Shown: positions 1 to 64,000 of the stretch, in pieces | Numbering within the stretch: position 1 is the first letter of the stretch | Layout of the letters: each line of letters opens with the position of its first letter | Assembly: GCA_029261855.1 (NCBI GenBank) | Contig: JAJDAN010000054.1 | Coordinates: 62,001 to 126,000 of the forward strand | From: Deltaproteobacteria bacterium | Lineage (GTDB): Bacteria > Myxococcota_A > UBA9160 > UBA4427 | Length of the DNA: 64,000 nucleotides | Reading direction: 5' to 3' | Translations under genes and position numbers: made by a program | The notes under the pieces: generated by a model | Database searches by the model: none | What the model saw: only the letters and a program-made list of their open reading frames with translations | Told to the model about the DNA's origin: nothing

Positions 1-224
1 CTCGTGCGGAAATTCTCCAGTGAGCGCACCTGGACCCGAGCGTCCACGCGTTCGTGAAGCACGCCGCCGTCTTCGGCCGTCAGCAGGTCCACGCGATGTC
101 CCCGCTCGACGAACGCATTCGCGAGCGTGACCATCTTGCGTTGCGCGCCACCTCCAGTGAGGTTGGAGATGAAGAGCGCAATATGCGCTGCGGGGCGAGC
201 TTGCGCCGGCACGCGGCGTACCAT
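1..224 (-). CDS. Family 4 glycosyltransferase, N-terminal part (runs off the window)
   Basis: Only the first 74 codons lie in the window; the gene continues past base 1. Reading from the ATG at 224, the protein has a short basic leader and then the glycine-rich N-terminal strand-loop of GT4 (GT-B fold) enzymes: HIALFISNL, GGGAQR at about residues 24-29, then ANAFVERGHRVDLL. The same arrangement occurs in the intact GT4 at 1439-2674 of this window, so the two are paralogues. GT4 enzymes move a sugar from a nucleotide-sugar to a lipid-linked or polysaccharide acceptor at the cytoplasmic face of the membrane. The start codon lies only 15 bp from that of the divergent SGNH gene. The donor sugar cannot be read from the sequence. 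Confidence 0.85.
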   Translation of the reverse strand, partial: MVRRVPAQARPAAHIALFISNLTGGGAQRKMVTLANAFVERGHRVDLLTAEDGGVLHERVDARVQVRSLENFRT

Positions 225-239
225 ACCTGTACTCGCCCC

Positions 240-1442
240 ATGAAGCCGGCCCTCTTCCGCGTCTTGCTGCTCGTCCTGTCGGCGGCCTTCTCCATCTCGC
301 TGATGGAATGTGCGCTTCGTCTGCAGACCTATGGCGGCATCACGCCCCTGGCTGGCGAGCACGTCCTGCGCATGCCCCACGAGACACGCGGCTGGACGCT
401 GCGGCCCGGCGACAAGGCGCATCAGCGCAACCTGGATTTCGACGTGACCGTCGAGATCAACGAGCAGGGGCTGCGGGACCGGCCGCACGCCTACGACAAG
501 CCCGCCGGGACCCGGCGCATCGTCGTGCTGGGAGATTCCTTCATGGAGGCCTACCAGGTGGCCCTCGAGGAATCATTGCCACACCGCCTACAGGAGAGCC
601 TCGCGGATCGCGACGTCGAGGTGATCAATCTCGGGGTCGGTGGCTACGGCACGGCCCAGGAGCTGCGCGCCCTGCGCGAGGAGGGTCTGCTCTATGCGCC
701 GGATCTCGTCGTGTTGGCCTTCTTCACCGGCAACGACATCCAGAACAACTCGCGCTCGCTCCAGATCGACACCTTCGGCGCGGAAGACCCCAAGGTCTGG
801 GGACGACCCTACGCCCGGGCTGCCGACGCGAGCGCGCCACTCTCGTGGACGGAGCCGGACGCCGCGCGGATGCGCGCCGCAGCGGAGAAGGCAGAGCGCA
901 AGCGCGCGAGCTGGCTGCGACGCGCCTGGAAGCTCGTGGAGCCGACGGTGCTCGCGAATCGAGTCCAGCAGCTGTTCGCCCGGGCCGCGGCACGGGCAGG
1001 CGCCCCGCCCGCCGACCCGCGCGCACACTTCGGCTGGCCCTTCCTCGAGCACTTCGAGAGCCCCGTCTGGGACGACGCGTGGCTCGTGACACAGCGGCTG
1101 ATCCTCGAGTTGCGGGACGTCAGCCGGGCGGCAGATGCCGACTTCGTCCTCCTGATCGTGCCCGCAAAGCTGCAGGTAGAGGCCGACTTCCGCGAGCTCG
1201 CGCGTGGGCAGTATCCCGGCGTGGCCTTCGACGAGAACCGGATCAATCGCGCGCTCGAGTCCTTCGCGAGTCAGCACGACATCCCGCTGTACGACCCGAC
1301 CGCCGCGCTGGTCGCGCGCAGCGAGCAGGGGGAGCGGGTCTACTACCAGATCGAGGACCACCACTGGAACGCCCTCGGCCACGAGATCGTCACCGCGGGG
1401 CTCGTAGACATGCTGGAACGCGAAGGACTGCTGGCTCGCTAG
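240..1442 (+). CDS. Membrane-anchored SGNH/GDSL-family hydrolase or acyltransferase
   Basis: 400 residues from the ATG at 240. A GTG start at 54 would add 62 residues of unlikely sequence and overlap the divergent gene. Residues 5-22 form a hydrophobic signal anchor. SGNH motifs are present in order: VVLGDS with the catalytic Ser near residue 100, NLGVGGYG (block II Gly), FFTGND (block III Asn), and DHHWNALGH near the C-terminus (catalytic Asp and His). The DxHWN form resembles AlgJ/AlgX-type proteins that O-acetylate or de-acetylate exopolysaccharide, which fits the flanking glycosyltransferases. It probably acts in the periplasm. Whether it is a hydrolase or a transferase, and on what substrate, cannot be read. 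Its stop codon overlaps the stop of the convergent GT4 within GCTAGC. Confidence 0.85.
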   Translation: MKPALFRVLLLVLSAAFSISLMECALRLQTYGGITPLAGEHVLRMPHETRGWTLRPGDKAHQRNLDFDVTVEINEQGLRDRPHAYDKPAGTRRIVVLGDSFMEAYQVALEESLPHRLQESLADRDVEVINLGVGGYGTAQELRALREEGLLYAPDLVVLAFFTGNDIQNNSRSLQIDTFGAEDPKVWGRPYARAADASAPLSWTEPDAARMRAAAEKAERKRASWLRRAWKLVEPTVLANRVQQLFARAAARAGAPPADPRAHFGWPFLEHFESPVWDDAWLVTQRLILELRDVSRAADADFVLLIVPAKLQVEADFRELARGQYPGVAFDENRINRALESFASQHDIPLYDPTAALVARSEQGERVYYQIEDHHWNALGHEIVTAGLVDMLEREGLLAR

Positions 1443-2674
1443 CTGCGCCCTGCCCCGTCCGCGGGCAGCAGCAGCGAGAGATAGCGATCCACCGAACGCT
1501 CGATCGAGTACTCGTCCGCGCGTCGGATCAGCGCTTCGGAGTTCCGCGGGCGATCGAGAGTCCGGTCGATGGCATCGGCCATCGCTTTCGCGTCGCCGAC
1601 GGCCACCAGCTCGCCGAAGCGTCCACCCGCCAGGATCTCGCGCGGCCCACTCGGACAGTCGGTGCTGACCACCGGGCAGCCGCAGGCGAGCGCCTGGATC
1701 AGGACCCCGGGAAGTCCCTCCCAGCGTGACGACAGCACGAACACCGAGGCCGCCGCCATGAAGCGGAACGGGTTCTCGACGAAGCCCGGAAAGCGCACGT
1801 CTTCCTCGATCCCGTGCTTGCGGACTCGCCGCGAGAGCGTCCGCCGCAGCTCGCCCTCTCCCAGCACGACCAGGCGGACACGGCGGCGTGCGCGCAACAA
1901 TGCGAAGGCGTCGACTAGGGTATCGAGACCCTTTTGCCGCTTGAGCTTGCCCGCTGCGAGCACCACCGGGACCGCGTCGTCGTGGAACCAGGGGTCCGAG
2001 ACGGGCTCTGCGGCGAGTTTCTGGATCTCGGGGCCCACCACCGGGTTGTAGGTCGTCGTGATCTTGTCGCGCGGAATGCCGGCCGCCTGGGCGAGATCAT
2101 CGGCAACGCCCTCGGAGACGGCGGCAATTCCATCGGCCCAGGGATAGAAGGCGCTCGCCAGCTTCGGCAGATCGAGGTTTCGACGTCGGACCTGGGCGCG
2201 CTGCGTGACGGTGTTGCGCTCGCTGACGACGAGACGGGTCGGCACGTCTGCGAGGCGACGCGCCCACAGGGCCGCGATGTTCGAGTAGTTGAGGGCCGAC
2301 AGCATGGCGTCGGGGCGCTCGCGCTCGAGGTAGCGAACGAGATCGGGAATGCAGCCGAGCACCCAGTGGGGCACGACGTTGCGGAAGGCCGGTGCCAGCT
2401 TGCGTGCATTGGCGGGGTCGCGCAGCAACATCGGAATCGCGCGGAGTACGCTGCGCTTGCCGAGCTCGACGACGCGTACCGCCTCCGGCACGTCGTCCAG
2501 GAATGCTCCGCGTGCAGTTCCGAGCACTAGGTCGACCCGATGGCCGCGCTCGACGAAACCCCGGGCGAGGCTCACCATCATCCGCTCGGCACCGCCTCCG
2601 CCCTCGAGCGATCGGATGAAGATCGCCAGATGACGGGGCTCGTCCTTCAGCGGCAGAGCTGCCGCGTGCGTCAT
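1439..2674 (-). CDS. Family 4 glycosyltransferase
   Basis: A GT-B fold enzyme of about 411 residues. The N-terminal acceptor domain starts HLAIFIRSLEGGGAERM. The C-terminal domain has VVLAAGKLKRQKGLDTL, VVLGEG and the nucleotide-sugar binding stretch SSRWEGLPGVLIQALACG followed by PVVSTDCPSGPREIL, in which the E-x7-E motif is read as EGLPGVLIQA. These are standard GT4 features; a retaining cytoplasmic glycosyltransferase for polysaccharide or glycolipid synthesis is inferred. I chose the ATG at 2674; a GTG six codons upstream (2692) is possible and is preceded by a G-rich run. It is convergent with the SGNH gene, and the two TAG stops overlap. Donor and acceptor sugars are unknown. Confidence 0.9.
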   Translation of the reverse strand: MTHAAALPLKDEPRHLAIFIRSLEGGGGAERMMVSLARGFVERGHRVDLVLGTARGAFLDDVPEAVRVVELGKRSVLRAIPMLLRDPANARKLAPAFRNVVPHWVLGCIPDLVRYLERERPDAMLSALNYSNIAALWARRLADVPTRLVVSERNTVTQRAQVRRRNLDLPKLASAFYPWADGIAAVSEGVADDLAQAAGIPRDKITTTYNPVVGPEIQKLAAEPVSDPWFHDDAVPVVLAAGKLKRQKGLDTLVDAFALLRARRRVRLVVLGEGELRRTLSRRVRKHGIEEDVRFPGFVENPFRFMAAASVFVLSSRWEGLPGVLIQALACGCPVVSTDCPSGPREILAGGRFGELVAVGDAKAMADAIDRTLDRPRNSEALIRRADEYSIERSVDRYLSLLLPADGAGRS

Positions 2675-2840
2675 CGCAGACTCACGGTTCACTTCCCCCC
2701 GGCGCGGAGTTTACAGCGGGTCCCGGGTGCCGTCCGGAAGTATCCGCTGGCGGCCCGATGTGCCACGGAGGACTCGAGATCCACGGGAGTCGCGACCCGG
2801 ATCGGGACGACCCCACCCGCACGGACGTAGAGCGTCGCAT

Positions 2841-2880
2841 CCGAACGCCGTCGCCCGGCCCCGCCCGAGCCGGCGTTCGG
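2841..2880 (+). repeat. 10-bp perfect inverted repeat with 20-nt spacer
   Basis: CCGAACGCCG at 2841-2850 and its exact reverse complement CGGCGTTCGG at 2871-2880. As RNA this gives a stable stem upstream of the RHS gene; as DNA it could be a regulator site. Function unknown. Confidence 0.5.
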
Positions 2881-2885
2881 TCGAC

Positions 2886-2902
2886 AAGCCGGCCCCCGGC
2901 TT
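2886..2902 (+). repeat. Short GC-rich hairpin in the RHS leader
   Basis: AAGCCGG, loop CCC, CCGGCTT: a perfect 7-bp stem followed a few bases later by a short T run (2908-2910). It resembles a weak terminator or attenuator but lacks a proper U tract. Confidence 0.35.
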
Positions 2903-3012
2903 CACGATTTCCCGTGCTCGCCGCGCGGTCGCAAACGCACGGCAGACCGCGCTCGCGCGGCACGCCATTTGCGAAGCCATGCCAGGACCCGGTCCCGACG
3001 TCCGGAGCCGAC

Positions 3013-6000
3013 ATGAAGAAGAACACGAGCCAGTCCCCTCGCACACGCCGCCTGCGCCGAGGATCGTTCCCCGTGCGGCTCCGCCTACTGGCGGCGCTGC
3101 TCGCCGCGACCCTGTCGCTGCTGGGCTGCCCGCCGGCATCGGCGGGGCTCGGGCCGCGACCGGGCCTGCGAGACTACGCCCGCAACGCCCGCGTACCCCT
3201 TGCGCTGCCCGGCGCCGAGGGCCACGTCGACGTCATCGGGGGCAACCTGCTGCTGCGGCGGGTGGACCTCTCCATCGACACGCGCCTCGGTACCCTCGAG
3301 ATCGGAGCGACCTACAACTCCGCGCTGGACAGTTGGCGCTGGAGCTTCGACCCCCGGTACGGGTCCCATCAATTCACCGACGAGAGCGGGGCCAGCTACG
3401 CGGTGGCCGACGTCTCGGACGGCGAAGCCCTCCCCGGCAGCCACTGGGTGAAGCTCGACGCGCAGCGGATCAAGACGAAGTCGGGGCGCGTCCATCACTT
3501 CGACACGACCCATCGGCTCGTGGCGCTGACCTGGGGGCAGGCCGACTGGCCCCGGCTCGACTTCGTGGGCGCCCCCGTGGCCGGTCGCCAGCGCACCGTC
3601 GCGATCCGACAATGCACCGCCGCCTCGGCCTGTGAAGCGGTCTACGACATCGCCTACGACTCTGCGGGCCGGGTCGTCGCCATCGACGATCGCGCGGGCC
3701 GTCGTGCCGAGTTCTCCTGGGCGAATGGACGTCTCGTCGCCGCTCGCGACGGGCTCGACGTGGCAGAGGGCCGGCCAGGCTGGCGCTACGACTACACGAG
3801 CGACCGGCTGACGACGGTCACCAACGGCGAGGAAGAGCGGACCGAGATCGGCTACGAGGGCGGTCGCGTCATCGAGCTGCGACGCATCGGCGAGGGCGAC
3901 CCCACGGACCGCTTCTTCTACACAGGCGAGATCCAGGGCCTGTATGCCACGCGCCACTGGGACGCCCTCGGGCGCGAGACGGTCTACCGCTACGACGCGG
4001 AACGACGCCTGCACGAGATCTGGAACAGCACCGTCGACGAGTACACCCGCTGGACCTGGACGGGCCTGCGTCCCACGAGCCGCACCGAGCCGGACGGAAC
4101 GACTCACTTCTTCACCTGGTCCGGTGACGATCTCGTGCGGGTCGTACCGCCCAACGGCAACACGCAGGACATCGTCTACGCACCCCAGGGCATCGACCGG
4201 GAGGACTCGAACCAGCGCCCGGTCCTGCAGTCCAGCGACACGCTCGGACTGCTCGAGCAGAACGACTACGACACCGCCGGCAGACGCGTTGCGACCCGCA
4301 ACGGCGAAGGCGACGAGACCCGCTTCGGCTACGACGCGGACGGGAACCTCACGACAGTCACCCGTCCGGACGGCCACACGACGGAGCTGCTCGGCTACCA
4401 GGGCCCGGGGCACCCGACCCTGATCCGGCGCCCGGGGAGCCTGATCCCCGAGCAGCTTCGCCTCTTCGATGATGTCGGGAACCGCATCGAAGGTGCCCCG
4501 GCCGGTCGCAGTGGCGCCGGCGGAATCGGCGAGCGCGGCTTCGACGCCGGTCGCAACATTCGCAGCATCGCCCTCGACTTCGACCAACCCATCGCGATCG
4601 ATGTTCGCAGCGACGGTCGACGGACCCGCATCGCCCGGCCTGGCGGGGACGACCACGAGATGATCTACGACGCTCTCGGCCGCCTCGCCTTGCGACGGGA
4701 ACGGGTCGACGGGGAGTGGCAATCCACTCGCTTCGAGTACGACGCCGTAGACGACCGCACGGCGGTCGAGCGGCCGAACGGCATGCGGCAGGAGTACGCA
4801 TACGACGCTGCCGGCAGGACGGTGCGCGTTCGCAACCTGCGTCACGGCGTGCTCGAGTCCGAGGCGACCTTCCACTACGAAGGCGGCCGACTCGTCTCGA
4901 GCTTCGACTCGGCGCGAGGCGCGGACGAGTTCTACGTCTACGACGCGGCGGGGCAGCTCGCCGCGATCCAGCACGCCGGGGGCGATACCACCACCTACGG
5001 CTACGACCCTCGAGGCCGGCGGGCCGCCCAGGCGTATCTCGATGCGCTGCTCGGGCTGGTCCGCATCGTGCACTTCGAGCACGACGCGAAGGACCGGGTC
5101 GTCGAGATCCGCGACGGTCTCACGACCGTCCTCGAACGCGAGTACACCAACGATCGACTGTCCGAGGTCCGCTACGGCAACGGCGTCGTGCGGCGCTACG
5201 GATACGACCCCGAGAGCGGGGCGCTAGCCTCGACCGAGAGCCGCAACGTGGCCGACGACGTCATCGAGAGCACCTCCGTGGTGCGTGGTCTGCAGTGGCC
5301 CGACGTCCACCTCGAGACCACGACCACGACGACGGGCAACGTGTCCGCCACCCGTCACGAGCGCTACGAGATGTCATCCCTCGCCTACCAGTCGCGCTTC
5401 GTCGACCGGCTCCGCGTGACAGGGTACACGGGCGTCGGCGAGCCCCGGGTGCTCGCCTACGACGGTCGCTCGAATCTCCTCCGCGAAGGAGACGCGGTCT
5501 TCCAGTACAACCAGGAGGGGAATCGGCTGCAGGAGATCGACTTCGGGGGCGGCGGGAACCTCGACTACGCGTACGATCCGGCCGGATTCGTGACCCTGCG
5601 CGGCGGAACCGAGATCACCTGGCACGCCAATGGCCGGATCGCGTCCCACGGCCTCGACCGCTTCGAATGGGACAGTCTCGGCCGACCGCTGTCCCGCACC
5701 GTGAACGGGACCACGTCCCGGGGCGCGTTCGATGGTTCGGTGACCGCGGACGCCGATGGAAACCCGCTCCGTCTCGATCTCGACGAGGTCTCCATCGATC
5801 TGCAGCAAGGCGGCCGGGTCTATCGTCACCTGGACTTCCGCGGCAACGTGAAGTTCACGAGCGATGACGAGGGCGAGGTCCGAAGCCTCTATACCTATTC
5901 TCCCTTCGGACTCGAGGAGGTGCTCGGCGACTCGGACGACGGTGTGCGTTTCGTGATGCGCGCCGAAGCGGGAGAGCTCGTGCTGATGGGGGCGCGGGTC

Positions 6001-6342
6001 TACGACCCCGTGGCGAGCCGTTTCCTGTCGCCGGACCCGATCTTCCAGGTGGTCAACCAGTACGCCTACACCCTCGCCAACCCCATCGAGTTCCAGGACC
6101 GCGACGGAACGAGCCCGACCGACACCCTGGACGCCGAAGCCCGGCAAGCGCTGATCGCCGACGTGATGCAGATGATCGCGCACGCGTTCTTCCTGACGGG
6201 CGCGATCCTGGCGGTCAGTGGGAATCCAATCCTCGGCGCCGCCTTCGTCCTTGCGGGCGCGATCATCGCGTTCGGGGGCGCGATGATCGGAGGCTGTCGA
6301 ATGCCGCGCCGAAGGGAGGAGCTGATCGCGGGCCTCGGCTGA
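3013..6342 (+). CDS. RHS/YD-repeat lipoprotein-like giant surface protein
   Basis: About 1109 residues from the ATG at 3013; an ATG at 2758 would add 85 residues of non-protein-like sequence. An arginine-rich n-region and hydrophobic core end in LSLLGC (Cys39), a plausible lipobox, so surface or outer-membrane anchoring is likely. The rest is a long run of YD-type repeats (YDAxG, YDxxGR patterns such as YDALGRL, YDAAGRT, YDPRGRR). It ends in the RHS core signature ARVYDPVASRFLSPDPIF, then NQYAYTLANPIEF and DRDG. RHS repeats form a hollow shell that can encapsulate a C-terminal toxin. Here only about 76 residues follow the core, and they hold two hydrophobic segments rather than a recognisable toxin domain. 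No obvious immunity gene follows; the next gene is a large unknown lipoprotein 41 bp downstream. Confidence 0.9.
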   Translation: MKKNTSQSPRTRRLRRGSFPVRLRLLAALLAATLSLLGCPPASAGLGPRPGLRDYARNARVPLALPGAEGHVDVIGGNLLLRRVDLSIDTRLGTLEIGATYNSALDSWRWSFDPRYGSHQFTDESGASYAVADVSDGEALPGSHWVKLDAQRIKTKSGRVHHFDTTHRLVALTWGQADWPRLDFVGAPVAGRQRTVAIRQCTAASACEAVYDIAYDSAGRVVAIDDRAGRRAEFSWANGRLVAARDGLDVAEGRPGWRYDYTSDRLTTVTNGEEERTEIGYEGGRVIELRRIGEGDPTDRFFYTGEIQGLYATRHWDALGRETVYRYDAERRLHEIWNSTVDEYTRWTWTGLRPTSRTEPDGTTHFFTWSGDDLVRVVPPNGNTQDIVYAPQGIDREDSNQRPVLQSSDTLGLLEQNDYDTAGRRVATRNGEGDETRFGYDADGNLTTVTRPDGHTTELLGYQGPGHPTLIRRPGSLIPEQLRLFDDVGNRIEGAPAGRSGAGGIGERGFDAGRNIRSIALDFDQPIAIDVRSDGRRTRIARPGGDDHEMIYDALGRLALRRERVDGEWQSTRFEYDAVDDRTAVERPNGMRQEYAYDAAGRTVRVRNLRHGVLESEATFHYEGGRLVSSFDSARGADEFYVYDAAGQLAAIQHAGGDTTTYGYDPRGRRAAQAYLDALLGLVRIVHFEHDAKDRVVEIRDGLTTVLEREYTNDRLSEVRYGNGVVRRYGYDPESGALASTESRNVADDVIESTSVVRGLQWPDVHLETTTTTTGNVSATRHERYEMSSLAYQSRFVDRLRVTGYTGVGEPRVLAYDGRSNLLREGDAVFQYNQEGNRLQEIDFGGGGNLDYAYDPAGFVTLRGGTEITWHANGRIASHGLDRFEWDSLGRPLSRTVNGTTSRGAFDGSVTADADGNPLRLDLDEVSIDLQQGGRVYRHLDFRGNVKFTSDDEGEVRSLYTYSPFGLEEVLGDSDDGVRFVMRAEAGELVLMGARVYDPVASRFLSPDPIFQVVNQYAYTLANPIEFQDRDGTSPTDTLDAEARQALIADVMQMIAHAFFLTGAILAVSGNPILGAAFVLAGAIIAFGGAMIGGCRMPRRREELIAGLG

Positions 6343-6383
6343 ACCCCTCGCTATCCTGCGGCGAGCAGCGTCGGAGGTGGGCC

Positions 6384-8249
6384 ATGGGACGATTCGGGGG
6401 CTTCTGGATCGCCTGCCTCATCGCCGCCGGCCTGCTCGCCTGCAGGACGAGCGCCGCCAGCGGTCTCGCAGAGACACCGGCGTTCGTCGGGACCTGGCAC
6501 GTGCTCGTCCACTACCGGGTCGCGGACGGCCCGCACCCGGACCGTTGGAAGTGGGACGACCGGGTCTGGGTCATCGAACCGTCGGGCGAAGGTTTCGAAT
6601 GGGTCGAGCACGCCATCGTCAATTTCGGAGACCAGACGGGGCGCTTCGAGAATCTGGGCACCCCGCGTGCTCGACGACTCATCGGGGCTTGGGAGCCCAA
6701 CGCGCTCCAGCACCGGGAGATCGCCGAGGGGCTCACCGTCAGCTCGCGGGGGATGCGACGAAAGCACCTCGAGCGAGTGGGCCCCGGTCATTGGCGCAGC
6801 GCCCCGGACGAGAACCCGATCGGACGCAGCGCGAGCGGCATCGGGTACCACGAGGTCTGGTCGATCCAGGAAGAAGACGGACGCGTGGCGTTCTCGATCG
6901 ATTCCCGCTTCGCGGTGTCGGCAGCGTCCGACGACGAGTCCGGTGGGATGACCACCTACGTCGCCAACGAGATGGGGACCAGCCGCTTCCAGGGTCGCTA
7001 CGTCGGCGCAAACCAACGGATGGGCCTCTTTCGCGCGGATCCGACGCGCATCCTGGTGCCCGCGGTGCGCGAGAGGCGTGAGCGGTCACTTCTGTCACGC
7101 ATCTTCCCCAAGGCAGACGATCCCGTGCAGCTCGTCCCCGATCACAACATCAATACCGACGTTCCGCTGCTGATCACCGTCTTGCGGCCGTTCCACTACT
7201 ACCGCGAGCGCCGCCTCACCATCGATTCGACGCCTCCGGGTGCCCAACTGGACATCGCCTACCTGCGGCGCGGCAGCCAGCTGATGTACCACAGCGGGCG
7301 CGCACCCCTCGAGGTCGTGCTGCCGACGCGCCTGCAAAGCTCATCCGCCGACCGCCTGCTGGTGCGCGGATTCCTGCCGGGACACGAACGCAGCCGGCGG
7401 AGCGTGGCCGTCAGCGAGGTCGACGAGAGCCTGCAGCTGACCCTGGCTCCGCTCGAGAACCAGGTGACCGACGTCGCGCACGGCAGCCTCGCCGGTCGCA
7501 GCGTGCTCGAACTGCGAAGCGACCAGATCCCCACCGTCCGGGTCGCCGAAGACGGGGACGGCTGGACGATCGTGTTGGTTCGCACGGGTCTCAGCGAGCT
7601 TCTCACCGAGCAGGTCGCGGCGCTGCGCGACCCGCAGCTGCGTTTCGAGGCGAGGCAGCTGGGAGACGACCTGGTCGTCAGCCTGCGCCGGCAGGGGCCC
7701 GGCCCCCTCGAACTGCGACACCGACTGCTCGGGGATCCGTCACGCAGTGAGTCGCGCACCCGGATCGAAGTCGACGGGCCGGAAGCGCGGCTCCGGGCGG
7801 AGCGACTCCTGGCCGCCGTCGACGGCATGACGACCTGGCCCGACGGCGGCTGCGACGAACTCTACGAAGGAGTGCTGCGTCAGGGGATCTCGGACCGCGG
7901 CTTGTCGGGCCTGCTCGGCCACGACGACCATCCATACCGCGCGACTCTGCGGGCGGCGCTGCGTCAGATGGCGCGCGTGAGCCCGGGTGGCAACCTGCGC
8001 GCGACGAACGGCGACACCCTGACGGCGGCGACGCCCCTCGAGTTCGAGCTGGCGTGGACCCGCAGCGCCGAGGTCGCGGGATACCTGAGCTGGCTCCACG
8101 CATTCTCCCTGCGTGTCGATCCTGCGGATGACGGCGCCCTTCCCTTCCGCAGCCTGGTCGCGCCGGACTGGGGCCCCGACCGCTTCGACGCCCTGCTCGC
8201 CCGCGCGGCGTCCGCACGCGCCGGTTGTGAGGCGCCCGGCGCGAGCTGA
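6384..8249 (+). CDS. Unknown lipoprotein with a PEGA-like segment
   Basis: 621 residues; the start ATG follows a good ribosome binding site (GGAGGTGG at 6373-6380). The signal sequence ends in LLAC (Cys about residue 20), so it is probably a lipoprotein. The N-terminal half (GTWHVLVHYRV..., DRVWVIEPSGEGFEWVEH) looks like a beta-rich domain I cannot assign to a family. Around residues 270-340 the pattern IDSTPPGAQLDIAY...GRAPLEVVLP resembles a PEGA-type surface domain. The C-terminal part is rich in charged residues and also unassigned. It sits 41 bp downstream of the RHS gene on the same strand and may be co-transcribed, suggesting a shared surface role. It is convergent with the sulfatase-like gene, with only 7 bp between stops. 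Confidence 0.75.
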   Translation: MGRFGGFWIACLIAAGLLACRTSAASGLAETPAFVGTWHVLVHYRVADGPHPDRWKWDDRVWVIEPSGEGFEWVEHAIVNFGDQTGRFENLGTPRARRLIGAWEPNALQHREIAEGLTVSSRGMRRKHLERVGPGHWRSAPDENPIGRSASGIGYHEVWSIQEEDGRVAFSIDSRFAVSAASDDESGGMTTYVANEMGTSRFQGRYVGANQRMGLFRADPTRILVPAVRERRERSLLSRIFPKADDPVQLVPDHNINTDVPLLITVLRPFHYYRERRLTIDSTPPGAQLDIAYLRRGSQLMYHSGRAPLEVVLPTRLQSSSADRLLVRGFLPGHERSRRSVAVSEVDESLQLTLAPLENQVTDVAHGSLAGRSVLELRSDQIPTVRVAEDGDGWTIVLVRTGLSELLTEQVAALRDPQLRFEARQLGDDLVVSLRRQGPGPLELRHRLLGDPSRSESRTRIEVDGPEARLRAERLLAAVDGMTTWPDGGCDELYEGVLRQGISDRGLSGLLGHDDHPYRATLRAALRQMARVSPGGNLRATNGDTLTAATPLEFELAWTRSAEVAGYLSWLHAFSLRVDPADDGALPFRSLVAPDWGPDRFDALLARAASARAGCEAPGAS

Positions 8250-8256
8250 CGCCCTG

Positions 8257-10281
8257 CTACTCGATGTAGCCGAGCGCCCGTAGCTCGGCCTCGGTCGCCT
8301 CGTCGACTGGGACCGCCGAGGGCGCGGCGTCCTCGAGCGTGGCATCCATCTGCGCGTTGTCCCGCTCGAACTCGCGCAGCAGGGCTTCCCCGACCGCCAG
8401 CTCCGCCGCTCCGACGAGCGCGTTCTGCTCGCTGGGATCGATGGCGAGATCGAAGCGAACCGGTCCGTCACGGCGCGCACCGAGGATCCACTTGTCCGTA
8501 CCCTTGCGGACTGCGACGACATCGCCCGGCGCCCGTTCGGCGTAGATGGCTCGCTCCCCCAGGTCGCCGACATCGCCTGTCTGGGCGAGGACGCGAAGGC
8601 TGCGGCCCTGGAACGGACCGTCGGGTTCGAGGCCCACGAGGTCGAGCACCGTCGGCGCCAGGTCCACCAGCGAAACCGGGGGCGCCCGGCGCGCCGCCTC
8701 CCAGCCGGGAACTCGCAGCATCAGCGGGATCCGCACCTCTTCTTCGAACAGGCTGTTGCCGTGGCCGAGGCTGTGCTCGCCGAAGCCCTCGCCGTGATCC
8801 GACGTGAAGACGATCGCCATCGAATCGAGACGGCCCAGCGCATCGAGGCCGTCGAGCAGGCGTTGGAATTCGGCGTCGGCGTAGAGCACTTCGCCCGCGT
8901 AGGCGCGGCGGTCCCGTTCGAGGGGCGATATGCCGGCCTCCGTCGATTGGAAGCGATCGTAGGCCGGCGGCGGACCGTAGGGGCCGTGTACCTGATACGT
9001 GTGCAGGAACAGGAACGCCCGCTCGTCGGGATGCGCGGACAGCCAGGCGAGTCCGGCGTCCACCACCTGCGCTACGTGCCCCTGGGTGTCGCGGGCAGTG
9101 CGTCCGCGGAATTCGCGATACGCGTCGAAGCCCCGCTCGAAGCCCGACGATCCGGCGATCATCCCGTTCTCGGTGACAGCCGACGTCGCGAAGCCCGCCG
9201 CGGCCAGGCTTTCCGGCAAGGTGGTGACCCCGGACCCGAGCGCGAAGGACGGCCCGGGCACCCGGTGGACACGGGGATAGAGCCCCGTGAAGAGGCTCAT
9301 GTGCGAGGCCGTCGTGGTCGGGAAGGTGGTCTGGGCCGTCTCGAAGACGACGGCGGTTTCTGCGAAGCGATCGAGATGCGGCGTGGTCTCGAGCCGCGAC
9401 CCGTAGGTCCCCACGTGGTCCGCCCGCAACGTGTCGAAGGAAATCAGCAGGATGTCGCGAACCTCGCCGGGCGCGAGGACGTCGGGCTCGAGCAGGCGCG
9501 GGCCCGAGAAGGTGGCGAAGCTGCGTCCCGGCCGACGCGCCGAGGCGGGCTCGCTCGCGAAGCGGAAGCGCACCTCCAGGCCCGCCAGGGGCGTGAGGTC
9601 GATCCGGTACGGGAGCCAGCGGTCGCCCTCGACGTCCGGGTCGACGACCTGCTCGAACAGCAGCGCCGTCCGCGGCGTGGCGTCGGCAGCGGCACCGCCC
9701 TCGACGACCGCCTCGACCCGAAACCGGACGCGCCCACCGCGCTGGCGAAGCGGCGTCTGCACCCCGATCTCGCCCACCAGCAGCGCGCCTGGAACGAGCG
9801 TCCGGGGTGACGAGCTCTGGTCGATCGGCTTCCGCGGCAGCTTGCGCAGGAACACGCGCGGCTCGGCTCCGGGGGGATACGCGAACGGCACCTCCAGGCG
9901 ACCGCGACGGCCGCGCCACAAGATCGTCGGCGAGTCCTGCCATTCGTCGTCGGGGCCCAGGCGATAGCGACGTTCGACGACGAACTCGTCGTTCCATTCG
10001 TCCACCGCCAGCCGGTACGCGATGACGCCCAGCCCCCGGTCGTCGGACTCGAGGAGCCCCTCCGCGTTCACCCGCGGAAGGCAGCCGATGGCGGGACGCC
10101 CCACTCCGCCCAGGCTGCAGCGCGTGGGCGCATCGGGGGTCGTCGTCGGGCCCGCGGCCAGGAGTCGGGCGTCGACGCGCATGAACGGCTGCGGGCCGCG
10201 CTCGCCGCAACCTGGGGCGAGCGCCAACAACGCGAAGCTGGCTGCAAGCATTCCGAATTGCGCGGCACCGCAACGCTTCAT
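8257..10281 (-). CDS. Sulfatase-like lipoprotein of the alkaline phosphatase superfamily (atypical active site)
   Basis: 674 residues. The signal sequence ends in a lipobox APGC (Cys25). Residues 30-270 form a beta-rich N-terminal extension; the sulfatase fold starts at DILLISFDTLRADHVGTYG (metal-binding Asp) and continues through TPHLDRFAE and SHMSLFTGLYP. Further metal ligands are visible in FTSDHGEGFGEH and GHG. Classical sulfatases carry C/S-x-P-S-R, where Cys or Ser becomes formylglycine; here the aligned residues are T-T-A-S-H with Thr323 at the nucleophile position. A sulfatase name is therefore doubtful; a phosphohydrolase, phosphonate hydrolase or phospho-group transferase is equally possible. 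The protein ends LRALGYIE, as does the paralogue at 31905-33791. Its ATG overlaps the TetR stop (ATGA), so the two are translationally coupled. Confidence 0.85.
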   Translation of the reverse strand: MKRCGAAQFGMLAASFALLALAPGCGERGPQPFMRVDARLLAAGPTTTPDAPTRCSLGGVGRPAIGCLPRVNAEGLLESDDRGLGVIAYRLAVDEWNDEFVVERRYRLGPDDEWQDSPTILWRGRRGRLEVPFAYPPGAEPRVFLRKLPRKPIDQSSSPRTLVPGALLVGEIGVQTPLRQRGGRVRFRVEAVVEGGAAADATPRTALLFEQVVDPDVEGDRWLPYRIDLTPLAGLEVRFRFASEPASARRPGRSFATFSGPRLLEPDVLAPGEVRDILLISFDTLRADHVGTYGSRLETTPHLDRFAETAVVFETAQTTFPTTTASHMSLFTGLYPRVHRVPGPSFALGSGVTTLPESLAAAGFATSAVTENGMIAGSSGFERGFDAYREFRGRTARDTQGHVAQVVDAGLAWLSAHPDERAFLFLHTYQVHGPYGPPPAYDRFQSTEAGISPLERDRRAYAGEVLYADAEFQRLLDGLDALGRLDSMAIVFTSDHGEGFGEHSLGHGNSLFEEEVRIPLMLRVPGWEAARRAPPVSLVDLAPTVLDLVGLEPDGPFQGRSLRVLAQTGDVGDLGERAIYAERAPGDVVAVRKGTDKWILGARRDGPVRFDLAIDPSEQNALVGAAELAVGEALLREFERDNAQMDATLEDAAPSAVPVDEATEAELRALGYIE

Positions 10282-10898
10282 CGCGGGGCCCCAACGCCCG
10301 GCGTCCGTTCGGTGGTGAGATAGATCCGGACCATGGCCGCCAGCTCGTCCGCGAGGCCTTCGCCGAACTGCTCGCGGGTCGCGTTCGCCCCGATGCCCTC
10401 GGCGGCGCTGACGATCATGAAGGCCGCGAGCGGCAGATCCGGAACCCGCAGCTCGTCTCGGTGCGACGCGAGGAGCTGCTCGACGAACTGGACGACACCG
10501 CGTCGCGCATCGGCGAGCTGGCGTCGGAAGGACGCCTCGGGCACCTGCTCGAGACACCGCACGAGCTCGGGGCCGTAGCGCATGGCGCCCATGGCGGCCG
10601 CGATGCCTCGGGCCATCGTCTGCTCTACGGGATCGCCCGGGTTCACCGACACGTCCTGCACGGCCCGCACGATGGCGTCGAGCTCGCGCTGGATGAGCGC
10701 CTGGAACAGCTCTTCCTTGTTGGCGAAGTACTCGTAGAGGGTTCCGACGCTGACCCCCGCCCGCGTCGCGATGCGATTGGTCGTTGCGGCCGCGTAGCCC
10801 CGGTCCAGCAGGACCTGGGCGGCCGCCTCGAGCAGGGTGTCGACGGTCTGCCGCGCCCGCTCCTGTTTCGCCTTTCTCCGCGGGCGACTGGCAGGCAA
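10278..10898 (-). CDS. TetR/AcrR-family transcriptional regulator
   Basis: 206 residues when started at the TTG at 10898, which has GGAG 9 nt upstream. No ATG or GTG is available, and a longer reading would run through the tRNA-Pro gene. The N-terminal DNA-binding domain is typical: RQTVDTLLEAAAQVLLDRGY, then the recognition helix pair TTNRIATRAGVSVGTLYEYFANKEEL. The C-terminal ligand-binding domain is helical and of ordinary length; its ligand is unknown. It lies directly upstream of, and overlaps by 4 bp, the sulfatase-like lipoprotein gene, which is its likely target. An 18-bp palindrome lies 28 bp upstream of the start, suggesting autoregulation. Confidence 0.88.
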   Translation of the reverse strand: MPASRPRRKAKQERARQTVDTLLEAAAQVLLDRGYAAATTNRIATRAGVSVGTLYEYFANKEELFQALIQRELDAIVRAVQDVSVNPGDPVEQTMARGIAAAMGAMRYGPELVRCLEQVPEASFRRQLADARRGVVQFVEQLLASHRDELRVPDLPLAAFMIVSAAEGIGANATREQFGEGLADELAAMVRIYLTTERTPGVGAPR

Positions 10899-10925
10899 TT
10901 CGAAGAGCTCCGGAAGCCAGGTGAA

Positions 10926-10943
10926 GTTGAGGTTTCCCTCAAC
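10926..10943. promoter_or_regulatory. Palindromic operator upstream of the TetR gene
   Basis: GTTGAGG at 10926-10932 and CCTCAAC at 10937-10943 are exact 7-bp inverted arms around TTTC. The size and position just before the TetR start are those expected of a TetR-family operator. Binding is inferred. Confidence 0.6.
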
Positions 10944-11079
10944 TCTCGAGCGGACCCACTGTAGGAGTGATCCGCGAGCCTTCCAAGGCCGCTGGCGCGC
11001 CCGGGGCGCGCCGGGTCTGGGGCGGGGCCGGGGCCGGGAGAGGGCCGGTGCCTGAGGTGACGCTCGGGGGAAGAGAAGC

Positions 11080-11156
11080 TGGTCGGGCCGGCGAGATTCG
11101 AACTCGCGACCTCTTGACCCCCAGTCAAGCGCGCTACCAAGCTGCGCCACGGCCCG
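11080..11156 (-). tRNA. tRNA-Pro (anticodon GGG)
   Basis: 77 nt with all arms. The acceptor stem CGGGCCG pairs perfectly with CGGCCCG, giving the C1-G72 pair typical of bacterial tRNA-Pro. The D arm is GCGC/GCGC, the anticodon stem CTTGA/TCAAG encloses loop CTGGGGG (anticodon GGG), the T arm GCGAG/CTCGC encloses TTCGAAT, the discriminator is A, and CCA is encoded. Confidence 0.97.
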
Positions 11157-11214
11157 GCCGGCAGCAGGGGTAGCCCTCCCGGGGGCATCTGTCGATGGGG
11201 AGCCCGGCCAGAGG

Positions 11215-12093
11215 TCAGCGGATCTCCGGATCGTCTTCACCCAGAAGAAGGTCCGGTAGCTCGAGGTCGGCGTCTTCCTCTTCGTCCGGGTCCAGCTCGA
11301 GATCCGGGGGCTCCGACTCCTCGGCGTCGCCGATGGGCGCCCCCAACCACCGCTCTTCCTTCCACGTGCGGCCGACGCCTTCGGGCGCCTCGTCGAGGAG
11401 CGATGTCGCGAGATCGTGGACCTGGCGCGGCACGCCTCCGGACAAGCGGTGAACCCAGCCGATGGCGTCCTCGTCAAAGCGGTCCTGCAGTGCAGCCGGG
11501 ACGCCCGATTGCTCGAGTCGCGTTCGGATGTACAGGCGGGTCTCGTTCAGGGACATCGCTCTGCGGAACCGCACCTCGAGGATGTCCGAGTGGAGCGCCG
11601 CGAGCACCCTGCTCGAGGCTGCGTCGTCCGCAGCGGCGATGACCACACGCAGGCAATTGCCAGACTCGCGAATCAGCGCGCCGAGATCCCGGGCCGTGTC
11701 GAGGGGCATCGACCCGGCGTCGTCGATCAACAGCACGAGGCTCCCACCGGCTTCCCGGTGCTCACGCGCGCGCAGCAACATCCCGCGGACCGGATCCGCC
11801 GAGGCGGGCTCGCCCTGCAAGCCCTCCGCCCAGGCGCACAACTCATCGAGGCGGACCGCCGCGTAGGGCAAGAACAGACAGCGGGAGTCCGGGGCTAGCC
11901 GGCGCTCGAGGAGTCGCAGCAGCAGGCTCTTGCCGAGGCCAGGAGGTGCCGTGACAGCTGAGGTCCGACCGGTCCGCACGCCGCGCTCGAGCGCCAGCAG
12001 TGCGTCCTCAGTGGCCTCGCGCGGGACGTACTCGCAGGGGTTCGCGGTCTCGCCAAAGGGACGCGCCTCGGCGAGCGGGCGTCGACACGCCAT
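11215..12093 (-). CDS. ExeA-like AAA ATPase with acidic C-terminal tail
   Basis: 292 residues from the ATG at 12093. A longer start at 12171 would overlap the divergent gene and adds unlikely sequence. The Walker A motif is APPGLGKS, Walker B is LVLLIDDAG, and a sensor region (RVVIAAAD) and the lid segment LSGGVPRQVHDLA follow the ExeA/GspA/TniB group of AAA proteins. These ATPases power or assemble secretion machinery, transposition or other envelope complexes. Residues after about 255 form a strongly acidic tail (DPDEEEDADLELPD) not usual for the family. No secretion genes adjoin it; neighbours are tRNA-Pro and a divergent secreted protein. The partner is unknown. Confidence 0.75.
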   Translation of the reverse strand: MACRRPLAEARPFGETANPCEYVPREATEDALLALERGVRTGRTSAVTAPPGLGKSLLLRLLERRLAPDSRCLFLPYAAVRLDELCAWAEGLQGEPASADPVRGMLLRAREHREAGGSLVLLIDDAGSMPLDTARDLGALIRESGNCLRVVIAAADDAASSRVLAALHSDILEVRFRRAMSLNETRLYIRTRLEQSGVPAALQDRFDEDAIGWVHRLSGGVPRQVHDLATSLLDEAPEGVGRTWKEERWLGAPIGDAEESEPPDLELDPDEEEDADLELPDLLLGEDDPEIR

Positions 12094-12130
12094 CGCGAGG
12101 AGGTCTCCGTCGACCGCCGCTTGACCCTCG

Positions 12131-12913
12131 TTGGCCCGCAAGTCTACCCTCCGCCCCGGCCGCGTCTCCACGCAGGTTCATCGGGAGATTCCCCTGCCGA
12201 CTCAAGCACATACGCGCGACCGGGGCCGTAGGCCGCGGGCCGGCATCGGGGCCGGCGTGGCGCTCCTGGCGAGCCTGCTGGCCCCCGTCGCCGCGCAACC
12301 GGCGGGGGATCCGAGCCAGCCGGGAGCCTACTGCCCCTTCCCCAAGAAGGGCGAGAAGCCGGTCTGCTTCACCGAGGTCGAGCAGGAATACTCGGACTTC
12401 TTCGCCGCCGTGGACTCGGGACGCGTCGGTGACGCCGAGGTATCCGGCGTCGAACGCACCCTCCAGCAGGGAACGGGCACCGGGGAACGCACCCTGGCGC
12501 TCTCCTCGCTCGCCTACGGGTACTTCATGCTCGCCGAGAGGGCAGCGTCCTCTGAAGACCCCGATCCGGCCCTGGTGGCGCGCCTCGAGAGCTGGAACGC
12601 GTTGCTCTCGACTGTGTATGAAGACCCGGAGGCCGACCCGGGCCTGCGAACCGCCGTGCGCGAGGCCGCGCTGGACCTCCACGCGCGCGCTCCGGACGTG
12701 CGATCTGGAGGGGGCGAGACGGACGAGTGCGATCTCGGCTCGGATGGCCGACCCTGCGGCACCACGAGCCGGCTGCTCGTCGCGTTGCGTCGCATCGACG
12801 ACCCGGACAAGGACACGGGCGTGCGCGGTGCACTGGGCAAGCTGCTGGGACGCATGCTGGGTGAGAGCGCGAGCGAAGCCCCGGCGGAAGACGACCGGTC
12901 CGAAGGCGAATAG
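12131..12913 (+). CDS. Unknown secreted protein
   Basis: Up to 260 residues from a TTG at 12131. No ATG or GTG fits, so the true start is uncertain, and a rare codon slightly downstream is possible. A hydrophobic segment at residues 39-53 (GIGAGVALLASLLAPVAAQ) looks like a signal peptide ending near AAQPA. The mature part contains a short cysteine-containing stretch (YCPFPKKGEKPVCF), helical repeats of TPR-like composition, and a second cysteine pair (ECDLGSDGRPCG). The C-terminus is acidic. I recognise no family. It is divergent from the ExeA-like ATPase and 27 bp upstream of the Yip1-like gene, so the latter may be in the same transcript. Confidence 0.6.
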   Translation: MARKSTLRPGRVSTQVHREIPLPTQAHTRDRGRRPRAGIGAGVALLASLLAPVAAQPAGDPSQPGAYCPFPKKGEKPVCFTEVEQEYSDFFAAVDSGRVGDAEVSGVERTLQQGTGTGERTLALSSLAYGYFMLAERAASSEDPDPALVARLESWNALLSTVYEDPEADPGLRTAVREAALDLHARAPDVRSGGGETDECDLGSDGRPCGTTSRLLVALRRIDDPDKDTGVRGALGKLLGRMLGESASEAPAEDDRSEGE

Positions 12914-12940
12914 CCGTCCGGCACGAGGAGAGTGGATCGA

Positions 12941-13516
12941 ATGGGCCCGACGAGCCGCACGTCCTTCCCGCTTCGCATGCTGCGGGCCGCGGCGCTTCAC
13001 GCGGACACCTATGAGGAGGTGGAGGCCGACCGCGGGGCCCTCGGCCAGGCCTTCGCCGTCGTGATGATGGCCAGCAGCGCAGGCGCCCTCGGCACCTGGA
13101 TCCGCGTGGTGACCGGCCACCCGCTGCCCGACAATGCCCTGCCGCTACCGCTTCACCTGGCGATCATCGTGCTCGAGCCGCTGACGGTGTGGCTGGTGAG
13201 CTCGGCCTTCGCCTACATGGTGGGGGCCACCTTCTTCCGGGGGCCGGAGACCGAGACCGACTACGCCGAGGTCCTGCGGACGACGGGATTCGCGTTCTCG
13301 CCCGGCCTGCTGCTGTTCTTCGTCTGGCTGCAGCCCGAGGAGCTGGGGCTTGCCGCCTGGACGCTCGGGCGGCTCTGGATCCTGGTGGCCGCCGTCGTGG
13401 CCGTCCGTCAGGCCCTCGACTTCACGACCTTGCGCGCCATGGGGACCTTTGGCGCCGCCGCGCTGCTGATGTGGCTGGTGCTGTGGGGGATCTCGGTCGC
13501 ACCGATCCCGCTCTAG
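12941..13516 (+). CDS. Yip1-family integral membrane protein
   Basis: 191 residues from the ATG at 12941, with GAGGAG about 10 nt upstream; a GTG three codons earlier is too close to that site. About five hydrophobic segments are visible. The pattern fits the Yip1 domain family: an N-terminal DTYEEVEADRGALGQA, then membrane spans, and the typical DYAEVLRTTGFAFSPGLLLF segment before the last spans. Bacterial Yip1 proteins are poorly characterised; no enzyme activity is expected. It follows the secreted unknown by 27 bp and is convergent with a MerR gene across a strong inverted repeat that could terminate both. Confidence 0.7.
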   Translation: MGPTSRTSFPLRMLRAAALHADTYEEVEADRGALGQAFAVVMMASSAGALGTWIRVVTGHPLPDNALPLPLHLAIIVLEPLTVWLVSSAFAYMVGATFFRGPETETDYAEVLRTTGFAFSPGLLLFFVWLQPEELGLAAWTLGRLWILVAAVVAVRQALDFTTLRAMGTFGAAALLMWLVLWGISVAPIPL

Positions 13517-13535
13517 CCCCACGCAGCCCAGGAGC

Positions 13536-13558
13536 GTGCGCGGCAGAACGCCGCGCAC
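13536..13558. terminator. Inverted repeat between convergent genes, likely bidirectional terminator
   Basis: GTGCGCGGC at 13536-13544, loop AGAAC, GCCGCGCAC at 13550-13558: a perfect 9-bp GC-rich stem between the Yip1-like and MerR stops. There is no T tract, so factor-assisted termination or a simple barrier is possible. Confidence 0.55.
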
Positions 13559-13582
13559 CTGCAAGCAAGCCGGTTCCGGCTG

Positions 13583-14122
13583 CTAGACCTCGGCGGCGAG
13601 CAGGGACCGGATCGCGAGTAGCTCGTCGCGAATCCGGCGGTAGGCATCCCGGGCAACGGCTTCGGCGGCGCTACGGGCGTCTTCCCCGTCGCGAATCTCC
13701 GCGACCAGATCGCCCCGGGCTTCGCTTCCGAGCTCACGTAGTCGGCGGCGCGCCCCGGCGATCGTGTAGCGCTCCTCGTAGAGCAGCTGCTTGATGGCGA
13801 GGATCGTCTCGATGTCCTTCTGGCGATAGAGGCGCTGCTTGGAACGCGACTTCTGCGGCGACATCAGCCGGAACTCGCTCTCCCAGTAGCGCAGCACGTA
13901 CGGCTTGACGCCGGTGATCTGCGCGACCTCGCCGATGCGGTAGTAGAGCTTGCCGTCCTTGAGGCCGCTCAAATCCGCGGGCTGGATCCCCTCGCCTTCG
14001 GGATCCGTCGGGGGCGCATCGCCGACGTCATCGCCAGGAGCTGCAGCCTTTGCAGCCGCTTGTCCGGAAGCCCGACTCTTGGGCGCCTTGCGGCCGCGCT
14101 TGCTCGCCGTCTTCTTCGCCAT
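13583..14122 (-). CDS. MerR-family regulator of the ihfA-linked type
   Basis: 179 residues. About 60 lysine-, alanine- and serine-rich residues precede a standard MerR winged helix: YYRIGEVAQITGVKPYVLRYWE, then SKQRLYRQKDIETILAIKQLLYEERYTIAGARRRL. A short coiled helix follows, with no cysteine-rich ligand pocket. This regulator is typically the last gene after ihfA in deltaproteobacterial translation operons, as it is here (35 bp after the ihfA stop). Its target is not established. The basic N-terminal extension is longer than usual. Confidence 0.88.
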   Translation of the reverse strand: MAKKTASKRGRKAPKSRASGQAAAKAAAPGDDVGDAPPTDPEGEGIQPADLSGLKDGKLYYRIGEVAQITGVKPYVLRYWESEFRLMSPQKSRSKQRLYRQKDIETILAIKQLLYEERYTIAGARRRLRELGSEARGDLVAEIRDGEDARSAAEAVARDAYRRIRDELLAIRSLLAAEV

Positions 14123-14157
14123 TGCCCCCCCTCTCCCGCGGCGCCCCGCGGCTGGCG

Positions 14158-14469
14158 CTATTCCTGCGGAGTCTGCGAGCTCGGATCCGGCGTCTCCTCG
14201 TTCAGGACGTTCTTGAGAACGAGACTGGGCTTGAAGGTGAGGACCTTGCGGGCCTCGAGCAGGATCTCCTGCCCCGTCTGCGGGTTTCGGCCCTTGCGTG
14301 CGTTCTTGTGCCGCACGACGAAGTTCCCGAACCCCGAGATCTTGACCTTCTCGCCTCGCGCGAGAGTCTCCTTGATGACATCGAAGACCTTCTCCACGAG
14401 CTCGGCTGCCTCCTTCTTCGAGAAGCCGACTCGCTCGTAGATCTGCTCGACGATTTCCGCCTTGGTCAT
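14158..14469 (-). CDS. ihfA: Integration host factor alpha subunit
   Basis: 103 residues from the ATG at 14469, with GGAAGG upstream. It is a complete HU/IHF-fold protein: MTKAEIVEQIYERVGFSKKEA, the dimer helices, and the DNA-contacting arm with GFGNFVVRHKNARKGRNPQTGQEI, where the RxGRNPxTG motif holds the proline that kinks DNA. Alpha rather than beta is inferred from the sequence pattern and the position between rplT and a MerR gene. The C-terminal tail (TPDPSSQTPQE) is slightly longer than in E. coli. IHF bends DNA in transcription, replication and recombination. It normally pairs with IhfB, which is not in this window. Confidence 0.93.
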   Translation of the reverse strand: MTKAEIVEQIYERVGFSKKEAAELVEKVFDVIKETLARGEKVKISGFGNFVVRHKNARKGRNPQTGQEILLEARKVLTFKPSLVLKNVLNEETPDPSSQTPQE

Positions 14470-14534
14470 GCTCGCCTTCCCCCGTTCATCGAGTTCGGTT
14501 CGCGCGGTCCTTGCGGGTACCCGAGAGGCCCGGT

Positions 14535-14891
14535 CTACGCCGCCTTCTGCTTCGCCAGCGCCGCCAGCTCGCCGAATCCCTGGGGATCGTCGACCGCCAG
14601 CTGCGCGAGGATCTTCCGGTCCACCTCGACACCGGCCTCCTTGAGACCGTGGATCAGCTTGCTGTACGAGAGATCGTGCTCCCGCGCCGCAGCATTGATC
14701 CGGGCGATCCACAGCGAGCGGAACTGGCGCTTGCGCTGCTTGCGGCCCTCGTAGGCGTACTTGTCCGCCTTCTCGACGGCTTCTACGGCAACGCCGTACA
14801 GCTTGCTCCGGGCGCCGTAGAAGCCCTTGGCCTTCTTGAGTACGCGCCTCCGCCGTTTCCGGGCGGCAACGCTTCGCTTGACACGGGGCAT
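14535..14891 (-). CDS. rplT: Ribosomal protein L20
   Basis: 118 residues, the normal length. Full family pattern: [24 protein letters not shown]..., then [49 protein letters not shown]20 binds 23S rRNA early in large-subunit assembly and, in many bacteria, represses its own operon. The start ATG has AGGAAG a few bases upstream. It follows rpmI in the thrS-infC-rpmI-rplT run. In many related genomes pheS and pheT come next; here only 65 bp separate rplT from ihfA, so pheST must be elsewhere. Confidence 0.97.
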
Positions 14892-14978
14892 TTCACTTCC
14901 TTTCGTACCCTTGCTTGCTTTGATTGGGATCCCGCGCGACCAGGCGTCCTGCAGGTCTCCCTTCTAACACGTCCCGGA

Positions 14979-15176
14979 CTACAGGTACGGGAGCATCTTC
15001 CTCACGCGCGGTGCATCGGCGTCGGACACCAGGTCGTCCTGGCGCAAGCCTCGCTTCCGCTTGGTGGTCTTCTTGGTCAGGATGTGCTGCTTGTTGGCCT
15101 TCTGACGGGAGATCTTCCCCGTCCCGGTCTTCTTGAACCGCTTGGCCGCACCCCGGTGCGATTTCATCTTGGGCAT
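14979..15176 (-). CDS. rpmI: Ribosomal protein L35
   Basis: 65 residues, standard for L35. It begins [22 protein letters not shown] and has the conserved [15 protein letters not shown] block. The ATG at 15176 has a strong GGGAGG site 6 nt upstream. L35 is a small 50S protein. The gene lies 11 bp after infC and 87 bp before rplT, the usual IF3-L35-L20 order. Confidence 0.97.
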
Positions 15177-15187
15177 GCCGCCCCTCC

Positions 15188-15889
15188 CTACTCGGTTTGC
15201 TCCGCCGGCTCTTCACCAGCGGCTGCCTTCTTTGCCGAGTCCTTGGCCTCGTTCTGGCCTTCGCTCTCGGCTTCTGCCGCAGCCACCGCCTTCGCCATGG
15301 CCTTCTCGGCTGCTTCTGCTTCTCTTCGCGCTTCGGCAATGGCTTCCCGGTCTCCGACCAGGATCATCGACATGAAGCGCCCTTCCATCCTCGGCGGATT
15401 CTCGAGCTTTGCGAGCGGCGTCAGCTGCTTCAGTACTTCGTTCAGCTGTTCGCGCCCGCGATGGGTGTGGACCATCTCGCGACCGCGGAACATCACGGTC
15501 ACCTTGACCTTGTCCCCTTCCAGCAAGAACTTTCGCGCATTCTCGAGCTTGAATCCCAGATCATGCACGTCGGTCCCAGGGCGAAGCTTGACTTCCTTCA
15601 GGCTCGCCGCGTGCGCCTTCTTGTTCTGCCCGGTGCGCTTCTTCTTCTGTTCGTACTTGTAGCGCCCGTAGTCCATGATCCGGCAGACCGGAGGCTTGGA
15701 AGTCGCGGCAACCTCCACGAGGTCGAGACCGACCTCGCGCGCTTTTTCCAGAGCCTCCTCGGGTGTCATCACCCCGAGCTGCTCGGCGTCGGCGCCGATT
15801 ACTCGCACTTCTCTCACGCGGATTCGTTCATTGACCCGGGTCGAGTCTCTTTCCGGGGCTACGATTCGAAATCTTGACCTGGCAGGGAT
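15188..15889 (-). CDS. infC: Translation initiation factor IF-3, AUC start codon
   Basis: 233 residues when started at the ATC at 15889-15887. The frame has no ATG, GTG or TTG at a suitable place. This ATC has AAGGAG exactly 7 nt upstream and gives the expected N-terminus shortly before [15 protein letters not shown]. The N-domain contains [19 protein letters not shown]; the C-domain contains [35 protein letters not shown]-3 prevents premature 70S assembly and rejects non-standard start codons, so infC genes commonly keep a rare AUU, AUC or AUA start for autoregulation. The alanine/glutamate-rich C-terminal tail (about 50 residues) is longer than in E. coli. The gene lies 52 bp after thrS and 11 bp before rpmI. 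Confidence 0.93.
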
Positions 15890-15941
15890 TGCGGTTCTCC
15901 TTCGGCCGTGGGTTGAAAGTAGTGTCGAAAGCGCCTTGGAG

Positions 15942-17888
15942 TCAGGAAAGCGGAGCCGCGCGCCTCTCACCGACGGCCTCGGCGAGTTCAGCGACCAGTG
16001 CATCTACATTGGTTGCGTCCCGGGACTGCTTCTTGGCGCGCCGCAGTCGCGGGGTCACGGTTCCGTCTTCCAGCTCCTTGTCACCCAGTACCAACATCAA
16101 CGGAATCTTCTGGACTTCCGCTTCGCGAATCTTGAACCCCAGGGTCTCGCTGCGCTCGTCGAGCTGCGCGCGGATCCCGGCCTCCATCAGCTTGGTGGCG
16201 ACCTGCTGCCCGTACTCGAGCTGGCGCTCGGAGATCGGCAGGATGGCGACCTGTACCGGCGCCAACCAGAACGGGAAGTCGCCGCCCGTGTGCTCGATGT
16301 AGATCGCAATGAAGCGTTCCAGCGAGCCGAGCACTGCGCGATGCAGCATCGCGGGCTGGTGGAGCTCGCCGTCGCGACCGACGTACTTGAGCCCGAAGCG
16401 CTCGGGCATCGCCATGTCGATCTGGATCGTGCCGAGGGTCCAGGTGCGACCGATCACGTCCTGGAAGTCGCACTCCACCTTGGGGGCGTAGAAGACCGCT
16501 TCGCCCTCCTTGACCTTGCACTCGTACCCGGCACCCTCGACGGCGTCGATGAGGGTGCGCTCGGCCTTGTCCCAGTCCGAGGGTTCGCCGAGGAAGTCTT
16601 CCGGGCGAGTGGAGACCGCCATCTTCACGCCGCCGAGGCCGAGCATCTGGTAGGTCTCCTCCAGCATCTCGAAGAATCGGTGCACCTCGGGGATCACCTG
16701 GTCGGGCTCGCAGTAGACGTGAGCGTCGTCCTGAGCGAAGGAGCGAACCCGGGCGAGCCCGTTCAGGGTGCCGCTGCGCTCGTTGCGGTGCAGGCGGGAG
16801 AACTCGGCGAAGCGCAGGGGAAGATCGCGGTATGAACGCATCTTGCTGCCGAAGAGCTCGCAGTGGCACGGGCAGTTCGTCGCCTTGACGCCAATCTCCT
16901 CGGACTCGTCCTCGCCCTCGAAGAAGTACATGTCGTCCTTGAACATCCGGTAGTGGCCGGAGTTCTTGAACAGATCCGAGCGGCACAGCTGCGGCGTCAT
17001 GACTTCCTGGAAGCCGTAGCGGGGATACAAGCTGCGCATGTAGTTCTGAAGCTCGTTGTACAGGGTCATACCCTTCGGCAGGTAGAAGGGCGTCCCCGGC
17101 GCGATGTCGCTGTCGATGTAGTAGAGCTCGAGGGCGGTGCCGACGCGCCGGTGGTCGCGTTCCTTGGCCTCCTCGATCCTTCGCAGGTGCGCCTTCAGCT
17201 CCTTCGCGCTCGCGAAGGCCGTTCCGTAGATGCGCTGGAGCTTCGGCCCCTGCTCGTCTCCGCGGAAGTAGGACCCCGAGGTCTCGAGCAGGCGGACCGC
17301 GCCGATCTGGCTGCTGTGCTGCACGTGGGGACCGCGGCACAGGTCGACGAACGGGCCGTGCTGGAAGAGCGTGATCTCGTCGCCTTCCGGGATGTCGTCG
17401 AGGCGCTGCAGCTTGAGTTCTTCACCCATCTCCGAGAAGCGACGCTTCGCTTCTTCGCGGGTCACCACCACGCGCTCGAACGACGCGTTCTCGGCGATGA
17501 TGTCGAGCATCGTCTTCTCGATGGCTTCGACGTCGTCCGGCGTGAAGGGCTCGTCGACGAGAAAGTCGTACTGGAATTTCTCCGAGTGATCGCTGCGTCC
17601 GGCGTCCACCTGCGCATTCGGGAACAGACGCTTCACGGCGTCGGCCATCACGTGCTCGGCCGAGTGACGGATCACCGCCCCACCGTCGGCATCGCGGCTG
17701 GTGACGATCTCGATCGCCGCATCGGCCACGATCGGCTGGCGCAGGTCGACGAGGGTTCCGTCGAGGCGTCCGGCGAGCGCGGCCTTGGCGAGGCCCGGGC
17801 CGATTTCCTGGGCAACCGCAAGAACCGTCGAGCCGTGCGGCATCGTCAACGTCTTCCCGTCGGGCAGACGAACGTCGATGGAGCTCAT
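15942..17888 (-). CDS. thrS: Threonyl-tRNA synthetase
   Basis: 648 residues from the ATG at 17888, close to the E. coli length of 642. Domains in order: TGS (residues 1-60, LPDGKTLTMPHGSTV), the editing domain with HxxxH (RHSAEHVMADAV), and the class II catalytic core with TNCPCHCELFG, which holds the first zinc-ligand Cys. Motif 2 is FAEFSRLHRNERSGTL, the second zinc His is in QDDAHVYC, and the C-terminal anticodon-binding domain contains PVQVAILPISERQLEYGQQV. The enzyme joins threonine to tRNA-Thr and deacylates Ser-tRNA-Thr. It is the first protein gene of the translation operon, 116 bp downstream of tRNA-Val on the same strand. Confidence 0.97.
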   Translation of the reverse strand: MSSIDVRLPDGKTLTMPHGSTVLAVAQEIGPGLAKAALAGRLDGTLVDLRQPIVADAAIEIVTSRDADGGAVIRHSAEHVMADAVKRLFPNAQVDAGRSDHSEKFQYDFLVDEPFTPDDVEAIEKTMLDIIAENASFERVVVTREEAKRRFSEMGEELKLQRLDDIPEGDEITLFQHGPFVDLCRGPHVQHSSQIGAVRLLETSGSYFRGDEQGPKLQRIYGTAFASAKELKAHLRRIEEAKERDHRRVGTALELYYIDSDIAPGTPFYLPKGMTLYNELQNYMRSLYPRYGFQEVMTPQLCRSDLFKNSGHYRMFKDDMYFFEGEDESEEIGVKATNCPCHCELFGSKMRSYRDLPLRFAEFSRLHRNERSGTLNGLARVRSFAQDDAHVYCEPDQVIPEVHRFFEMLEETYQMLGLGGVKMAVSTRPEDFLGEPSDWDKAERTLIDAVEGAGYECKVKEGEAVFYAPKVECDFQDVIGRTWTLGTIQIDMAMPERFGLKYVGRDGELHQPAMLHRAVLGSLERFIAIYIEHTGGDFPFWLAPVQVAILPISERQLEYGQQVATKLMEAGIRAQLDERSETLGFKIREAEVQKIPLMLVLGDKELEDGTVTPRLRRAKKQSRDATNVDALVAELAEAVGERRAAPLS

Positions 17889-18004
17889 TTCCGGGTGCGG
17901 CTCATGAAAGGGATGGTGTCCTACGGGAAGCCCATGAGGGCCCCGGTTCTTGCTGGCTTGGCTGCTGGGACTTTCAGCTGCTCGGATAAGGCAAGTTGCA
18001 TCAG

Positions 18005-18080
18005 TGGTAGGCACGAGCGGGATCGAACCGCCGACCTCCGCCGTGTCAAGGCGGCGCTCTAGCCGCTGAGCTACGTGCCT
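18005..18080 (-). tRNA. tRNA-Val (anticodon GAC)
   Basis: 76 nt. The acceptor AGGCACG pairs perfectly with CGTGCCT. The D arm is GCTC/GAGC, the anticodon stem CCGCC/GGCGG holds loop TTGACAC (anticodon GAC), the T arm GGCGG/CCGCT holds TTCGATC, the discriminator is A and CCA is encoded. It is preceded by a good sigma-70-like promoter. Confidence 0.97.
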
Positions 18081-18100
18081 AAATCCAGCTAACGAGGCGG

Positions 18101-18130
18101 AATATTTGCCGTTTTGGCTGAACCTGTCAA
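18101..18130 (-). promoter_or_regulatory. Sigma-70-type promoter of tRNA-Val
   Basis: On the minus strand, TTGACA (18130-18125), an 18-nt spacer and AATATT (18106-18101). The -35 is a perfect consensus and the -10 matches at four of six positions. Transcription would start about 14 nt before the mature tRNA 5' end, and read-through could supply thrS. Confidence 0.6.
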
Positions 18131-18208
18131 TCGTCCACAGGTCATTCCACCCCGAGGGGGGCAAGTTCCGCGCGATCCCGGCCAGTGAACGCGGATCACC
18201 CGTGCCGG

Positions 18209-18982
18209 TTAGCGCGATCCCGCAGGCCTCGACTCGCCGTCATTCGCCGCCGGACGCCAGGTGACGTCCACCACCGCGCGCATGGCATCCACCGAGAGCA
18301 CCCGGATCAGAAGCTCCGGCGGCCCGAGGGCGGCCAGCTGCTCGGTCAGCTGGACGGGATCCCGGTCGGCACCCGCGAGCTCGACCTCGAGCACCGCGGT
18401 GCCCCGCTCGAAGCTTCGGGGCACTGCCGAACGGACTCCCACCCGTTCGGTCAGCAGCTCGCGCACGGCCATGACGGCGCCGTAGGCCTTCACGCCTTGC
18501 AGCTCCAGGTCGATCCGGGTCACCTCGCCGTCCAGCGGGTCGCGCGCCAGCAGCCCGGCATCGATCAGGCGCTGCTCCACACGGTCCGCATCCACGAATA
18601 CCTCGACGACGACCACGTACTCGGTTTTGACACCCTTCTCGACGAACATGGCCGGACGCTCGCCGCGGTCCTCGAGCACCCGGAAGCGGGTCGTGTAGGG
18701 GACCATGCGCTTGCCGAGCACCTTCTCGAGCTCGTCCGTGTCGTTCCCACTCTCGGGCCCCGCGTTCTCGGCGTCCATCAGGAAGCTCTGGGCAACGCGT
18801 CGCACGGCCTCGCGAAGGGCCGCCTGCAACGCGGCATCCCGGGCGTTGGCGGAGCCCTTGTCCGCCGACCGGATCGGGACCGTTCCGATCTCCTCGATGC
18901 GACGGATCTCCGCCGCGGCGGGCCCCGCAGCGAGAACCAGAACCACGGTGACGAGCGCGATGACCCAGAACCCGACTCTCAC
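18209..18982 (-). CDS. Unknown secreted protein, FlgT N-domain-like pattern
   Basis: 257 residues from a GTG at 18982 that overlaps the dnaE stop (GTGA). The signal peptide MRVGFWVIALVTVVLVLAAG ends near PAAAE. The mature N-terminus (IGTVPIRSADKGSANARDAALQAALREAVRRVAQ) follows the pattern of periplasmic proteins in which a helix of AxxxAxxxAxxxA type follows a small beta motif, as in FlgT-like N-domains. Two alpha/beta repeats follow (YVVVVEVFVDADRVEQRL; AVLEVELAG; VVDVTWRP). No cysteine or catalytic motif is evident. Coupling to dnaE is probably incidental. The function is unknown; the flagellar link is only by similarity. Confidence 0.65.
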   Translation of the reverse strand: MRVGFWVIALVTVVLVLAAGPAAAEIRRIEEIGTVPIRSADKGSANARDAALQAALREAVRRVAQSFLMDAENAGPESGNDTDELEKVLGKRMVPYTTRFRVLEDRGERPAMFVEKGVKTEYVVVVEVFVDADRVEQRLIDAGLLARDPLDGEVTRIDLELQGVKAYGAVMAVRELLTERVGVRSAVPRSFERGTAVLEVELAGADRDPVQLTEQLAALGPPELLIRVLSVDAMRAVVDVTWRPAANDGESRPAGSR

Positions 18983-21900
18983 AGACCTGCCTCCGAGACA
19001 GCGCGCCCGAACAGGCTGTCGATCTTGCGTCGCAGCCCTTCCGTCGGCTCGACGCCGCGCACGCCTCCCACGGCGAGCACCGTCTCGGTTTCGCCGGGAA
19101 TCGTGATGTGAACAAAGACCGCGCAGTCGCCCGCATGAGCCTTGAGCATGTCTCGCATGGCCTCGAGGCGATCCCGACTGAGCTCGTCTTCCTTGACGCG
19201 GACCCGCAAGGCCGTCGTCAGCTTCTGCTCGGCATCCGCGAGCGCCATGACGTCACGCACCAGGATCTTCGGGGGGTCGCCCGCCTCGAGGTTGCCCGAC
19301 ACCACCAACGGGATCGGCCCCGAACCCTCGACGCCGTCCTTGGCCTTCTGCAGCAGCTCCTGGTGTTGCAGGAAGGGTTCCGAGAAGATCACCAGGTCGA
19401 AGCTTCCTTCGAGGTCCTCGAGGGTGCCGAAGGCCATGCGCTGGCCGCGCCGGGTCCGCGTCTCGCGCATTCCGACGAGCAAGCCGCCCGCGCGCACTTC
19501 GCGGCCTTCCCGTCCCGCCGCGGTTCCGGCACTGACGTCGGTGAAGCGCGCCAGATCCCGGGCCACGGCGGCGAGCGGATGACCGGTGACGTAGAAGCCG
19601 AGCAGCTCCTTTTCGTGGGCGAGCATCTCACGTTCGGTCCACGCCGGGACCTCGGCCAGCCGCGGCGCGTCCAGAGCCGGCGCGCCGGTCACGCCACCGA
19701 ACAGGCTCTCCTGGCCGATCTGCTTGTCGCGCTGGGCGGCGGCGCCCCTCTCGAGCGCAGCGTCGAGAGAACACCAGACGGCGTTGCGATTCTCGTGCTG
19801 CTGGTCGAACGCGCCGCACTTCACCAGCGCCTCGACGACCCGGCGATTCACTTTGCGACTGTCCACGCGCTCGACGAAATCGAACAGGCTCTCGAAGGGG
19901 CCGTCCGACCGGGCTTCCAGCAGATGGTCCACCGCGCCCGCCCCGACGTTCTTGATACCCGAGAAGCCGAAGCGGATCTTGTCTTCGACCACGCCGAAGT
20001 TGCGCGCCGACTCGTTGACGTCGGGCGGCAGGATCGCGATGCCGCGCTCGCGGCAGTGGGCGATGTAGCGAGAGAGCTTGTCGTGGTTGGCCGACTCGAT
20101 GGTGAGCAGAGCGGCCAGGAACTCGTGGGGATAGTTCGCCTTGAGCCAGGCCGTCTGGTAGACGATCAGCGCGTAGGCGACTGCGTGAGCCTTGGGGAAC
20201 GCGTAGGCGGCGAACTCCGAGATCTGGTCGAAGAGCACCTCTGCCTTTCGCTTGTCGATGCTTCGCGCCGCCGCGCCGGACGCGAAGCGCTCCTTCTGCT
20301 CGGCCATCACCTCGGGCTTCTTCTTGCCCATGGCCCGGCGCAGCAGATCGGCTTCACCGAGGGAGTAGCCGGCCACCTTCTGCGCGATCTGCAGGACCTG
20401 GTCCTGGTAGCAGATGACGCCCAGGGTCGGAGACGTCACCTCTTCGAGTTCGGGAATCGCGTACTCGACGCGGGTCGTTCCGTTTCGCCGATTGATGTAG
20501 TCCTCGACCATGCCGGACCCGAGCGGGCCCGGGCGGTAGAGGGCGTTCAGTGGCGGCAGGTCGTCGAAGGCCCGCGGCTTCTGCCGCATGATCAGATCCG
20601 TCATGCCGCTCGACTCGACCTGGAACACACCCTCGGTGTCGCCACTGCACAGCATGTCGAAGGTCTTGTCGTCGTCGAGCGCGATCTCCTCGTAGCGGAA
20701 GTCCGGGTCCTTGTACTCGCGGATCATCGCTTCCGCGTCCGCCATCACGGTCAGGGTGCGGAGCCCCAGGAAGTCGAACTTGATCAGCCCGACCTGCTCG
20801 ACGCAGGTCATGTTGTACTGGGACATGATGTCCCCGGACTTCGGGTCGCGATAGAGGGGCACCATCTCGATCAACGGCTTGTTGCCGATGACGACCCCGG
20901 CCGCGTGCTTCGAGGCGTGGCGCGTCAGGCCCTCGAGCGACAATGCGGTTTCCATCAGCTGCTTGATCTGTCCGTCCGAGTCCATGCGCGCGCGCAGCTC
21001 CGACGACTGGTCGATCGCGTCGGACAGGGTGATGCCGAGCACCTCGGGCACAAGCTTCGCGACCTGGTCGACGTCGCCGAACGACATGCCGAGCACGCGT
21101 CCGACGTCGCGGATGGCGGCCCGCGCCTGCAGGGTTCCGAAGGTCACGATCTGCGCGACGGTGACCTTGTCGTAGCGTCCCTCGAGCGGGGTGTCGTCCG
21201 AAGGCCGACCCGACCCGTACTTTTCCGCCACGTAGCGGATGACCTGATCGCGCCCGCGCATACAGAAATCGACATCGATATCTGGCATCGACACGCGTTC
21301 CGGGTTCAGGAAGCGTTCGAAGATGATTCCGTAGTGCACGGGGTCGACACCCGTGATCCCCAGGGAGTACGCGACCAGGCTGCCGGCCGACGAGCCGCGA
21401 CCCGGACCGACGGGGATGCCATTCTTCTTCGCGTAGCCGATGAAGTCCGCGACGATCAGGAAGTAGCCGGCGAAGCCCATCTGGCGGATGGTGCCGAGCT
21501 CGTGCTTCATGCGATCCGCGTACTCGGCGTCCTTCAAGGCCTCGTCGGGTGCGAGTCCCATGCGCTCGCGCAGTCCGACCCAGGCCTGCTCTTCCATCAC
21601 CTCGTCCAGGCTCTTGCCGGCCGGGACCTGGTACTCGGGCATGTGGTAGGTGCCCATGGGGATCTCGAGTTCGCAGCGCTCGGCGATCTCGAGGGTGTTC
21701 TCGATGGCAGACGGGTGGTCGTGGAAGACCTCCCGCATCTCGTCGCCGTCCTTCACGTAGAAGCCGTGGCCGTCGAACTTGAAGCGCTTCGGGTCGTCGA
21801 GATTCGATGCGGTGCCGATGCACAACAGCGCGTCGTGGTGATGGTGATCTTCGTGCTGCAGATAGTGGGCGTCGTTCGTCGCGACCAGCGGGATGTTCAG

Positions 21901-22503
21901 ATCCGTCGACATCTTGACGAGCTCGGCGTTGACCTCGTCCTGGGCGGGGATGCCGTGACGCTGCATTTCCAGGTAGTAGCGGTCCCCGAAGATGCCCTTG
22001 AAGTCCTCGGCGACCGTCCAGGCGCGATTCGTTTCTCCGTTGATGATCGCCCGGGGAACCGGAGCAGACAGACAGCCCGAGGTCGCGATCAGCCCCTCGC
22101 TGCGCGACCGCAGCAGGTCCATGTCGATACGCGGCTTGTAGTAGAAGCCCTCGAGATACCCCTTCGAGACGAGGTACATGAGGTTCTGGTAGCCGGTCTC
22201 GTTCATGGCGAGCAGCAGCAGGTGGCTGATGGCGTCGAAGCCGTCCGGCGTGCGCTCACGCCCTTCCTTGTCGAAACGGCTCTTGCCCGCGATGTAGACC
22301 TCACAGCCGATGATGGGCTTGACGCCGTTGGCGCGGGCCTTCTCGTAGAACTCGACGGTGCCGAACAGGTTGCCGTGGTCGGTCTGCGCGACCGCCGGCA
22401 TGTTCATGGCCTTGGCGCGCTGGAACAACGGGTTGTGCTTGATGGCCCCATCGAGCAGCGAGTACTGCGTATGCAGGTGGAGATGTACGAACGGCTTCGG
22501 CAC
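18979..22503 (-). CDS. dnaE: DNA polymerase III alpha subunit
   Basis: 1174 residues from a GTG at 22503, full length for DnaE. The N-terminal PHP domain starts FVHLHLHTQYSLLDGAIK and has TDHGNLFG. The catalytic centre is in GPGRGSSAGSLVAYSLGIT and SMPDIDVDFCMRGRDQVI (metal-binding aspartates), with a further Asp downstream. The helix-hairpin-helix, OB and tau-binding regions make up the C-terminal third (LVVSGNLEAG, ending DSLFGRAVSEAGL). It is the replicative polymerase subunit that extends both strands with the beta clamp. Transcribed alone or with the downstream secreted gene; guaA lies on the same strand after a 104-bp gap containing a hairpin. Confidence 0.97.
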   Translation of the reverse strand: MPKPFVHLHLHTQYSLLDGAIKHNPLFQRAKAMNMPAVAQTDHGNLFGTVEFYEKARANGVKPIIGCEVYIAGKSRFDKEGRERTPDGFDAISHLLLLAMNETGYQNLMYLVSKGYLEGFYYKPRIDMDLLRSRSEGLIATSGCLSAPVPRAIINGETNRAWTVAEDFKGIFGDRYYLEMQRHGIPAQDEVNAELVKMSTDLNIPLVATNDAHYLQHEDHHHHDALLCIGTASNLDDPKRFKFDGHGFYVKDGDEMREVFHDHPSAIENTLEIAERCELEIPMGTYHMPEYQVPAGKSLDEVMEEQAWVGLRERMGLAPDEALKDAEYADRMKHELGTIRQMGFAGYFLIVADFIGYAKKNGIPVGPGRGSSAGSLVAYSLGITGVDPVHYGIIFERFLNPERVSMPDIDVDFCMRGRDQVIRYVAEKYGSGRPSDDTPLEGRYDKVTVAQIVTFGTLQARAAIRDVGRVLGMSFGDVDQVAKLVPEVLGITLSDAIDQSSELRARMDSDGQIKQLMETALSLEGLTRHASKHAAGVVIGNKPLIEMVPLYRDPKSGDIMSQYNMTCVEQVGLIKFDFLGLRTLTVMADAEAMIREYKDPDFRYEEIALDDDKTFDMLCSGDTEGVFQVESSGMTDLIMRQKPRAFDDLPPLNALYRPGPLGSGMVEDYINRRNGTTRVEYAIPELEEVTSPTLGVICYQDQVLQIAQKVAGYSLGEADLLRRAMGKKKPEVMAEQKERFASGAAARSIDKRKAEVLFDQISEFAAYAFPKAHAVAYALIVYQTAWLKANYPHEFLAALLTIESANHDKLSRYIAHCRERGIAILPPDVNESARNFGVVEDKIRFGFSGIKNVGAGAVDHLLEARSDGPFESLFDFVERVDSRKVNRRVVEALVKCGAFDQQHENRNAVWCSLDAALERGAAAQRDKQIGQESLFGGVTGAPALDAPRLAEVPAWTEREMLAHEKELLGFYVTGHPLAAVARDLARFTDVSAGTAAGREGREVRAGGLLVGMRETRTRRGQRMAFGTLEDLEGSFDLVIFSEPFLQHQELLQKAKDGVEGSGPIPLVVSGNLEAGDPPKILVRDVMALADAEQKLTTALRVRVKEDELSRDRLEAMRDMLKAHAGDCAVFVHITIPGETETVLAVGGVRGVEPTEGLRRKIDSLFGRAVSEAGL

Positions 22504-22572
22504 GGCCTATCGACCCCCCATTCCTTCTACCGAACGCCCGCGGAACTCCTGCGGCCCGGCGCCCGCGGCCCA

Positions 22573-22599
22573 GCAAGTTCGCCCGCAGGGCGGACTTGC
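22573..22599 (-). terminator. Inverted repeat just downstream of guaA
   Basis: GCAAGTTCGCCC, loop GCA, GGGCGGACTTGC: a 12-bp stem with a single mismatched (wobble) position, 9 bp beyond the guaA stop and before dnaE. There is no U tract. It probably acts as a transcript end or 3' stabiliser. Confidence 0.5.
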
Positions 22600-22607
22600 G
22601 GAAAGAA

Positions 22608-24212
22608 TCATTCCCACTCGATGGTCGCCGGGGGCTTCGACGAGATGTCGTAGACGACCCGGTTGATGCCCTTCACCTCGTTGATGATGCGATTCGAGAT
22701 ACGCCCCAACACATCGTGGGGAATGTGGGAGAAGTCGGCGGTCATGGCGTCGACAGAGCTGACACAGCGAACGGCCACGACGTTCTCGTAGGTGCGGGCG
22801 TCGCCCATGACGCCCACGCTCTGGACCGGCAGGAAGACGCACAAGGCCTGCCAGATCTCGTCGTAGAGCCCGGCGCGATGAATCTCTTCGAGCATGATCG
22901 CGTCCGCCTGACGCAGGGGTTCGAGTCGTTCGCGCGTGACTTCACCCATGATGCGGATGGCCAGGCCCGGTCCGGGGAAGGGATGCCGACCGACGGCCGC
23001 CTCGGGCAGCCCGAGCTGGCGCCCCACTTCGCGAACCTCGTCCTTGAACAGTTCGCGCAGGGGCTCCACCAACGCGAGCTTCATGTCTTCGGGCAACCCA
23101 CCGACATTGTGGTGGGTCTTGATCGTGTCCGAGGCGCCCTTCACGGATACGCTCTCGATCACGTCGGGATACAGAGTCCCCTGCACCAGGAAGTCCACGT
23201 CGCCGATCTTGGCCGCCTCGGCCTCGAAAACCTCGATGAACAGGCGCCCGATGATGCGCCGCTTCTTCTCGGGCTCGGTGACGCCCTTCAGCTCGCGCAG
23301 GAACAGGTCGGACGCATCGACGGAAACGAGCTTCACGCCCAGGGACTGCCGGAACAGCTCTTCCACCTGCTCGCGCTCGTTGGCGCGCATCAGGCCGTGA
23401 TCGACGAAGATGCAGGTCAGCTGCTCGCCCACGGCGCGGTGGACCAACGCGGCCGCGACGGACGAGTCGACGCCGCCCGACAAGCCGCACACGAGGCGGC
23501 GGTCACCGACCTGCTCGCGGATCTGTTCGATCGTGGAATCGATGAAGGCCGCGGTGGTCCAGCCCGGCTCGCAGCCGCAGACGTCCTGGACGAAGCGTCG
23601 CAACAGCTCGCTGCCCCCGTCGGTATGAACGACTTCGGGGTGGAACTGCACGCCCCAGATCGGGCGATCTTCGTGGCGGATCGCCGCGAAGGGAGAGTTC
23701 GCGCTGTGGGCGACGGGCAGGAAGCCATCGGGAAGCGACAGCACGCGATCCCCGTGGCTCATCCAGACGACCCGGTTCCCCGCGTCGGGGGCTTCCTGGG
23801 TCGCCGGGTCGGCGGGCCCCAGCAACGCGTCGTCCCGGTCTACGTGCAGGAAGGCGCGGCCGTACTCGCGGTCGTCCGCCGGCTCGACCCGACCGCCGAG
23901 ACGCAGGACCAGCAGCTGCAGGCCATAGCAGATGCCCAGGATGGGAACGGGTAGCTCGAGCACCGCCGGGTCGACGTCGGGGGATCCGTCGTCGAGCACG
24001 CTGGCCGGCCCACCCGACAGGATGATGCCGGTGGGATCGAAGCTGCGAACGGAAGCGAGATCGAGGTCGCCCGGGTGGATCTCGCAGTACACGTGGTGCT
24101 CGCGCACACGGCGGGCAATCAGCTGGGTGTACTGGGCGCCGAAGTCGAGGATCAGGATGCGCTGCTTGCGGAGATCGTCTCCGCCGGAAGATCCGGGTCT
24201 GGATGCGCTCAT
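22608..24212 (-). CDS. guaA: GMP synthase (glutamine-hydrolysing)
   Basis: 534 residues from the ATG at 24212. The N-terminal class I glutamine amidotransferase has [20 protein letters not shown], the catalytic Cys in [11 protein letters not shown], and the His-Glu pair in [12 protein letters not shown]. The ATP-pyrophosphatase domain has the P-loop [19 protein letters not shown], and the C-terminal dimerisation domain ends in the family-typical [11 protein letters not shown]. It converts XMP to GMP using ammonia from glutamine. guaB lies upstream on the same strand with 137 bp between them, the usual purine pair. No clear ribosome binding site precedes the ATG, so the exact start is a little uncertain. 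Confidence 0.96.
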
Positions 24213-24349
24213 GGGGGGAGTTGCGAACCTCGCGAGTTGCCGACCTCTCTCGCCTGACTCGCCGGAGACACGAGAGGACTCATCGGTTTCGTGTGCAGCA
24301 ACGTGCGGGGGGATCGCATGCTGCAAGGTAACGCTTGGATGGAGTGCCG

Positions 24350-25813
24350 CTACTCGATGCGGTAGTTCGGCGCTTCCTTGGTCACGATTACGTCGTGTAC
24401 GTGGCTCTCTTGGAGCCCCGCCGACGAGATCCGGACGAAGCGGGCCTTGTTGCGGAGGTCCGCCAGGTCGCTGGCGCCGCAATAGCCCATGCCCGACCGC
24501 AGCCCACCGTGTAGCTGGTGGACGCTCTGGGAGAGCGAGCCGCGATACGGGACCCGGCCCTCGATCCCCTCGGGCACGAGCTTGTTGGTCTCTTCGACGT
24601 GACCCTGGAAGTAGCGGTCGCGACTGCCGTCGGCCATCGCGCCCAGGGACCCCATGCCGCGGTAGACCTTGTACGAACGGCCCTGGAACAGCACGACCTC
24701 GCCCGGCGCCTCGTCGGTGCCCGCGAACAGGGATCCGATCATCACCGTGGACGCACCGGCAGCGAGCGCCTTCACGACGTCGCCCGAGTACTTGATGCCC
24801 CCGTCGGAAACGATGGGGATGCCCGACTTGTTGGCAACGGCGGCGGCATCGGCGACGGCGGTGAACTGCGGCACGCCGACGCCCGCGATCACGCGGGTCG
24901 TGCAGATCGAGCCCGGCCCCACGCCGATCTTCACGGCCGATACACCGGCCTTGATCAGCGCCTCGGCGCCCTCGCCTGTCGCCACGTTGCCACCGATGAT
25001 GGGCAGGTTCTGGAAGGTCCGGTGCAGCTCTTCCACCGTCTCGAGCACCTTCGTCGAATGGCCGTGGGCCGTGTCGACCACGGCCACGTCCACGCCCGCG
25101 TCCACCAGTGCCTGCGCGCGCTCCAGTCGATCGGGCCCGACGCCTATGGCGGCGCCGCAGCGGAGTCGACCCAGGTCGTCCTTGCAGGCGCTCGGGTAGC
25201 GCTCGGTCTTCTCGATGTCCTTGATCGTGATCAGCCCGCAGAGGGTGCCCTCGCCGTCGACGACGAGCAGCTTCTCGATGCGGTGCTTGTGGAGCAGCTC
25301 CTTGGCCGCCTCCATGCCCGTGCCCGGGGGCACCGTGACCAGGTTCTCGGTCGTCATGACGGCCGAGATCTCTCGCGTCTTGTCGCGTACGAAGCGCAGG
25401 TCGCGATTGGTGAGGATGCCCACGGCCTTGCCGTCGCGGGTGATCGGCACGCCGGAAATGTGGTAGCGCTCCATCACCTCGAGCGCCTCGTAGATGCGCT
25501 GCTCGGGACGCATGGTGATCGGGTCGACGATCATGCCCGACTCGGACCGCTTGACCTTGTCGATCTCGGCGGCCTGAGCCGCCGTCGGCATGTTCTTGTG
25601 GATGATGCCGATGCCGCCGTTCTGGGCCATGCAGATGGCCGTTTCGTGCTCGGTCACCGTGTCCATCGCCGCAGACAGCAGGGGCGAGTTCAGGTGGATC
25701 TCCGGCGTGAGGCGGGTGCGGAGATCGACGTCGGCCGGAAGCACGTCGGAGGCGCCGGGCACGAGAAGGACGTCGTCGAACGTCAGGCCTTCTCGAATGC
25801 GGCTTTCATCCAT
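24350..25813 (-). CDS. guaB: Inosine-5'-monophosphate dehydrogenase
   Basis: 487 residues, the normal length. Starts [20 protein letters not shown]. Two CBS domains (about residues 90-205) are inserted in the TIM barrel. The catalytic loop [18 protein letters not shown] carries the active-site Cys; [19 protein letters not shown] binds phosphate, and the flap (RGMGSLGAM) precedes the C-terminal strands. The enzyme oxidises IMP to XMP with NAD+, the committed step to guanine nucleotides, and feeds the adjacent guaA product. The CBS pair suggests adenine/guanine nucleotide regulation, as known for the family. Confidence 0.97.
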
Positions 25814-25898
25814 GCCATGCGCCTCGGACCGATGTGGCGCGCGAGGGTACTTCCGGGCCGTCCGGCGGTCAACCGAGCGACCGGGGCACGGACGACGC

Positions 25899-26327
25899 TC
25901 AGGTCCCGGACAAGGGCTCGAGCGCCTCGCGGAGCAGCGCGGACAGGTCCTGCGCGATGGCCTCCGTCAAGCGGCAGGCCGTGCGCGGGTGGTCATCGAC
26001 CAAACGGCGGTATGCGTTCCGCGACAGCAGCGCGACCTCGCAGTCGGTCTCCGCCTTCGCGGTGGCCTCCCGTTGGCCCATCGACAGCAGCGACGCCGTT
26101 CCGAGCAGCTGGCCCTCGCCCACGCTTCCCAGCTCGCCCTCGCCCTTGCGGCTGAGATGGAGCGTCCCCGAGAAGACCATCACGAGCCCGTCGGCTTCGC
26201 CGGTCTGTCGATAGACCGAACGTCCCTTCCGGATCTTCTTGACCTCGAGGAGTTCGAAGAGCGCATCGCGGTCGTCGTCCGAAAGCTCGGCCAACAGCGA
26301 GAAGCGTTTGAGGTCGGTGGGCGTCAC
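25899..26327 (-). CDS. Stand-alone cyclic-nucleotide-binding-domain protein
   Basis: 142 residues from a GTG at 26327 that overlaps the stop of the upstream gene (GTGA). It consists only of a CRP-type beta-roll: [36 protein letters not shown]..., [35 protein letters not shown], and the following hinge helix. The canonical phosphate-binding segment (FGExAL, R-A) reads [19 protein letters not shown], so cyclic-nucleotide binding is uncertain. There is no DNA-binding domain. It is the third gene of an operon with two receiver-domain proteins and probably acts as a partner or allosteric sensor within that pathway. Its ligand is unknown. Confidence 0.8.
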
Positions 26328-27949
26328 GGGACGACTCGCGAGAACAGGCCGCGCAGCAGCGCGATGGGTGCTTTGGCGCTCTCCACGGGCAGCAGGAATA
26401 GCGACGCTTCGTCGATGAGGGTGAGGTTCTCTCGCAGCTCGTCCGGCGAGATGCGCTCGCCCTTGCGCAGCATCGCGACGTGGAAGGTCCGCGCCCGCGG
26501 CAGGTCCGAGAGGACCTCGGCCATGGGCGCCACGCGATCCGCAGCCTCGGCCACCCTTCCGTTGAGCAGGAACAGGGTCCCGAGGGCGCGATGGCCGGCG
26601 AGGGCCCAGATGGGTGCGAACAGCTCGCTTCGAGGCACGTGCACGAACTCGAGGCGGACGCCGCTGCCCGCGTCGAGGGTACCGATGGTTTCGAGGTCGT
26701 TCGGTCGCACGCGACCCTCGCGCATGCGCGGCGTCAACACGGCGCCCGGAATTCCCGACAGCAGGAATGCGAAGTCTGGCAAGGCCTCGGGGTCCGACCC
26801 CGCGACGATGAGCTTGGCGGCCGGCGGCTCGCCCGGACCGGTGCCGATCCATTCCTGGAGCCGTCGCAGCTGGGCGTCGTTGAACAGCGCGTGCAGATCG
26901 CCGGCATCAGCGTCTTCACTGTGGGCCTGGACGCTGGACGGAACGGGGACGCGTCCGACTTCGACGATCTCACGGTCGTCGAGGGTCGCCAGGGTCCGCA
27001 GCACCTGGTAGTCGGGGAACGAACAGTGGTCGACGACCTCACGCACGCTCGAGTACAGCTCGAGCAGCAGCAGCACTTCCTGGGTGAGCGGGTGCACGAT
27101 GTTCGGCAGGTCACCGCTGCGAAGGCGCAGCTTCACACGGGCATCGAGGGGCGGGAGCTTGGTCGAGAGTCGATCCCATTCCTCGACCTGGCGCATGCCC
27201 TCTTGGATCAGCAGGCGCGTGGTGGTCGCGATGAAGGCGGGCTCGTCGATGGTGCCGGGCTCGAAGGCGAAGCTTCCCTGGCGCCAGGCGAAGAGGCGGA
27301 ACAGCGCCTTCTCGTTGCTGGTGGCGCCGGTCTCCGCCTGCAGCACGTCGCCGTCGCGGATCAGGATGACGCCCGGCGGCCGCTCTTCTTCGCCGGCGTA
27401 GTCCAGGCGCAGGCGACCGCTCGCCCGGTTGACCTGGAACATGGACAACAGGTCCGGGAGGCCGACCAGGGCCAGATCGCCCTGAACGGGTTCTCCTTCC
27501 GCCGCCGCGCGGTCGACGGCGTCGAGGCGGTCCTGGCGCCCGATCAGTTCCTCGATGGCGCGAACGATGGAGTCGGTGTCCGCGGCAGCCGGCAACTGGA
27601 GATCGCCGGGTCCGGCGGAGCCAGCCCCGGATTCGCCGCCCAGGAACAGGAAACGCGAGCGCCGGGTTCGCGGGTTCGCCCGCAGGATCTCGGCGAGTTT
27701 GGGAGCGTCCACCAACGGCAGATCGACCTGAGCGACCACCAGACCCGGCCGTTCGGACAGGGCCATCTCCAGCGCCGCGGCGCCGTGCGGGCCGGTCACG
27801 CAGGGAACCCCGGCCCGTTCGCAGGCCGCCGCCAGGCGACGGCCGCGGCCGGTGTTGCCGTCGGCGATGAGCACCAGGCGATTCACACTCTCGAGGTCCG
27901 GGCTCTCCTGGCGGAGGTCCTTGCCGGGGCCCTTGCGGGGGTCGGCCAT
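26324..27949 (-). CDS. Pseudo-receiver, DUF4388 (PATAN) and degenerate GTPase-like protein
   Basis: 541 residues. Residues 22-135 have a CheY-like fold (VLIADGN..., LVVAQVDLP), but the phospho-acceptor Asp is replaced by Gln74, so it should not be phosphorylated. Residues about 155-265 match the DUF4388/PATAN pattern (GDLALVGLPDLLSMFQVNRASGRLRLDY..., ALFRLFAWRQGSFAFEP). Residues from about 375 resemble an MglA-type small GTPase (KLIVAG..., VRLEFVHVP, GTLFLLNG), but the P-loop G-x4-GK is absent. The protein therefore looks like a scaffold of two pseudo-signalling domains around a PATAN domain. It sits 3 bp after the receiver-GAF gene and overlaps the cyclic-nucleotide-binding gene. Domain calls beyond the receiver are by pattern only. 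Confidence 0.8.
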   Translation of the reverse strand: MADPRKGPGKDLRQESPDLESVNRLVLIADGNTGRGRRLAAACERAGVPCVTGPHGAAALEMALSERPGLVVAQVDLPLVDAPKLAEILRANPRTRRSRFLFLGGESGAGSAGPGDLQLPAAADTDSIVRAIEELIGRQDRLDAVDRAAAEGEPVQGDLALVGLPDLLSMFQVNRASGRLRLDYAGEEERPPGVILIRDGDVLQAETGATSNEKALFRLFAWRQGSFAFEPGTIDEPAFIATTTRLLIQEGMRQVEEWDRLSTKLPPLDARVKLRLRSGDLPNIVHPLTQEVLLLLELYSSVREVVDHCSFPDYQVLRTLATLDDREIVEVGRVPVPSSVQAHSEDADAGDLHALFNDAQLRRLQEWIGTGPGEPPAAKLIVAGSDPEALPDFAFLLSGIPGAVLTPRMREGRVRPNDLETIGTLDAGSGVRLEFVHVPRSELFAPIWALAGHRALGTLFLLNGRVAEAADRVAPMAEVLSDLPRARTFHVAMLRKGERISPDELRENLTLIDEASLFLLPVESAKAPIALLRGLFSRVVP

Positions 27950-27952
27950 CGC

Positions 27953-29818
27953 TCAGGCCCCCAACGGGATGCCGAGATCCCGCTTCAGCTGGAAGGCCAG
28001 ATGCTCGACGAGCGCCCGGTCTCCGGTGTGAAAGAATGGCGCCTCTCCCTCTGGAGAGGCCTTGTCGGCGCCGACCATCGCGTAGACCGGACCGTCGCCG
28101 TAGTAGAGCATGAAGGGGTCCAGGATCCCGACCCGCGCCGGGTCCACCCAGGTCACCGGATGGGCGCCCTGACTGCTGGCGGCGTCGCCGATGATGACGA
28201 CCTCGGTCTGAGCCGTGCGCGCCGACAGCTGCTCGAGACTCTCTTCGACGATGGGTCCCAACGAGCGCCCGGGCCCGAGCACCAGCAGGCCGCGCTCGCC
28301 CCGACGTCGCAGCACCTCGCCGATCAGGAAGCGACCGACGCGCACCGGAAGATCGGGGGACTCGGACTCCGCTTCTTCCAGCAGGCTCGAGAGAATCTCT
28401 GCGAACGGTCGCCCCGCCAGATCGAGCGACCGCAACAGACTGAGCCGATCCTCTGCGATGCGTCGTTCGAGGGCGCGTTCGAGGGCGTCGAGCTGGGTAC
28501 CGTCCGTGGGATAGGTGGCGACTGCCAGCGTGAACTCCGCGCGGTTGGTTCCGCCGAAGGCATCGAGCGCCCCGCTGCCCGCCACCGTCTCTTCGAGACG
28601 CTGCTTGAGGATGGCGGCGCCCAGGGCGTCGGTCTCGGGCAGCAGCATGCTGTACCGGCTCTCGCCGTCAGCGGCGAGCAGATCCGTCGTGCGCAGCACA
28701 CTGGTGAGGCTGTGGGTCAGGGAATGGATCCAGGCGTCGAGGCCGTTCTGCGACGCCAGCTCGCGCAGCCCGTCGAGCGCCCCGCAATCGATGCGAACGA
28801 TCGAGAACTGGCGGCCGAAGCGGCTGGCCTTCTGGATTTCGTTGCGGACCACGTCCTCGAAGTAGGCGTGGCTGTAGGCCTTGGTGGCTGGATCCCGGAA
28901 CGACAAGCGTTCGAGAGCGCGGAAGCGCAGGGCGTTGGCGATGGCGCTGGCGCCGAGTCCCGCGAACTTCTCGGCAGCTGCGCGGTCCGTGTCGTCGAAG
29001 CTGTCGGCGTCCAGCTTGTCCGACAGCCGGGCCACGCCCAACAGCGTCCGGCCGTGCCGCAGCGGGACGTAGAGCATGCCGGGGTCCGGGGTCGTGGGAT
29101 CGTCCGTGTCCGCGGGCTCGCTGCGGACGGGTCGGATGAGGGAGCGCCCCGCGTCGACCAACGGACCGAACTCGGTGCCCAGCCGATCGACGATCAGCTC
29201 ACGGGGCTCTTCGTCGACACGGATCAGCCCGCGCAGGCCTACCAGGCGCAGGCGCGTGGATCCGAGTTCGTCGGCCACCCACAGCACGCCGCCCTGGGCG
29301 TTCGTCTCGAGGCAGAGGCCCTCGACGATGCGTTCGGCCAGGGGCTCGACGGCCAGGGTCGAGAACAGGCTGGCCGCACGCTCGTAGAGCGAGAGCACGC
29401 CCATGTACTCGAGGTTCTCGGCCATCAGCCGCTCGTGCTCGTCGTGCAGCCGGCGACGCTTCAGGATCTTGTCGAGCGAGGCCGCCAGGGTCTTGCGGTC
29501 GAAGGGCTTCAAGATGTAGTCGGTGGCGCCCTGCTTCATGGCTGCCACGGCGGTCTTCACGTCGACCACGCCCGTGACCATGACGATTTCCTGGTCGGGG
29601 TTCCGCTTCTTGATACGCGCCACGAGCTCGGTGCCATCGATGCCCGGCATCACGAGGTCCGTCAGGACGATCTCGAAGTCTTCGCGCTCGAGCACGTGAA
29701 GGGCCTCTTCACCGCTCGACGCGGTGACGACCTCGTACCCCTCGTCCGCCAGCAGGCCTTCGATCAGCTCTCGGAAGTAGCGCTGATCGTCGACTGCTAG
29801 CACGCGCGCTTTCGGCAT
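27953..29818 (-). CDS. Response regulator: receiver, GAF, degenerate GGDEF and unknown C-terminal domain
   Basis: 621 residues. The N-terminal receiver is intact: acidic pair VDDQ, phospho-acceptor Asp54 in VLTDLVMPGIDG, conserved Lys in LKPFD. A coiled linker leads to a GAF-like domain (about 150-310: GGVLWVADELGSTRLRLVGLRG, LYVPLRHGRTLLGVARL). Then comes a GGDEF-like domain (LSFRDPATKAYSHAYFEDVV..., FSIVRID) in which the signature GGDEF reads GESRY and the Phe-Lys/Asn substrate positions are lost, so cyclic-di-GMP synthesis is very unlikely. About 150 further residues are unassigned. First gene of the signalling operon; output is probably protein-protein contact with the next gene product. 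Confidence 0.85.
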   Translation of the reverse strand: MPKARVLAVDDQRYFRELIEGLLADEGYEVVTASSGEEALHVLEREDFEIVLTDLVMPGIDGTELVARIKKRNPDQEIVMVTGVVDVKTAVAAMKQGATDYILKPFDRKTLAASLDKILKRRRLHDEHERLMAENLEYMGVLSLYERAASLFSTLAVEPLAERIVEGLCLETNAQGGVLWVADELGSTRLRLVGLRGLIRVDEEPRELIVDRLGTEFGPLVDAGRSLIRPVRSEPADTDDPTTPDPGMLYVPLRHGRTLLGVARLSDKLDADSFDDTDRAAAEKFAGLGASAIANALRFRALERLSFRDPATKAYSHAYFEDVVRNEIQKASRFGRQFSIVRIDCGALDGLRELASQNGLDAWIHSLTHSLTSVLRTTDLLAADGESRYSMLLPETDALGAAILKQRLEETVAGSGALDAFGGTNRAEFTLAVATYPTDGTQLDALERALERRIAEDRLSLLRSLDLAGRPFAEILSSLLEEAESESPDLPVRVGRFLIGEVLRRRGERGLLVLGPGRSLGPIVEESLEQLSARTAQTEVVIIGDAASSQGAHPVTWVDPARVGILDPFMLYYGDGPVYAMVGADKASPEGEAPFFHTGDRALVEHLAFQLKRDLGIPLGA

Positions 29819-29853
29819 CGGTCCCCTCGGCCATGAAGATCGCCGGACCGGGC

Positions 29854-31320
29854 CTAGAGGACGCGCAAGGCGTCCTCTAGCGCTTCGGGCACGGCGCCTC
29901 GCACCTGCTCTTCGGCCAGCCCGGGGCCGCTCTTCACCGTTTTGCCGATCAATGAGTGGGGGGTGGACTCCACGAGGTCGACGGCGAGCAGCCCACCGGG
30001 GGGAGCCTCCCCCGGCACGTTCACGACCCGGTGGTACGGATCCCGCCCGCAGGTCTGGCCTCCGCCCTTGCGACCGCTGCGTCGCGAGGGCCCCTCGACC
30101 AGTATTTCTGTACGTGTTCCAACCCGACTGCGGTGATACGCGAGGGTCATGTCGCGCTGTACGTCCTGCAGAGCCGCCAGCCGTTCCTGGGCCTCGACCG
30201 GGTCGACGGGGCCCGGCATGTCCTGCGCGGCGGTGCCGGGGCGAGCGGAGTACTTGAAGCTGTAGCTGTCGACGAATCCGACCTCGCGCATGGCCGACAG
30301 CGTGTCCTCGAAATCTGCGCGGGTCTCGCCCGGGAAGCCGACGATCACGTCGGTCGTGATCGCGATGTCGGGCCGGCTGGCGCGCAACCGCTGCGGGATC
30401 TCGAGGTAGCGCTCCCGGGTATAGCGGCGCCGCATGGCGTCCAGGACCTTCGAGGATCCGCTCTGCATCGGCAGGTGCACGTGCGGGCAGAGGCTCTCGA
30501 GCTCACCGTGGGCTGCCACCAGGGCTTCGTCGAAGAAGAGCGGGTGCGGGCTCGTGTAGCGGATGCGATCGATCCCCGGGACGGCATCGATGCGCCGCAG
30601 GAGATCCGCGAACGCGATCGTCCCCCTCTCCGCGCCCTGGCCCCGGCGCAGGTCGTGCCGGCCGTAGGCGTTCACGGTCTGCCCGAGCAGGGTGACTTCC
30701 CGGATCCCCCGCGCGGCCAGTTCCCGGACCTCGTGCAGGATCGCATCGGCGGGGCGGCTGATCTCGCGGCCCCGGGTCGTCGGAACGATGCAGAAGCTGC
30801 AGAACATGTCGCAGCCCTCCATCACGGTGACGAAGGCGCGACCGGGGCTGTGGCCTTCGAAGGCCGCGTGCCGTTCGGGGAGGTCGAAGCGTTCGACCGA
30901 GCTGGACTCGTCGGTGCGCGACGCGCGGGTCCGCGTGACCGCAGCGGCTTCCGCCATCGCCGGGACCAGCCGGAGATTGTGCGTGCCGAACACGAAGTCG
31001 AGATGGGAGAAGCGGCGCAGCAAGCCGTCGCCCACCTGTTGCGCGACGCAGCCGCCCACGCCGAGGGCGCGTCCGGGACGCGCCACCTTCCAGTCCCGGA
31101 GCTTGCCCAGGTCGGTGTAGAGCTGATTCTCGGCCTTGTCCCGGATCGAGCAGGTATTGATCACGAGCAGGTCCGCGTCGTCGGCGTCCGTCGCCTCGGA
31201 GAGCCCCGCGTGGTAGAGCAGATTCGCGAGCTTCTCGGAGTCGTGGATGTTCATCTGACAGCCGTAGGTCACGACCTTGAAACGCCGTTCCGTCGTTTTT
31301 TCCCCGACTTCCACCTGCAA
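29854..31320 (-). CDS. miaB: tRNA-2-methylthio-N6-dimethylallyladenosine synthase
   Basis: 488 residues from a TTG at 31320, which has GGGAG 6 nt upstream; a GTG at 31314 is the alternative, and no ATG is available. The UPF0004 N-domain holds the auxiliary [4Fe-4S] cysteines: TYGCQMN, INTCSIRDKAENQ, VGGCVAQQ. The radical SAM motif is CDMFCSFC. The C-terminal TRAM domain (TRTEILVEGPSRR..., GRDPYHRVVNV) binds tRNA. It adds a methylthio group to i6A37 in tRNAs reading UNN codons. INTCSIRDKAE and the N-terminal pattern favour MiaB over RimO or MtaB. It is transcribed away from the structured RNA candidate to its right. Confidence 0.95.
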   Translation of the reverse strand: MQVEVGEKTTERRFKVVTYGCQMNIHDSEKLANLLYHAGLSEATDADDADLLVINTCSIRDKAENQLYTDLGKLRDWKVARPGRALGVGGCVAQQVGDGLLRRFSHLDFVFGTHNLRLVPAMAEAAAVTRTRASRTDESSSVERFDLPERHAAFEGHSPGRAFVTVMEGCDMFCSFCIVPTTRGREISRPADAILHEVRELAARGIREVTLLGQTVNAYGRHDLRRGQGAERGTIAFADLLRRIDAVPGIDRIRYTSPHPLFFDEALVAAHGELESLCPHVHLPMQSGSSKVLDAMRRRYTRERYLEIPQRLRASRPDIAITTDVIVGFPGETRADFEDTLSAMREVGFVDSYSFKYSARPGTAAQDMPGPVDPVEAQERLAALQDVQRDMTLAYHRSRVGTRTEILVEGPSRRSGRKGGGQTCGRDPYHRVVNVPGEAPPGGLLAVDLVESTPHSLIGKTVKSGPGLAEEQVRGAVPEALEDALRVL

Positions 31321-31443
31321 CCGACTCTCCCTCGAAGGACGCGGAACCCTACCGGATGCCGAGACTCCAGCCCAAGCCCGCCGGGAAGTCGCCCGGATCC
31401 GCGATCGGGGACAGAAAATCACTCCTCAACTCACTGATACTAC

Positions 31444-31457
31444 AGACGAATTCGTCT
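31444..31457. promoter_or_regulatory. 14-bp perfect palindrome upstream of the RNA promoter
   Basis: AGACGAATTCGTCT, exactly self-complementary, ending 28 bp before the -35 of the small-RNA promoter and about 125 bp upstream of miaB on the other strand. The placement suits an activator or repressor site. The binding protein is unknown. Confidence 0.4.
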
Positions 31458-31485
31458 TCCCAGAACGGTGTTGCGCGATTTGGGT

Positions 31486-31513
31486 TTGACAAAATCGCGG
31501 CTACCCGCATAAT
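31486..31513 (+). promoter_or_regulatory. Strong sigma-70-type promoter
   Basis: TTGACA at 31486-31491 (perfect -35), a 16-nt spacer and CATAAT at 31508-31513 (five of six -10 matches). It is the best promoter match in the window. The predicted start is near 31520, directly before the structured RNA. Confidence 0.7.
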
Positions 31514-31519
31514 GCTCGA

Positions 31520-31670
31520 ACTGCATTTCAGCAGAGGATTCCAACAGTTCCGGAGTGGCGGTGGATTGGTCATTTCTTGCGAAATGTCCAACCTCTCACC
31601 CCCCAAAATGAGTCCACCGCCCTCCCCTGTAAAACGCCCCGCATGCAGCTCGCGGGGCGTTTTCTCTTTT
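31520..31670 (+). ncRNA. Candidate structured small RNA (about 150 nt), family unknown
   Basis: Bounded by a near-consensus promoter and an intrinsic terminator, with no open frame of interest. Folding by eye: (1) GAACTG at 31518-31523 pairs with CAGTTC at 31545-31550. (2) A 9-bp perfect stem GGCGGTGGA (31557-31565) with TCCACCGCC (31613-31621) closes a three-way junction. (3) Inside it, TTGG-T-CATTTC (31566-31576) pairs with GAAATG-T-CCAA (31581-31591) around a TTGC loop, one T-T mismatch. (4) CTCA (31595-31598) pairs with TGAG (31609-31612). (5) The terminator stem. The helices abut with no gaps on the outer strand, which is unusual by chance. It does not look like 6S RNA, tmRNA, SRP RNA or RNase P RNA. 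A CsrA-sponge role is possible but only three GGA motifs are present. Confidence 0.55.
31631..31670 (+). terminator. Intrinsic terminator of the small RNA
   Basis: AAAACGCCCCGC at 31631-31642, a 9-nt loop, and GCGGGGCGTTTT at 31652-31663: a perfect 12-bp stem followed by TCTCTTTT. A textbook Rho-independent terminator on the plus strand, and the A-rich left arm could also serve the minus strand. Confidence 0.85.
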
Positions 31671-31809
31671 GGGCGCCGATAGCACGGCATCCCTGCGACC
31701 TGCTCCCTTCGGCCGTGCTCGACGTCCAGGAGGACGCCTCCGCCGACCTCCGGTCCGCGGGCCGCATGGCTACCGCACTCTCGACGCCCATGATCGCGGG
31801 TTCCGCTGA

Positions 31810-31908
31810 GCTTGCGGCTTCGCCGCTCGCGAGTTTGTTGGGGCTCGCGCCTTCGGCGCTTGCGAGTTTGTTGGGGCTTGCGGCTTCGCCGCTCGCGAGT
31901 TTGTCTAC
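31810..31908. repeat. Three tandem 33-bp units each holding a C(UUCG)G hairpin
   Basis: Units at 31810-31842, 31843-31875 and 31876-31908, immediately downstream of the sulfatase-like gene stop and touching it. Units 1 and 3 contain GCGGCTTCGCCGC; unit 2 has GCGCCTTCGGCGC, where both sides of the stem changed together, so pairing is preserved. Each ends in GCGAGTTTGT. They may terminate or stabilise the mRNA 3' end. Confidence 0.7.
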
Positions 31909-33791
31909 TCGATGTAGCCGAGGGCTCTTAGGTTGGCTTTGGTGGCTTCGTCTAGTTCGGGGGCGGATTCGCCTGTGGCTAGTTCGGCGTCGAGGTCGGG
32001 GATCTGGTTGGCTTCTTGGATGGCTTCCAGCTTGGCGAGCATTTGGTTTACGGCTTCGGGTCTTTCCGGGGCCAGGTCTCGGCTTTCGGTGGGATCTGTT
32101 GTGAGGTCGTAGAGGAAGGCTTCTCCCTGAGAGGTGGTGACGAGCTTGAGGTTGCCTTCTCGCAACAGGCGGTAGCGGCGGCCGGCCTGCATCTGGATGT
32201 CCGGACGGTCGCGCGGGGGCGCCAGGTCCCGGGCGTCGAACAGCTCGGACAGGATCGGGCCCGGGGCGGCCGCGGGGTCGCCTTCGATGACGGGCACCAG
32301 GGATTGGACCTGCAGGGTCGGCGGTGGTGTGAGCTTTGCGAGGTCGAGGATCGTCGCGAACACGCCGAGGGTCGAGACGGGGGTTTCGACGCGCACGCCG
32401 GGCTTCACCCGCGGCGGGTAGCGAACCAGGAGCGGGACGCCGATCGATTCCTGGTAGAGGCTCGGTCCGTGACCGAAGAAGCCGCCGCGCTCGCCGAGCA
32501 CTTCGCCGTGATCGGCGAGCACGACGAGCACTGTGTCCTCGAGCGAGCCCCGGGACCGAAGCGCCTCCACGACGCGACCGAGCAGCTCGTCGGAATAGAC
32601 GACACCGCCGTCGTACATGGCGAGGACGGGCTCACGCACTTCCTCGACCGGGCGCCCTTCGCCACCGAACTGCGCGCCGAGCAGGTCGATACTGATGTCG
32701 CGCAGGGTCCCGTAGCTCTCGTCCGTGAATCGGAACAGATGATCCCCGGGTAGCTGGTGGTAGGGGAAGTGCGCCTCGATGAAGTTCAGGAAGACGAAGG
32801 CGGGACGGGCATCGCGCGGGCGCTCCCGCGCCCAACGCTCGAAGCTCGCGACCACGACGCCTCCGCCCTTGTCGGCGTCCTGCCAGCCCAGGCGGTCGAG
32901 CAGGCGATGGATGAAGCTGAACCCGAGACCCGCTCCGCCGACGCCCCGCATGGCGTCGTCCCGTTTCGAAAAGCCCCGAGTGAGCCCCAGACCGTCGCTG
33001 ATCCAGCCGTTCGCCGTGAAGCACAGCGTCTCGTAGCCCTTGGCCTGGAGCACCTGCGCCAGGGTGGGATAGCGATCGTCGAGGTACCGGTGCTCGGCGT
33101 GGGCTCCGTGGCTCGACGGGTAGCGGCCCGTGAACAGCGAAGCGTGGGACGGCAGGGACCATGTCGAGGGAGACGTGGCGTCGGCAAAGAGCGCTCCCTC
33201 TTCCGCCAGCCCTTCGATCACGGGCGCCGTGGGCCTCTCGTAGCCATAGGCCGAGAGGTTCTGGGCGCGTACGGTATCGAGAACGACGAGCACGACGTCG
33301 GGGCTGCCCGGTGCCGGGGCCGGCAGCTCCGCACGCTTCGCGACGGCCGGCCGGGTCGTCGCGAGCAAAACGGGCGCGGCGGCAAGGCCCGCGACGAGCA
33401 GCACGCCCGCGAGCGAAACTGACAAGCCCGGGCGGCGCCGCGCCAGCCACAGCCCGCCGCCCGTCAGCGCGAGGGCGGCGGCGGGAATGACCGTCGCCAC
33501 CGTGTTGAACAGCGGAGAGTCCAGGGCCACCCACTGCTCGAGGCCGTACCACGCGAGCGCGACCGCGATGGGATGCAGTACGCGTCCGCCTCGCAGCAGC
33601 AGCGCCGGGCAAAGGGCGAGCCCGAGTACGGCACCAAGCGCAATCTCGAGCGCGACTACCCGTACGGCGAAGAGCGGCGACCCCCCGAAACCGCGCTCGA
33701 GGGTGGGGATGACGTTGAGCCAGGCCCCCAGGATCGCCGCCGCCAAGCCGAAGGCGACGCCGCCCATCCCCCCGCGCAAGAGAATCTGCAT
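31905..33791 (-). CDS. Membrane-bound sulfatase-like protein of the alkaline phosphatase superfamily
   Basis: 628 residues. Residues 1-150 contain about four hydrophobic spans, then a proline-rich linker. The periplasmic catalytic domain begins PDVVLVVLDTVRAQNLSAYGYERPTAP. The nucleophile region reads STWSLPSHASLFTGRYP: relative to the C/S-x-P-S-R motif it has S-L-P-S-H, so the Arg needed for the classical motif is His. Metal ligands appear in VLADHGEVLGERGGFFGHG. It ends LRALGYIE like the lipoprotein at 8257-10281. The multi-span N-terminus recalls lipid phospho-transferases such as lipoteichoic acid or phosphoethanolamine transferases; either that or a sulfate-ester hydrolase is possible. 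Monocistronic, with hairpin repeats at its 3' end. Confidence 0.85.
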   Translation of the reverse strand: MQILLRGGMGGVAFGLAAAILGAWLNVIPTLERGFGGSPLFAVRVVALEIALGAVLGLALCPALLLRGGRVLHPIAVALAWYGLEQWVALDSPLFNTVATVIPAAALALTGGGLWLARRRPGLSVSLAGVLLVAGLAAAPVLLATTRPAVAKRAELPAPAPGSPDVVLVVLDTVRAQNLSAYGYERPTAPVIEGLAEEGALFADATSPSTWSLPSHASLFTGRYPSSHGAHAEHRYLDDRYPTLAQVLQAKGYETLCFTANGWISDGLGLTRGFSKRDDAMRGVGGAGLGFSFIHRLLDRLGWQDADKGGGVVVASFERWARERPRDARPAFVFLNFIEAHFPYHQLPGDHLFRFTDESYGTLRDISIDLLGAQFGGEGRPVEEVREPVLAMYDGGVVYSDELLGRVVEALRSRGSLEDTVLVVLADHGEVLGERGGFFGHGPSLYQESIGVPLLVRYPPRVKPGVRVETPVSTLGVFATILDLAKLTPPPTLQVQSLVPVIEGDPAAAPGPILSELFDARDLAPPRDRPDIQMQAGRRYRLLREGNLKLVTTSQGEAFLYDLTTDPTESRDLAPERPEAVNQMLAKLEAIQEANQIPDLDAELATGESAPELDEATKANLRALGYIE

Positions 33792-33870
33792 TCAGCCATC
33801 CTCCCGGCCGGAGCCTAACACCCGCGCCGAAATGCCACCCGAGAGCGACTGCGAGGACGCCGCGGACCTG

Positions 33871-35289
33871 CTAGAGGACGATCTGGTCCACGACCTTGGC
33901 GAGCTGCCGCAGGTTCCGGCATTCCTCGACGACGTCACAGTACGGCAGGTAGCGGTCCATGACGCTGTCACCGAAGCCCCAGGCGCTGGGGGATTCCGGG
34001 TTCAGCCAGACCACGTTCTTGGCCTTGTTGTGGATGTCTCGCAGACACCAGGCCTTGGGATCGTTGTAGTTGTTACGGGCATCCCCCAGGATCAGGACCG
34101 TCGTGCGGTTGTCGATCGCCGAGAGGTGGTTCTTCCAGAAATCGTGGAAGGCGTGGCCGAAGTTCGAGCGGGTGTAGACGTTGATCACGTCTCCCCCGTC
34201 CAGAGCGTTCTCGATGGCCACGTTGACGTCCCGTTCCTTGAAGAGCGGCGTCACGTCGCCCAGCTCGGACACGAACACGTAGGAGTGCATCTTCGTGAAC
34301 GCTTCCTGCAGGCTGTACATGAACTGCAGCATGAAGCGCGAGACGTTGGCCACCGACGACGACACGTCGCACAGGATCACCAGCTTCGGGCGGTCCTTGC
34401 GGCGCTGCTTGTAGATCACCTCGAAGGGAATGCCGCCTCGGGCCATGTTGCGCCGCAGGGTCTGGTGGAGATCGAGCTTGCCGTGCTTGAGCCGTTTGCG
34501 GCGGATCGAGAGCACGTTCTTGATGCGCTGGGCGAGGCGGGTGACCACTTCGCGCATGCGCGCGATCTCTTCTTCCGTGAGGTGGTAGAAGCTCTTCTCC
34601 GTCAGCATCTCGCGACGGAACTTCTCCATGTAGTCGTGATTCTGGGTCTGCAGCTCGCGTTCGGTGAAGTTGCGGACCACCTTGCGCAGGGTCTCCATCA
34701 GCTTCCCGATGAGTTCGCGTAGCTGCGCGACCTGCTCGGGCGAGAGGCCCGCGTCCTCGAGGCGCTGGGCCAGTCCCTCGAGCTCTTCGGTGGCGCCCTC
34801 GGCACCCAGCCCCTCCATGGTGCGACGGCTGAAGAAGCCCACCTGCAGCATGTTCTCGATGCGTTGGGTGCCGGCCTGCTCGGCGGCCTCACGGATCATG
34901 TTCTCGAGCTCGTTGAGGTTCTGCGTCAGCAGGGCCTTGGCGAGCTCGCCCAGGTCCATGTCGCCGTCCATCTGCGACATCATCTCGGCGAGCTGCTTCA
35001 TGAGCTGCTCGAGATCGATCCCGTTCTCACCCATCTCGCCGGCCATCTCGCCGAACTGCTCGCGCAGGTTGTCGTAGAAGCCGGACCAGAAGAGATCGAA
35101 GAGCTCGTTGTAGGTCGGGATCTCGTCCCCGCGCTTGATCATCGATGCGCGCAACGCGATCTTGAAGAGCTCCCGGTCCTCGAAAGACAGCTCATCCACG
35201 GCCGTAAAGGCGTCGATCGCCTCGGCCACCGAGACCCGAACACCGCTCTTCCGGAGCAGGTTCGTGAACTCGACGATCTTGGACTCCAT
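33871..35289 (-). CDS. CoxE-like VWA-domain protein
   Basis: 472 residues. The N-terminal helical region (SKIVEFTNLLRKSGVRVSVAEAIDAF) and glutamate/methionine-rich middle segments (about residues 80-230) precede a VWA domain. The VWA metal-ion site is visible as LVILCDVSSSVANVSRF (DxSxS) with later residues in VYTRSNFGHAF and VLILGDARNN. CoxE proteins work with a MoxR ATPase (CoxD) to mature or remodel a client complex. The MoxR gene lies 2 bp upstream, so the two form a coupled pair. The client is not evident here; no CO dehydrogenase genes adjoin. Confidence 0.9.
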   Translation of the reverse strand: MESKIVEFTNLLRKSGVRVSVAEAIDAFTAVDELSFEDRELFKIALRASMIKRGDEIPTYNELFDLFWSGFYDNLREQFGEMAGEMGENGIDLEQLMKQLAEMMSQMDGDMDLGELAKALLTQNLNELENMIREAAEQAGTQRIENMLQVGFFSRRTMEGLGAEGATEELEGLAQRLEDAGLSPEQVAQLRELIGKLMETLRKVVRNFTERELQTQNHDYMEKFRREMLTEKSFYHLTEEEIARMREVVTRLAQRIKNVLSIRRKRLKHGKLDLHQTLRRNMARGGIPFEVIYKQRRKDRPKLVILCDVSSSVANVSRFMLQFMYSLQEAFTKMHSYVFVSELGDVTPLFKERDVNVAIENALDGGDVINVYTRSNFGHAFHDFWKNHLSAIDNRTTVLILGDARNNYNDPKAWCLRDIHNKAKNVVWLNPESPSAWGFGDSVMDRYLPYCDVVEECRNLRQLAKVVDQIVL

Positions 35290-35291
35290 GC

Positions 35292-36272
35292 TCAGTGGAG
35301 GATCCCCTTCTTGGCGGCTGCGGCGGGGGCCGGCTGCGGCTTCTCGGCCGCGGCCTCCGCGCTCTTCTTTTCGAGCAGCTTCGACAACTCGCCCTGGGCC
35401 TTCTGGACGTCGCCCTCGTACTTGAGGATCACGCTCAGGGTGTCGTTCACCAGCTCGTCTTCGAGTTCGCCGGCGTTCAGGGCCAGCAGGGCGCGCGCCC
35501 AGTCGAGGGTCTCACTGATGGACGGGGTCTTCTTCAGGTCGAGGTCGCGGATCCGGTGCATGACCGTCACGACCTCGTCCGCCAGGCGCTCGTCGATGCC
35601 CGGAACCTTGGTGTTGAGGATGCGACACTCGAGCTCTTCGTTCGGGTAGTCGATCCACAGGTGCAGACAGCGGCGCTTGAGCGCGTCGCTCATCTCGCGG
35701 GCGTCATTCGAAGTCAGGAACACCAGCGGTTGGCTCTTCGCCCGGATGGTGCCGATCTCGGGCACGGTCACCTGGAAGTCCGACAGCACCTCGAGCAGGA
35801 AGGCTTCGAACTCGGGATCGGACTTGTCCACCTCGTCGATCAGGAGAAGCACCGGCTCTTCGCTGGTGATCGCCTGCATCAGCGGGCGCGGGACGATGAA
35901 GCGCTCCGAAAAGAAGACCGAGTCCTCGGCGCCGATCTTCTCGGCGGCATCGCGGAGGTTCGTCGCGCCCTGGATGGTCTCGGCGACCTTGTCCTTGAGG
36001 ATCTGCGTGTAGAGCAGCTGCTTCGAGTACTCCCACTCGTACAGGGCCTTGGCCTCGTCGAGACCCTCGTAGCACTGCAGGCGGATCAGCTCGCGGCCCA
36101 GCGCCGCCGACACGACCTTCGCGAGTTCGGTCTTGCCCACGCCGGCGGGGCCTTCGACGAGCACGGGCTTGCCGAGCTTGTTGGCGAGGAACACCACGGT
36201 GCCGATGCGCTTGTCGCAGATGTACCCCTGCTTCTCGAGCTGGGATACGACGTGGTCTACGGATTCGAACAT
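35292..36272 (-). CDS. MoxR-family AAA ATPase (CoxD-like)
   Basis: 326 residues. Starts MFESVDHVVSQLEKQGYI. Walker A is EGPAGVGKTELAK, Walker B is PVLLLIDEVDKSD, sensor 1 is VFLTSNDAREMSDALKRRC with the arginine finger region, and the lid contains SISETLDWARALLAL. The last 40 residues are an alanine/lysine/proline-rich tail. MoxR ATPases act as chaperones with VWA partners to activate metal enzymes or envelope complexes. It is directly followed by its VWA partner. It lies 63 bp downstream of ribBA on the same strand. Confidence 0.93.
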   Translation of the reverse strand: MFESVDHVVSQLEKQGYICDKRIGTVVFLANKLGKPVLVEGPAGVGKTELAKVVSAALGRELIRLQCYEGLDEAKALYEWEYSKQLLYTQILKDKVAETIQGATNLRDAAEKIGAEDSVFFSERFIVPRPLMQAITSEEPVLLLIDEVDKSDPEFEAFLLEVLSDFQVTVPEIGTIRAKSQPLVFLTSNDAREMSDALKRRCLHLWIDYPNEELECRILNTKVPGIDERLADEVVTVMHRIRDLDLKKTPSISETLDWARALLALNAGELEDELVNDTLSVILKYEGDVQKAQGELSKLLEKKSAEAAAEKPQPAPAAAAKKGILH

Positions 36273-36335
36273 TGGGGCTCCCTGAAAGCTGGCTGAAGAT
36301 GGTAGCTCGGCTGCAGTCGTCCGGACGGCCGGATC

Positions 36336-37607
36336 TCAGTCCTCGAGCTTGAGGATGTGACCGAGCTTTTCCTTCTTGGTCCGCAGATAGGCGCGGTTGT
36401 TCGCGTTGGAGGGCATCTCGAGCGGCACGCTCTCGACGATCCGGAGGCCGTAGCCTTCGATCCCCGCGCGTTTGCTCGGATTGTTGGTCAGGATCCGGGC
36501 CTCGCGCACCCCCAGATCCACCAGGATCTGGGTGCCGACCCCGTAGTCCCGCTGGTCGGCGGCGAAGCCGAGCTCTTCGTTGGCCTCGACGGTGTCGAGG
36601 CCCTGGGTGTCCTGCAGCGAGTAGGCCCGGATCTTGTTCTTGAGTCCGATGCCGCGGCCTTCCTGGCGCATGTACAACACCACGCCAGACCCCTCCCGGG
36701 CGATGGCGTGGAGCGCCGACTGCAGCTGCTCGCCGCAATCACATCGCTGGGATCCGAAGGCGTCACCCGTGAGGCATTCGCTGTGGACGCGCACGAGGGT
36801 GGGCTGGTCGGGATCGATGTCTCCGTACACGAGGGCCATGTGGTCCACGTGGTCGATCTGGTTCTCGTAGACGATGGCCTCGAAGTCGCCTGCGGCGGTG
36901 GGCATGCGACAGGTGGCCGCCCGCTGCACGAGACGCTCGTTCTGAAGGCGGTACTGGATCAGGTCGCGGATGGTCACGATCTTGAGATCGTGGCGCTCGG
37001 CCACGACCGCGAGGTCGTCGAGCCGCGCCATGGTCCCGTCCTCGTTCATGATCTCGCAGATGACCGCGGCCGGCTTGAAACCCGCGAGTCGCGCGAGGTC
37101 GACAGCCCCTTCCGTCTGGCCCACCCGGCGCAGGACGCCGCCGTCCCGGGCCCGCAGCGGGAAGATGTGCCCGGGTCGCGCGATGTCGGACGGCTGGACG
37201 TCGTCGCGGATCGCGGTCTGGATGGTATGCGCACGGTCCGCCGCGGAGATGCCCGTGCTGACGCCTTCCCGGGCCTCGATCGAGATCGTGAAGCCGGTGC
37301 CGAAGGACGTGGTGTTCTCGTGGTCCGGCACCATCATGGGCAGCTGCAGCTTCTGCATCTGCGCCTCTTCCATCGGCATGCAGATGAGACCGCGGCCGTG
37401 GGTCGCCATGAAGTTCACGGCTTCCGGCGTGACCGCCTCGGCGGCCATGCAGAGATCGCCCTCGTTCTCGCGATCTTCGTCGTCGACGAGGATCACCATC
37501 CTGCCGGCGCGGATATCGACGAGGGCGTCCTCGATGCTGCTCAGGACGCTACGGGCTCCGGCACGTGCTCCGGAGAGGAGCCCGGTGTTCTGGGGGGCCG
37601 CTGCCAT
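36336..37607 (-). CDS. ribBA: Bifunctional 3,4-dihydroxy-2-butanone-4-phosphate synthase / GTP cyclohydrolase II
   Basis: 423 residues. The N-terminal RibB domain (25-230) has the catalytic stretch MVILVDDEDRENEGDL and ATHGRGLICMP. The C-terminal RibA domain has the zinc site ECLTGDAFGSQRCDCGEQL and the substrate loop RQEGRGIGLKNKI. Both active sites look complete, so the protein should supply both precursors of the riboflavin ring (from ribulose-5-phosphate and from GTP). There is no FMN riboswitch in the 150 bp upstream. A -35 box overlaps the end of the upstream gene. Other rib genes are not in this window. Confidence 0.96.
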   Translation of the reverse strand: MAAAPQNTGLLSGARAGARSVLSSIEDALVDIRAGRMVILVDDEDRENEGDLCMAAEAVTPEAVNFMATHGRGLICMPMEEAQMQKLQLPMMVPDHENTTSFGTGFTISIEAREGVSTGISAADRAHTIQTAIRDDVQPSDIARPGHIFPLRARDGGVLRRVGQTEGAVDLARLAGFKPAAVICEIMNEDGTMARLDDLAVVAERHDLKIVTIRDLIQYRLQNERLVQRAATCRMPTAAGDFEAIVYENQIDHVDHMALVYGDIDPDQPTLVRVHSECLTGDAFGSQRCDCGEQLQSALHAIAREGSGVVLYMRQEGRGIGLKNKIRAYSLQDTQGLDTVEANEELGFAADQRDYGVGTQILVDLGVREARILTNNPSKRAGIEGYGLRIVESVPLEMPSNANNRAYLRTKKEKLGHILKLED

Positions 37608-37733
37608 GCTGCTTCTCCCTCGTGGCTCGGTCCGGACCCCCTCACGCTGCGCTCGCGGCGAGGCGGTTCCGGCAGATCCACGATCGAGGGGGCGTCACTG
37701 GCGTGGCGGTCCCCTAGGGGTGGGCGCTTCAGC

Positions 37734-37762
37734 AAGCTAACAATCGGCGGCTGGAGTGTCAA
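37734..37762 (-). promoter_or_regulatory. Possible ribBA promoter
   Basis: Minus strand TTGACA (37762-37757), 17-nt spacer, TAGCTT (37739-37734). Perfect -35, weak -10 (three of six). The -35 overlaps the stop region of the upstream beta-propeller gene. Confidence 0.4.
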
Positions 37763-39312
37763 TTCATCCCACGGGACACGCGGCTTCGCGCGACTGCGAT
37801 CAGGCTCAGGGCCGCTGCCAGGCCCAGACCGTTCGCGGCCGGCTCCGGGACGAACACCACGTCCACGGGCGTGTCGCCGGCGGGGATCTCCGCGATCACC
37901 TCGTTCGAGAGCGTGTCGATGGCGACCACCGTGTCGTTGTTGCCCTGGGCGGCGTAGACGAGGTCGCCCTCCTCCGTCGCCTCGATGCCCGGCGCCAGGA
38001 TGCCGCCGAACAGCTGGACGCTGCCCGTCGGGATCGTGGCGACGACGGAGAAGCTCTCGATGTCGACCACCGAGACCGTGGCGTCGTCGTTGCTCGACGT
38101 GAAGACGCGGCCAATCCGCTCGCTGACCGATACGCCGCGGGTGTCCGCTCCCACCCCCACGTCGACCGGGGAGATCAACGCGACGGGATCCACCTCGTAC
38201 ACGACCGCGCTCCGCGCGGAGTAGATCGCGCCCGAGCTCTCACCCACCGCCAGGTCGAATTGCGCGAAGTTGGCGTTCGATGTCGCGACGGTCGTCAGCG
38301 ACGCGACGTCGATGACCGAGATCTCGAGGGTGTTCGGTGACGAGACGTACATCTGCGACCCGTCCGCCGAACGCCGGATGCCATAGGGAAAGGGATCGAC
38401 GGCGACCGAGTCGATCTCGGCTCCCGTCACCGCGTCGATCACCAGTACCCCGCCCGGGTCCGCCTGGTCCGTGATGAAGAGCTGGCCGCCATCGGCCGAG
38501 ACGGCGAGACCCCGCGGAGTGCCCGTCGTCGTGATCGAATGGTGGCTCACGACGCTGCGCGTCTCCGTGTCGATCACGCTCACGCTCGAATCGGACAGGT
38601 TCAGGGCGTAGACGCGCGTCTGGTCCGGGCTCACTGCCAGCGCGACCGCGCGACGAAGGGTGGGGACCGTATCGATCACGGTGTTCGTCGAAAGATCGAT
38701 CACCGCGACACCGGCTTCCCCGTTGCGAGCCACGTACGCATGACGTTGCTCCGGCAGGGGCGCCGCCTCGCGCACCAGCAGGTGGCCATGGGCGGCGCTC
38801 GCGACGGCCTCGTCGAATGCGCCATTCACGCCCGCGTCGCCGGTGCCCGCGTCGTCGTCGAGGGAGATCAGGATGCGATCCCGGGAGCCGGGGGCGATGC
38901 TGCTGGTCGCCGTGAGAGCAAAGATCCGCTCGAGCCCCCCGCTCACGAAGGTCGGGCCACCCAGGCGCAGGATCAGGCTCAGGGCCTCGTCGAAGAGTGC
39001 GGCGCTCGGGGCCCCGAGCACGTCGAATCCGGCGTTCCCGAGGAAGTCCTCCGCCTCGGCAACCGTGGCGTGACGGAAGCCTGCGAAGTCACCCCCCGCT
39101 GCGAACTCGTTGCTGCCATCGGCGCCGACCAGGTCGTCGTAGGAGCGTCCGACCGACTCGCTCACCCGGAGCCATTCGAGGCCCGTGTTCGGATCGAGGA
39201 CGACGTCCGTCCCCGCGAACACCTGCGCGGAAGCCGGAACGGACAGCAGTCCCGCCATGGCGAGGGTCACGGCGAAGGGGACGCACGGGAACGGGATGCG
39301 GGATCGATGCAC
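37759..39312 (-). CDS. PEP-CTERM protein with YVTN beta-propeller
   Basis: 517 residues from a GTG at 39312 with GGAG 8 nt upstream. The signal peptide ends near SVPASAQ. Residues 30-190 form a domain often found at the start of PEP-CTERM proteins (NTGLEWLRVSESVGRSYDDLV..., FAGFRHATVAEAEDFLG). Residues about 195-480 contain seven or so YVTN repeats (AVIDLSTNTVIDTVP, VSVIDTETRSVVS, VAIDTLSNEVIAEIP). The C-terminus is a PEP-CTERM sorting tag: VPEP, then a hydrophobic stretch, then an Arg cluster. An exosortase is expected elsewhere to cleave and process it. Secreted or surface-attached, possibly matrix-associated. No enzyme motif is visible. Confidence 0.85.
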   Translation of the reverse strand: MHRSRIPFPCVPFAVTLAMAGLLSVPASAQVFAGTDVVLDPNTGLEWLRVSESVGRSYDDLVGADGSNEFAAGGDFAGFRHATVAEAEDFLGNAGFDVLGAPSAALFDEALSLILRLGGPTFVSGGLERIFALTATSSIAPGSRDRILISLDDDAGTGDAGVNGAFDEAVASAAHGHLLVREAAPLPEQRHAYVARNGEAGVAVIDLSTNTVIDTVPTLRRAVALAVSPDQTRVYALNLSDSSVSVIDTETRSVVSHHSITTTGTPRGLAVSADGGQLFITDQADPGGVLVIDAVTGAEIDSVAVDPFPYGIRRSADGSQMYVSSPNTLEISVIDVASLTTVATSNANFAQFDLAVGESSGAIYSARSAVVYEVDPVALISPVDVGVGADTRGVSVSERIGRVFTSSNDDATVSVVDIESFSVVATIPTGSVQLFGGILAPGIEATEEGDLVYAAQGNNDTVVAIDTLSNEVIAEIPAGDTPVDVVFVPEPAANGLGLAAALSLIAVARSRVSRGMN

Positions 39313-39401
39313 GGCGGACTCCAGTCTGCGGTTGGACTGGAGGAGGGATTACCTCGGACGCACGGGGCCGCGCCTGAGCCGAACGGCCTATACGTGGCGG
39401 T

Positions 39402-40055
39402 TCAGCGGGTCCGGAAGTTCTTCAGGACGCCCTTGAGGAAGTCTTCCTCGGAAACACCGAACTTCACCTGGAAGTCGTGCTTCTCGTTCAGGCTGCGGTA
39501 CAGCCCGCGCATCAGCTCGCGCAGGGTCTCGACCACGCCCTCACCCTTCAGCGCGATCGCCGGATAGGTGGGAATGTCGCCCCACTGCTCCTTGATCTCG
39601 TTCAGGGGCTTCACGTCGGGACAGTCGCGCTTGTTCCACTGCACGAGCTTGGGAAGAGCCTCGAAGTTGATGCCGTGGGACTTGAGGTTCGCCTCCATGT
39701 CGCGCCACGAGTAGGCGTTGGCGCTGGCGGAGGAACGCTGGGAATCGGCGACGAAGCAGATGGCATCCGCGCCGGCCAGCACGACCTTGCGGGTGGACTT
39801 GTGCATGACCTGGCCCGGCACCGTGAAGAACTTCATCCGCACCGCGAAGCCGCCCCCCGTCGTGAACTCGACGGGAAGGAAGTCGAAGTACAGCGTGCGG
39901 TCGTCCTTGGTGTCGAGGGTGACCATCTGGCTGCGCGAGGTGGGGTCCATCAGCTCGTGGAGCTGCTGCAGGTTGGTCGTCTTGCCCGACAACGCGGGAC
40001 CGTAGTAGACCACCTTCATGGTGATCTCTTTGGTCGCCATGTTGATCTGAACCAT
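39402..40055 (-). CDS. MglA-type Ras-like GTPase
   Basis: 217 residues from the ATG at 40055 (GGGAG 8 nt upstream); an internal ATG at MATKEI is possible. The P-loop is GPALSGKTTN, the switch II region is FFTVPGQ, and the base-specificity motif is NKRD. It carries the long insertion and TRKVVLAGADAICFVADSQ stretch typical of bacterial MglA GTPases, which set polarity and control gliding or twitching motility. Its usual GAP partner, the roadblock protein MglB, is not adjacent. No other motility genes lie here, so its role in this organism is open. Confidence 0.92.
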   Translation of the reverse strand: MVQINMATKEITMKVVYYGPALSGKTTNLQQLHELMDPTSRSQMVTLDTKDDRTLYFDFLPVEFTTGGGFAVRMKFFTVPGQVMHKSTRKVVLAGADAICFVADSQRSSASANAYSWRDMEANLKSHGINFEALPKLVQWNKRDCPDVKPLNEIKEQWGDIPTYPAIALKGEGVVETLRELMRGLYRSLNEKHDFQVKFGVSEEDFLKGVLKNFRTR

Positions 40056-40180
40056 CGAGCCTGCTCCCAACCGCCCGAGCCCGTCCACGCTGAGGACGGG
40101 ATGGGGCCCAGGCCACTAATCGGCAGGTTGCCCCCGAACATGAAGCGGAGAAACGCCCCGCCCCCCGCCCCGGGTTTCGA

Positions 40181-41167
40181 CTATTTGCCGAACGCTTCCA
40201 ACAGCGCGCGAGCGGCCGCCGAGGGGGTCGTCTTCAGCGCCTCGACGTCCCGCTCGAGGGACGCGATCTGGGCCTTCACCCGGGGATGCGCCCGAAAGGC
40301 CTTCTGCAGGCTCTGCTCGACGAGGGCCCACATCCAGGCTCGCGCCTGGGTGCGTCGCTTGCTCTGCCACGCTCCCGAGGCCTCCGCCTGGTCGCGGTAG
40401 GCAAGCACCGTGTCCCAGATCTCGCCGACGCCCTCCCCCGTCCGAGCGCTGGCCTTCAGGACCCGGGGGCGCCAGGTGTCGTGCGCGGGTCGGATCAGGT
40501 CCACGACCCCCGCATAGCTTCCGCGGGTGCGCTCGGCGACATCGAGGGTGTCACCGTCCGCCTTGTTGACGACCAGCGCATCCGCGAGTTCCATCACGCC
40601 CTTCTTGATGCCCTGCAGGTCGTCTCCGCCGGCCGGCAGCAACAGCACCAGGAAGAAGTCCACCATCGAAGAGACCGCCACCTCGGACTGCCCGACTCCC
40701 ACCGTCTCCACCAGCACCACGTCGAAGCCGCCGGCCTCGCACACGATCATCGCCTCGCGGGTGCGGTGCGCGACTCCGCCGAGGGACCCGCCCGAGGGAG
40801 ACGGCCGGATGAAGGCAGCGGGATGACGCGCGAGCTTCTCCATGCGCGTCTTGTCGCCGAGGATGCTACCGCCGCTGACGGGGCTGCTCGGGTCGACGGC
40901 GAGTACGGCGACCCGGTGTCCCTGACCCACGAGACGCAATCCCAGTGCCTCGATCATCTGGCTCTTGCCCACACCGGGCGGACCCGAGACGCCGACCCGG
41001 ATCGCAGCACCGCTGTCCGGCACCAGTTCTTCGAGCAGGGTCTGCCCGAGGCTCGCGTGATCGTCCCGGGCACTCTCGAGCAGGGTGATCGCGCGCGCCA
41101 TGGCGCGGCGGTCGCCGCCGCGAATCGCGTCACGCCACTCGCGAGGCGACGCGAACCCGTTCGTCAT
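40181..41167 (-). CDS. meaB: Methylmalonyl-CoA mutase-associated GTPase (MeaB/ArgK)
   Basis: 328 residues from the ATG at 41167, 7 bp after the mutase stop; a GTG at 41191 would overlap it. G3E-family GTPase: P-loop GVSGPPGVGKSQMIEALG, then VAVLAVDPSSPVSGGSILGDKTRM, switch region VETVGVGQSEVAV, base motif NKAD. The C-terminal helices carry the dimerisation arm (RAWMWALVEQSLQKAFRAHP). MeaB loads and protects the adenosylcobalamin cofactor of methylmalonyl-CoA mutase, encoded immediately upstream. Last gene of the mutase operon. Confidence 0.94.
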   Translation of the reverse strand: MTNGFASPREWRDAIRGGDRRAMARAITLLESARDDHASLGQTLLEELVPDSGAAIRVGVSGPPGVGKSQMIEALGLRLVGQGHRVAVLAVDPSSPVSGGSILGDKTRMEKLARHPAAFIRPSPSGGSLGGVAHRTREAMIVCEAGGFDVVLVETVGVGQSEVAVSSMVDFFLVLLLPAGGDDLQGIKKGVMELADALVVNKADGDTLDVAERTRGSYAGVVDLIRPAHDTWRPRVLKASARTGEGVGEIWDTVLAYRDQAEASGAWQSKRRTQARAWMWALVEQSLQKAFRAHPRVKAQIASLERDVEALKTTPSAAARALLEAFGK

Positions 41168-41174
41168 GCGCGCA

Positions 41175-43325
<2,151 letters not shown>

Positions 43326-43386
43326 GACCGGTTTCCTTCCTTCCTTGCCTGGGTCCTGCGTGCTTTCCGCAGTGCGGGCGCGGATT

Positions 43387-46300
43387 CTACATCGAGCGTC
43401 GGTAGCGGCCACCGACCTCGAACAGCGCGTCGCTGATCTGACCGAGGCTGGCAGTCTTCACCGTCTCCATCAATTCGGCGAAGATGTTCTCTCCCCGCAC
43501 CGCGGTCTGCGAGAGCCGCGCGAGCGAATCACCTGTCCGGGCTTCCCAGCGCCGGTGGAAGGCCGCGAGGCTGTCGAGCTGATCGTCCTTCTCGGCGCTG
43601 CTCGAACGGATGAGCGCGTCCTCGTGCGGGACGTCCGCTTCCGGGTCGGGATTCTCGAAGGTGTTCACGCCGACGACCGGCAGCTCGCCCGAGTGCTTGA
43701 GCGATTCATAGTGCAAGCTCTCTTCCTGGATCTTGCCGCGCTGGTACAGGGTCTCCATGGCGCCGAGCACGCCGCCGCGTTCCGACAGCCGCTCGAATTC
43801 CTGCAAGACGGCTTCCTCGACGAGATCCGTGAGCACCTCGGTGAGATAGCTGCCCTGGGCCGAGTTCTCGTTCTTGAACGGACCGAACTCCCGAGAAAGG
43901 ATCAGCTGGATGGCCACCGCCCGCCGCACGGATTCCTCGGTGGGGGTCGTGACCGCCTCGTCGTAGGCGTTGGTGTGGAGACTGTTGCAGCCGTCCTGTA
44001 GCGCCGTCATCGCTTGCAGGGTCGTGCGGATGTCGTTGAAGGACATCTCCTGGGCGTGCAGGGAACGACCGCTCGTCTGGATGTGGTACTTGAGCTTCTG
44101 GCTGCGCTCGCTGCCCTGATAGCGTTCGCGCATGGCGATGGCCCAGATGCGACGCGCGACGCGACCCAGCACGTTGTACTCGGCGTCGAGTCCGGTGCTG
44201 AAGAAGAACGAGAAGTTCGGCGCGAAGTCATCGATGGACATGCCGCGCGCCAGGTAGGACTCGCAGTAGGTGAAGCCGTTCGCCAGCGTGAAGGCGAGCT
44301 GCGAGATCGGGTTCGCTCCGGCTTCCGCCATGTGATAGCCGGAGATCGACACCGAGTAGAAGTTGCGGATGTCGTTCTCGGTGAAGTGCTCCTGGATGTC
44401 CCCCATGACCTTGAGGGAGAACTCCGTCGAGAAGATGCAGGTGTTCTGGGCCTGGTCCTCCTTCAGGATGTCGGCCTGCACCGTGCCCCGTACCCGGGAC
44501 AGCGCGTCCGCGCGGATGCGTGCGTAGGTTTCGGCGTCCACGGCCTGGTCGCCGGGAATGCCGAGCAGCCCCAGGCCGAAGCCGTCATGGCCTTCCGGCA
44601 GCTCGCCCCGGTAGGACGGCAGGTCGTCGAAGCGCGCCCGCACGGCTTCCAGCTGGCCCGTCTCCCGCAGGTGCTTCTCGACCTGCTGGTCGATGGCGGC
44701 GTTCAGGAAGAACGCCAGAACCGTCGGCGCCGGGCCGTTGATGGTGAGGGACACCGACGTCGAGGGGGCGCACAGGTCGAAGCCCGAGTAGAGCTTCTTG
44801 GCGTCGTCGAGCGTGCAGATCGACACGCCCGAGTTGCCCACCTTGCCGTAGATGTCCGGGCGGCGATCCGGATTGCGACCGTAGAGGGTGACGCTGTCGA
44901 AGGCGGTCGACAGGCGCGCCGCGCCATGCCCGCGAGACAGGTAGTGGAAGCGACGATTCGTGCGTTCGGGGCCTCCCTCGCCCGCGAACATGCGGGTCGG
45001 GTCCTCACCCGTCCGCCGGAACGGGAACACGCCCGCGGTGAACGGAAACTCGCCGGGCACGTTTTCCTGGCGCAGGAAGCGCACGCGGTCACCCCAGTCC
45101 GCCGTGCGCGGCAGCGCCACCTTCGGCAGCGCGGTGCCGGACAGGGTCGCGGTGTGGTTCTCGACGCGGATCTCCTTGCCGCGCACCGTGTACGACTGCA
45201 CGTCGGCCTGGTAGCGGTCGCGCAGGCTTTCCCAGCCGTCGAGTGACTGGCGCAGGCCGGGCTCGACGGTTGCGAGCGTCTCCTGCCGCCGCTTCTCGAG
45301 CTGGGTCAGCAGATCCGCACCGTCGTCGTCCTGGCGCAGCAGCTCACAGGTGCGCGTCAGGCCGTCCGCCGCGGCGGCCCGCTCGGCCTGGGTTTCCGTC
45401 TGCTGACGATAGGCGCGCACGCCCTCGGCGATCTCCGCCAGGTAGCGGCGCCGCGCAGAAGGGATCAGCGCCGAAGCCACCGGCTCCGCGGTGGCGCCGC
45501 CGCCGGTCTGGGCGCCGTAGCGCGGGGGATTCGTGTCCTGCCTGCGCTCGGGCTTGGACTCGGATTGGGGCTCGGATTGGGGCTCCGATTGCGACTCCCA
45601 CTGCGCCAGCCGGGCCCGCAGGCCCTCGAAGAGCTGGGCGGTTCCGGGGTCGTCCCACTGCCGGGCGATCGTCGGGTAGACGGGGATCTCGGCGTCTGCG
45701 GCGTGGGGCTGCCCGCGATTGCGCTTCCACTGCTTCCGGACGTCGCGCAGGGCGTCCTGGGCGCCGTGGCGGTCGAACTTGTTCAGCACCACGAGGTCCG
45801 CGAGGTCGAGCATGTCGATCTTCTCGAGCTGGGAAGGCGCGCCGAATTCCGGTGTCATCACGTAGAGCGAGACGTCGACGAGGTCGACGATCTCCGAGTC
45901 GCTCTGGCCGATGCCCGCCGTCTCGACGAAGAGCAGGTCGAAGTCCGCCGCCTTGAGGACGGACACCGCGTCCCGCACCGCCGTCGAGAGTGCCAGGTGG
46001 GCCTGGCGTGTCGCCATCGAACGCACGAAGACCTGACCGTCGCTGATGGCGTTCAGTCGGATGCGGTCGCCCAGCAGCGCGCCGCCCGATCGCCTGCGGG
46101 TCGGGTCGACGAGCAGCAGGCCGAGACGCAAGTCGGGATACTGCAGCCGGAAGCGCCGAACCAGCTCGTCGACGACGCTCGACTTGCCCGCCCCGCCCGT
46201 ACCCGTGAAGCCGACGACGGGAATGCGCGCGTCGCCCGCGCGTTCTGCAAGTGCCCGTCGCACGCGCCCGAGGTCTTCGCCGGCGCTCGCGGCCAGCTCT

Positions 46301-46848
46301 TCGAGACCGCTGATCACGCGCGCCACGACGGCCGACTCGGTGGGCGACAGCCGCGCGACGTCTTCGACGAGTCCCGCGGCGTCTGCGGGCCGGCGATCGG
46401 CGCGACAGGCGTCGAGGATCGACTGGATCATGCCCTCGAGGCCCATGCTGCGGCCGTCGTCCGGACTGAAGATGTGAGCCACGCCGGCTTCGTGCAGTGC
46501 CGCGATCTCATCGCGGGTGATGGTGCCGCCGCCCCCGCCGTAGACCCGAACGTGGCCGGCGCCGCGCTCGGCCAGGCGATCCACCAGATAGCGGAAGAAC
46601 TCCATGTGGCCGCCCTGGTACGACGACACCGCAACGGCATCCGCGTCCTCCTGGACGGCCGCATCCACGATCTCGTCCACCGAACGGTCGTGGCCGAGAT
46701 GGACGACTTCGGCCCCCTTCGCCTGAAGCAGGCGGCGCATGATGTTGATGGCCGCGTCGTGACCATCGAAGAGCGACGCCGCAGTCACCACGCGCACCGG
46801 GGGCGCGTTGGGGTGGAGGGGAATCACGGGCGCGGGGGCTGTGCTCAC
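43387..46848 (-). CDS. icmF: IcmF-type fused acyl-CoA mutase (isobutyryl-CoA mutase with G-protein chaperone)
   Basis: 1153 residues from a GTG at 46848 that overlaps the MerR stop (GTGA). N-terminal B12 domain (residues 18-150; [22 protein letters not shown]). Middle MeaI GTPase domain (about 205-420): [55 protein letters not shown] glutamine/serine/glutamate/proline repeat linker (about residues 415-440) precedes the mutase barrel with [39 protein letters not shown] and [18 protein letters not shown]. IcmF enzymes interconvert isobutyryl-CoA and n-butyryl-CoA, and some act on pivalyl-CoA or isovaleryl-CoA. The linker is longer than usual. Confidence 0.93.
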
Positions 46849-47294
46849 GGGTTCTCTCCGTTGTCTCCGTTGTCACGATTGTCACGGTTCTCACGAGGGT
46901 TTCCGGATCGGCGCGCGGCGACGTGCTCGCGGTAGCGGCCCATTTCGTCGCGCAGCTCGGTGAGCTCGCGGATGCGGCCGTCCAGGTCGTCGAGGTGACT
47001 TCCGAGCAGATCCTCGAGGCGCCCGAGCATGGCCTGGGTGGACCCGCCGATGCCGTAGACGGCGTTCAGCTCCTTGATCTCCGCGAGCGAGAGACCGAGG
47101 GCCTTGAGGCGCCGGATGAAGCGCAGCCGTTCGAGCTCGTCGCCCCCGTAGACCCGGCGGGCGCCGTTCTTGCGGCGGACACCCGGCAGCAGGCCCAGCT
47201 CTTCCCAGTAGCGAACCGTGCGGGGCGACAGTCCGGTGCGGTCGCAGGCCTGCTGGATGCTGAGGTCAGCCGTCCCGGATGTGGTCTCGGGCAT
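46845..47294 (-). CDS. MerR-family regulator of the acyl-CoA mutase operon
   Basis: 149 residues from the ATG at 47294. The winged helix is LSIQQACDRTGLSPRTVRYWEELGLLPGVRRKNGARRVYGGDELERLRFIRRLKALGLSLAEIKEL, followed by a coiled dimer helix. The tail consists of near-repeats of Asn-Arg-Asp/Glu-Asn-Gly codons (46857-46905). It resembles MerR-type regulators of branched-chain and fatty-acid degradation (LiuR, PccR-like), which have no metal-binding cysteines and respond to acyl-CoA intermediates. It overlaps icmF by 4 bp, and an 18-bp palindrome lies just before it, so it most likely controls its own operon. Confidence 0.88.
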   Translation of the reverse strand: MPETTSGTADLSIQQACDRTGLSPRTVRYWEELGLLPGVRRKNGARRVYGGDELERLRFIRRLKALGLSLAEIKELNAVYGIGGSTQAMLGRLEDLLGSHLDDLDGRIRELTELRDEMGRYREHVAARRSGNPRENRDNRDNGDNGENP

Positions 47295-47315
47295 GGAGGC
47301 TCCATCGGCGGTTTG

Positions 47316-47333
47316 CCAGTTGACGTTAACTGG
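47316..47333. promoter_or_regulatory. 18-bp near-perfect palindrome, operator of the MerR operon
   Basis: The sequence CCAGTTGACGTTAACTGG is symmetric at 16 of 18 positions and centred about 30 bp before the MerR start. MerR proteins bind such dyads between -35 and -10. The ACGTTAAC core recalls operators of LiuR-type regulators (from memory). Confidence 0.7.
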
Positions 47334-47375
47334 TAACACACGCGAGACGCGGAATCACATGAACCTCCCCGCGGG

Positions 47376-48305
47376 TCAGCCTGCCTCCGCTTTCTGCCGA
47401 TGTCGCTCCCGGCGGCCCATCTCGGCCCGGTAGACGCGACTCGTCAGGGGGCGCCCGAGCACGTCCCGCTCGAGCCACGCCGTTGTCTCCACCAGGGCAT
47501 GCAGGTCGATGCCGGTGTCGATCCCGGCTCGTTCGAAGAGGTCGACCACGTCCTCCGTCGCGACGTTGCCGGCCGCGCCGGGCGCATAGGGGCAGCCACC
47601 GAGCCCGCCCAGGGACGCGTCGAATTCGCGCACTCCCGCTTCGTAACCGGCCTGGACGTTCACGATGCCGCGGCCGTAGGTGTCGTGGAAGTGCAGCGCG
47701 ATCCGCTCCAGCGGGATCAGCTCGCCGATCGCCGCCGCCAGCTCGTGCACCTGGCCGGGAACCCCGACCCCGATGGTGTCTCCAAGAGACACGTCCGAGA
47801 CGCCCGCGGCCACGAGATCACGCGTCAGCTTCACGACGGCTTCCGGCGCCACCCGCCCTTCGTCGGGACAGCCGAATGCGGTGGACACGTAGGCGCGCAT
47901 GGGGACGCCGTCGTCCCGCGCCCGGTCGATGACCGGAACCAGTCGATCGAAATGCTCGGCGACGGACCGGTTCACGTTCTTCTTGTTGTGGGTCTCGCTG
48001 ACCGAGATGAACACGGCCGCCCGGTGGACCCGCCCGGAGGCGCGAAAGCGTTCGTAGCCCTTGAGGTTGGGCACGAGCCCCCGGTACTCGACGCCTTCCC
48101 GCGCGGGCAGGCGCGCCGCCAATGCGTCGCTGTCCGCCAGCTGCGGGATCCACTCGGGCGAGACGAACGAGGTGCACTCGATGGACCGCAAACCGGCGTC
48201 GGCCAACCGCTCGACCAGCGCGAGCTTGTCGTCGAGGGAGACGACCTGCGACTCGTTCTGCAGGCCGTCCCGCGGCCCGACCTCGTGGATGCGTACGGCG
48301 GTCAT
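47376..48305 (-). CDS. Hydroxymethylglutaryl-CoA lyase
   Basis: 309 residues from the ATG at 48305; a longer frame upstream overlaps era and is not protein-like. DRE-TIM fold: VRIHEVGPRDGLQNES (catalytic Arg-Asp), IECTSFVSPEWIPQ, LGDTIGVG, HFHDTYGRG (metal-binding HxH), and the signature loop GGLGGCPYAPGAAGNVATED with the catalytic Cys. It cleaves HMG-CoA to acetoacetate and acetyl-CoA, the last step of leucine breakdown. This fits the neighbouring acyl-CoA mutase operon, which lies downstream across the operator. It follows era on the same strand with a 15-bp repeat in between. Confidence 0.95.
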   Translation of the reverse strand: MTAVRIHEVGPRDGLQNESQVVSLDDKLALVERLADAGLRSIECTSFVSPEWIPQLADSDALAARLPAREGVEYRGLVPNLKGYERFRASGRVHRAAVFISVSETHNKKNVNRSVAEHFDRLVPVIDRARDDGVPMRAYVSTAFGCPDEGRVAPEAVVKLTRDLVAAGVSDVSLGDTIGVGVPGQVHELAAAIGELIPLERIALHFHDTYGRGIVNVQAGYEAGVREFDASLGGLGGCPYAPGAAGNVATEDVVDLFERAGIDTGIDLHALVETTAWLERDVLGRPLTSRVYRAEMGRRERHRQKAEAG

Positions 48306-48307
48306 CG

Positions 48308-48352
48308 GTGCCCCTAGTGCCAGTGCCCCTAGTGCCAGTGCCCCTAGTGATA
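48308..48352. repeat. Three tandem 15-bp repeats between era and the HMG-CoA lyase gene
   Basis: Units GTGCCCCTAGTGCCA at 48308-48322 and 48323-48337, and a third with two changed bases at 48338-48352 that includes the era stop codon. Probably slippage-generated; each unit carries a CTAG. Confidence 0.8.
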
Positions 48353-49240
48353 GCCGAGCGCTTCGATGCGGCTGCGATTCTTCAGCCACTTGGGGTCTTC
48401 CTTCACGAACAACGCGAGGTGGATCTTGCCACCCACCAGCCGTTCGATCGACGGCCGCGCCTGGGTACCGATGCGCCGGATCATCTCGCCGCCCTTCCCC
48501 ACCACGATACGCTTCTGCGAGTTGCGGGCGACCAACAGGTTGGCGCGGATCGTCGTGAGGTCCGGCCGACTCTCGTCGAATTCGATCACGTCGACGGCCA
48601 TCTGGTACGGCAGCTCCTGTCCGAGGCATTCCATCGCGGACTCGCGCACCAGCTCGCCCGCCAGGAAGCGCAGCGATCGGTCCGTCAGCTGGTCTTCGGG
48701 GTACAGGGGAGGCGAGACGGGCAGACGCGACACGACCTGCAGGGCAAGTTCTTCGACACCCTCCCCCGTCCGGGCGGACACGTCCATGACCGCGGCCGCC
48801 AACGCGGCCTCTTGCGGCGGCCACGCAACCTCGGGCTTGCGGCCGAGATCCGCTTTGGTGCCGACGACGATGCAGGGCTTGCCCGCCTTCGCGAGCCTGT
48901 TCAGCAACCCCTGATGGACGTCTCCCCAGCCTTCGCGTCGATCGACCAGCAGGAGCGCCACGTCGCAGGCGTCTACTGCTTCACCGACGACTTCGTTGAG
49001 GGCGGTATTCAGGAGCTTGCTGCTCTCGTGCAGGCCCGGCGTGTCCAACAGCAGGAGCTGTGCATCGGGGCGGCTCCAGATCCCGAGGATGCGGCTGCGG
49101 GTGGTTTGTGGCTTGGCGGTGACGATGGCCAGCTTCTCGCCGAGCAGGCGATTCAAGAGCGTCGACTTGCCGGCGTTCGGCGCGCCGAGAAGCGCCACGA
49201 AGCCAGCGCGATGGCTCGTCGTCTCGTTGGCTTCAGCCAA
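48344..49240 (-). CDS. era: Ribosome-assembly GTPase Era
   Basis: 298 residues from a TTG at 49240 with GAGGA about 8 nt upstream; it overlaps the rnc stop by 8 bp. G1 GAPNAGKST, switch AKPQTTRSR, G3 LLDTPGLHES, G4 GTKAD. The C-terminal KH domain has the RNA-binding motif IVVGKGGEMIRRIGTQAR and ends in the usual KNRSRIEALGYH. Era binds the 3' end of 16S rRNA during 30S maturation. The rnc-era order is classical. Confidence 0.96.
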   Translation of the reverse strand: MAEANETTSHRAGFVALLGAPNAGKSTLLNRLLGEKLAIVTAKPQTTRSRILGIWSRPDAQLLLLDTPGLHESSKLLNTALNEVVGEAVDACDVALLLVDRREGWGDVHQGLLNRLAKAGKPCIVVGTKADLGRKPEVAWPPQEAALAAAVMDVSARTGEGVEELALQVVSRLPVSPPLYPEDQLTDRSLRFLAGELVRESAMECLGQELPYQMAVDVIEFDESRPDLTTIRANLLVARNSQKRIVVGKGGEMIRRIGTQARPSIERLVGGKIHLALFVKEDPKWLKNRSRIEALGYH

Positions 49241-49973
49241 GCTCGACTTCCTCTCGCATCTCGTACGCGCGGCGGGCGGCGCGGCGTTCCGCTTCCCGCT
49301 TGCTGCGCCCGACCCCGGTCGCGATCGACCGGTCGTGGATGTACACCTCGCTGGTGAAGCGATCCTTGTCCCCTTCGACTTCCGAATCCGCGACCACCCG
49401 ATAGGTGGGGAAGACGCCGAACGTCGACATCACCCATTCCTGGAAGCGTGTCTTCGGGTCTCGCGCGACGGGCTTGGCTTCGGCGGAAAGGGCCTCGGCG
49501 AAGTGGCGGCGAGCGAAGCGTTCGACCGGGTCGAGGCCGCCGTCGATGTACAGCGCGCCGAGCACGGCTTCCATGCCGTCCGCCAGGATCGAGTCCTTCT
49601 CCCGGCCACCCGAGCGGATCTCGGTGCGGCCGAGCTGCAGGTAGCTTCCCAGCTCGAGCTCCCGCGCGAGGGCTGCGAGACCCCGCCGGTCCACCAGCTG
49701 ATGCAGCGCGCGGGTGAGCTCGCCTTCGCGCCAGTCCGGATGCGCGCGGTAGAGCAGCTGAGCGGCGACCATCCCGACCACCGAATCACCCAGGAATTCG
49801 AGCCGCTCGTTGTCCGAATCCAGCCCTTCTTCGTTGGCGTGGGACGCGTGGGTCAGCGCCGTCTCGAGCAGCGTGCGATCCGCGAAGCTGTGGTCGAGGA
49901 CGCGCTCCAGGTCCTCGACGGGCAGCGCGGGCCCCTCTTCCGGGCTCTCCGCGAGAGCCGAATCGTCACTCAT
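49233..49973 (-). CDS. rnc: Ribonuclease III
   Basis: 246 residues from the ATG at 49973, overlapping the mnmA stop (ATGA). The catalytic signature is NERLEFLGDSVVGMV, with the second metal site in DSILADGMEAVLGALYIDGG. The dsRNA-binding domain is at the C-terminus (DPKTRFQEWVMSTFGVFPTYRVV..., GVGRSKREAERRAARRAYE). It cleaves double-stranded RNA, processing rRNA precursors and mRNAs. Position in the operon: cysteine desulfurase, mnmA, rnc, era. Confidence 0.96.
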   Translation of the reverse strand: MSDDSALAESPEEGPALPVEDLERVLDHSFADRTLLETALTHASHANEEGLDSDNERLEFLGDSVVGMVAAQLLYRAHPDWREGELTRALHQLVDRRGLAALARELELGSYLQLGRTEIRSGGREKDSILADGMEAVLGALYIDGGLDPVERFARRHFAEALSAEAKPVARDPKTRFQEWVMSTFGVFPTYRVVADSEVEGDKDRFTSEVYIHDRSIATGVGRSKREAERRAARRAYEMREEVELG

Positions 49974-51103
49974 CGCGCCGCCCCGGACCCGGGAGACGGC
50001 GATCTCGCGATCCAACCGCCGCCCAGCACGACGTCCGGATCGTCGGCGTCGAAGAACACCGCCGCCTGACCCGGAGCGACCGCGCGCACGTTCTCTTCGA
50101 AGACCACGCGCACACTGCGCCCGGGCAGCACGTCCAACCGTGCCAGTGCGCCCGCGTGGCGGTGCCGCACCTGCACCACCGCGCGCACGGGACCCGCCGG
50201 CGGAAGTCCCGCCACCCAGTGGACCCGGTCGACACGGGCTTCGGGGGTCTCGAGCCCGCTCGCGTCGCCGACCGTCACCCGGCGCGTTTCCGGATCGATG
50301 TGGGACACGTACAACTTGCGCCCGGTTGCGATCCCCAGCCCGTGGCGCTGGCCGATGGTGAAGTGGTGGACACCCGGGTGCTGGCCGAGAACACGCCCTT
50401 CGACGTCTACGAGATCGCCGCCTCGCTCGCGCGCTTCCGGGCGCACCTGCTCGACCACATCCGCGTAGCGACCGTCGGGAACGAAGCAGATTTCCTGGCT
50501 CTCGGGCTTCTCGGCGGTGACGAGCCCGAGGCCACGCGCCCGCTCGCGCACCTGGTCCTTGGTCATGTCGCCCAGCGGAAACCAGGCCCGCTCGAGCTGG
50601 TCCTGGTCGAGCTGGAACAAGAAGTAGCTCTGGTCCTTGTGGCGGTCCCGCGCCCGGAGCAGTCGCAGTCGCCCGGTCTGGGGGTCGCGGTCGATGCGCG
50701 CGTAGTGGCCCGTCGCGACGCGCTCCGCGCCGAAGACCTTCGCGCGTTCGAGCAGGTGGTCGAACTTGAAGCGCTTGTTGCACGCCACGCAGGGGATCGG
50801 CGTGCGACCCGCCAGGTAGTCGTCGGCGAAGGTCTCGATGACCTCCTTGCGGAACTGATCGGCGTAGTTGGCCACGAAGAAGCGCACACCCAGGTCGTCG
50901 GCGACGCGCCGCGCGTCGTCCGCGTCGGCCAGAGAGCAGCACCGGGACGACGAGCCCGCCAGCTGCATGGTGACGCCGATCGCCTCACAGCCGTGCTCGA
51001 CGGCCATGGCAGCCGCGAGGCTCGAGTCGACACCACCGGACATGGCCACGACCACCCGTTCGCCCGCCTTCGGGGCGTGTTCCTGCTCTCCGGCTGCGCT
51101 CAC
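49970..51103 (-). CDS. mnmA: tRNA 2-thiouridylase MnmA
   Basis: 377 residues from a GTG at 51103 that overlaps the cysteine desulfurase stop (GTGA). The PP-loop is VVVAMSGGVDSSLAAA. The two catalytic cysteines are in TPIPCVACNKRFKF and ESQEICFVPDG. The C-terminal beta-barrel binds tRNA (HFTIGQRHGLGIATGRKLYV). It thiolates U34 of tRNA-Lys, -Glu and -Gln. The sulfur probably comes from the cysteine desulfurase encoded just upstream. Confidence 0.96.
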   Translation of the reverse strand: MSAAGEQEHAPKAGERVVVAMSGGVDSSLAAAMAVEHGCEAIGVTMQLAGSSSRCCSLADADDARRVADDLGVRFFVANYADQFRKEVIETFADDYLAGRTPIPCVACNKRFKFDHLLERAKVFGAERVATGHYARIDRDPQTGRLRLLRARDRHKDQSYFLFQLDQDQLERAWFPLGDMTKDQVRERARGLGLVTAEKPESQEICFVPDGRYADVVEQVRPEARERGGDLVDVEGRVLGQHPGVHHFTIGQRHGLGIATGRKLYVSHIDPETRRVTVGDASGLETPEARVDRVHWVAGLPPAGPVRAVVQVRHRHAGALARLDVLPGRSVRVVFEENVRAVAPGQAAVFFDADDPDVVLGGGWIARSPSPGSGAAR

Positions 51104-52266
51104 GAGGCCTCCATCTTTCGAGCGCGCTCGGCGAGCTCTGCCAGCAACGAGACCGCGTGATCCACCTGGGCCTCGTCGACGCCGTGCCCGACGCTGAGCC
51201 TCAGCGCGCTGCGCGCCTGTTCCGGCGTGCGCCCCATGGCCGTCAGGACATGGGACGGCGAGATCGCCCCCGAATGGCAGGCGGCGCCCGCCGAAGCCGC
51301 GACGCCCTCGAGATCGAGCGCCTGCAGGATCACCTCGCCCGGCGCGCCGCAGATCTCCACGTTCAAGGTGTTCGGCAGCACGCTCTCCGGCGCGCCATTT
51401 CGCCGCAGGTCCGGGATGCGCTTCTGCATTCCGGACCACAGCCGGTCGCGCAAAGCGCTGTAGCGCCGCCCACGCTCTTCGAGTTCCTCCCGGGCCAGTC
51501 GGCACGCGACGCCCAGCCCGACGATGCCGGCGACGTTCTCGGTGCCGCCCCGTCGCCGTCGTTCCTGGGGCCCGCCGGCCAGCAAGGGCGGCAAGCTGCG
51601 CCCGGCTCGCACGACCAGCGCGCCGGTGCCCTTCGGCCCGCCCAGCTTGTGGGCCGAGCACGACAAGAAGTCCGCCTGGACCTCGCGCAGGTCGATGGGG
51701 ATCTTTCCGACGCCCTGGGTGGCGTCCACGTGGAGGGGCACGCCCGCCGCCGCAGCGTCCGATGCGATTTCGGCCATGGGCAGCACCACGCCGGTCTCGT
51801 TGTTGGCCCAGACGAGCGAGACGAGCGCGGTGTCCGGCAGCGCGAGGGCGCCGCGCAGGGCGTCCCGGTCGATGCGCCCGTCCGTGTCCACGGCGATGCG
51901 ACTGACCCGCGCACGGCCCGCGTCCTCGAGAATCTGGCAGGGCTCGAGCACCGACGGATGCTCGACCTCGCTGATGACGACCCGAGGCGGCGCGTCGGCG
52001 TGCGGGTCGTGGTCAGCCGTGAGCACGCCGTGCAGGACCGCGTTGTTCGATTCGGTGGCGCCGCCCGTGAAGAAGACCTCGTCCGGCGTGACGCCGAGCA
52101 GCGCCGCGACCTCGGCACGCGCGTCCTCCACGCGACGGCGCGCGGTGGCGCCCTCGGCATGGGTACTCGAGGGGTTGCCGAACTCGTTCCGCAGCACCGC
52201 CACCATCGCGTCGACGACTTCTTCGCGCAGGGGCGTGGTGGCGTTGTGGTCGAGGTAGATCCGCAT
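51100..52266 (-). CDS. Cysteine desulfurase (NifS/IscS family)
   Basis: 388 residues. The N-terminus IYLDHNATTPLREEVVDAM is diagnostic. The PLP lysine is in SCSAHKLGGPKGTGALV, and the sulfur-accepting cysteine is in GVAASAGAACHSGAISPSHVL. The enzyme removes sulfur from cysteine for Fe-S clusters and tRNA thiolation. No iscU or suf genes are adjacent; the downstream neighbour mnmA points to a dedicated role in tRNA thiolation, though it may serve both. Confidence 0.94.
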   Translation of the reverse strand: MRIYLDHNATTPLREEVVDAMVAVLRNEFGNPSSTHAEGATARRRVEDARAEVAALLGVTPDEVFFTGGATESNNAVLHGVLTADHDPHADAPPRVVISEVEHPSVLEPCQILEDAGRARVSRIAVDTDGRIDRDALRGALALPDTALVSLVWANNETGVVLPMAEIASDAAAAGVPLHVDATQGVGKIPIDLREVQADFLSCSAHKLGGPKGTGALVVRAGRSLPPLLAGGPQERRRRGGTENVAGIVGLGVACRLAREELEERGRRYSALRDRLWSGMQKRIPDLRRNGAPESVLPNTLNVEICGAPGEVILQALDLEGVAASAGAACHSGAISPSHVLTAMGRTPEQARSALRLSVGHGVDEAQVDHAVSLLAELAERARKMEAS

Positions 52267-52328
52267 GGGCCGCGGATTCTAGCGGAGAGCGCCGGTTGCC
52301 CGGCCTCAGGCGCCCGTGCGGGCCGCTT

Positions 52329-53864
52329 CTAGCGGCAGTTCGACGACGTCCACGAGCGGGCGCTGCTCTCGTGCTTGAACAGACGCCGCGATTCGTAGCC
52401 GCGGTCACGACACCAGGAGCTGGTCCGGTCGCTGGTCTTGCGCATGGCGGACGAGCACGAGTTGCCTCCCCGCCCGCTGCTGTCGCGGCTGCTGCGCGAG
52501 TAGCAGACGACCCAGTCCGTCTCGAGAGACTCGCCCGAGCTGCGGTCCTCGATGCCATAGCTGCGGCTTCGACGGATCTCGGCCTTGCGGCGACGATTCA
52601 GCTCGCGCCGTTTGCCGTCCCAGCCCGGACCGTCGTCGACGGTGGAGAAGCTGCCCTGGGCGTCCCCGTCCGCGGCCTCGAAGGACCCGCCGCGATTCAG
52701 GCAGTCCATCCGGGTGCGCATCTCGACGGCGAGACCTTGCCCGGCGAACACTTCGCAGCGGCCCACCTGCATCATCTTGCGCGTGCGGTCGTCCTCGAGC
52801 CGGGCACGTTCGGCCGCCCGCTTCTTCTCGAGGCGTCGTCGTTCGGAACGGCTCAGGGGCTTGGTGTCGACTTCCATGTCCTGGATGGCGGCCATGGCCT
52901 CGACGTGCCCCGCCGCCGCCGCCTTGCCGTACCACTCTTCGGCCCGATTGCGGTTCTTGCGCGCACCGTCCCCCAGCTCGTACGCCCGGCCCAGCTCGTA
53001 CATGGCTTCGCGGTGACCCTGCGCGGCGGCCTGGCCCAGATAGGTGATCCCGGTGTCACTGTCCTGCTTGACGCCGTTGCCCTGGAGAGACATGCGTCCG
53101 AAGCGGTAGAGGCTCTCGGTGTGGAGCTCGCGCGCGGCCTTCTCATAGCACCAGCCGGCCTGGACCAGGTCCGGGGTGAAACCCGCGAGGCCCTGCTCGT
53201 GATAGGTCCCCAGCACGTACCAGGCTTCGCGCATCTCCGCGTCTTCGGCAGCGCGTTCGAGCCAGAGTGCCGCGGCTTCGGGGTTCTTGGGGACGCCGCG
53301 ACCTTCGTGGTGCATCAAGCCCAGCGCCAGCTGGGCGTCACCAAGCCCGGCTTCGGCAGCGAGCTGGTACCAACGCGCCGCCTCGGCGAGGTCCGTCGGC
53401 ACCCCGCGGCCGTCCTCGTGGATGCGAGCGAGCTCGAGCTGCGCCTCGGGCACCTCGTTCTTGGCGGCCGACCAGTACCAGAGCAGCGCCTGCTCGGCGT
53501 CGGGCGTCGTCCCACGCCCTTGTTCGTAGAGGCGTGCCAGGTCGAACTGGGCGGGACCCATCCCCGCCCGGGCGGCCTCCTCGTAGAGTTCGAAGGCACG
53601 CCGCTGGTCGCGCGCGACACCTTCGCCCTCGAGATACAGCCCGCCCAGGCGGTGGGTGGCTGCCCGGTGACCCAGGTCATGGGCCTTCTGCCACGCCATC
53701 GCGGCCTGGGCGAAGGTCCGCTTGGCGTAGGCCTGGACGCCTTCCTGGAACGCCTTCTCGGGCGCCTCGGCGGCGCGCTTCCAGTAGACCACGCCGGCTG
53801 AAAGGGCGGCCAGGACGCACACGATGATCAACAGGCGGCCGGATTCTCGCTTGGGATTCCGCAT
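52329..53864 (-). CDS. Sel1-repeat protein with signal anchor and cysteine-rich C-terminal domain
   Basis: 511 residues. A signal anchor at residues 11-28 (LLIIVCVLAALSAGVVYW) is followed by about eight Sel1-like repeats, residues 40-330 (AGMGPAQFDLARLYEQGRG, AGLGDAQLALGLMHHEGRG, GHREAMYELGRAYELGDG). A basic coiled helix (RSERRRLEKKRAAERARLEDD) leads into a C-terminal domain of about 120 residues rich in Ser, Arg and Gly with six cysteines. These could form three disulfides in the periplasm. Sel1 arrays are protein-binding scaffolds. The C-terminal domain is unassigned. It is followed by the YihY-like gene's stop region on the same strand. Confidence 0.85.
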   Translation of the reverse strand: MRNPKRESGRLLIIVCVLAALSAGVVYWKRAAEAPEKAFQEGVQAYAKRTFAQAAMAWQKAHDLGHRAATHRLGGLYLEGEGVARDQRRAFELYEEAARAGMGPAQFDLARLYEQGRGTTPDAEQALLWYWSAAKNEVPEAQLELARIHEDGRGVPTDLAEAARWYQLAAEAGLGDAQLALGLMHHEGRGVPKNPEAAALWLERAAEDAEMREAWYVLGTYHEQGLAGFTPDLVQAGWCYEKAARELHTESLYRFGRMSLQGNGVKQDSDTGITYLGQAAAQGHREAMYELGRAYELGDGARKNRNRAEEWYGKAAAAGHVEAMAAIQDMEVDTKPLSRSERRRLEKKRAAERARLEDDRTRKMMQVGRCEVFAGQGLAVEMRTRMDCLNRGGSFEAADGDAQGSFSTVDDGPGWDGKRRELNRRRKAEIRRSRSYGIEDRSSGESLETDWVVCYSRSSRDSSGRGGNSCSSAMRKTSDRTSSWCRDRGYESRRLFKHESSARSWTSSNCR

Positions 53865-53896
53865 GTCGGTCCCATCGGCGGGACAATGGGAGGCCC

Positions 53897-55291
53897 TTAG
53901 TCCTCGAGCGAGTCCTCGAGCGAGTCCTCTCGGCGAGTCTTCGCGGCGTCCGCCTGGCGGTCCAGGAGAGCCGCGAGGGTCTGGGATCGGACCGGCTCCA
54001 GGGCCACCTCGGCGTCACACAGCACAGCGTCGACCTGCAGCACGGTGGCCTCGATCTCGGGCTCCATTTCGAGCGCGACCGGGAGCTGGCGGCGCCGGCC
54101 CCGGATCGCCGAGAGCACCTGCCCCACCGTCACTCGCTCGGCCGGGCGCCCCAGCTGGTACGTCTCGTCGCCATCCCGGCCGCACACGGTGACGATGCCG
54201 TCGGCCTCGTAACGGCTCAGCAGCTCGGTCACGACCCGCAGGGACGACCCCAGGCGCACGGCCAGGGCCTGGGCGGACTGGGGCGGTTCGGCTTGCCGGA
54301 AGGTCCGCGCCACCTCGACCACCAGGCGCAGGGCCACGGCCTCGCGTTCGGCCGGTTCCATCGCGGCGTCCCGGGCTTCGCGCCGGTAGCGCGCGAGGTT
54401 CTGGTGGGCGTAGGCGATCTCGGCACCCAGCAGCACCACCGACCAGGACACGTAGATCCACACCAGCAACAGGGGCACGATGGCAAAGCCCCCAAACAAC
54501 GAGTCGTAGCGCGCCGCACCGATGCTGAACGTCACGTAGCCGTACTGCGCCACGCTGAAGAGCCCCGCCGCGATGAAGCCGCCGATGGACGCCGACAACA
54601 GCCGCACCGGCGTGTTGGGCAGCAGGAAGTACGCCAGGGTGAACGAGATGAACAGGAAGATGAGGGGACCGACCCCGGTCAGCACGTCGGCCAGCGCGTC
54701 CACCATGGGCACGTCGTGGAGGTCGGCCTTTACCGCATCGGCGCCCAGATCCGGCGAGAGCGACACCAGCAGCCCGAGCACCAGGGGGCCGGTGACGAGC
54801 ACCGCCAGGTAGTTGGTGTAGCGGCGCATCCAGCTGCGGCTGTGTGCGGCCCCCCAGATCTCGTTGAAGGTCTCCTCCACGTGGCGAAGGGACAAGATCG
54901 TGGTGGCCAGGAAGATCGCGCCGCCGACCGACCCGAAGGCGCCGATGTTGGCGCCGTCGACGAGCTTCATGATGCGCTCGACGGCGTCCGGACTGCCGGC
55001 GAGAAACTGGTTCGCACCCATCTCGACCAGGTTGCTGCTGAGCCCCAGCCAGTCGATCACCGACAGCAGCACCACCAGCACCGGGATGATCGCCAGGGAC
55101 GTGATGTAGGTGAGCGCACTTGCGCGCAGCAGCAGCTTGTCGTCGACGAAACCCCGGGCGATGAGCGCGGCGAGCTGCAGCCCGGCCAGCAGCGACGCCA
55201 TCCAGGTCTTCGGATGGAAGTCGACGCGCCACAGGTCTTCGACGAAGAAACGCCGGGCGCGCTCGATCATCACGGTCGGAGAAGTCGCCAC
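53897..55291 (-). CDS. YihY/BrkB-type membrane protein with winged-helix tail
   Basis: 464 residues from a GTG at 55291, or 457 from an ATG at 55270; neither has a clear ribosome site. Residues 30-290 hold about six membrane spans with the YihY pattern (LLLRASALTYITSLAIIPVLVVLLS, FNEIWGAAHSRSWMRRYTNYLAVL, FGGFAIVPLLLVWIYVSWSVVLLGAEIAYAHQ). The family was once misnamed ribonuclease BN; its true function is unclear. Residues about 320-400 look like an Rrf2-type winged helix (QSAQALAVRLGSSLRVVTELLSRYEADGIV). The tail repeats DSLEDSLED from a 12-bp duplication. The fusion suggests a membrane-tethered regulator or sensor. Confidence 0.8.
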   Translation of the reverse strand: MATSPTVMIERARRFFVEDLWRVDFHPKTWMASLLAGLQLAALIARGFVDDKLLLRASALTYITSLAIIPVLVVLLSVIDWLGLSSNLVEMGANQFLAGSPDAVERIMKLVDGANIGAFGSVGGAIFLATTILSLRHVEETFNEIWGAAHSRSWMRRYTNYLAVLVTGPLVLGLLVSLSPDLGADAVKADLHDVPMVDALADVLTGVGPLIFLFISFTLAYFLLPNTPVRLLSASIGGFIAAGLFSVAQYGYVTFSIGAARYDSLFGGFAIVPLLLVWIYVSWSVVLLGAEIAYAHQNLARYRREARDAAMEPAEREAVALRLVVEVARTFRQAEPPQSAQALAVRLGSSLRVVTELLSRYEADGIVTVCGRDGDETYQLGRPAERVTVGQVLSAIRGRRRQLPVALEMEPEIEATVLQVDAVLCDAEVALEPVRSQTLAALLDRQADAAKTRREDSLEDSLED

Positions 55292-55300
55292 GCGGGCAGG

Positions 55301-55663
55301 CTAACGATCCCCGCCGTCCCTCGCTCGCCGGACGGCCACCCAGCCCTCGAGCCGTGCCACCGTGCGCGGCCCGATCCCGTCCACGCGCTCGAGGTCGGCG
55401 ACGCGCAGGAAGGGCTGCTCCCGGCGGTAGGCGACGATGGCGGCCGCACGCCCGGGACCGATCCCCGGAAGCACTTCGAGGGTCTCGGCACTGGCGCGGT
55501 TCAGATCGAGGGGATGCCCGTACAGCAGACCGATGGCGCCGGCCGACGGAGCTGCCGCAAGGGCGCCGGTCGCGCCTGTTCCGCCCGGGCGGGCCGCGCC
55601 GGCGCGGTCCAGGGCGCCGACTCCCGCCAGCAACAGCAATGCGACGATGGCGACCCACGCCAA
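55301..55663 (-). CDS. ComEA-like helix-hairpin-helix protein
   Basis: 120 residues from a TTG at 55663. The frame stays open upstream to a CTG overlapping the lysC end, which would add a basic segment, so the start is uncertain. Residues 2-18 form a membrane anchor. The C-terminal 70 residues hold two helix-hairpin-helix motifs: LDLNRASAETLEVLPGIGPGRAAAIVAYRREQ and LERVDGIGPRTVARLEG. ComEA binds double-stranded DNA in the periplasm during natural transformation. Other competence genes are not in this window, so a role in uptake is plausible but unproven. Confidence 0.75.
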   Translation of the reverse strand: MAWVAIVALLLLAGVGALDRAGAARPGGTGATGALAAAPSAGAIGLLYGHPLDLNRASAETLEVLPGIGPGRAAAIVAYRREQPFLRVADLERVDGIGPRTVARLEGWVAVRRARDGGDR

Positions 55664-55734
55664 CGCCCGCTCGCGCGAGACGCGCGCAGCTCGTTCGGGA
55701 TCGATGGCAAAGCTCCGCCGGGATCGGTGGGGCT

Positions 55735-56973
<1,239 letters not shown>

Positions 56974-56976
56974 GGC

Positions 56977-57480
56977 TCAGTCCATCTCCGTCTGGATCTC
57001 GATCTCGTGGAGGGTCTTCACCCAGGCCTCGAGTACCGCGAGCGAGCCTCTTCGTGTAGCGCTCGCAGTGAAGCTTCGCGAATCCGGATCGTCCTTCGCG
57101 CGCTCGATGCGCAGCGTGAGGCGGTCGGCTGGCAGCGCGTCCGGCAGGCGATCCGCCCATTCGACAGCCACCACCGCCCCCGGCTCGAGCATGTCGACGA
57201 AGCCCACGTCGTCGAGCTCGTCGCGGGTTTCGAGCCGATACAGATCCACGTGCGCGAGCTTGCGCCCCGCCCCTGCGTATTCGTTGGCGATCACGAAGGT
57301 CGGGCTCGAGACGCTGGCCGGATCGACCCCGAGGCCCGCCGCCAGTCCCTTCACGAAGGCGGTCTTGCCCGCACCGAGCGGCCCGACCAGACCCAGCACC
57401 AGACCTTCCGGCCCGATGGCGTCCGCGAGCGCGCGGGCGGCGCGCGTGGTGGCGTCAATCCCCGAGCAGCGGAATCGCAA
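56977..57480 (-). CDS. tsaE: tRNA t6A modification ATPase TsaE
   Basis: 167 residues from a TTG at 57480 with GGGAG 6 nt upstream, overlapping the nnrD end by 26 bp. The Walker A motif is GPLGAGKTAFVKGL, followed by SPTFVIANEYAG, HVDLYRLE and AVVAVEWADRLP. TsaE works with TsaB and TsaD to make N6-threonylcarbamoyladenosine at A37 of ANN-decoding tRNAs. The nnrD-tsaE pairing is conserved in many bacteria. Confidence 0.94.
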   Translation of the reverse strand: MRFRCSGIDATTRAARALADAIGPEGLVLGLVGPLGAGKTAFVKGLAAGLGVDPASVSSPTFVIANEYAGAGRKLAHVDLYRLETRDELDDVGFVDMLEPGAVVAVEWADRLPDALPADRLTLRIERAKDDPDSRSFTASATRRGSLAVLEAWVKTLHEIEIQTEMD

Positions 57481-59110
57481 GACCCACTCCCGCCTCGGCG
57501 ATGGCGGGTGCCCCGCCCCCGATCGACCCCGCTTCCGTGGCCGCGTGTCGGCGCAGTTCGGCGACGGTGGCGGGAACCGCGTCCGCCACCTGGCTCGCCA
57601 TGACGCCCGACTGGCCACTGTCCACCGCCAGCCGGTCCGCGGCGGCGCCGTGCACCCAAGCGGCGAGAGCGGCCGCGTCTCGCGCCGACCGACCCTGCGC
57701 GGCGAAGGCGGCGAGGTACGCACCGACCATGCCGAGCAGCACGTCGCCGGTGCCGCCGGCCGCCAGTGCGGGCCCTCCCGTCGGGTTCACCACCACCTGC
57801 CCGTCCGGGTCGGCGGTCACCGTGGCCGCGCCCTTGAGGACCACGACGGCGCCGGTGATCTCCGCCAGGCGACGGGCCGCGGCCACGCGGTCCCGGTTGA
57901 TGTCAGCCGCATCGCAGCCGAGCAGGCTTGCGGCCTCGCCCGGGTGCGGGGTCAGCACGGTCACCGCGCTGCGACCGGCCAGCAGCGAGGGCTCTTCGCG
58001 CAGCGCGTGGAGCCCGTCGGCATCGATCACGAGCGGGACCTCGATGCGCTTCGCCAGGGCGCGCATCAGCGATGCCGTCTCGTGGCTGCGCCCAACCCCG
58101 GGGCCCATGGCGACGACGTCCCGCTCGCGGGACAACGCCAGGATCGCGTCCTCGGCCGCTGCCGCAAGCGCACGCTCGGCGGTATCGGCCACCGGCGCCG
58201 TCATGGCTTCCGTGCACTTCACCTCGAGGATGTCGTTGAGCCCCGCCGGACAGGCGATGGTGACGAGGCCAACTCCCGCCCGCGCCGCGCCCAGGGCCGA
58301 GAGAGCGGCGGCACCCGTCTTGCCCTGGCTCCCCGCAACGACGAGCAGATGTCCGAAGCGGCCCTTGTGACCGTCCGCGGGGCGCTCAGGCAACCGGGCG
58401 GCGGCACCCGCAGCGGTCCAGAGCTGGGCGCGCAGGCTGACGCCCGGCGCTTCGTCGGCGATCCCGATGCGGGCCACGGTCACACGGCCGGCGAGAGCCC
58501 GACCCGGCTCGAGGGTCAGGCCCAGCTTCGGGAGACCGATGGTCAGGGTCTGGTCTGCCTGGACGGCGGTGCCCAACACCTGTCCGGTATCCGCGCATAC
58601 CCCGGAAGGCACGTCGACGGCGATGACGTGCAGATCCCGGCCGTCCCCACGCGCGGTGTTGAGGTGATCGATGGCGTCCGCAGCGGGGCCTTCCACCGGA
58701 CGGCTCAGACCCGTTCCGAACATCGCGTCGACGACGACGCCTCGCGCGGGCAGTTGCCAGCCCGCCGTCTCGATGCGGACGCCGATCCGTTGGGCGCGGT
58801 CGCGATTGAGGCCGGCATCGCCGGCCAGACGCGCCGGGTCGCCGAGGATCACGGCGCGGACGTCGACCCCCGCCAGATGCAGGTGACGCGCCACCACCAG
58901 GCCATCGCCGCCGTTGTTGCCGGCGCCGCACAGCACCACCACGCTGCACGCTGCCCCGCCCGGCAGCTGCCGCAGAACGGCCTCGCTGACCGCGCGCCCT
59001 GCACTTTCCATCAGGACGTCGCCGGGTATGCCCAGGGTGTCGATGGTGTGTCGGTCGAGCGCGCGCATGCCCGCGGCGTCGACGAGCGGCCAGCTGCCCC
59101 GGCCGATCAT
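57455..59110 (-). CDS. nnrD: Bifunctional NAD(P)H-hydrate epimerase / ADP-dependent dehydratase
   Basis: 551 residues from the ATG at 59110, overlapping the acpS stop (ATGA). The N-terminal YjeF epimerase domain contains LMESAGRAVSEAVL, CGAGNNGGDGLVVARHL and VVDAMFGTGLSRPVEG. The C-terminal ribokinase-fold dehydratase contains GHKGRFGHLLVVAGSQGKTGAA, TPHPGEAASLLG and PALAAGGTGDVLLGMVGA. Together they repair damaged NADH and NADPH hydrates. Both halves look complete. Confidence 0.95.
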   Translation of the reverse strand: MIGRGSWPLVDAAGMRALDRHTIDTLGIPGDVLMESAGRAVSEAVLRQLPGGAACSVVVLCGAGNNGGDGLVVARHLHLAGVDVRAVILGDPARLAGDAGLNRDRAQRIGVRIETAGWQLPARGVVVDAMFGTGLSRPVEGPAADAIDHLNTARGDGRDLHVIAVDVPSGVCADTGQVLGTAVQADQTLTIGLPKLGLTLEPGRALAGRVTVARIGIADEAPGVSLRAQLWTAAGAAARLPERPADGHKGRFGHLLVVAGSQGKTGAAALSALGAARAGVGLVTIACPAGLNDILEVKCTEAMTAPVADTAERALAAAAEDAILALSRERDVVAMGPGVGRSHETASLMRALAKRIEVPLVIDADGLHALREEPSLLAGRSAVTVLTPHPGEAASLLGCDAADINRDRVAAARRLAEITGAVVVLKGAATVTADPDGQVVVNPTGGPALAAGGTGDVLLGMVGAYLAAFAAQGRSARDAAALAAWVHGAAADRLAVDSGQSGVMASQVADAVPATVAELRRHAATEAGSIGGGAPAIAEAGVGLAIPLLGD

Positions 59111-59508
59111 CGGCCCGGCTCCGCAGTGGGTTCGGGAGCGATGTGCTCGAGAACGACCTGACCGACGCAAGCCGCCGCGTCGTGGGTCAGGGTGAGGGAG
59201 ACGCGAGTCACCCCCAGCGCCTCCGCAGCTTTCGCCGCGCGCCCGTGGAAGTGGAGCGTCGGCGCGCGACCGCGTTCCCGCTTGACCTCGACGTCCTGCC
59301 AGCCGGCAGACGCCAGGCCCAGCGCCTTGCGGGCCGCGATCTTGGCCGCGAGGCGAACCGCCAGGCTCTCGTGGCCCCGCGCCTTGCGCGCCGCGAAGGC
59401 GCGCTCGCCCTCGGTGAAGAGCCGCTCGCGCAGACGGTCCCCGAAGCGTGTCTCCAACGCTTCGAAGCGCGGCACGTCCAGCCATTCGATTCCGACGCCG
59501 ACGATCAC
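59107..59508 (-). CDS. acpS: Holo-acyl-carrier-protein synthase-like protein (altered metal ligands)
   Basis: 133 residues from a GTG at 59508. The fold and length match AcpS: GVGIEWLDVPRFEAL, FTEGERAFAARKARGHESLAVRLAAKIAARKALG, VSLTLTHDAAACVGQVVLE. AcpS transfers the phosphopantetheine arm to acyl carrier protein using Mg2+ held by an Asp near residue 8 and a Glu in the LAxRFAxKEA motif. Here these are Glu8 and Ile57, so the usual metal site is changed. Either the enzyme tolerates this or another phosphopantetheinyl transferase does the main work. Operon position between pdxJ and nnrD is standard. Confidence 0.85.
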   Translation of the reverse strand: MIVGVGIEWLDVPRFEALETRFGDRLRERLFTEGERAFAARKARGHESLAVRLAAKIAARKALGLASAGWQDVEVKRERGRAPTLHFHGRAAKAAEALGVTRVSLTLTHDAAACVGQVVLEHIAPEPTAEPGR

Positions 59509-59547
59509 GAAGTCCTCCAGCCCACGCCCTCTAGCCAGGGGGAGGAT

Positions 59548-60258
59548 TTACCGGATGAGGGCCAGGAAGTCCCGTACGGCCCGGTCGAGGCCCACGAGCA
59601 TCGACCGGGACAGCAAGGCGCGTCCCACTGAAACGCGACCCGCCGAGGTCGCCATCGGCAGCACCTCGCTCACCGAGCGATAGTCGAGGCCGCCCCCCAG
59701 GCTGAGGGTCATGCGCAGCTTCGACGCCAGACGCGCTGCGTCCGCCAGGGCTTCCAGGCGTCCCCGGCGTTCCACCTCGGGCAGGTCGACGGTGGCCCCG
59801 GTGAACAGCTCGACGGCCTGCACCCCCAGGCCGTGGGCCGCCTTGACCGATTCGAGGGCCGGCGTCACCAGCATCGCCACGTCGATCCCGGCTTCTTCGA
59901 GGGCGCGAACGATGGGTGCCAGGGTGCTCGACTGCGAGCGAAGTTCCAGCGGACGCGAGGCGAGCGCGCCTTCGAAGCTGTCGCCCGAAAGCAGCACGGC
60001 GTCGGGACGCGTCTCGAGCGCCACCTTCAGCAGCCCCTGGTTGGCCGGCATCCGCAGCTCGAAGAGCCGCGCGGTCCGGCGCAGCAGGTGGACGTCCGCC
60101 TCGGCGACCGGGCGCAAGTCGTCATTGATTCCCAGCCGCAACGCGTCGACGCCGGCCAGCTCCGCGAGACTGGTGGCGGCGGACAGGTCGAGGGGCGCGC
60201 CACCCGAGATCTCCCGCAGCGCCGGCAAGGTGTCCAGGCAGAGGCTCAGCTTGCGCAC
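59548..60258 (-). CDS. Degenerate PdxJ-like protein (probable pseudo-enzyme)
   Basis: 236 residues from a GTG at 60258, 1 bp after the glmM stop. Along its length it follows the PdxJ TIM barrel: LSLCLDTLPALREISGG, AELAGVDALRLGIN, LLKVALETRPDAVLLS, GVQAVELFTGATVD, VSVGRALLSRSMLVGLDRAV. Aligned by eye with E. coli PdxJ, catalytic and substrate residues are changed: His10 region to Thr10, His45 to Gly43, His50 to Pro50, Glu72 to Arg69, His193 to Gly189. It should therefore not make pyridoxine 5'-phosphate. It keeps the normal PdxJ position between glmM and acpS and shows no frameshift, so it is probably expressed and has a new or regulatory role. Confidence 0.8.
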   Translation of the reverse strand: MRKLSLCLDTLPALREISGGAPLDLSAATSLAELAGVDALRLGINDDLRPVAEADVHLLRRTARLFELRMPANQGLLKVALETRPDAVLLSGDSFEGALASRPLELRSQSSTLAPIVRALEEAGIDVAMLVTPALESVKAAHGLGVQAVELFTGATVDLPEVERRGRLEALADAARLASKLRMTLSLGGGLDYRSVSEVLPMATSAGRVSVGRALLSRSMLVGLDRAVRDFLALIR

Positions 60259-60259
60259 G

Positions 60260-61630
60260 TCAGACTCCCGCGGCCAGAGCCCGCTTGAGCTCGTCGGCCA
60301 GATCGCCGGCCAGCTCGCTGACCCGCGCCTCGGACTCGCCTTCCACCATCACGCGGGCCTTCAGCTCGGTGCCGCTGTAACGGATCAGCACGCGACCGCG
60401 ATCCGCGAGTTCTGCTTCCACCTTGCGGATCGCAGCCTGAACGCTCGGCAGGTCCTCGAGCGGGATCCGCTGGGCCACGGATACGTTCACCATCACCTGG
60501 GGGAAACGTTCGAAGCCAGCGGCCAGCTCGGAAAGCGGGCGTTGCTTGCGGACCATCGCGCCGAGCACCTGCAGACCGCTCATCAAGCCGTCGCCAGTCG
60601 TCGTGTGGTCGAGGAACACCACGTGCCCGGACTGCTCGCCGCCGAGGTTGTAGCCGCCCGTCCGCATGGCATCGACGACGTAGCGATCGCCGACCTGCGT
60701 GCGCACGAGATCGAGTCCTTCGGCGGCGAGCGCGCGCTCGAGGCCGAGGTTGCTCATGACCGTGGCAACGACGCCGCCACCCTTGAGGGTGCCGCGCTCG
60801 ACCATGTCCCGGGCGCACATCGCCATCAGCAGGTCGCCGTCCAGGATCTCGCCCTTCTCGTTCACGACCACGACGCGGTCCGCGTCGCCGTCGATGGCGA
60901 TCCCCACGTCGGCCCGCACCTCGAGCACCTTGGCGGCCGTCTTCTCGGGATGCAACGAGCCGCACTCCCGGTTGATGTTGCGACCGTTCGGCTCGACGCC
61001 GAGGGCGAAGACTTCGGCGCCCAGCTCCTGCAGCACCAGCGGCCCCACCTTGTAGCCGGCGCCGTTCGCGCAATCGAGCACCACACGCAGCCCGTCGAGG
61101 GAATGCTGCTTCGGAAAGGTGTTCTTCAGGAACACCACGTAGCGCCCGGCGGCGTCGTCGATGCGGCGCGCCGGGCCGACTTCGTCCGGCGGGGCCAGGT
61201 GCGACGAGATGTCGTCCGAGAACACCAGCTCTTCGATCTGCGCTTCGATGGCGTCGTCCAGCTTGAAGCCGTCGCTGCCGAAGAACTTGATGCCGTTGTC
61301 CTGGTAGGGGTTGTGGCTGGCGGTGATCATCACGCCCGCGTCACAGCGCATGTCGACGGTCAGGAACGCCAACGCCGGAGTCGGCATCGGGCCAACCTGG
61401 ATCACGGTGCCGCCCATCGAGCTGATGCCGGCAGCGAGCGCGTCCTCGAACATGTACCCGGAAAGTCGCGTGTCCTTGCCGATCAGGATCCGGCGACCGC
61501 CGTCCCGGCGTCCGCGGAACACGTAGGCGGCGGCCTGTCCCAGCCGCAGTGCCATGGACGCCGTCATCGGATGGAGGTTCGCCTTGCCCCGAACTCCGTC
61601 CGTTCCAAACAAGCTCCTGGAACCACTCAT
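60260..61630 (-). CDS. glmM: Phosphoglucosamine mutase
   Basis: 456 residues from the ATG at 61630, overlapping the cdaR stop (ATGA). The start SRSLFGTDGVRGKAN is diagnostic. The phosphoserine loop is MITASHNPYQDNGIKFF, the metal loop is IDGDADRVVVV, and the sugar loop is GGEQSGHVVF; the C-terminal phosphate-binding loop has RYSGTELKARVMVEG. It converts glucosamine-6-phosphate to glucosamine-1-phosphate for peptidoglycan and lipopolysaccharide. In the cdaA-cdaR-glmM arrangement GlmM can bind and inhibit CdaA. Confidence 0.96.
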   Translation of the reverse strand: MSGSRSLFGTDGVRGKANLHPMTASMALRLGQAAAYVFRGRRDGGRRILIGKDTRLSGYMFEDALAAGISSMGGTVIQVGPMPTPALAFLTVDMRCDAGVMITASHNPYQDNGIKFFGSDGFKLDDAIEAQIEELVFSDDISSHLAPPDEVGPARRIDDAAGRYVVFLKNTFPKQHSLDGLRVVLDCANGAGYKVGPLVLQELGAEVFALGVEPNGRNINRECGSLHPEKTAAKVLEVRADVGIAIDGDADRVVVVNEKGEILDGDLLMAMCARDMVERGTLKGGGVVATVMSNLGLERALAAEGLDLVRTQVGDRYVVDAMRTGGYNLGGEQSGHVVFLDHTTTGDGLMSGLQVLGAMVRKQRPLSELAAGFERFPQVMVNVSVAQRIPLEDLPSVQAAIRKVEAELADRGRVLIRYSGTELKARVMVEGESEARVSELAGDLADELKRALAAGV

Positions 61631-62391
61631 CCCTGGACCCGCCCTCCGGTTCTTCGCAAGCGCATGGCTTCTTCTTCGGCAGGCGCCGAGGGAACTCCAT
61701 CGATGATTTCCAGGTCCGCCGGCGGGACCGCAACCGGTTCGACGATGATCTGGACGCTCACCGGCTTGTCTTCTTCGGGCCAGACCGTGTCGCCGCCAAT
61801 CAGCACCAGCCGCGCCTCCACGGCCTGGCTCTCGGTGATCTCGGACAGGTCGATGGGCGTCGTCTTGACCGACGGGATCCGCATCACGTGGCTCTTGGCC
61901 CCAGCCAGCCACACGCGGTCCGGCACCACGCGCACTTCCGCGAGCGCCAGGCCCGGCATCAGCTCGCCCTGGATGTCCGGCTCGACGGACACTTCCTTGC
62001 GGCTCTTGCGTTCGAGGCGGATCTGGATGCGGCTCGGCGAGTGGTTGTTGAAGCGCGCGCGCCGGGGCAGCTGGATGCTCGCGAGATCCACCACGAACTC
62101 CGCAACGCCGGGCTTCACGTTGGTGACGTCGATCTCGTACTTCATGCGGTCGTCTTCGAGGTTCCGAAGCGCCGCGCGGCTTCCGAGCACGCCGACGTTG
62201 ATCTCGGCAGCGGTCTGGTCCGTGACCACCAGGTTCTCGTCCACGCCCGAGATCTGCACCGGGATGTCGAACGAGTAGCGGATGTCCGTCGAGCCCTGGG
62301 CCACGCCCCAGAGGAAGAGCGCGATCACCAGGGCCAGCAGCATCAGGCCCGGGCGGAAGTTCGAACGACGTCGCGATCTCGAGCGCGCCAT
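61627..62391 (-). CDS. cdaR: YbbR-domain regulator of diadenylate cyclase (CdaR)
   Basis: 254 residues. A basic start and one membrane span (residues 14-32) are followed by extracytoplasmic YbbR-type repeats (DIPVQISGVDENLVVTDQ..., PSRIQIRLERKSRKEVSVEPDIQGELMPG, VWLAGAKSHVMRIPSVKTTPIDLSEI). CdaR proteins bind CdaA at the membrane and adjust c-di-AMP synthesis. It overlaps cdaA by 1 nt (TGATG) and glmM by 4 nt. Confidence 0.92.
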   Translation of the reverse strand: MARSRSRRRSNFRPGLMLLALVIALFLWGVAQGSTDIRYSFDIPVQISGVDENLVVTDQTAAEINVGVLGSRAALRNLEDDRMKYEIDVTNVKPGVAEFVVDLASIQLPRRARFNNHSPSRIQIRLERKSRKEVSVEPDIQGELMPGLALAEVRVVPDRVWLAGAKSHVMRIPSVKTTPIDLSEITESQAVEARLVLIGGDTVWPEEDKPVSVQIIVEPVAVPPADLEIIDGVPSAPAEEEAMRLRRTGGRVQG

Positions 62392-63260
62392 CAGGCCCGG
62401 CTCTCTTCGACGCCGCCCTCGGCGACCTCGAGCGGAGCGCCGATCTCCGAAGCCGGCGGCAGCTCGCGTCGCTCGCCGGTCAGCACGTCACGCAGCACCA
62501 CGCGCAGACGCGGCGCATCGAGGCCGTGCATCATCTCGCCCGCCATCACCACCGAGATCGTGGCGGTTTCTTCGGACACCACGATCACGACGGCGTCGGT
62601 CTCCTCGGTGATGCCGACGGCGGCCCGGTGACGGGTGCCGACGCCTTCCGGCAGGTCTGCCCGCAAGGTCAGGGGCAGGATGCATCCCACCGCCGTGATG
62701 CGGCCGTCCTGGATGATGGCGGCGCCGTCGTGCAGGGGCGACTGGGTGTGGAAGATCGAAACCAGCAGCTCCTTCGAGACGAGGGAATCGATGGTCTGTC
62801 CCGCCTCGATCTGGTCGTCGAGGCCGGTCTCCCGTTCCAGCACGATCAGGGCGCCGACCCGGCGCTGGGCCAGGATCTGCGCCGCGCGGATCACTTCTTC
62901 GACGATCTGCGATTCCTGCTGGGCGGAGACGTTCGGGAAGAAACCGCGCCCCACCCGGGCGAGCGCGCGCCGGATGTCCTGTTGGAACAGGATCACCATG
63001 ATCACGACCGCGGACCCGAGGAAGTTCTGCAGGACCAGGCCCAGGGTCGAGAAGTCGAAGGCTTCCGAAGCCAGGCTCAGTGCGAACAGCACGAGCAAGC
63101 CGACCAGGATCTGGACGGCGCGGGTGCCCCGGATCAGCAGCAGCAGCCAGTAGATCCCGAGGGTCACCACCAGGATGTCGATGGAGTCCCAGATGGGGTC
63201 GAAGTTGCCCTCGAAGATGGCCCAGAGCTCGCCCGCGAACTGCCAGAGATACTTGATCAC
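62391..63260 (-). CDS. cdaA: Membrane diadenylate cyclase CdaA
   Basis: 289 residues from a GTG at 63260, overlapping the folP stop (GTGA). Three membrane spans (residues about 25-95) precede the DAC domain with its two motifs, LHDGAAII (DGA) and GTRHRAAVGI (RHR). It makes cyclic di-AMP from two ATP, a regulator of potassium, osmolyte and wall balance. cdaR and glmM follow directly, the conserved cda trio. About 40 extra residues follow the DAC domain. Confidence 0.95.
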   Translation of the reverse strand: MIKYLWQFAGELWAIFEGNFDPIWDSIDILVVTLGIYWLLLLIRGTRAVQILVGLLVLFALSLASEAFDFSTLGLVLQNFLGSAVVIMVILFQQDIRRALARVGRGFFPNVSAQQESQIVEEVIRAAQILAQRRVGALIVLERETGLDDQIEAGQTIDSLVSKELLVSIFHTQSPLHDGAAIIQDGRITAVGCILPLTLRADLPEGVGTRHRAAVGITEETDAVVIVVSEETATISVVMAGEMMHGLDAPRLRVVLRDVLTGERRELPPASEIGAPLEVAEGGVEESRA

Positions 63261-64000
63261 GACAGTTCCTTTCGGCGGGACTCACGCAAAGCTCGACCCA
63301 CCGCGACCGCTCGCCGCACGAATTCCGGCTCGTGGACCCGGACCCCGTCGGCGCCCGCGAAGGCGGCGACCGCGCAGGCCGCGACGGTCCCGGTCTCGCG
63401 CTCGTCGACCGGGTCCCCGGTGATGCGCCCCAGGAACGACTTGCGAGACGGCCCCACCAGCACCGGCCGCCCCAGGCGTTCCCGGAACCAGCCGGCGTGG
63501 GCGATCAGCGCCAGGTTGTCTTCCAGGCGCTTGCCGAAGCCGATGCCCGGGTCGACGGACAGGCACGCCTCGGCGACGCCCGCCCGACGCGCCGCATCGA
63601 GAGACGCCATCAGCTCCGTGGCGACCTCGACCAGCACGTCGTCGAAGTGAGGCGAATCCTGCATCGTGGCCGGTGTGCCGCGCATGTGGCCCAGGATGAG
63701 CTGCGTGCCGGGGCTCTCGGCACAGGCCGCGAGCAGGTCCGGATCGTCGCCCCCAGACACGTCGTTGACAGCTCGTGCGCCGGCCGCGATGGCCGCCCGC
63801 GCCACGGCACCCTTGCGCGTGTCCACAGAGACGAGCGCGTCGGCCTCGGCGACCAGCGCTTCGATCACCGGCACGACGCGCTGGATCTCGACATCGACGG
63901 GGACGTCATCGGCGCCGGGTCGGGTCGACTCGCCCCCGACGTCCAGCCAGTGTGCACCGGCCGCCAGCAGGGCGCGTCCCGCGGCCAGCGCCGCAGCCAC
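63257..64000 (-). CDS. folP: Dihydropteroate synthase, C-terminal part (5' end beyond the window)
   Basis: At least 247 residues; the N-terminus, including the first pterin-binding strand, lies outside. Visible family motifs are WLDVGGESTRPGA, VSVDTRKGAVARAAIAAGARAVNDVSGG, SVDPGIGFGKRLEDNLALI and PVLVGPSRKSFLG. It condenses p-aminobenzoate with the pterin pyrophosphate to give dihydropteroate, the sulfonamide target. First visible gene of the run leading through cdaA to lysC, coupled by a GTGA overlap. Confidence 0.95.
   Translation of the reverse strand: MAAALAAGRALLAAGAHWLDVGGESTRPGADDVPVDVEIQRVVPVIEALVAEADALVSVDTRKGAVARAAIAAGARAVNDVSGGDDPDLLAACAESPGTQLILGHMRGTPATMQDSPHFDDVLVEVATELMASLDAARRAGVAEACLSVDPGIGFGKRLEDNLALIAHAGWFRERLGRPVLVGPSRKSFLGRITGDPVDERETGTVAACAVAAFAGADGVRVHEPEFVRRAVAVGRALRESRRKELS

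Follow-up and report, generated by a model that had tools for sequence, protein, structure and literature searches.

What is encoded in the gap upstream of miaB in this genome, and what might it do in the cell? The window, that is, the whole 64,000-nucleotide stretch of DNA that was analysed, carries at this point what a sequence-only reading took to be a self-contained small-RNA gene of no recognised family, with a near-consensus promoter, a perfect 9-bp outer stem closing a three-way junction, and an intrinsic terminator. The features of the locus are as follows:

31486..31513, plus strand: sigma-70 type promoter, TTGACA-16 nt-CATAAT
31520..31669, plus strand: predicted RNA gene, with the start inferred from the promoter and the end from the terminator
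31552..31565, plus strand: 5' strand of stem P1 (GGAG-T-GGCGGTGGA), covariation in alignments A1 and A3
31568..31589, plus strand: hairpin P2 (GGTCATTTC-TTGC-GAAATGTCC), covariation
31590..31605, plus strand: invariant unpaired strand AACCTCTCACCCCCCA, the same in 70/70 aligned sequences
31593-31605, plus strand: predicted antisense segment for ftsA/ftsZ, CTCTCACCCCCCA, complementary to the ftsA/ftsZ start regions
31613..31625, plus strand: 3' strand of stem P1 (TCCACCGCC-CTCC), covariation
31631..31669, plus strand: intrinsic terminator, 12-bp stem and T-rich tail, from the fold
29854..31335, minus strand: miaB, the divergent neighbour, with Radical_SAM and UPF0004 domains

Most of the initial description holds, and it passed the computational tests that could have refuted it. 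The promoter matches 11 of 12 consensus positions, against 0.1 such sites expected, and the outer stem is indeed perfect, GGCGGTGGA at 31557-31565 pairing with TCCACCGCC at 31613-31621. In the terminator, AAAACGCCCCGC (31631-31642) pairs with GCGGGGCGTTTT (31652-31663), and the T-rich tail follows. The minimum free energy of 31520-31670 is -63.7 kcal/mol, compared with -39.8 +/- 3.4 kcal/mol for 200 dinucleotide shuffles (z = -7.05), none of which reaches that stability. An Rfam scan of the window placed tRNAs alone above the gathering threshold; the best sub-threshold matches to the RNA gene are due to chance, and no sRNA family, the known ftsZ-targeting ones such as DicF included, reaches threshold here. 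The gene is a new, previously undescribed RNA family without an Rfam match, and we infer that it is transcribed. A small protein-coding gene was ruled out, as 1-2 nt core indels occur in P2 and the linker among homologues. On the 3' side of the RNA, at window positions 31811-31905, lie three near-identical units of the GCTTGCGGCTTCGCCGCTCGCGAGTTTGTTGGGG type, each a short hairpin followed by T-rich sequence.

This gene is widespread in the class to which the window belongs, apparently GTDB class UBA9160 of the Myxococcota. A blastn search of 98 genomes with the RNA gene gave long matches in most genomes of the class, and a covariance model built from 70 sequences found a single copy in each of 76 of the 91 class genomes and no match among about 288 genomes from the rest of the phylum; in sister classes, no RNA was found upstream of miaB. 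A pattern scan of 84,980 species genomes returned 58 records, mostly MAGs labelled Deltaproteobacteria, Proteobacteria or Myxococcota, and including the isolates UBA9160 and SZUA-336; our assignment of the class to UBA9160 is based on these names. In most of the 14 class genomes without a match, miaB is either missing from the assembly or truncated by a contig edge. The sole non-matching genome with a complete miaB, G037 of family f9, carries a diverged copy in the same place (L248:3188-3285), with P1 rewritten and the motif changed to ACAAUCCCCCCCCCGCGAUC. A suggested second copy in genome G058 was judged a chance match. To our knowledge, the group carrying this RNA has no cultured model.

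The surroundings of the gene are conserved as well. miaB lies upstream of the RNA and divergent from it in all 126 loci with room for it, and on the downstream side 93 of 113 have a VWA_CoxE gene. The promoter recurs in relatives: 57 of 74 homologous loci show at least 9/12 matches within 140 nt, and 15 of the remaining 17 have it further upstream, giving 72/74 compared with 2/296 control stretches. A strict rule likewise finds the terminator in 49/74 homologous loci and in 1/296 controls. Between promoter and P1, the leader ranges from about 30 to over 300 nt among homologues. Two related genomes, at loci L004 and L009, share a leader hairpin (CTTCGAGTGATACTCGAAG) upstream of the RNA and have no clear promoter within 420 nt.

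The part of the first description that requires revision is the fold. The conserved structure is one long stem (P1) and one hairpin (P2). With phage copies included, P1 and P2 show two-sided changes in 19 of 22 pairs, a count that leans towards the model because the alignment was fitted to it; 0 of 500 shuffles match this count, slid controls fail, and an unfitted MAFFT alignment was also used for covariation counts. Both inner hairpins of the proposed three-way junction are present in the window's minimum-energy fold. However, the second of these (CUCA 31595-31598 with UGAG 31609-31612) forms in 52% of cells and shows no covariation, since the 3' side drifts against an invariant 5' side, and the junction is therefore a local feature rather than conserved architecture. 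We also amend the first reading in that the functional part is the unpaired strand and not the compact helices. This strand, AACCUCUCACCCCCCA, is invariant in 70/70 sequences of alignment A1, one of which has a seventh C, and is predicted to be about 100% unpaired in most families.

What, then, does the open strand recognise? A gapped pattern in which ATG or GTG follows GGGGGNGAGAGG is in excess at one-base spacing, and grouping the proteins downstream of its matches revealed the same gene, ftsA, in four genomes. The complement GGGGGGUGAG(AG) lies directly before the start codons of ftsA and, where readable, of ftsZ in 11 genomes of six families, the proteins being confirmed as FtsA (TIGR01174) and FtsZ (TIGR00065). 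Complementarity at the ftsZ ribosome-binding site is found in 10 genomes with a readable ftsZ, and is weak in 2 of them, G043 and G038; the site before ftsA of G004 is weak as well. Some 55-150 nt separate the ftsA stop from the downstream ftsZ start, and the UGA within the site is therefore not a needed stop codon. Since each dcw locus was found through one of the two genes by way of the pattern, the other gene provides an independent, unselected test, comprising 10 sites, some from related genomes: ftsZ in G052, G041, G068, G036, G038 and G043, and ftsA in G012, G033, G007 and G004. These sites rank 0-20 among 635 background gene starts (taken with a simple gene finder from one genome only), and six of them rank 0 or 1. 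Accessibility-corrected energies range from -8 to -26 kcal/mol, with 13 of 14 sites beating every control window; RNAcofold dimers are uninformative here, being unable to keep P1 while the loop pairs.

In the window's own genome, roughly 1.8 of 7 Mb were read without ftsA or ftsZ turning up, and no site there that matches the full 16-mer complement with at most 2 mismatches was shown to lie ahead of either gene. No site complementary to the whole strand recurs. A Shine-Dalgarno-like seed, GGTGAGAGG-N-ATG, occurs 165 times against 82 in controls, an excess that we do not take as a target signal because Shine-Dalgarno likeness explains it. Ribosomal RNA was rejected as a partner, as the strand pairs with 16S, and with as much of 23S as was available, no better than shuffled strands do.

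Overall, we consider it likely that this gene specifies an Hfq-independent antisense sRNA covering the ribosome-binding sites of both ftsA and ftsZ, with phage copies comparable to DicF. The gene would give rise to a short, probably abundant non-coding RNA in which P1 and P2 would keep ~25 nt of strand open, with a core, CUCUCACCCCCCA, that is almost unchanged throughout the class. A duplex of about 7-14 nt would form between this core and the ftsA or ftsZ ribosome-binding site (GGGGGGUGAGAG just before AUG). As the paired stretch extends over the Shine-Dalgarno region as far as the start codon, a block of initiation is the simplest reading: pairing would most likely prevent ribosome entry and lower FtsA and FtsZ synthesis together, thus repressing rather than activating them. 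Hfq (PF17209) was not found in a search of 61 class genomes (G000-G060) in which the control search worked, and the strand-opening scaffold may therefore replace the chaperone.

The same strand is also carried by five IMG/VR phage contigs (L153, L154, L155, L171 and L207). P1 differs from that of the host in most of them, and wholly in L153 and L207, while P2 is replaced or absent; in L207 the strand is one C shorter and sits in a plain hairpin loop. Because the stems differ among phages while the strand stays, what is shared is the strand and not the scaffold. L154 and L171 are related phages, which we judge to be T4-like from the clamp and clamp-loader genes of L154, and in both the RNA immediately precedes a phrog_1574-type gene. 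L155, with its terminase and portal genes, is a tailed phage; the L207 copy sits in a replication region, and the L153 copy precedes a resolvase gene. Four phage RNAs (L155:13615-13721, L154:3133-3214, L171:1513-1599 and L153:676-748) end a short distance ahead of a co-oriented downstream gene and may therefore also act as its leader. A blastn search of phage and plasmid databases gave no homologues, and 80 loci retrieved through the gene neighbouring the L154/L171 RNA held no further copy; many viral pattern matches without stems (e.g., L152 and L156/L157-type sequences) were judged to be chance. The phage copies, with the same strand on other stems, would plausibly stop the host from dividing, in the manner of prophage DicF in E. 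coli. It is tentatively suggested, at somewhat short of even confidence, that several unrelated phage lineages have adopted the class-wide division-control strand of the host, presenting CUCUCACCCCC(C)A on self-made stems so as to silence ftsA and ftsZ in the course of infection, a convergent, DicF-like mimicry of a host riboregulator.

Other readings of the strand must be weighed against these data. The one that survives best, which overlaps with our preferred explanation and which we regard as unlikely but worth serious attention, is that the RNA acts generally as an anti-Shine-Dalgarno on many targets, ftsA and ftsZ being simply the most easily seen. Its anatomy would be like that of Yfr1 and Yfr10, where an invariant unpaired pyrimidine-rich motif is reused on other stems (PMC2190773, PMC6778093), and long complements do occur at other starts: pilC (type IV pilus) of G011 (L617:745-1953) starts right after TGGGGGGTGAGAGC, with 13 nt complementary to the RNA strand, and a 657-666 aa protein at L608/L609 (G067 and G075) has GGGGGGTGAGAGGCGCC before its ATG in both genomes, making both genes possible further targets by complementarity. 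However, at 376 gene starts of the window genome, duplexes with the strand are energetically no better than those formed by shuffled strands. It is rather improbable that the C-rich strand instead binds a protein (or another RNA) and that the ftsA/ftsZ match is a by-product of their strong G-rich ribosome-binding sites. The 16-nt invariance is longer than the pairing stretch, GGGGGG is mildly enriched at the ribosome-binding sites of gene starts in the window genome (10/635 vs 4 in controls), and genome-wide counts of the full 16-nt complement show no clear enrichment (about 83 sites vs 65 for reversed controls), all of which would fit such a role. Yet GGGGGGTGA or GGGGGTGAG is present at 0/635 background starts while the unselected ftsA/ftsZ sites rank at the top, and over 4-5.5 kb of each dcw cluster, strong sites are almost confined to the positions just ahead of these two genes.

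That the gene encodes a divergent, RNA polymerase-binding 6S-like RNA is very improbable: the strong constitutive-type promoter and the single, class-wide copy would suit it, and Rfam 6S turns up in just 2 of 31 relatives (G037 and G041), but the RNA has no RF00013 covariance-model match and no long apical stem, 6S would not need the invariant strand, and G041 carries both RNAs, so that a role as 6S substitute was rejected. Finally, a leader or regulator of miaB, suggested by the constant adjacency of the two, is hardly credible, as the RNA is divergent with its own promoter and terminator and the phage copies are located elsewhere.

We therefore return to an antisense RNA directed at ftsA and ftsZ. 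Known RNA control of ftsZ is patchy, consisting of DicF, DinR and StfZ in enterobacteria, whereas here an RNA gene appears to be tied to division control throughout a class, without Hfq and with ftsA as well as ftsZ as targets; its active strand seems to have been copied by phages. In this system, RNA-based division control as core physiology and the mimicry of a host sRNA by phages can both be put to the test.

Among known systems, DicF from the E. coli Qin prophage has been shown experimentally to pair with the ftsZ ribosome-binding site and block translation (PMC5069750), and the RNA described here shares its logic in the proposed ftsZ ribosome-binding-site pairing and the phage link. However, DicF is 53 nt long, processed, Hfq-aided and horizontally acquired, with other, metabolic targets, whereas this RNA is chromosomal, fixed across the class and transcribed, as we propose, from its own promoter, with a stem-bulge scaffold, ftsA as well as ftsZ as predicted targets, and no Hfq found. 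DinR of Klebsiella pairs with the ftsZ translation start, with an initiation block shown experimentally (PMC10907235), and StfZ of E. coli is antisense to ftsZ (PMC9628754); the former is an SOS-controlled, Hfq-dependent fragment of an mRNA 3' end and the latter is encoded in cis, unlike the separate, putatively trans-acting gene here. Pxr of Myxococcus xanthus is likewise an sRNA of the Myxococcota, in an organism without Hfq (PMC5684412), but by its description has three stem-loops and, as its neighbour, the regulator gene pxrR rather than miaB. The closest structural parallel is that of Yfr1, a lineage-wide cyanobacterial RNA with the invariant unpaired pyrimidine-rich motif ACUCCUCACAC, and Yfr10, in which an unrelated stem carries the Yfr1 motif in its loop (PMC2190773, PMC6778093). 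In Yfr1, which is 54-69 nt long and has other targets, the motif lies between two hairpins, whereas the motif of the present RNA lies inside a stem, in a class of Myxococcota and without an Rfam match; common to both is an invariant exposed motif reused on unrelated stems.
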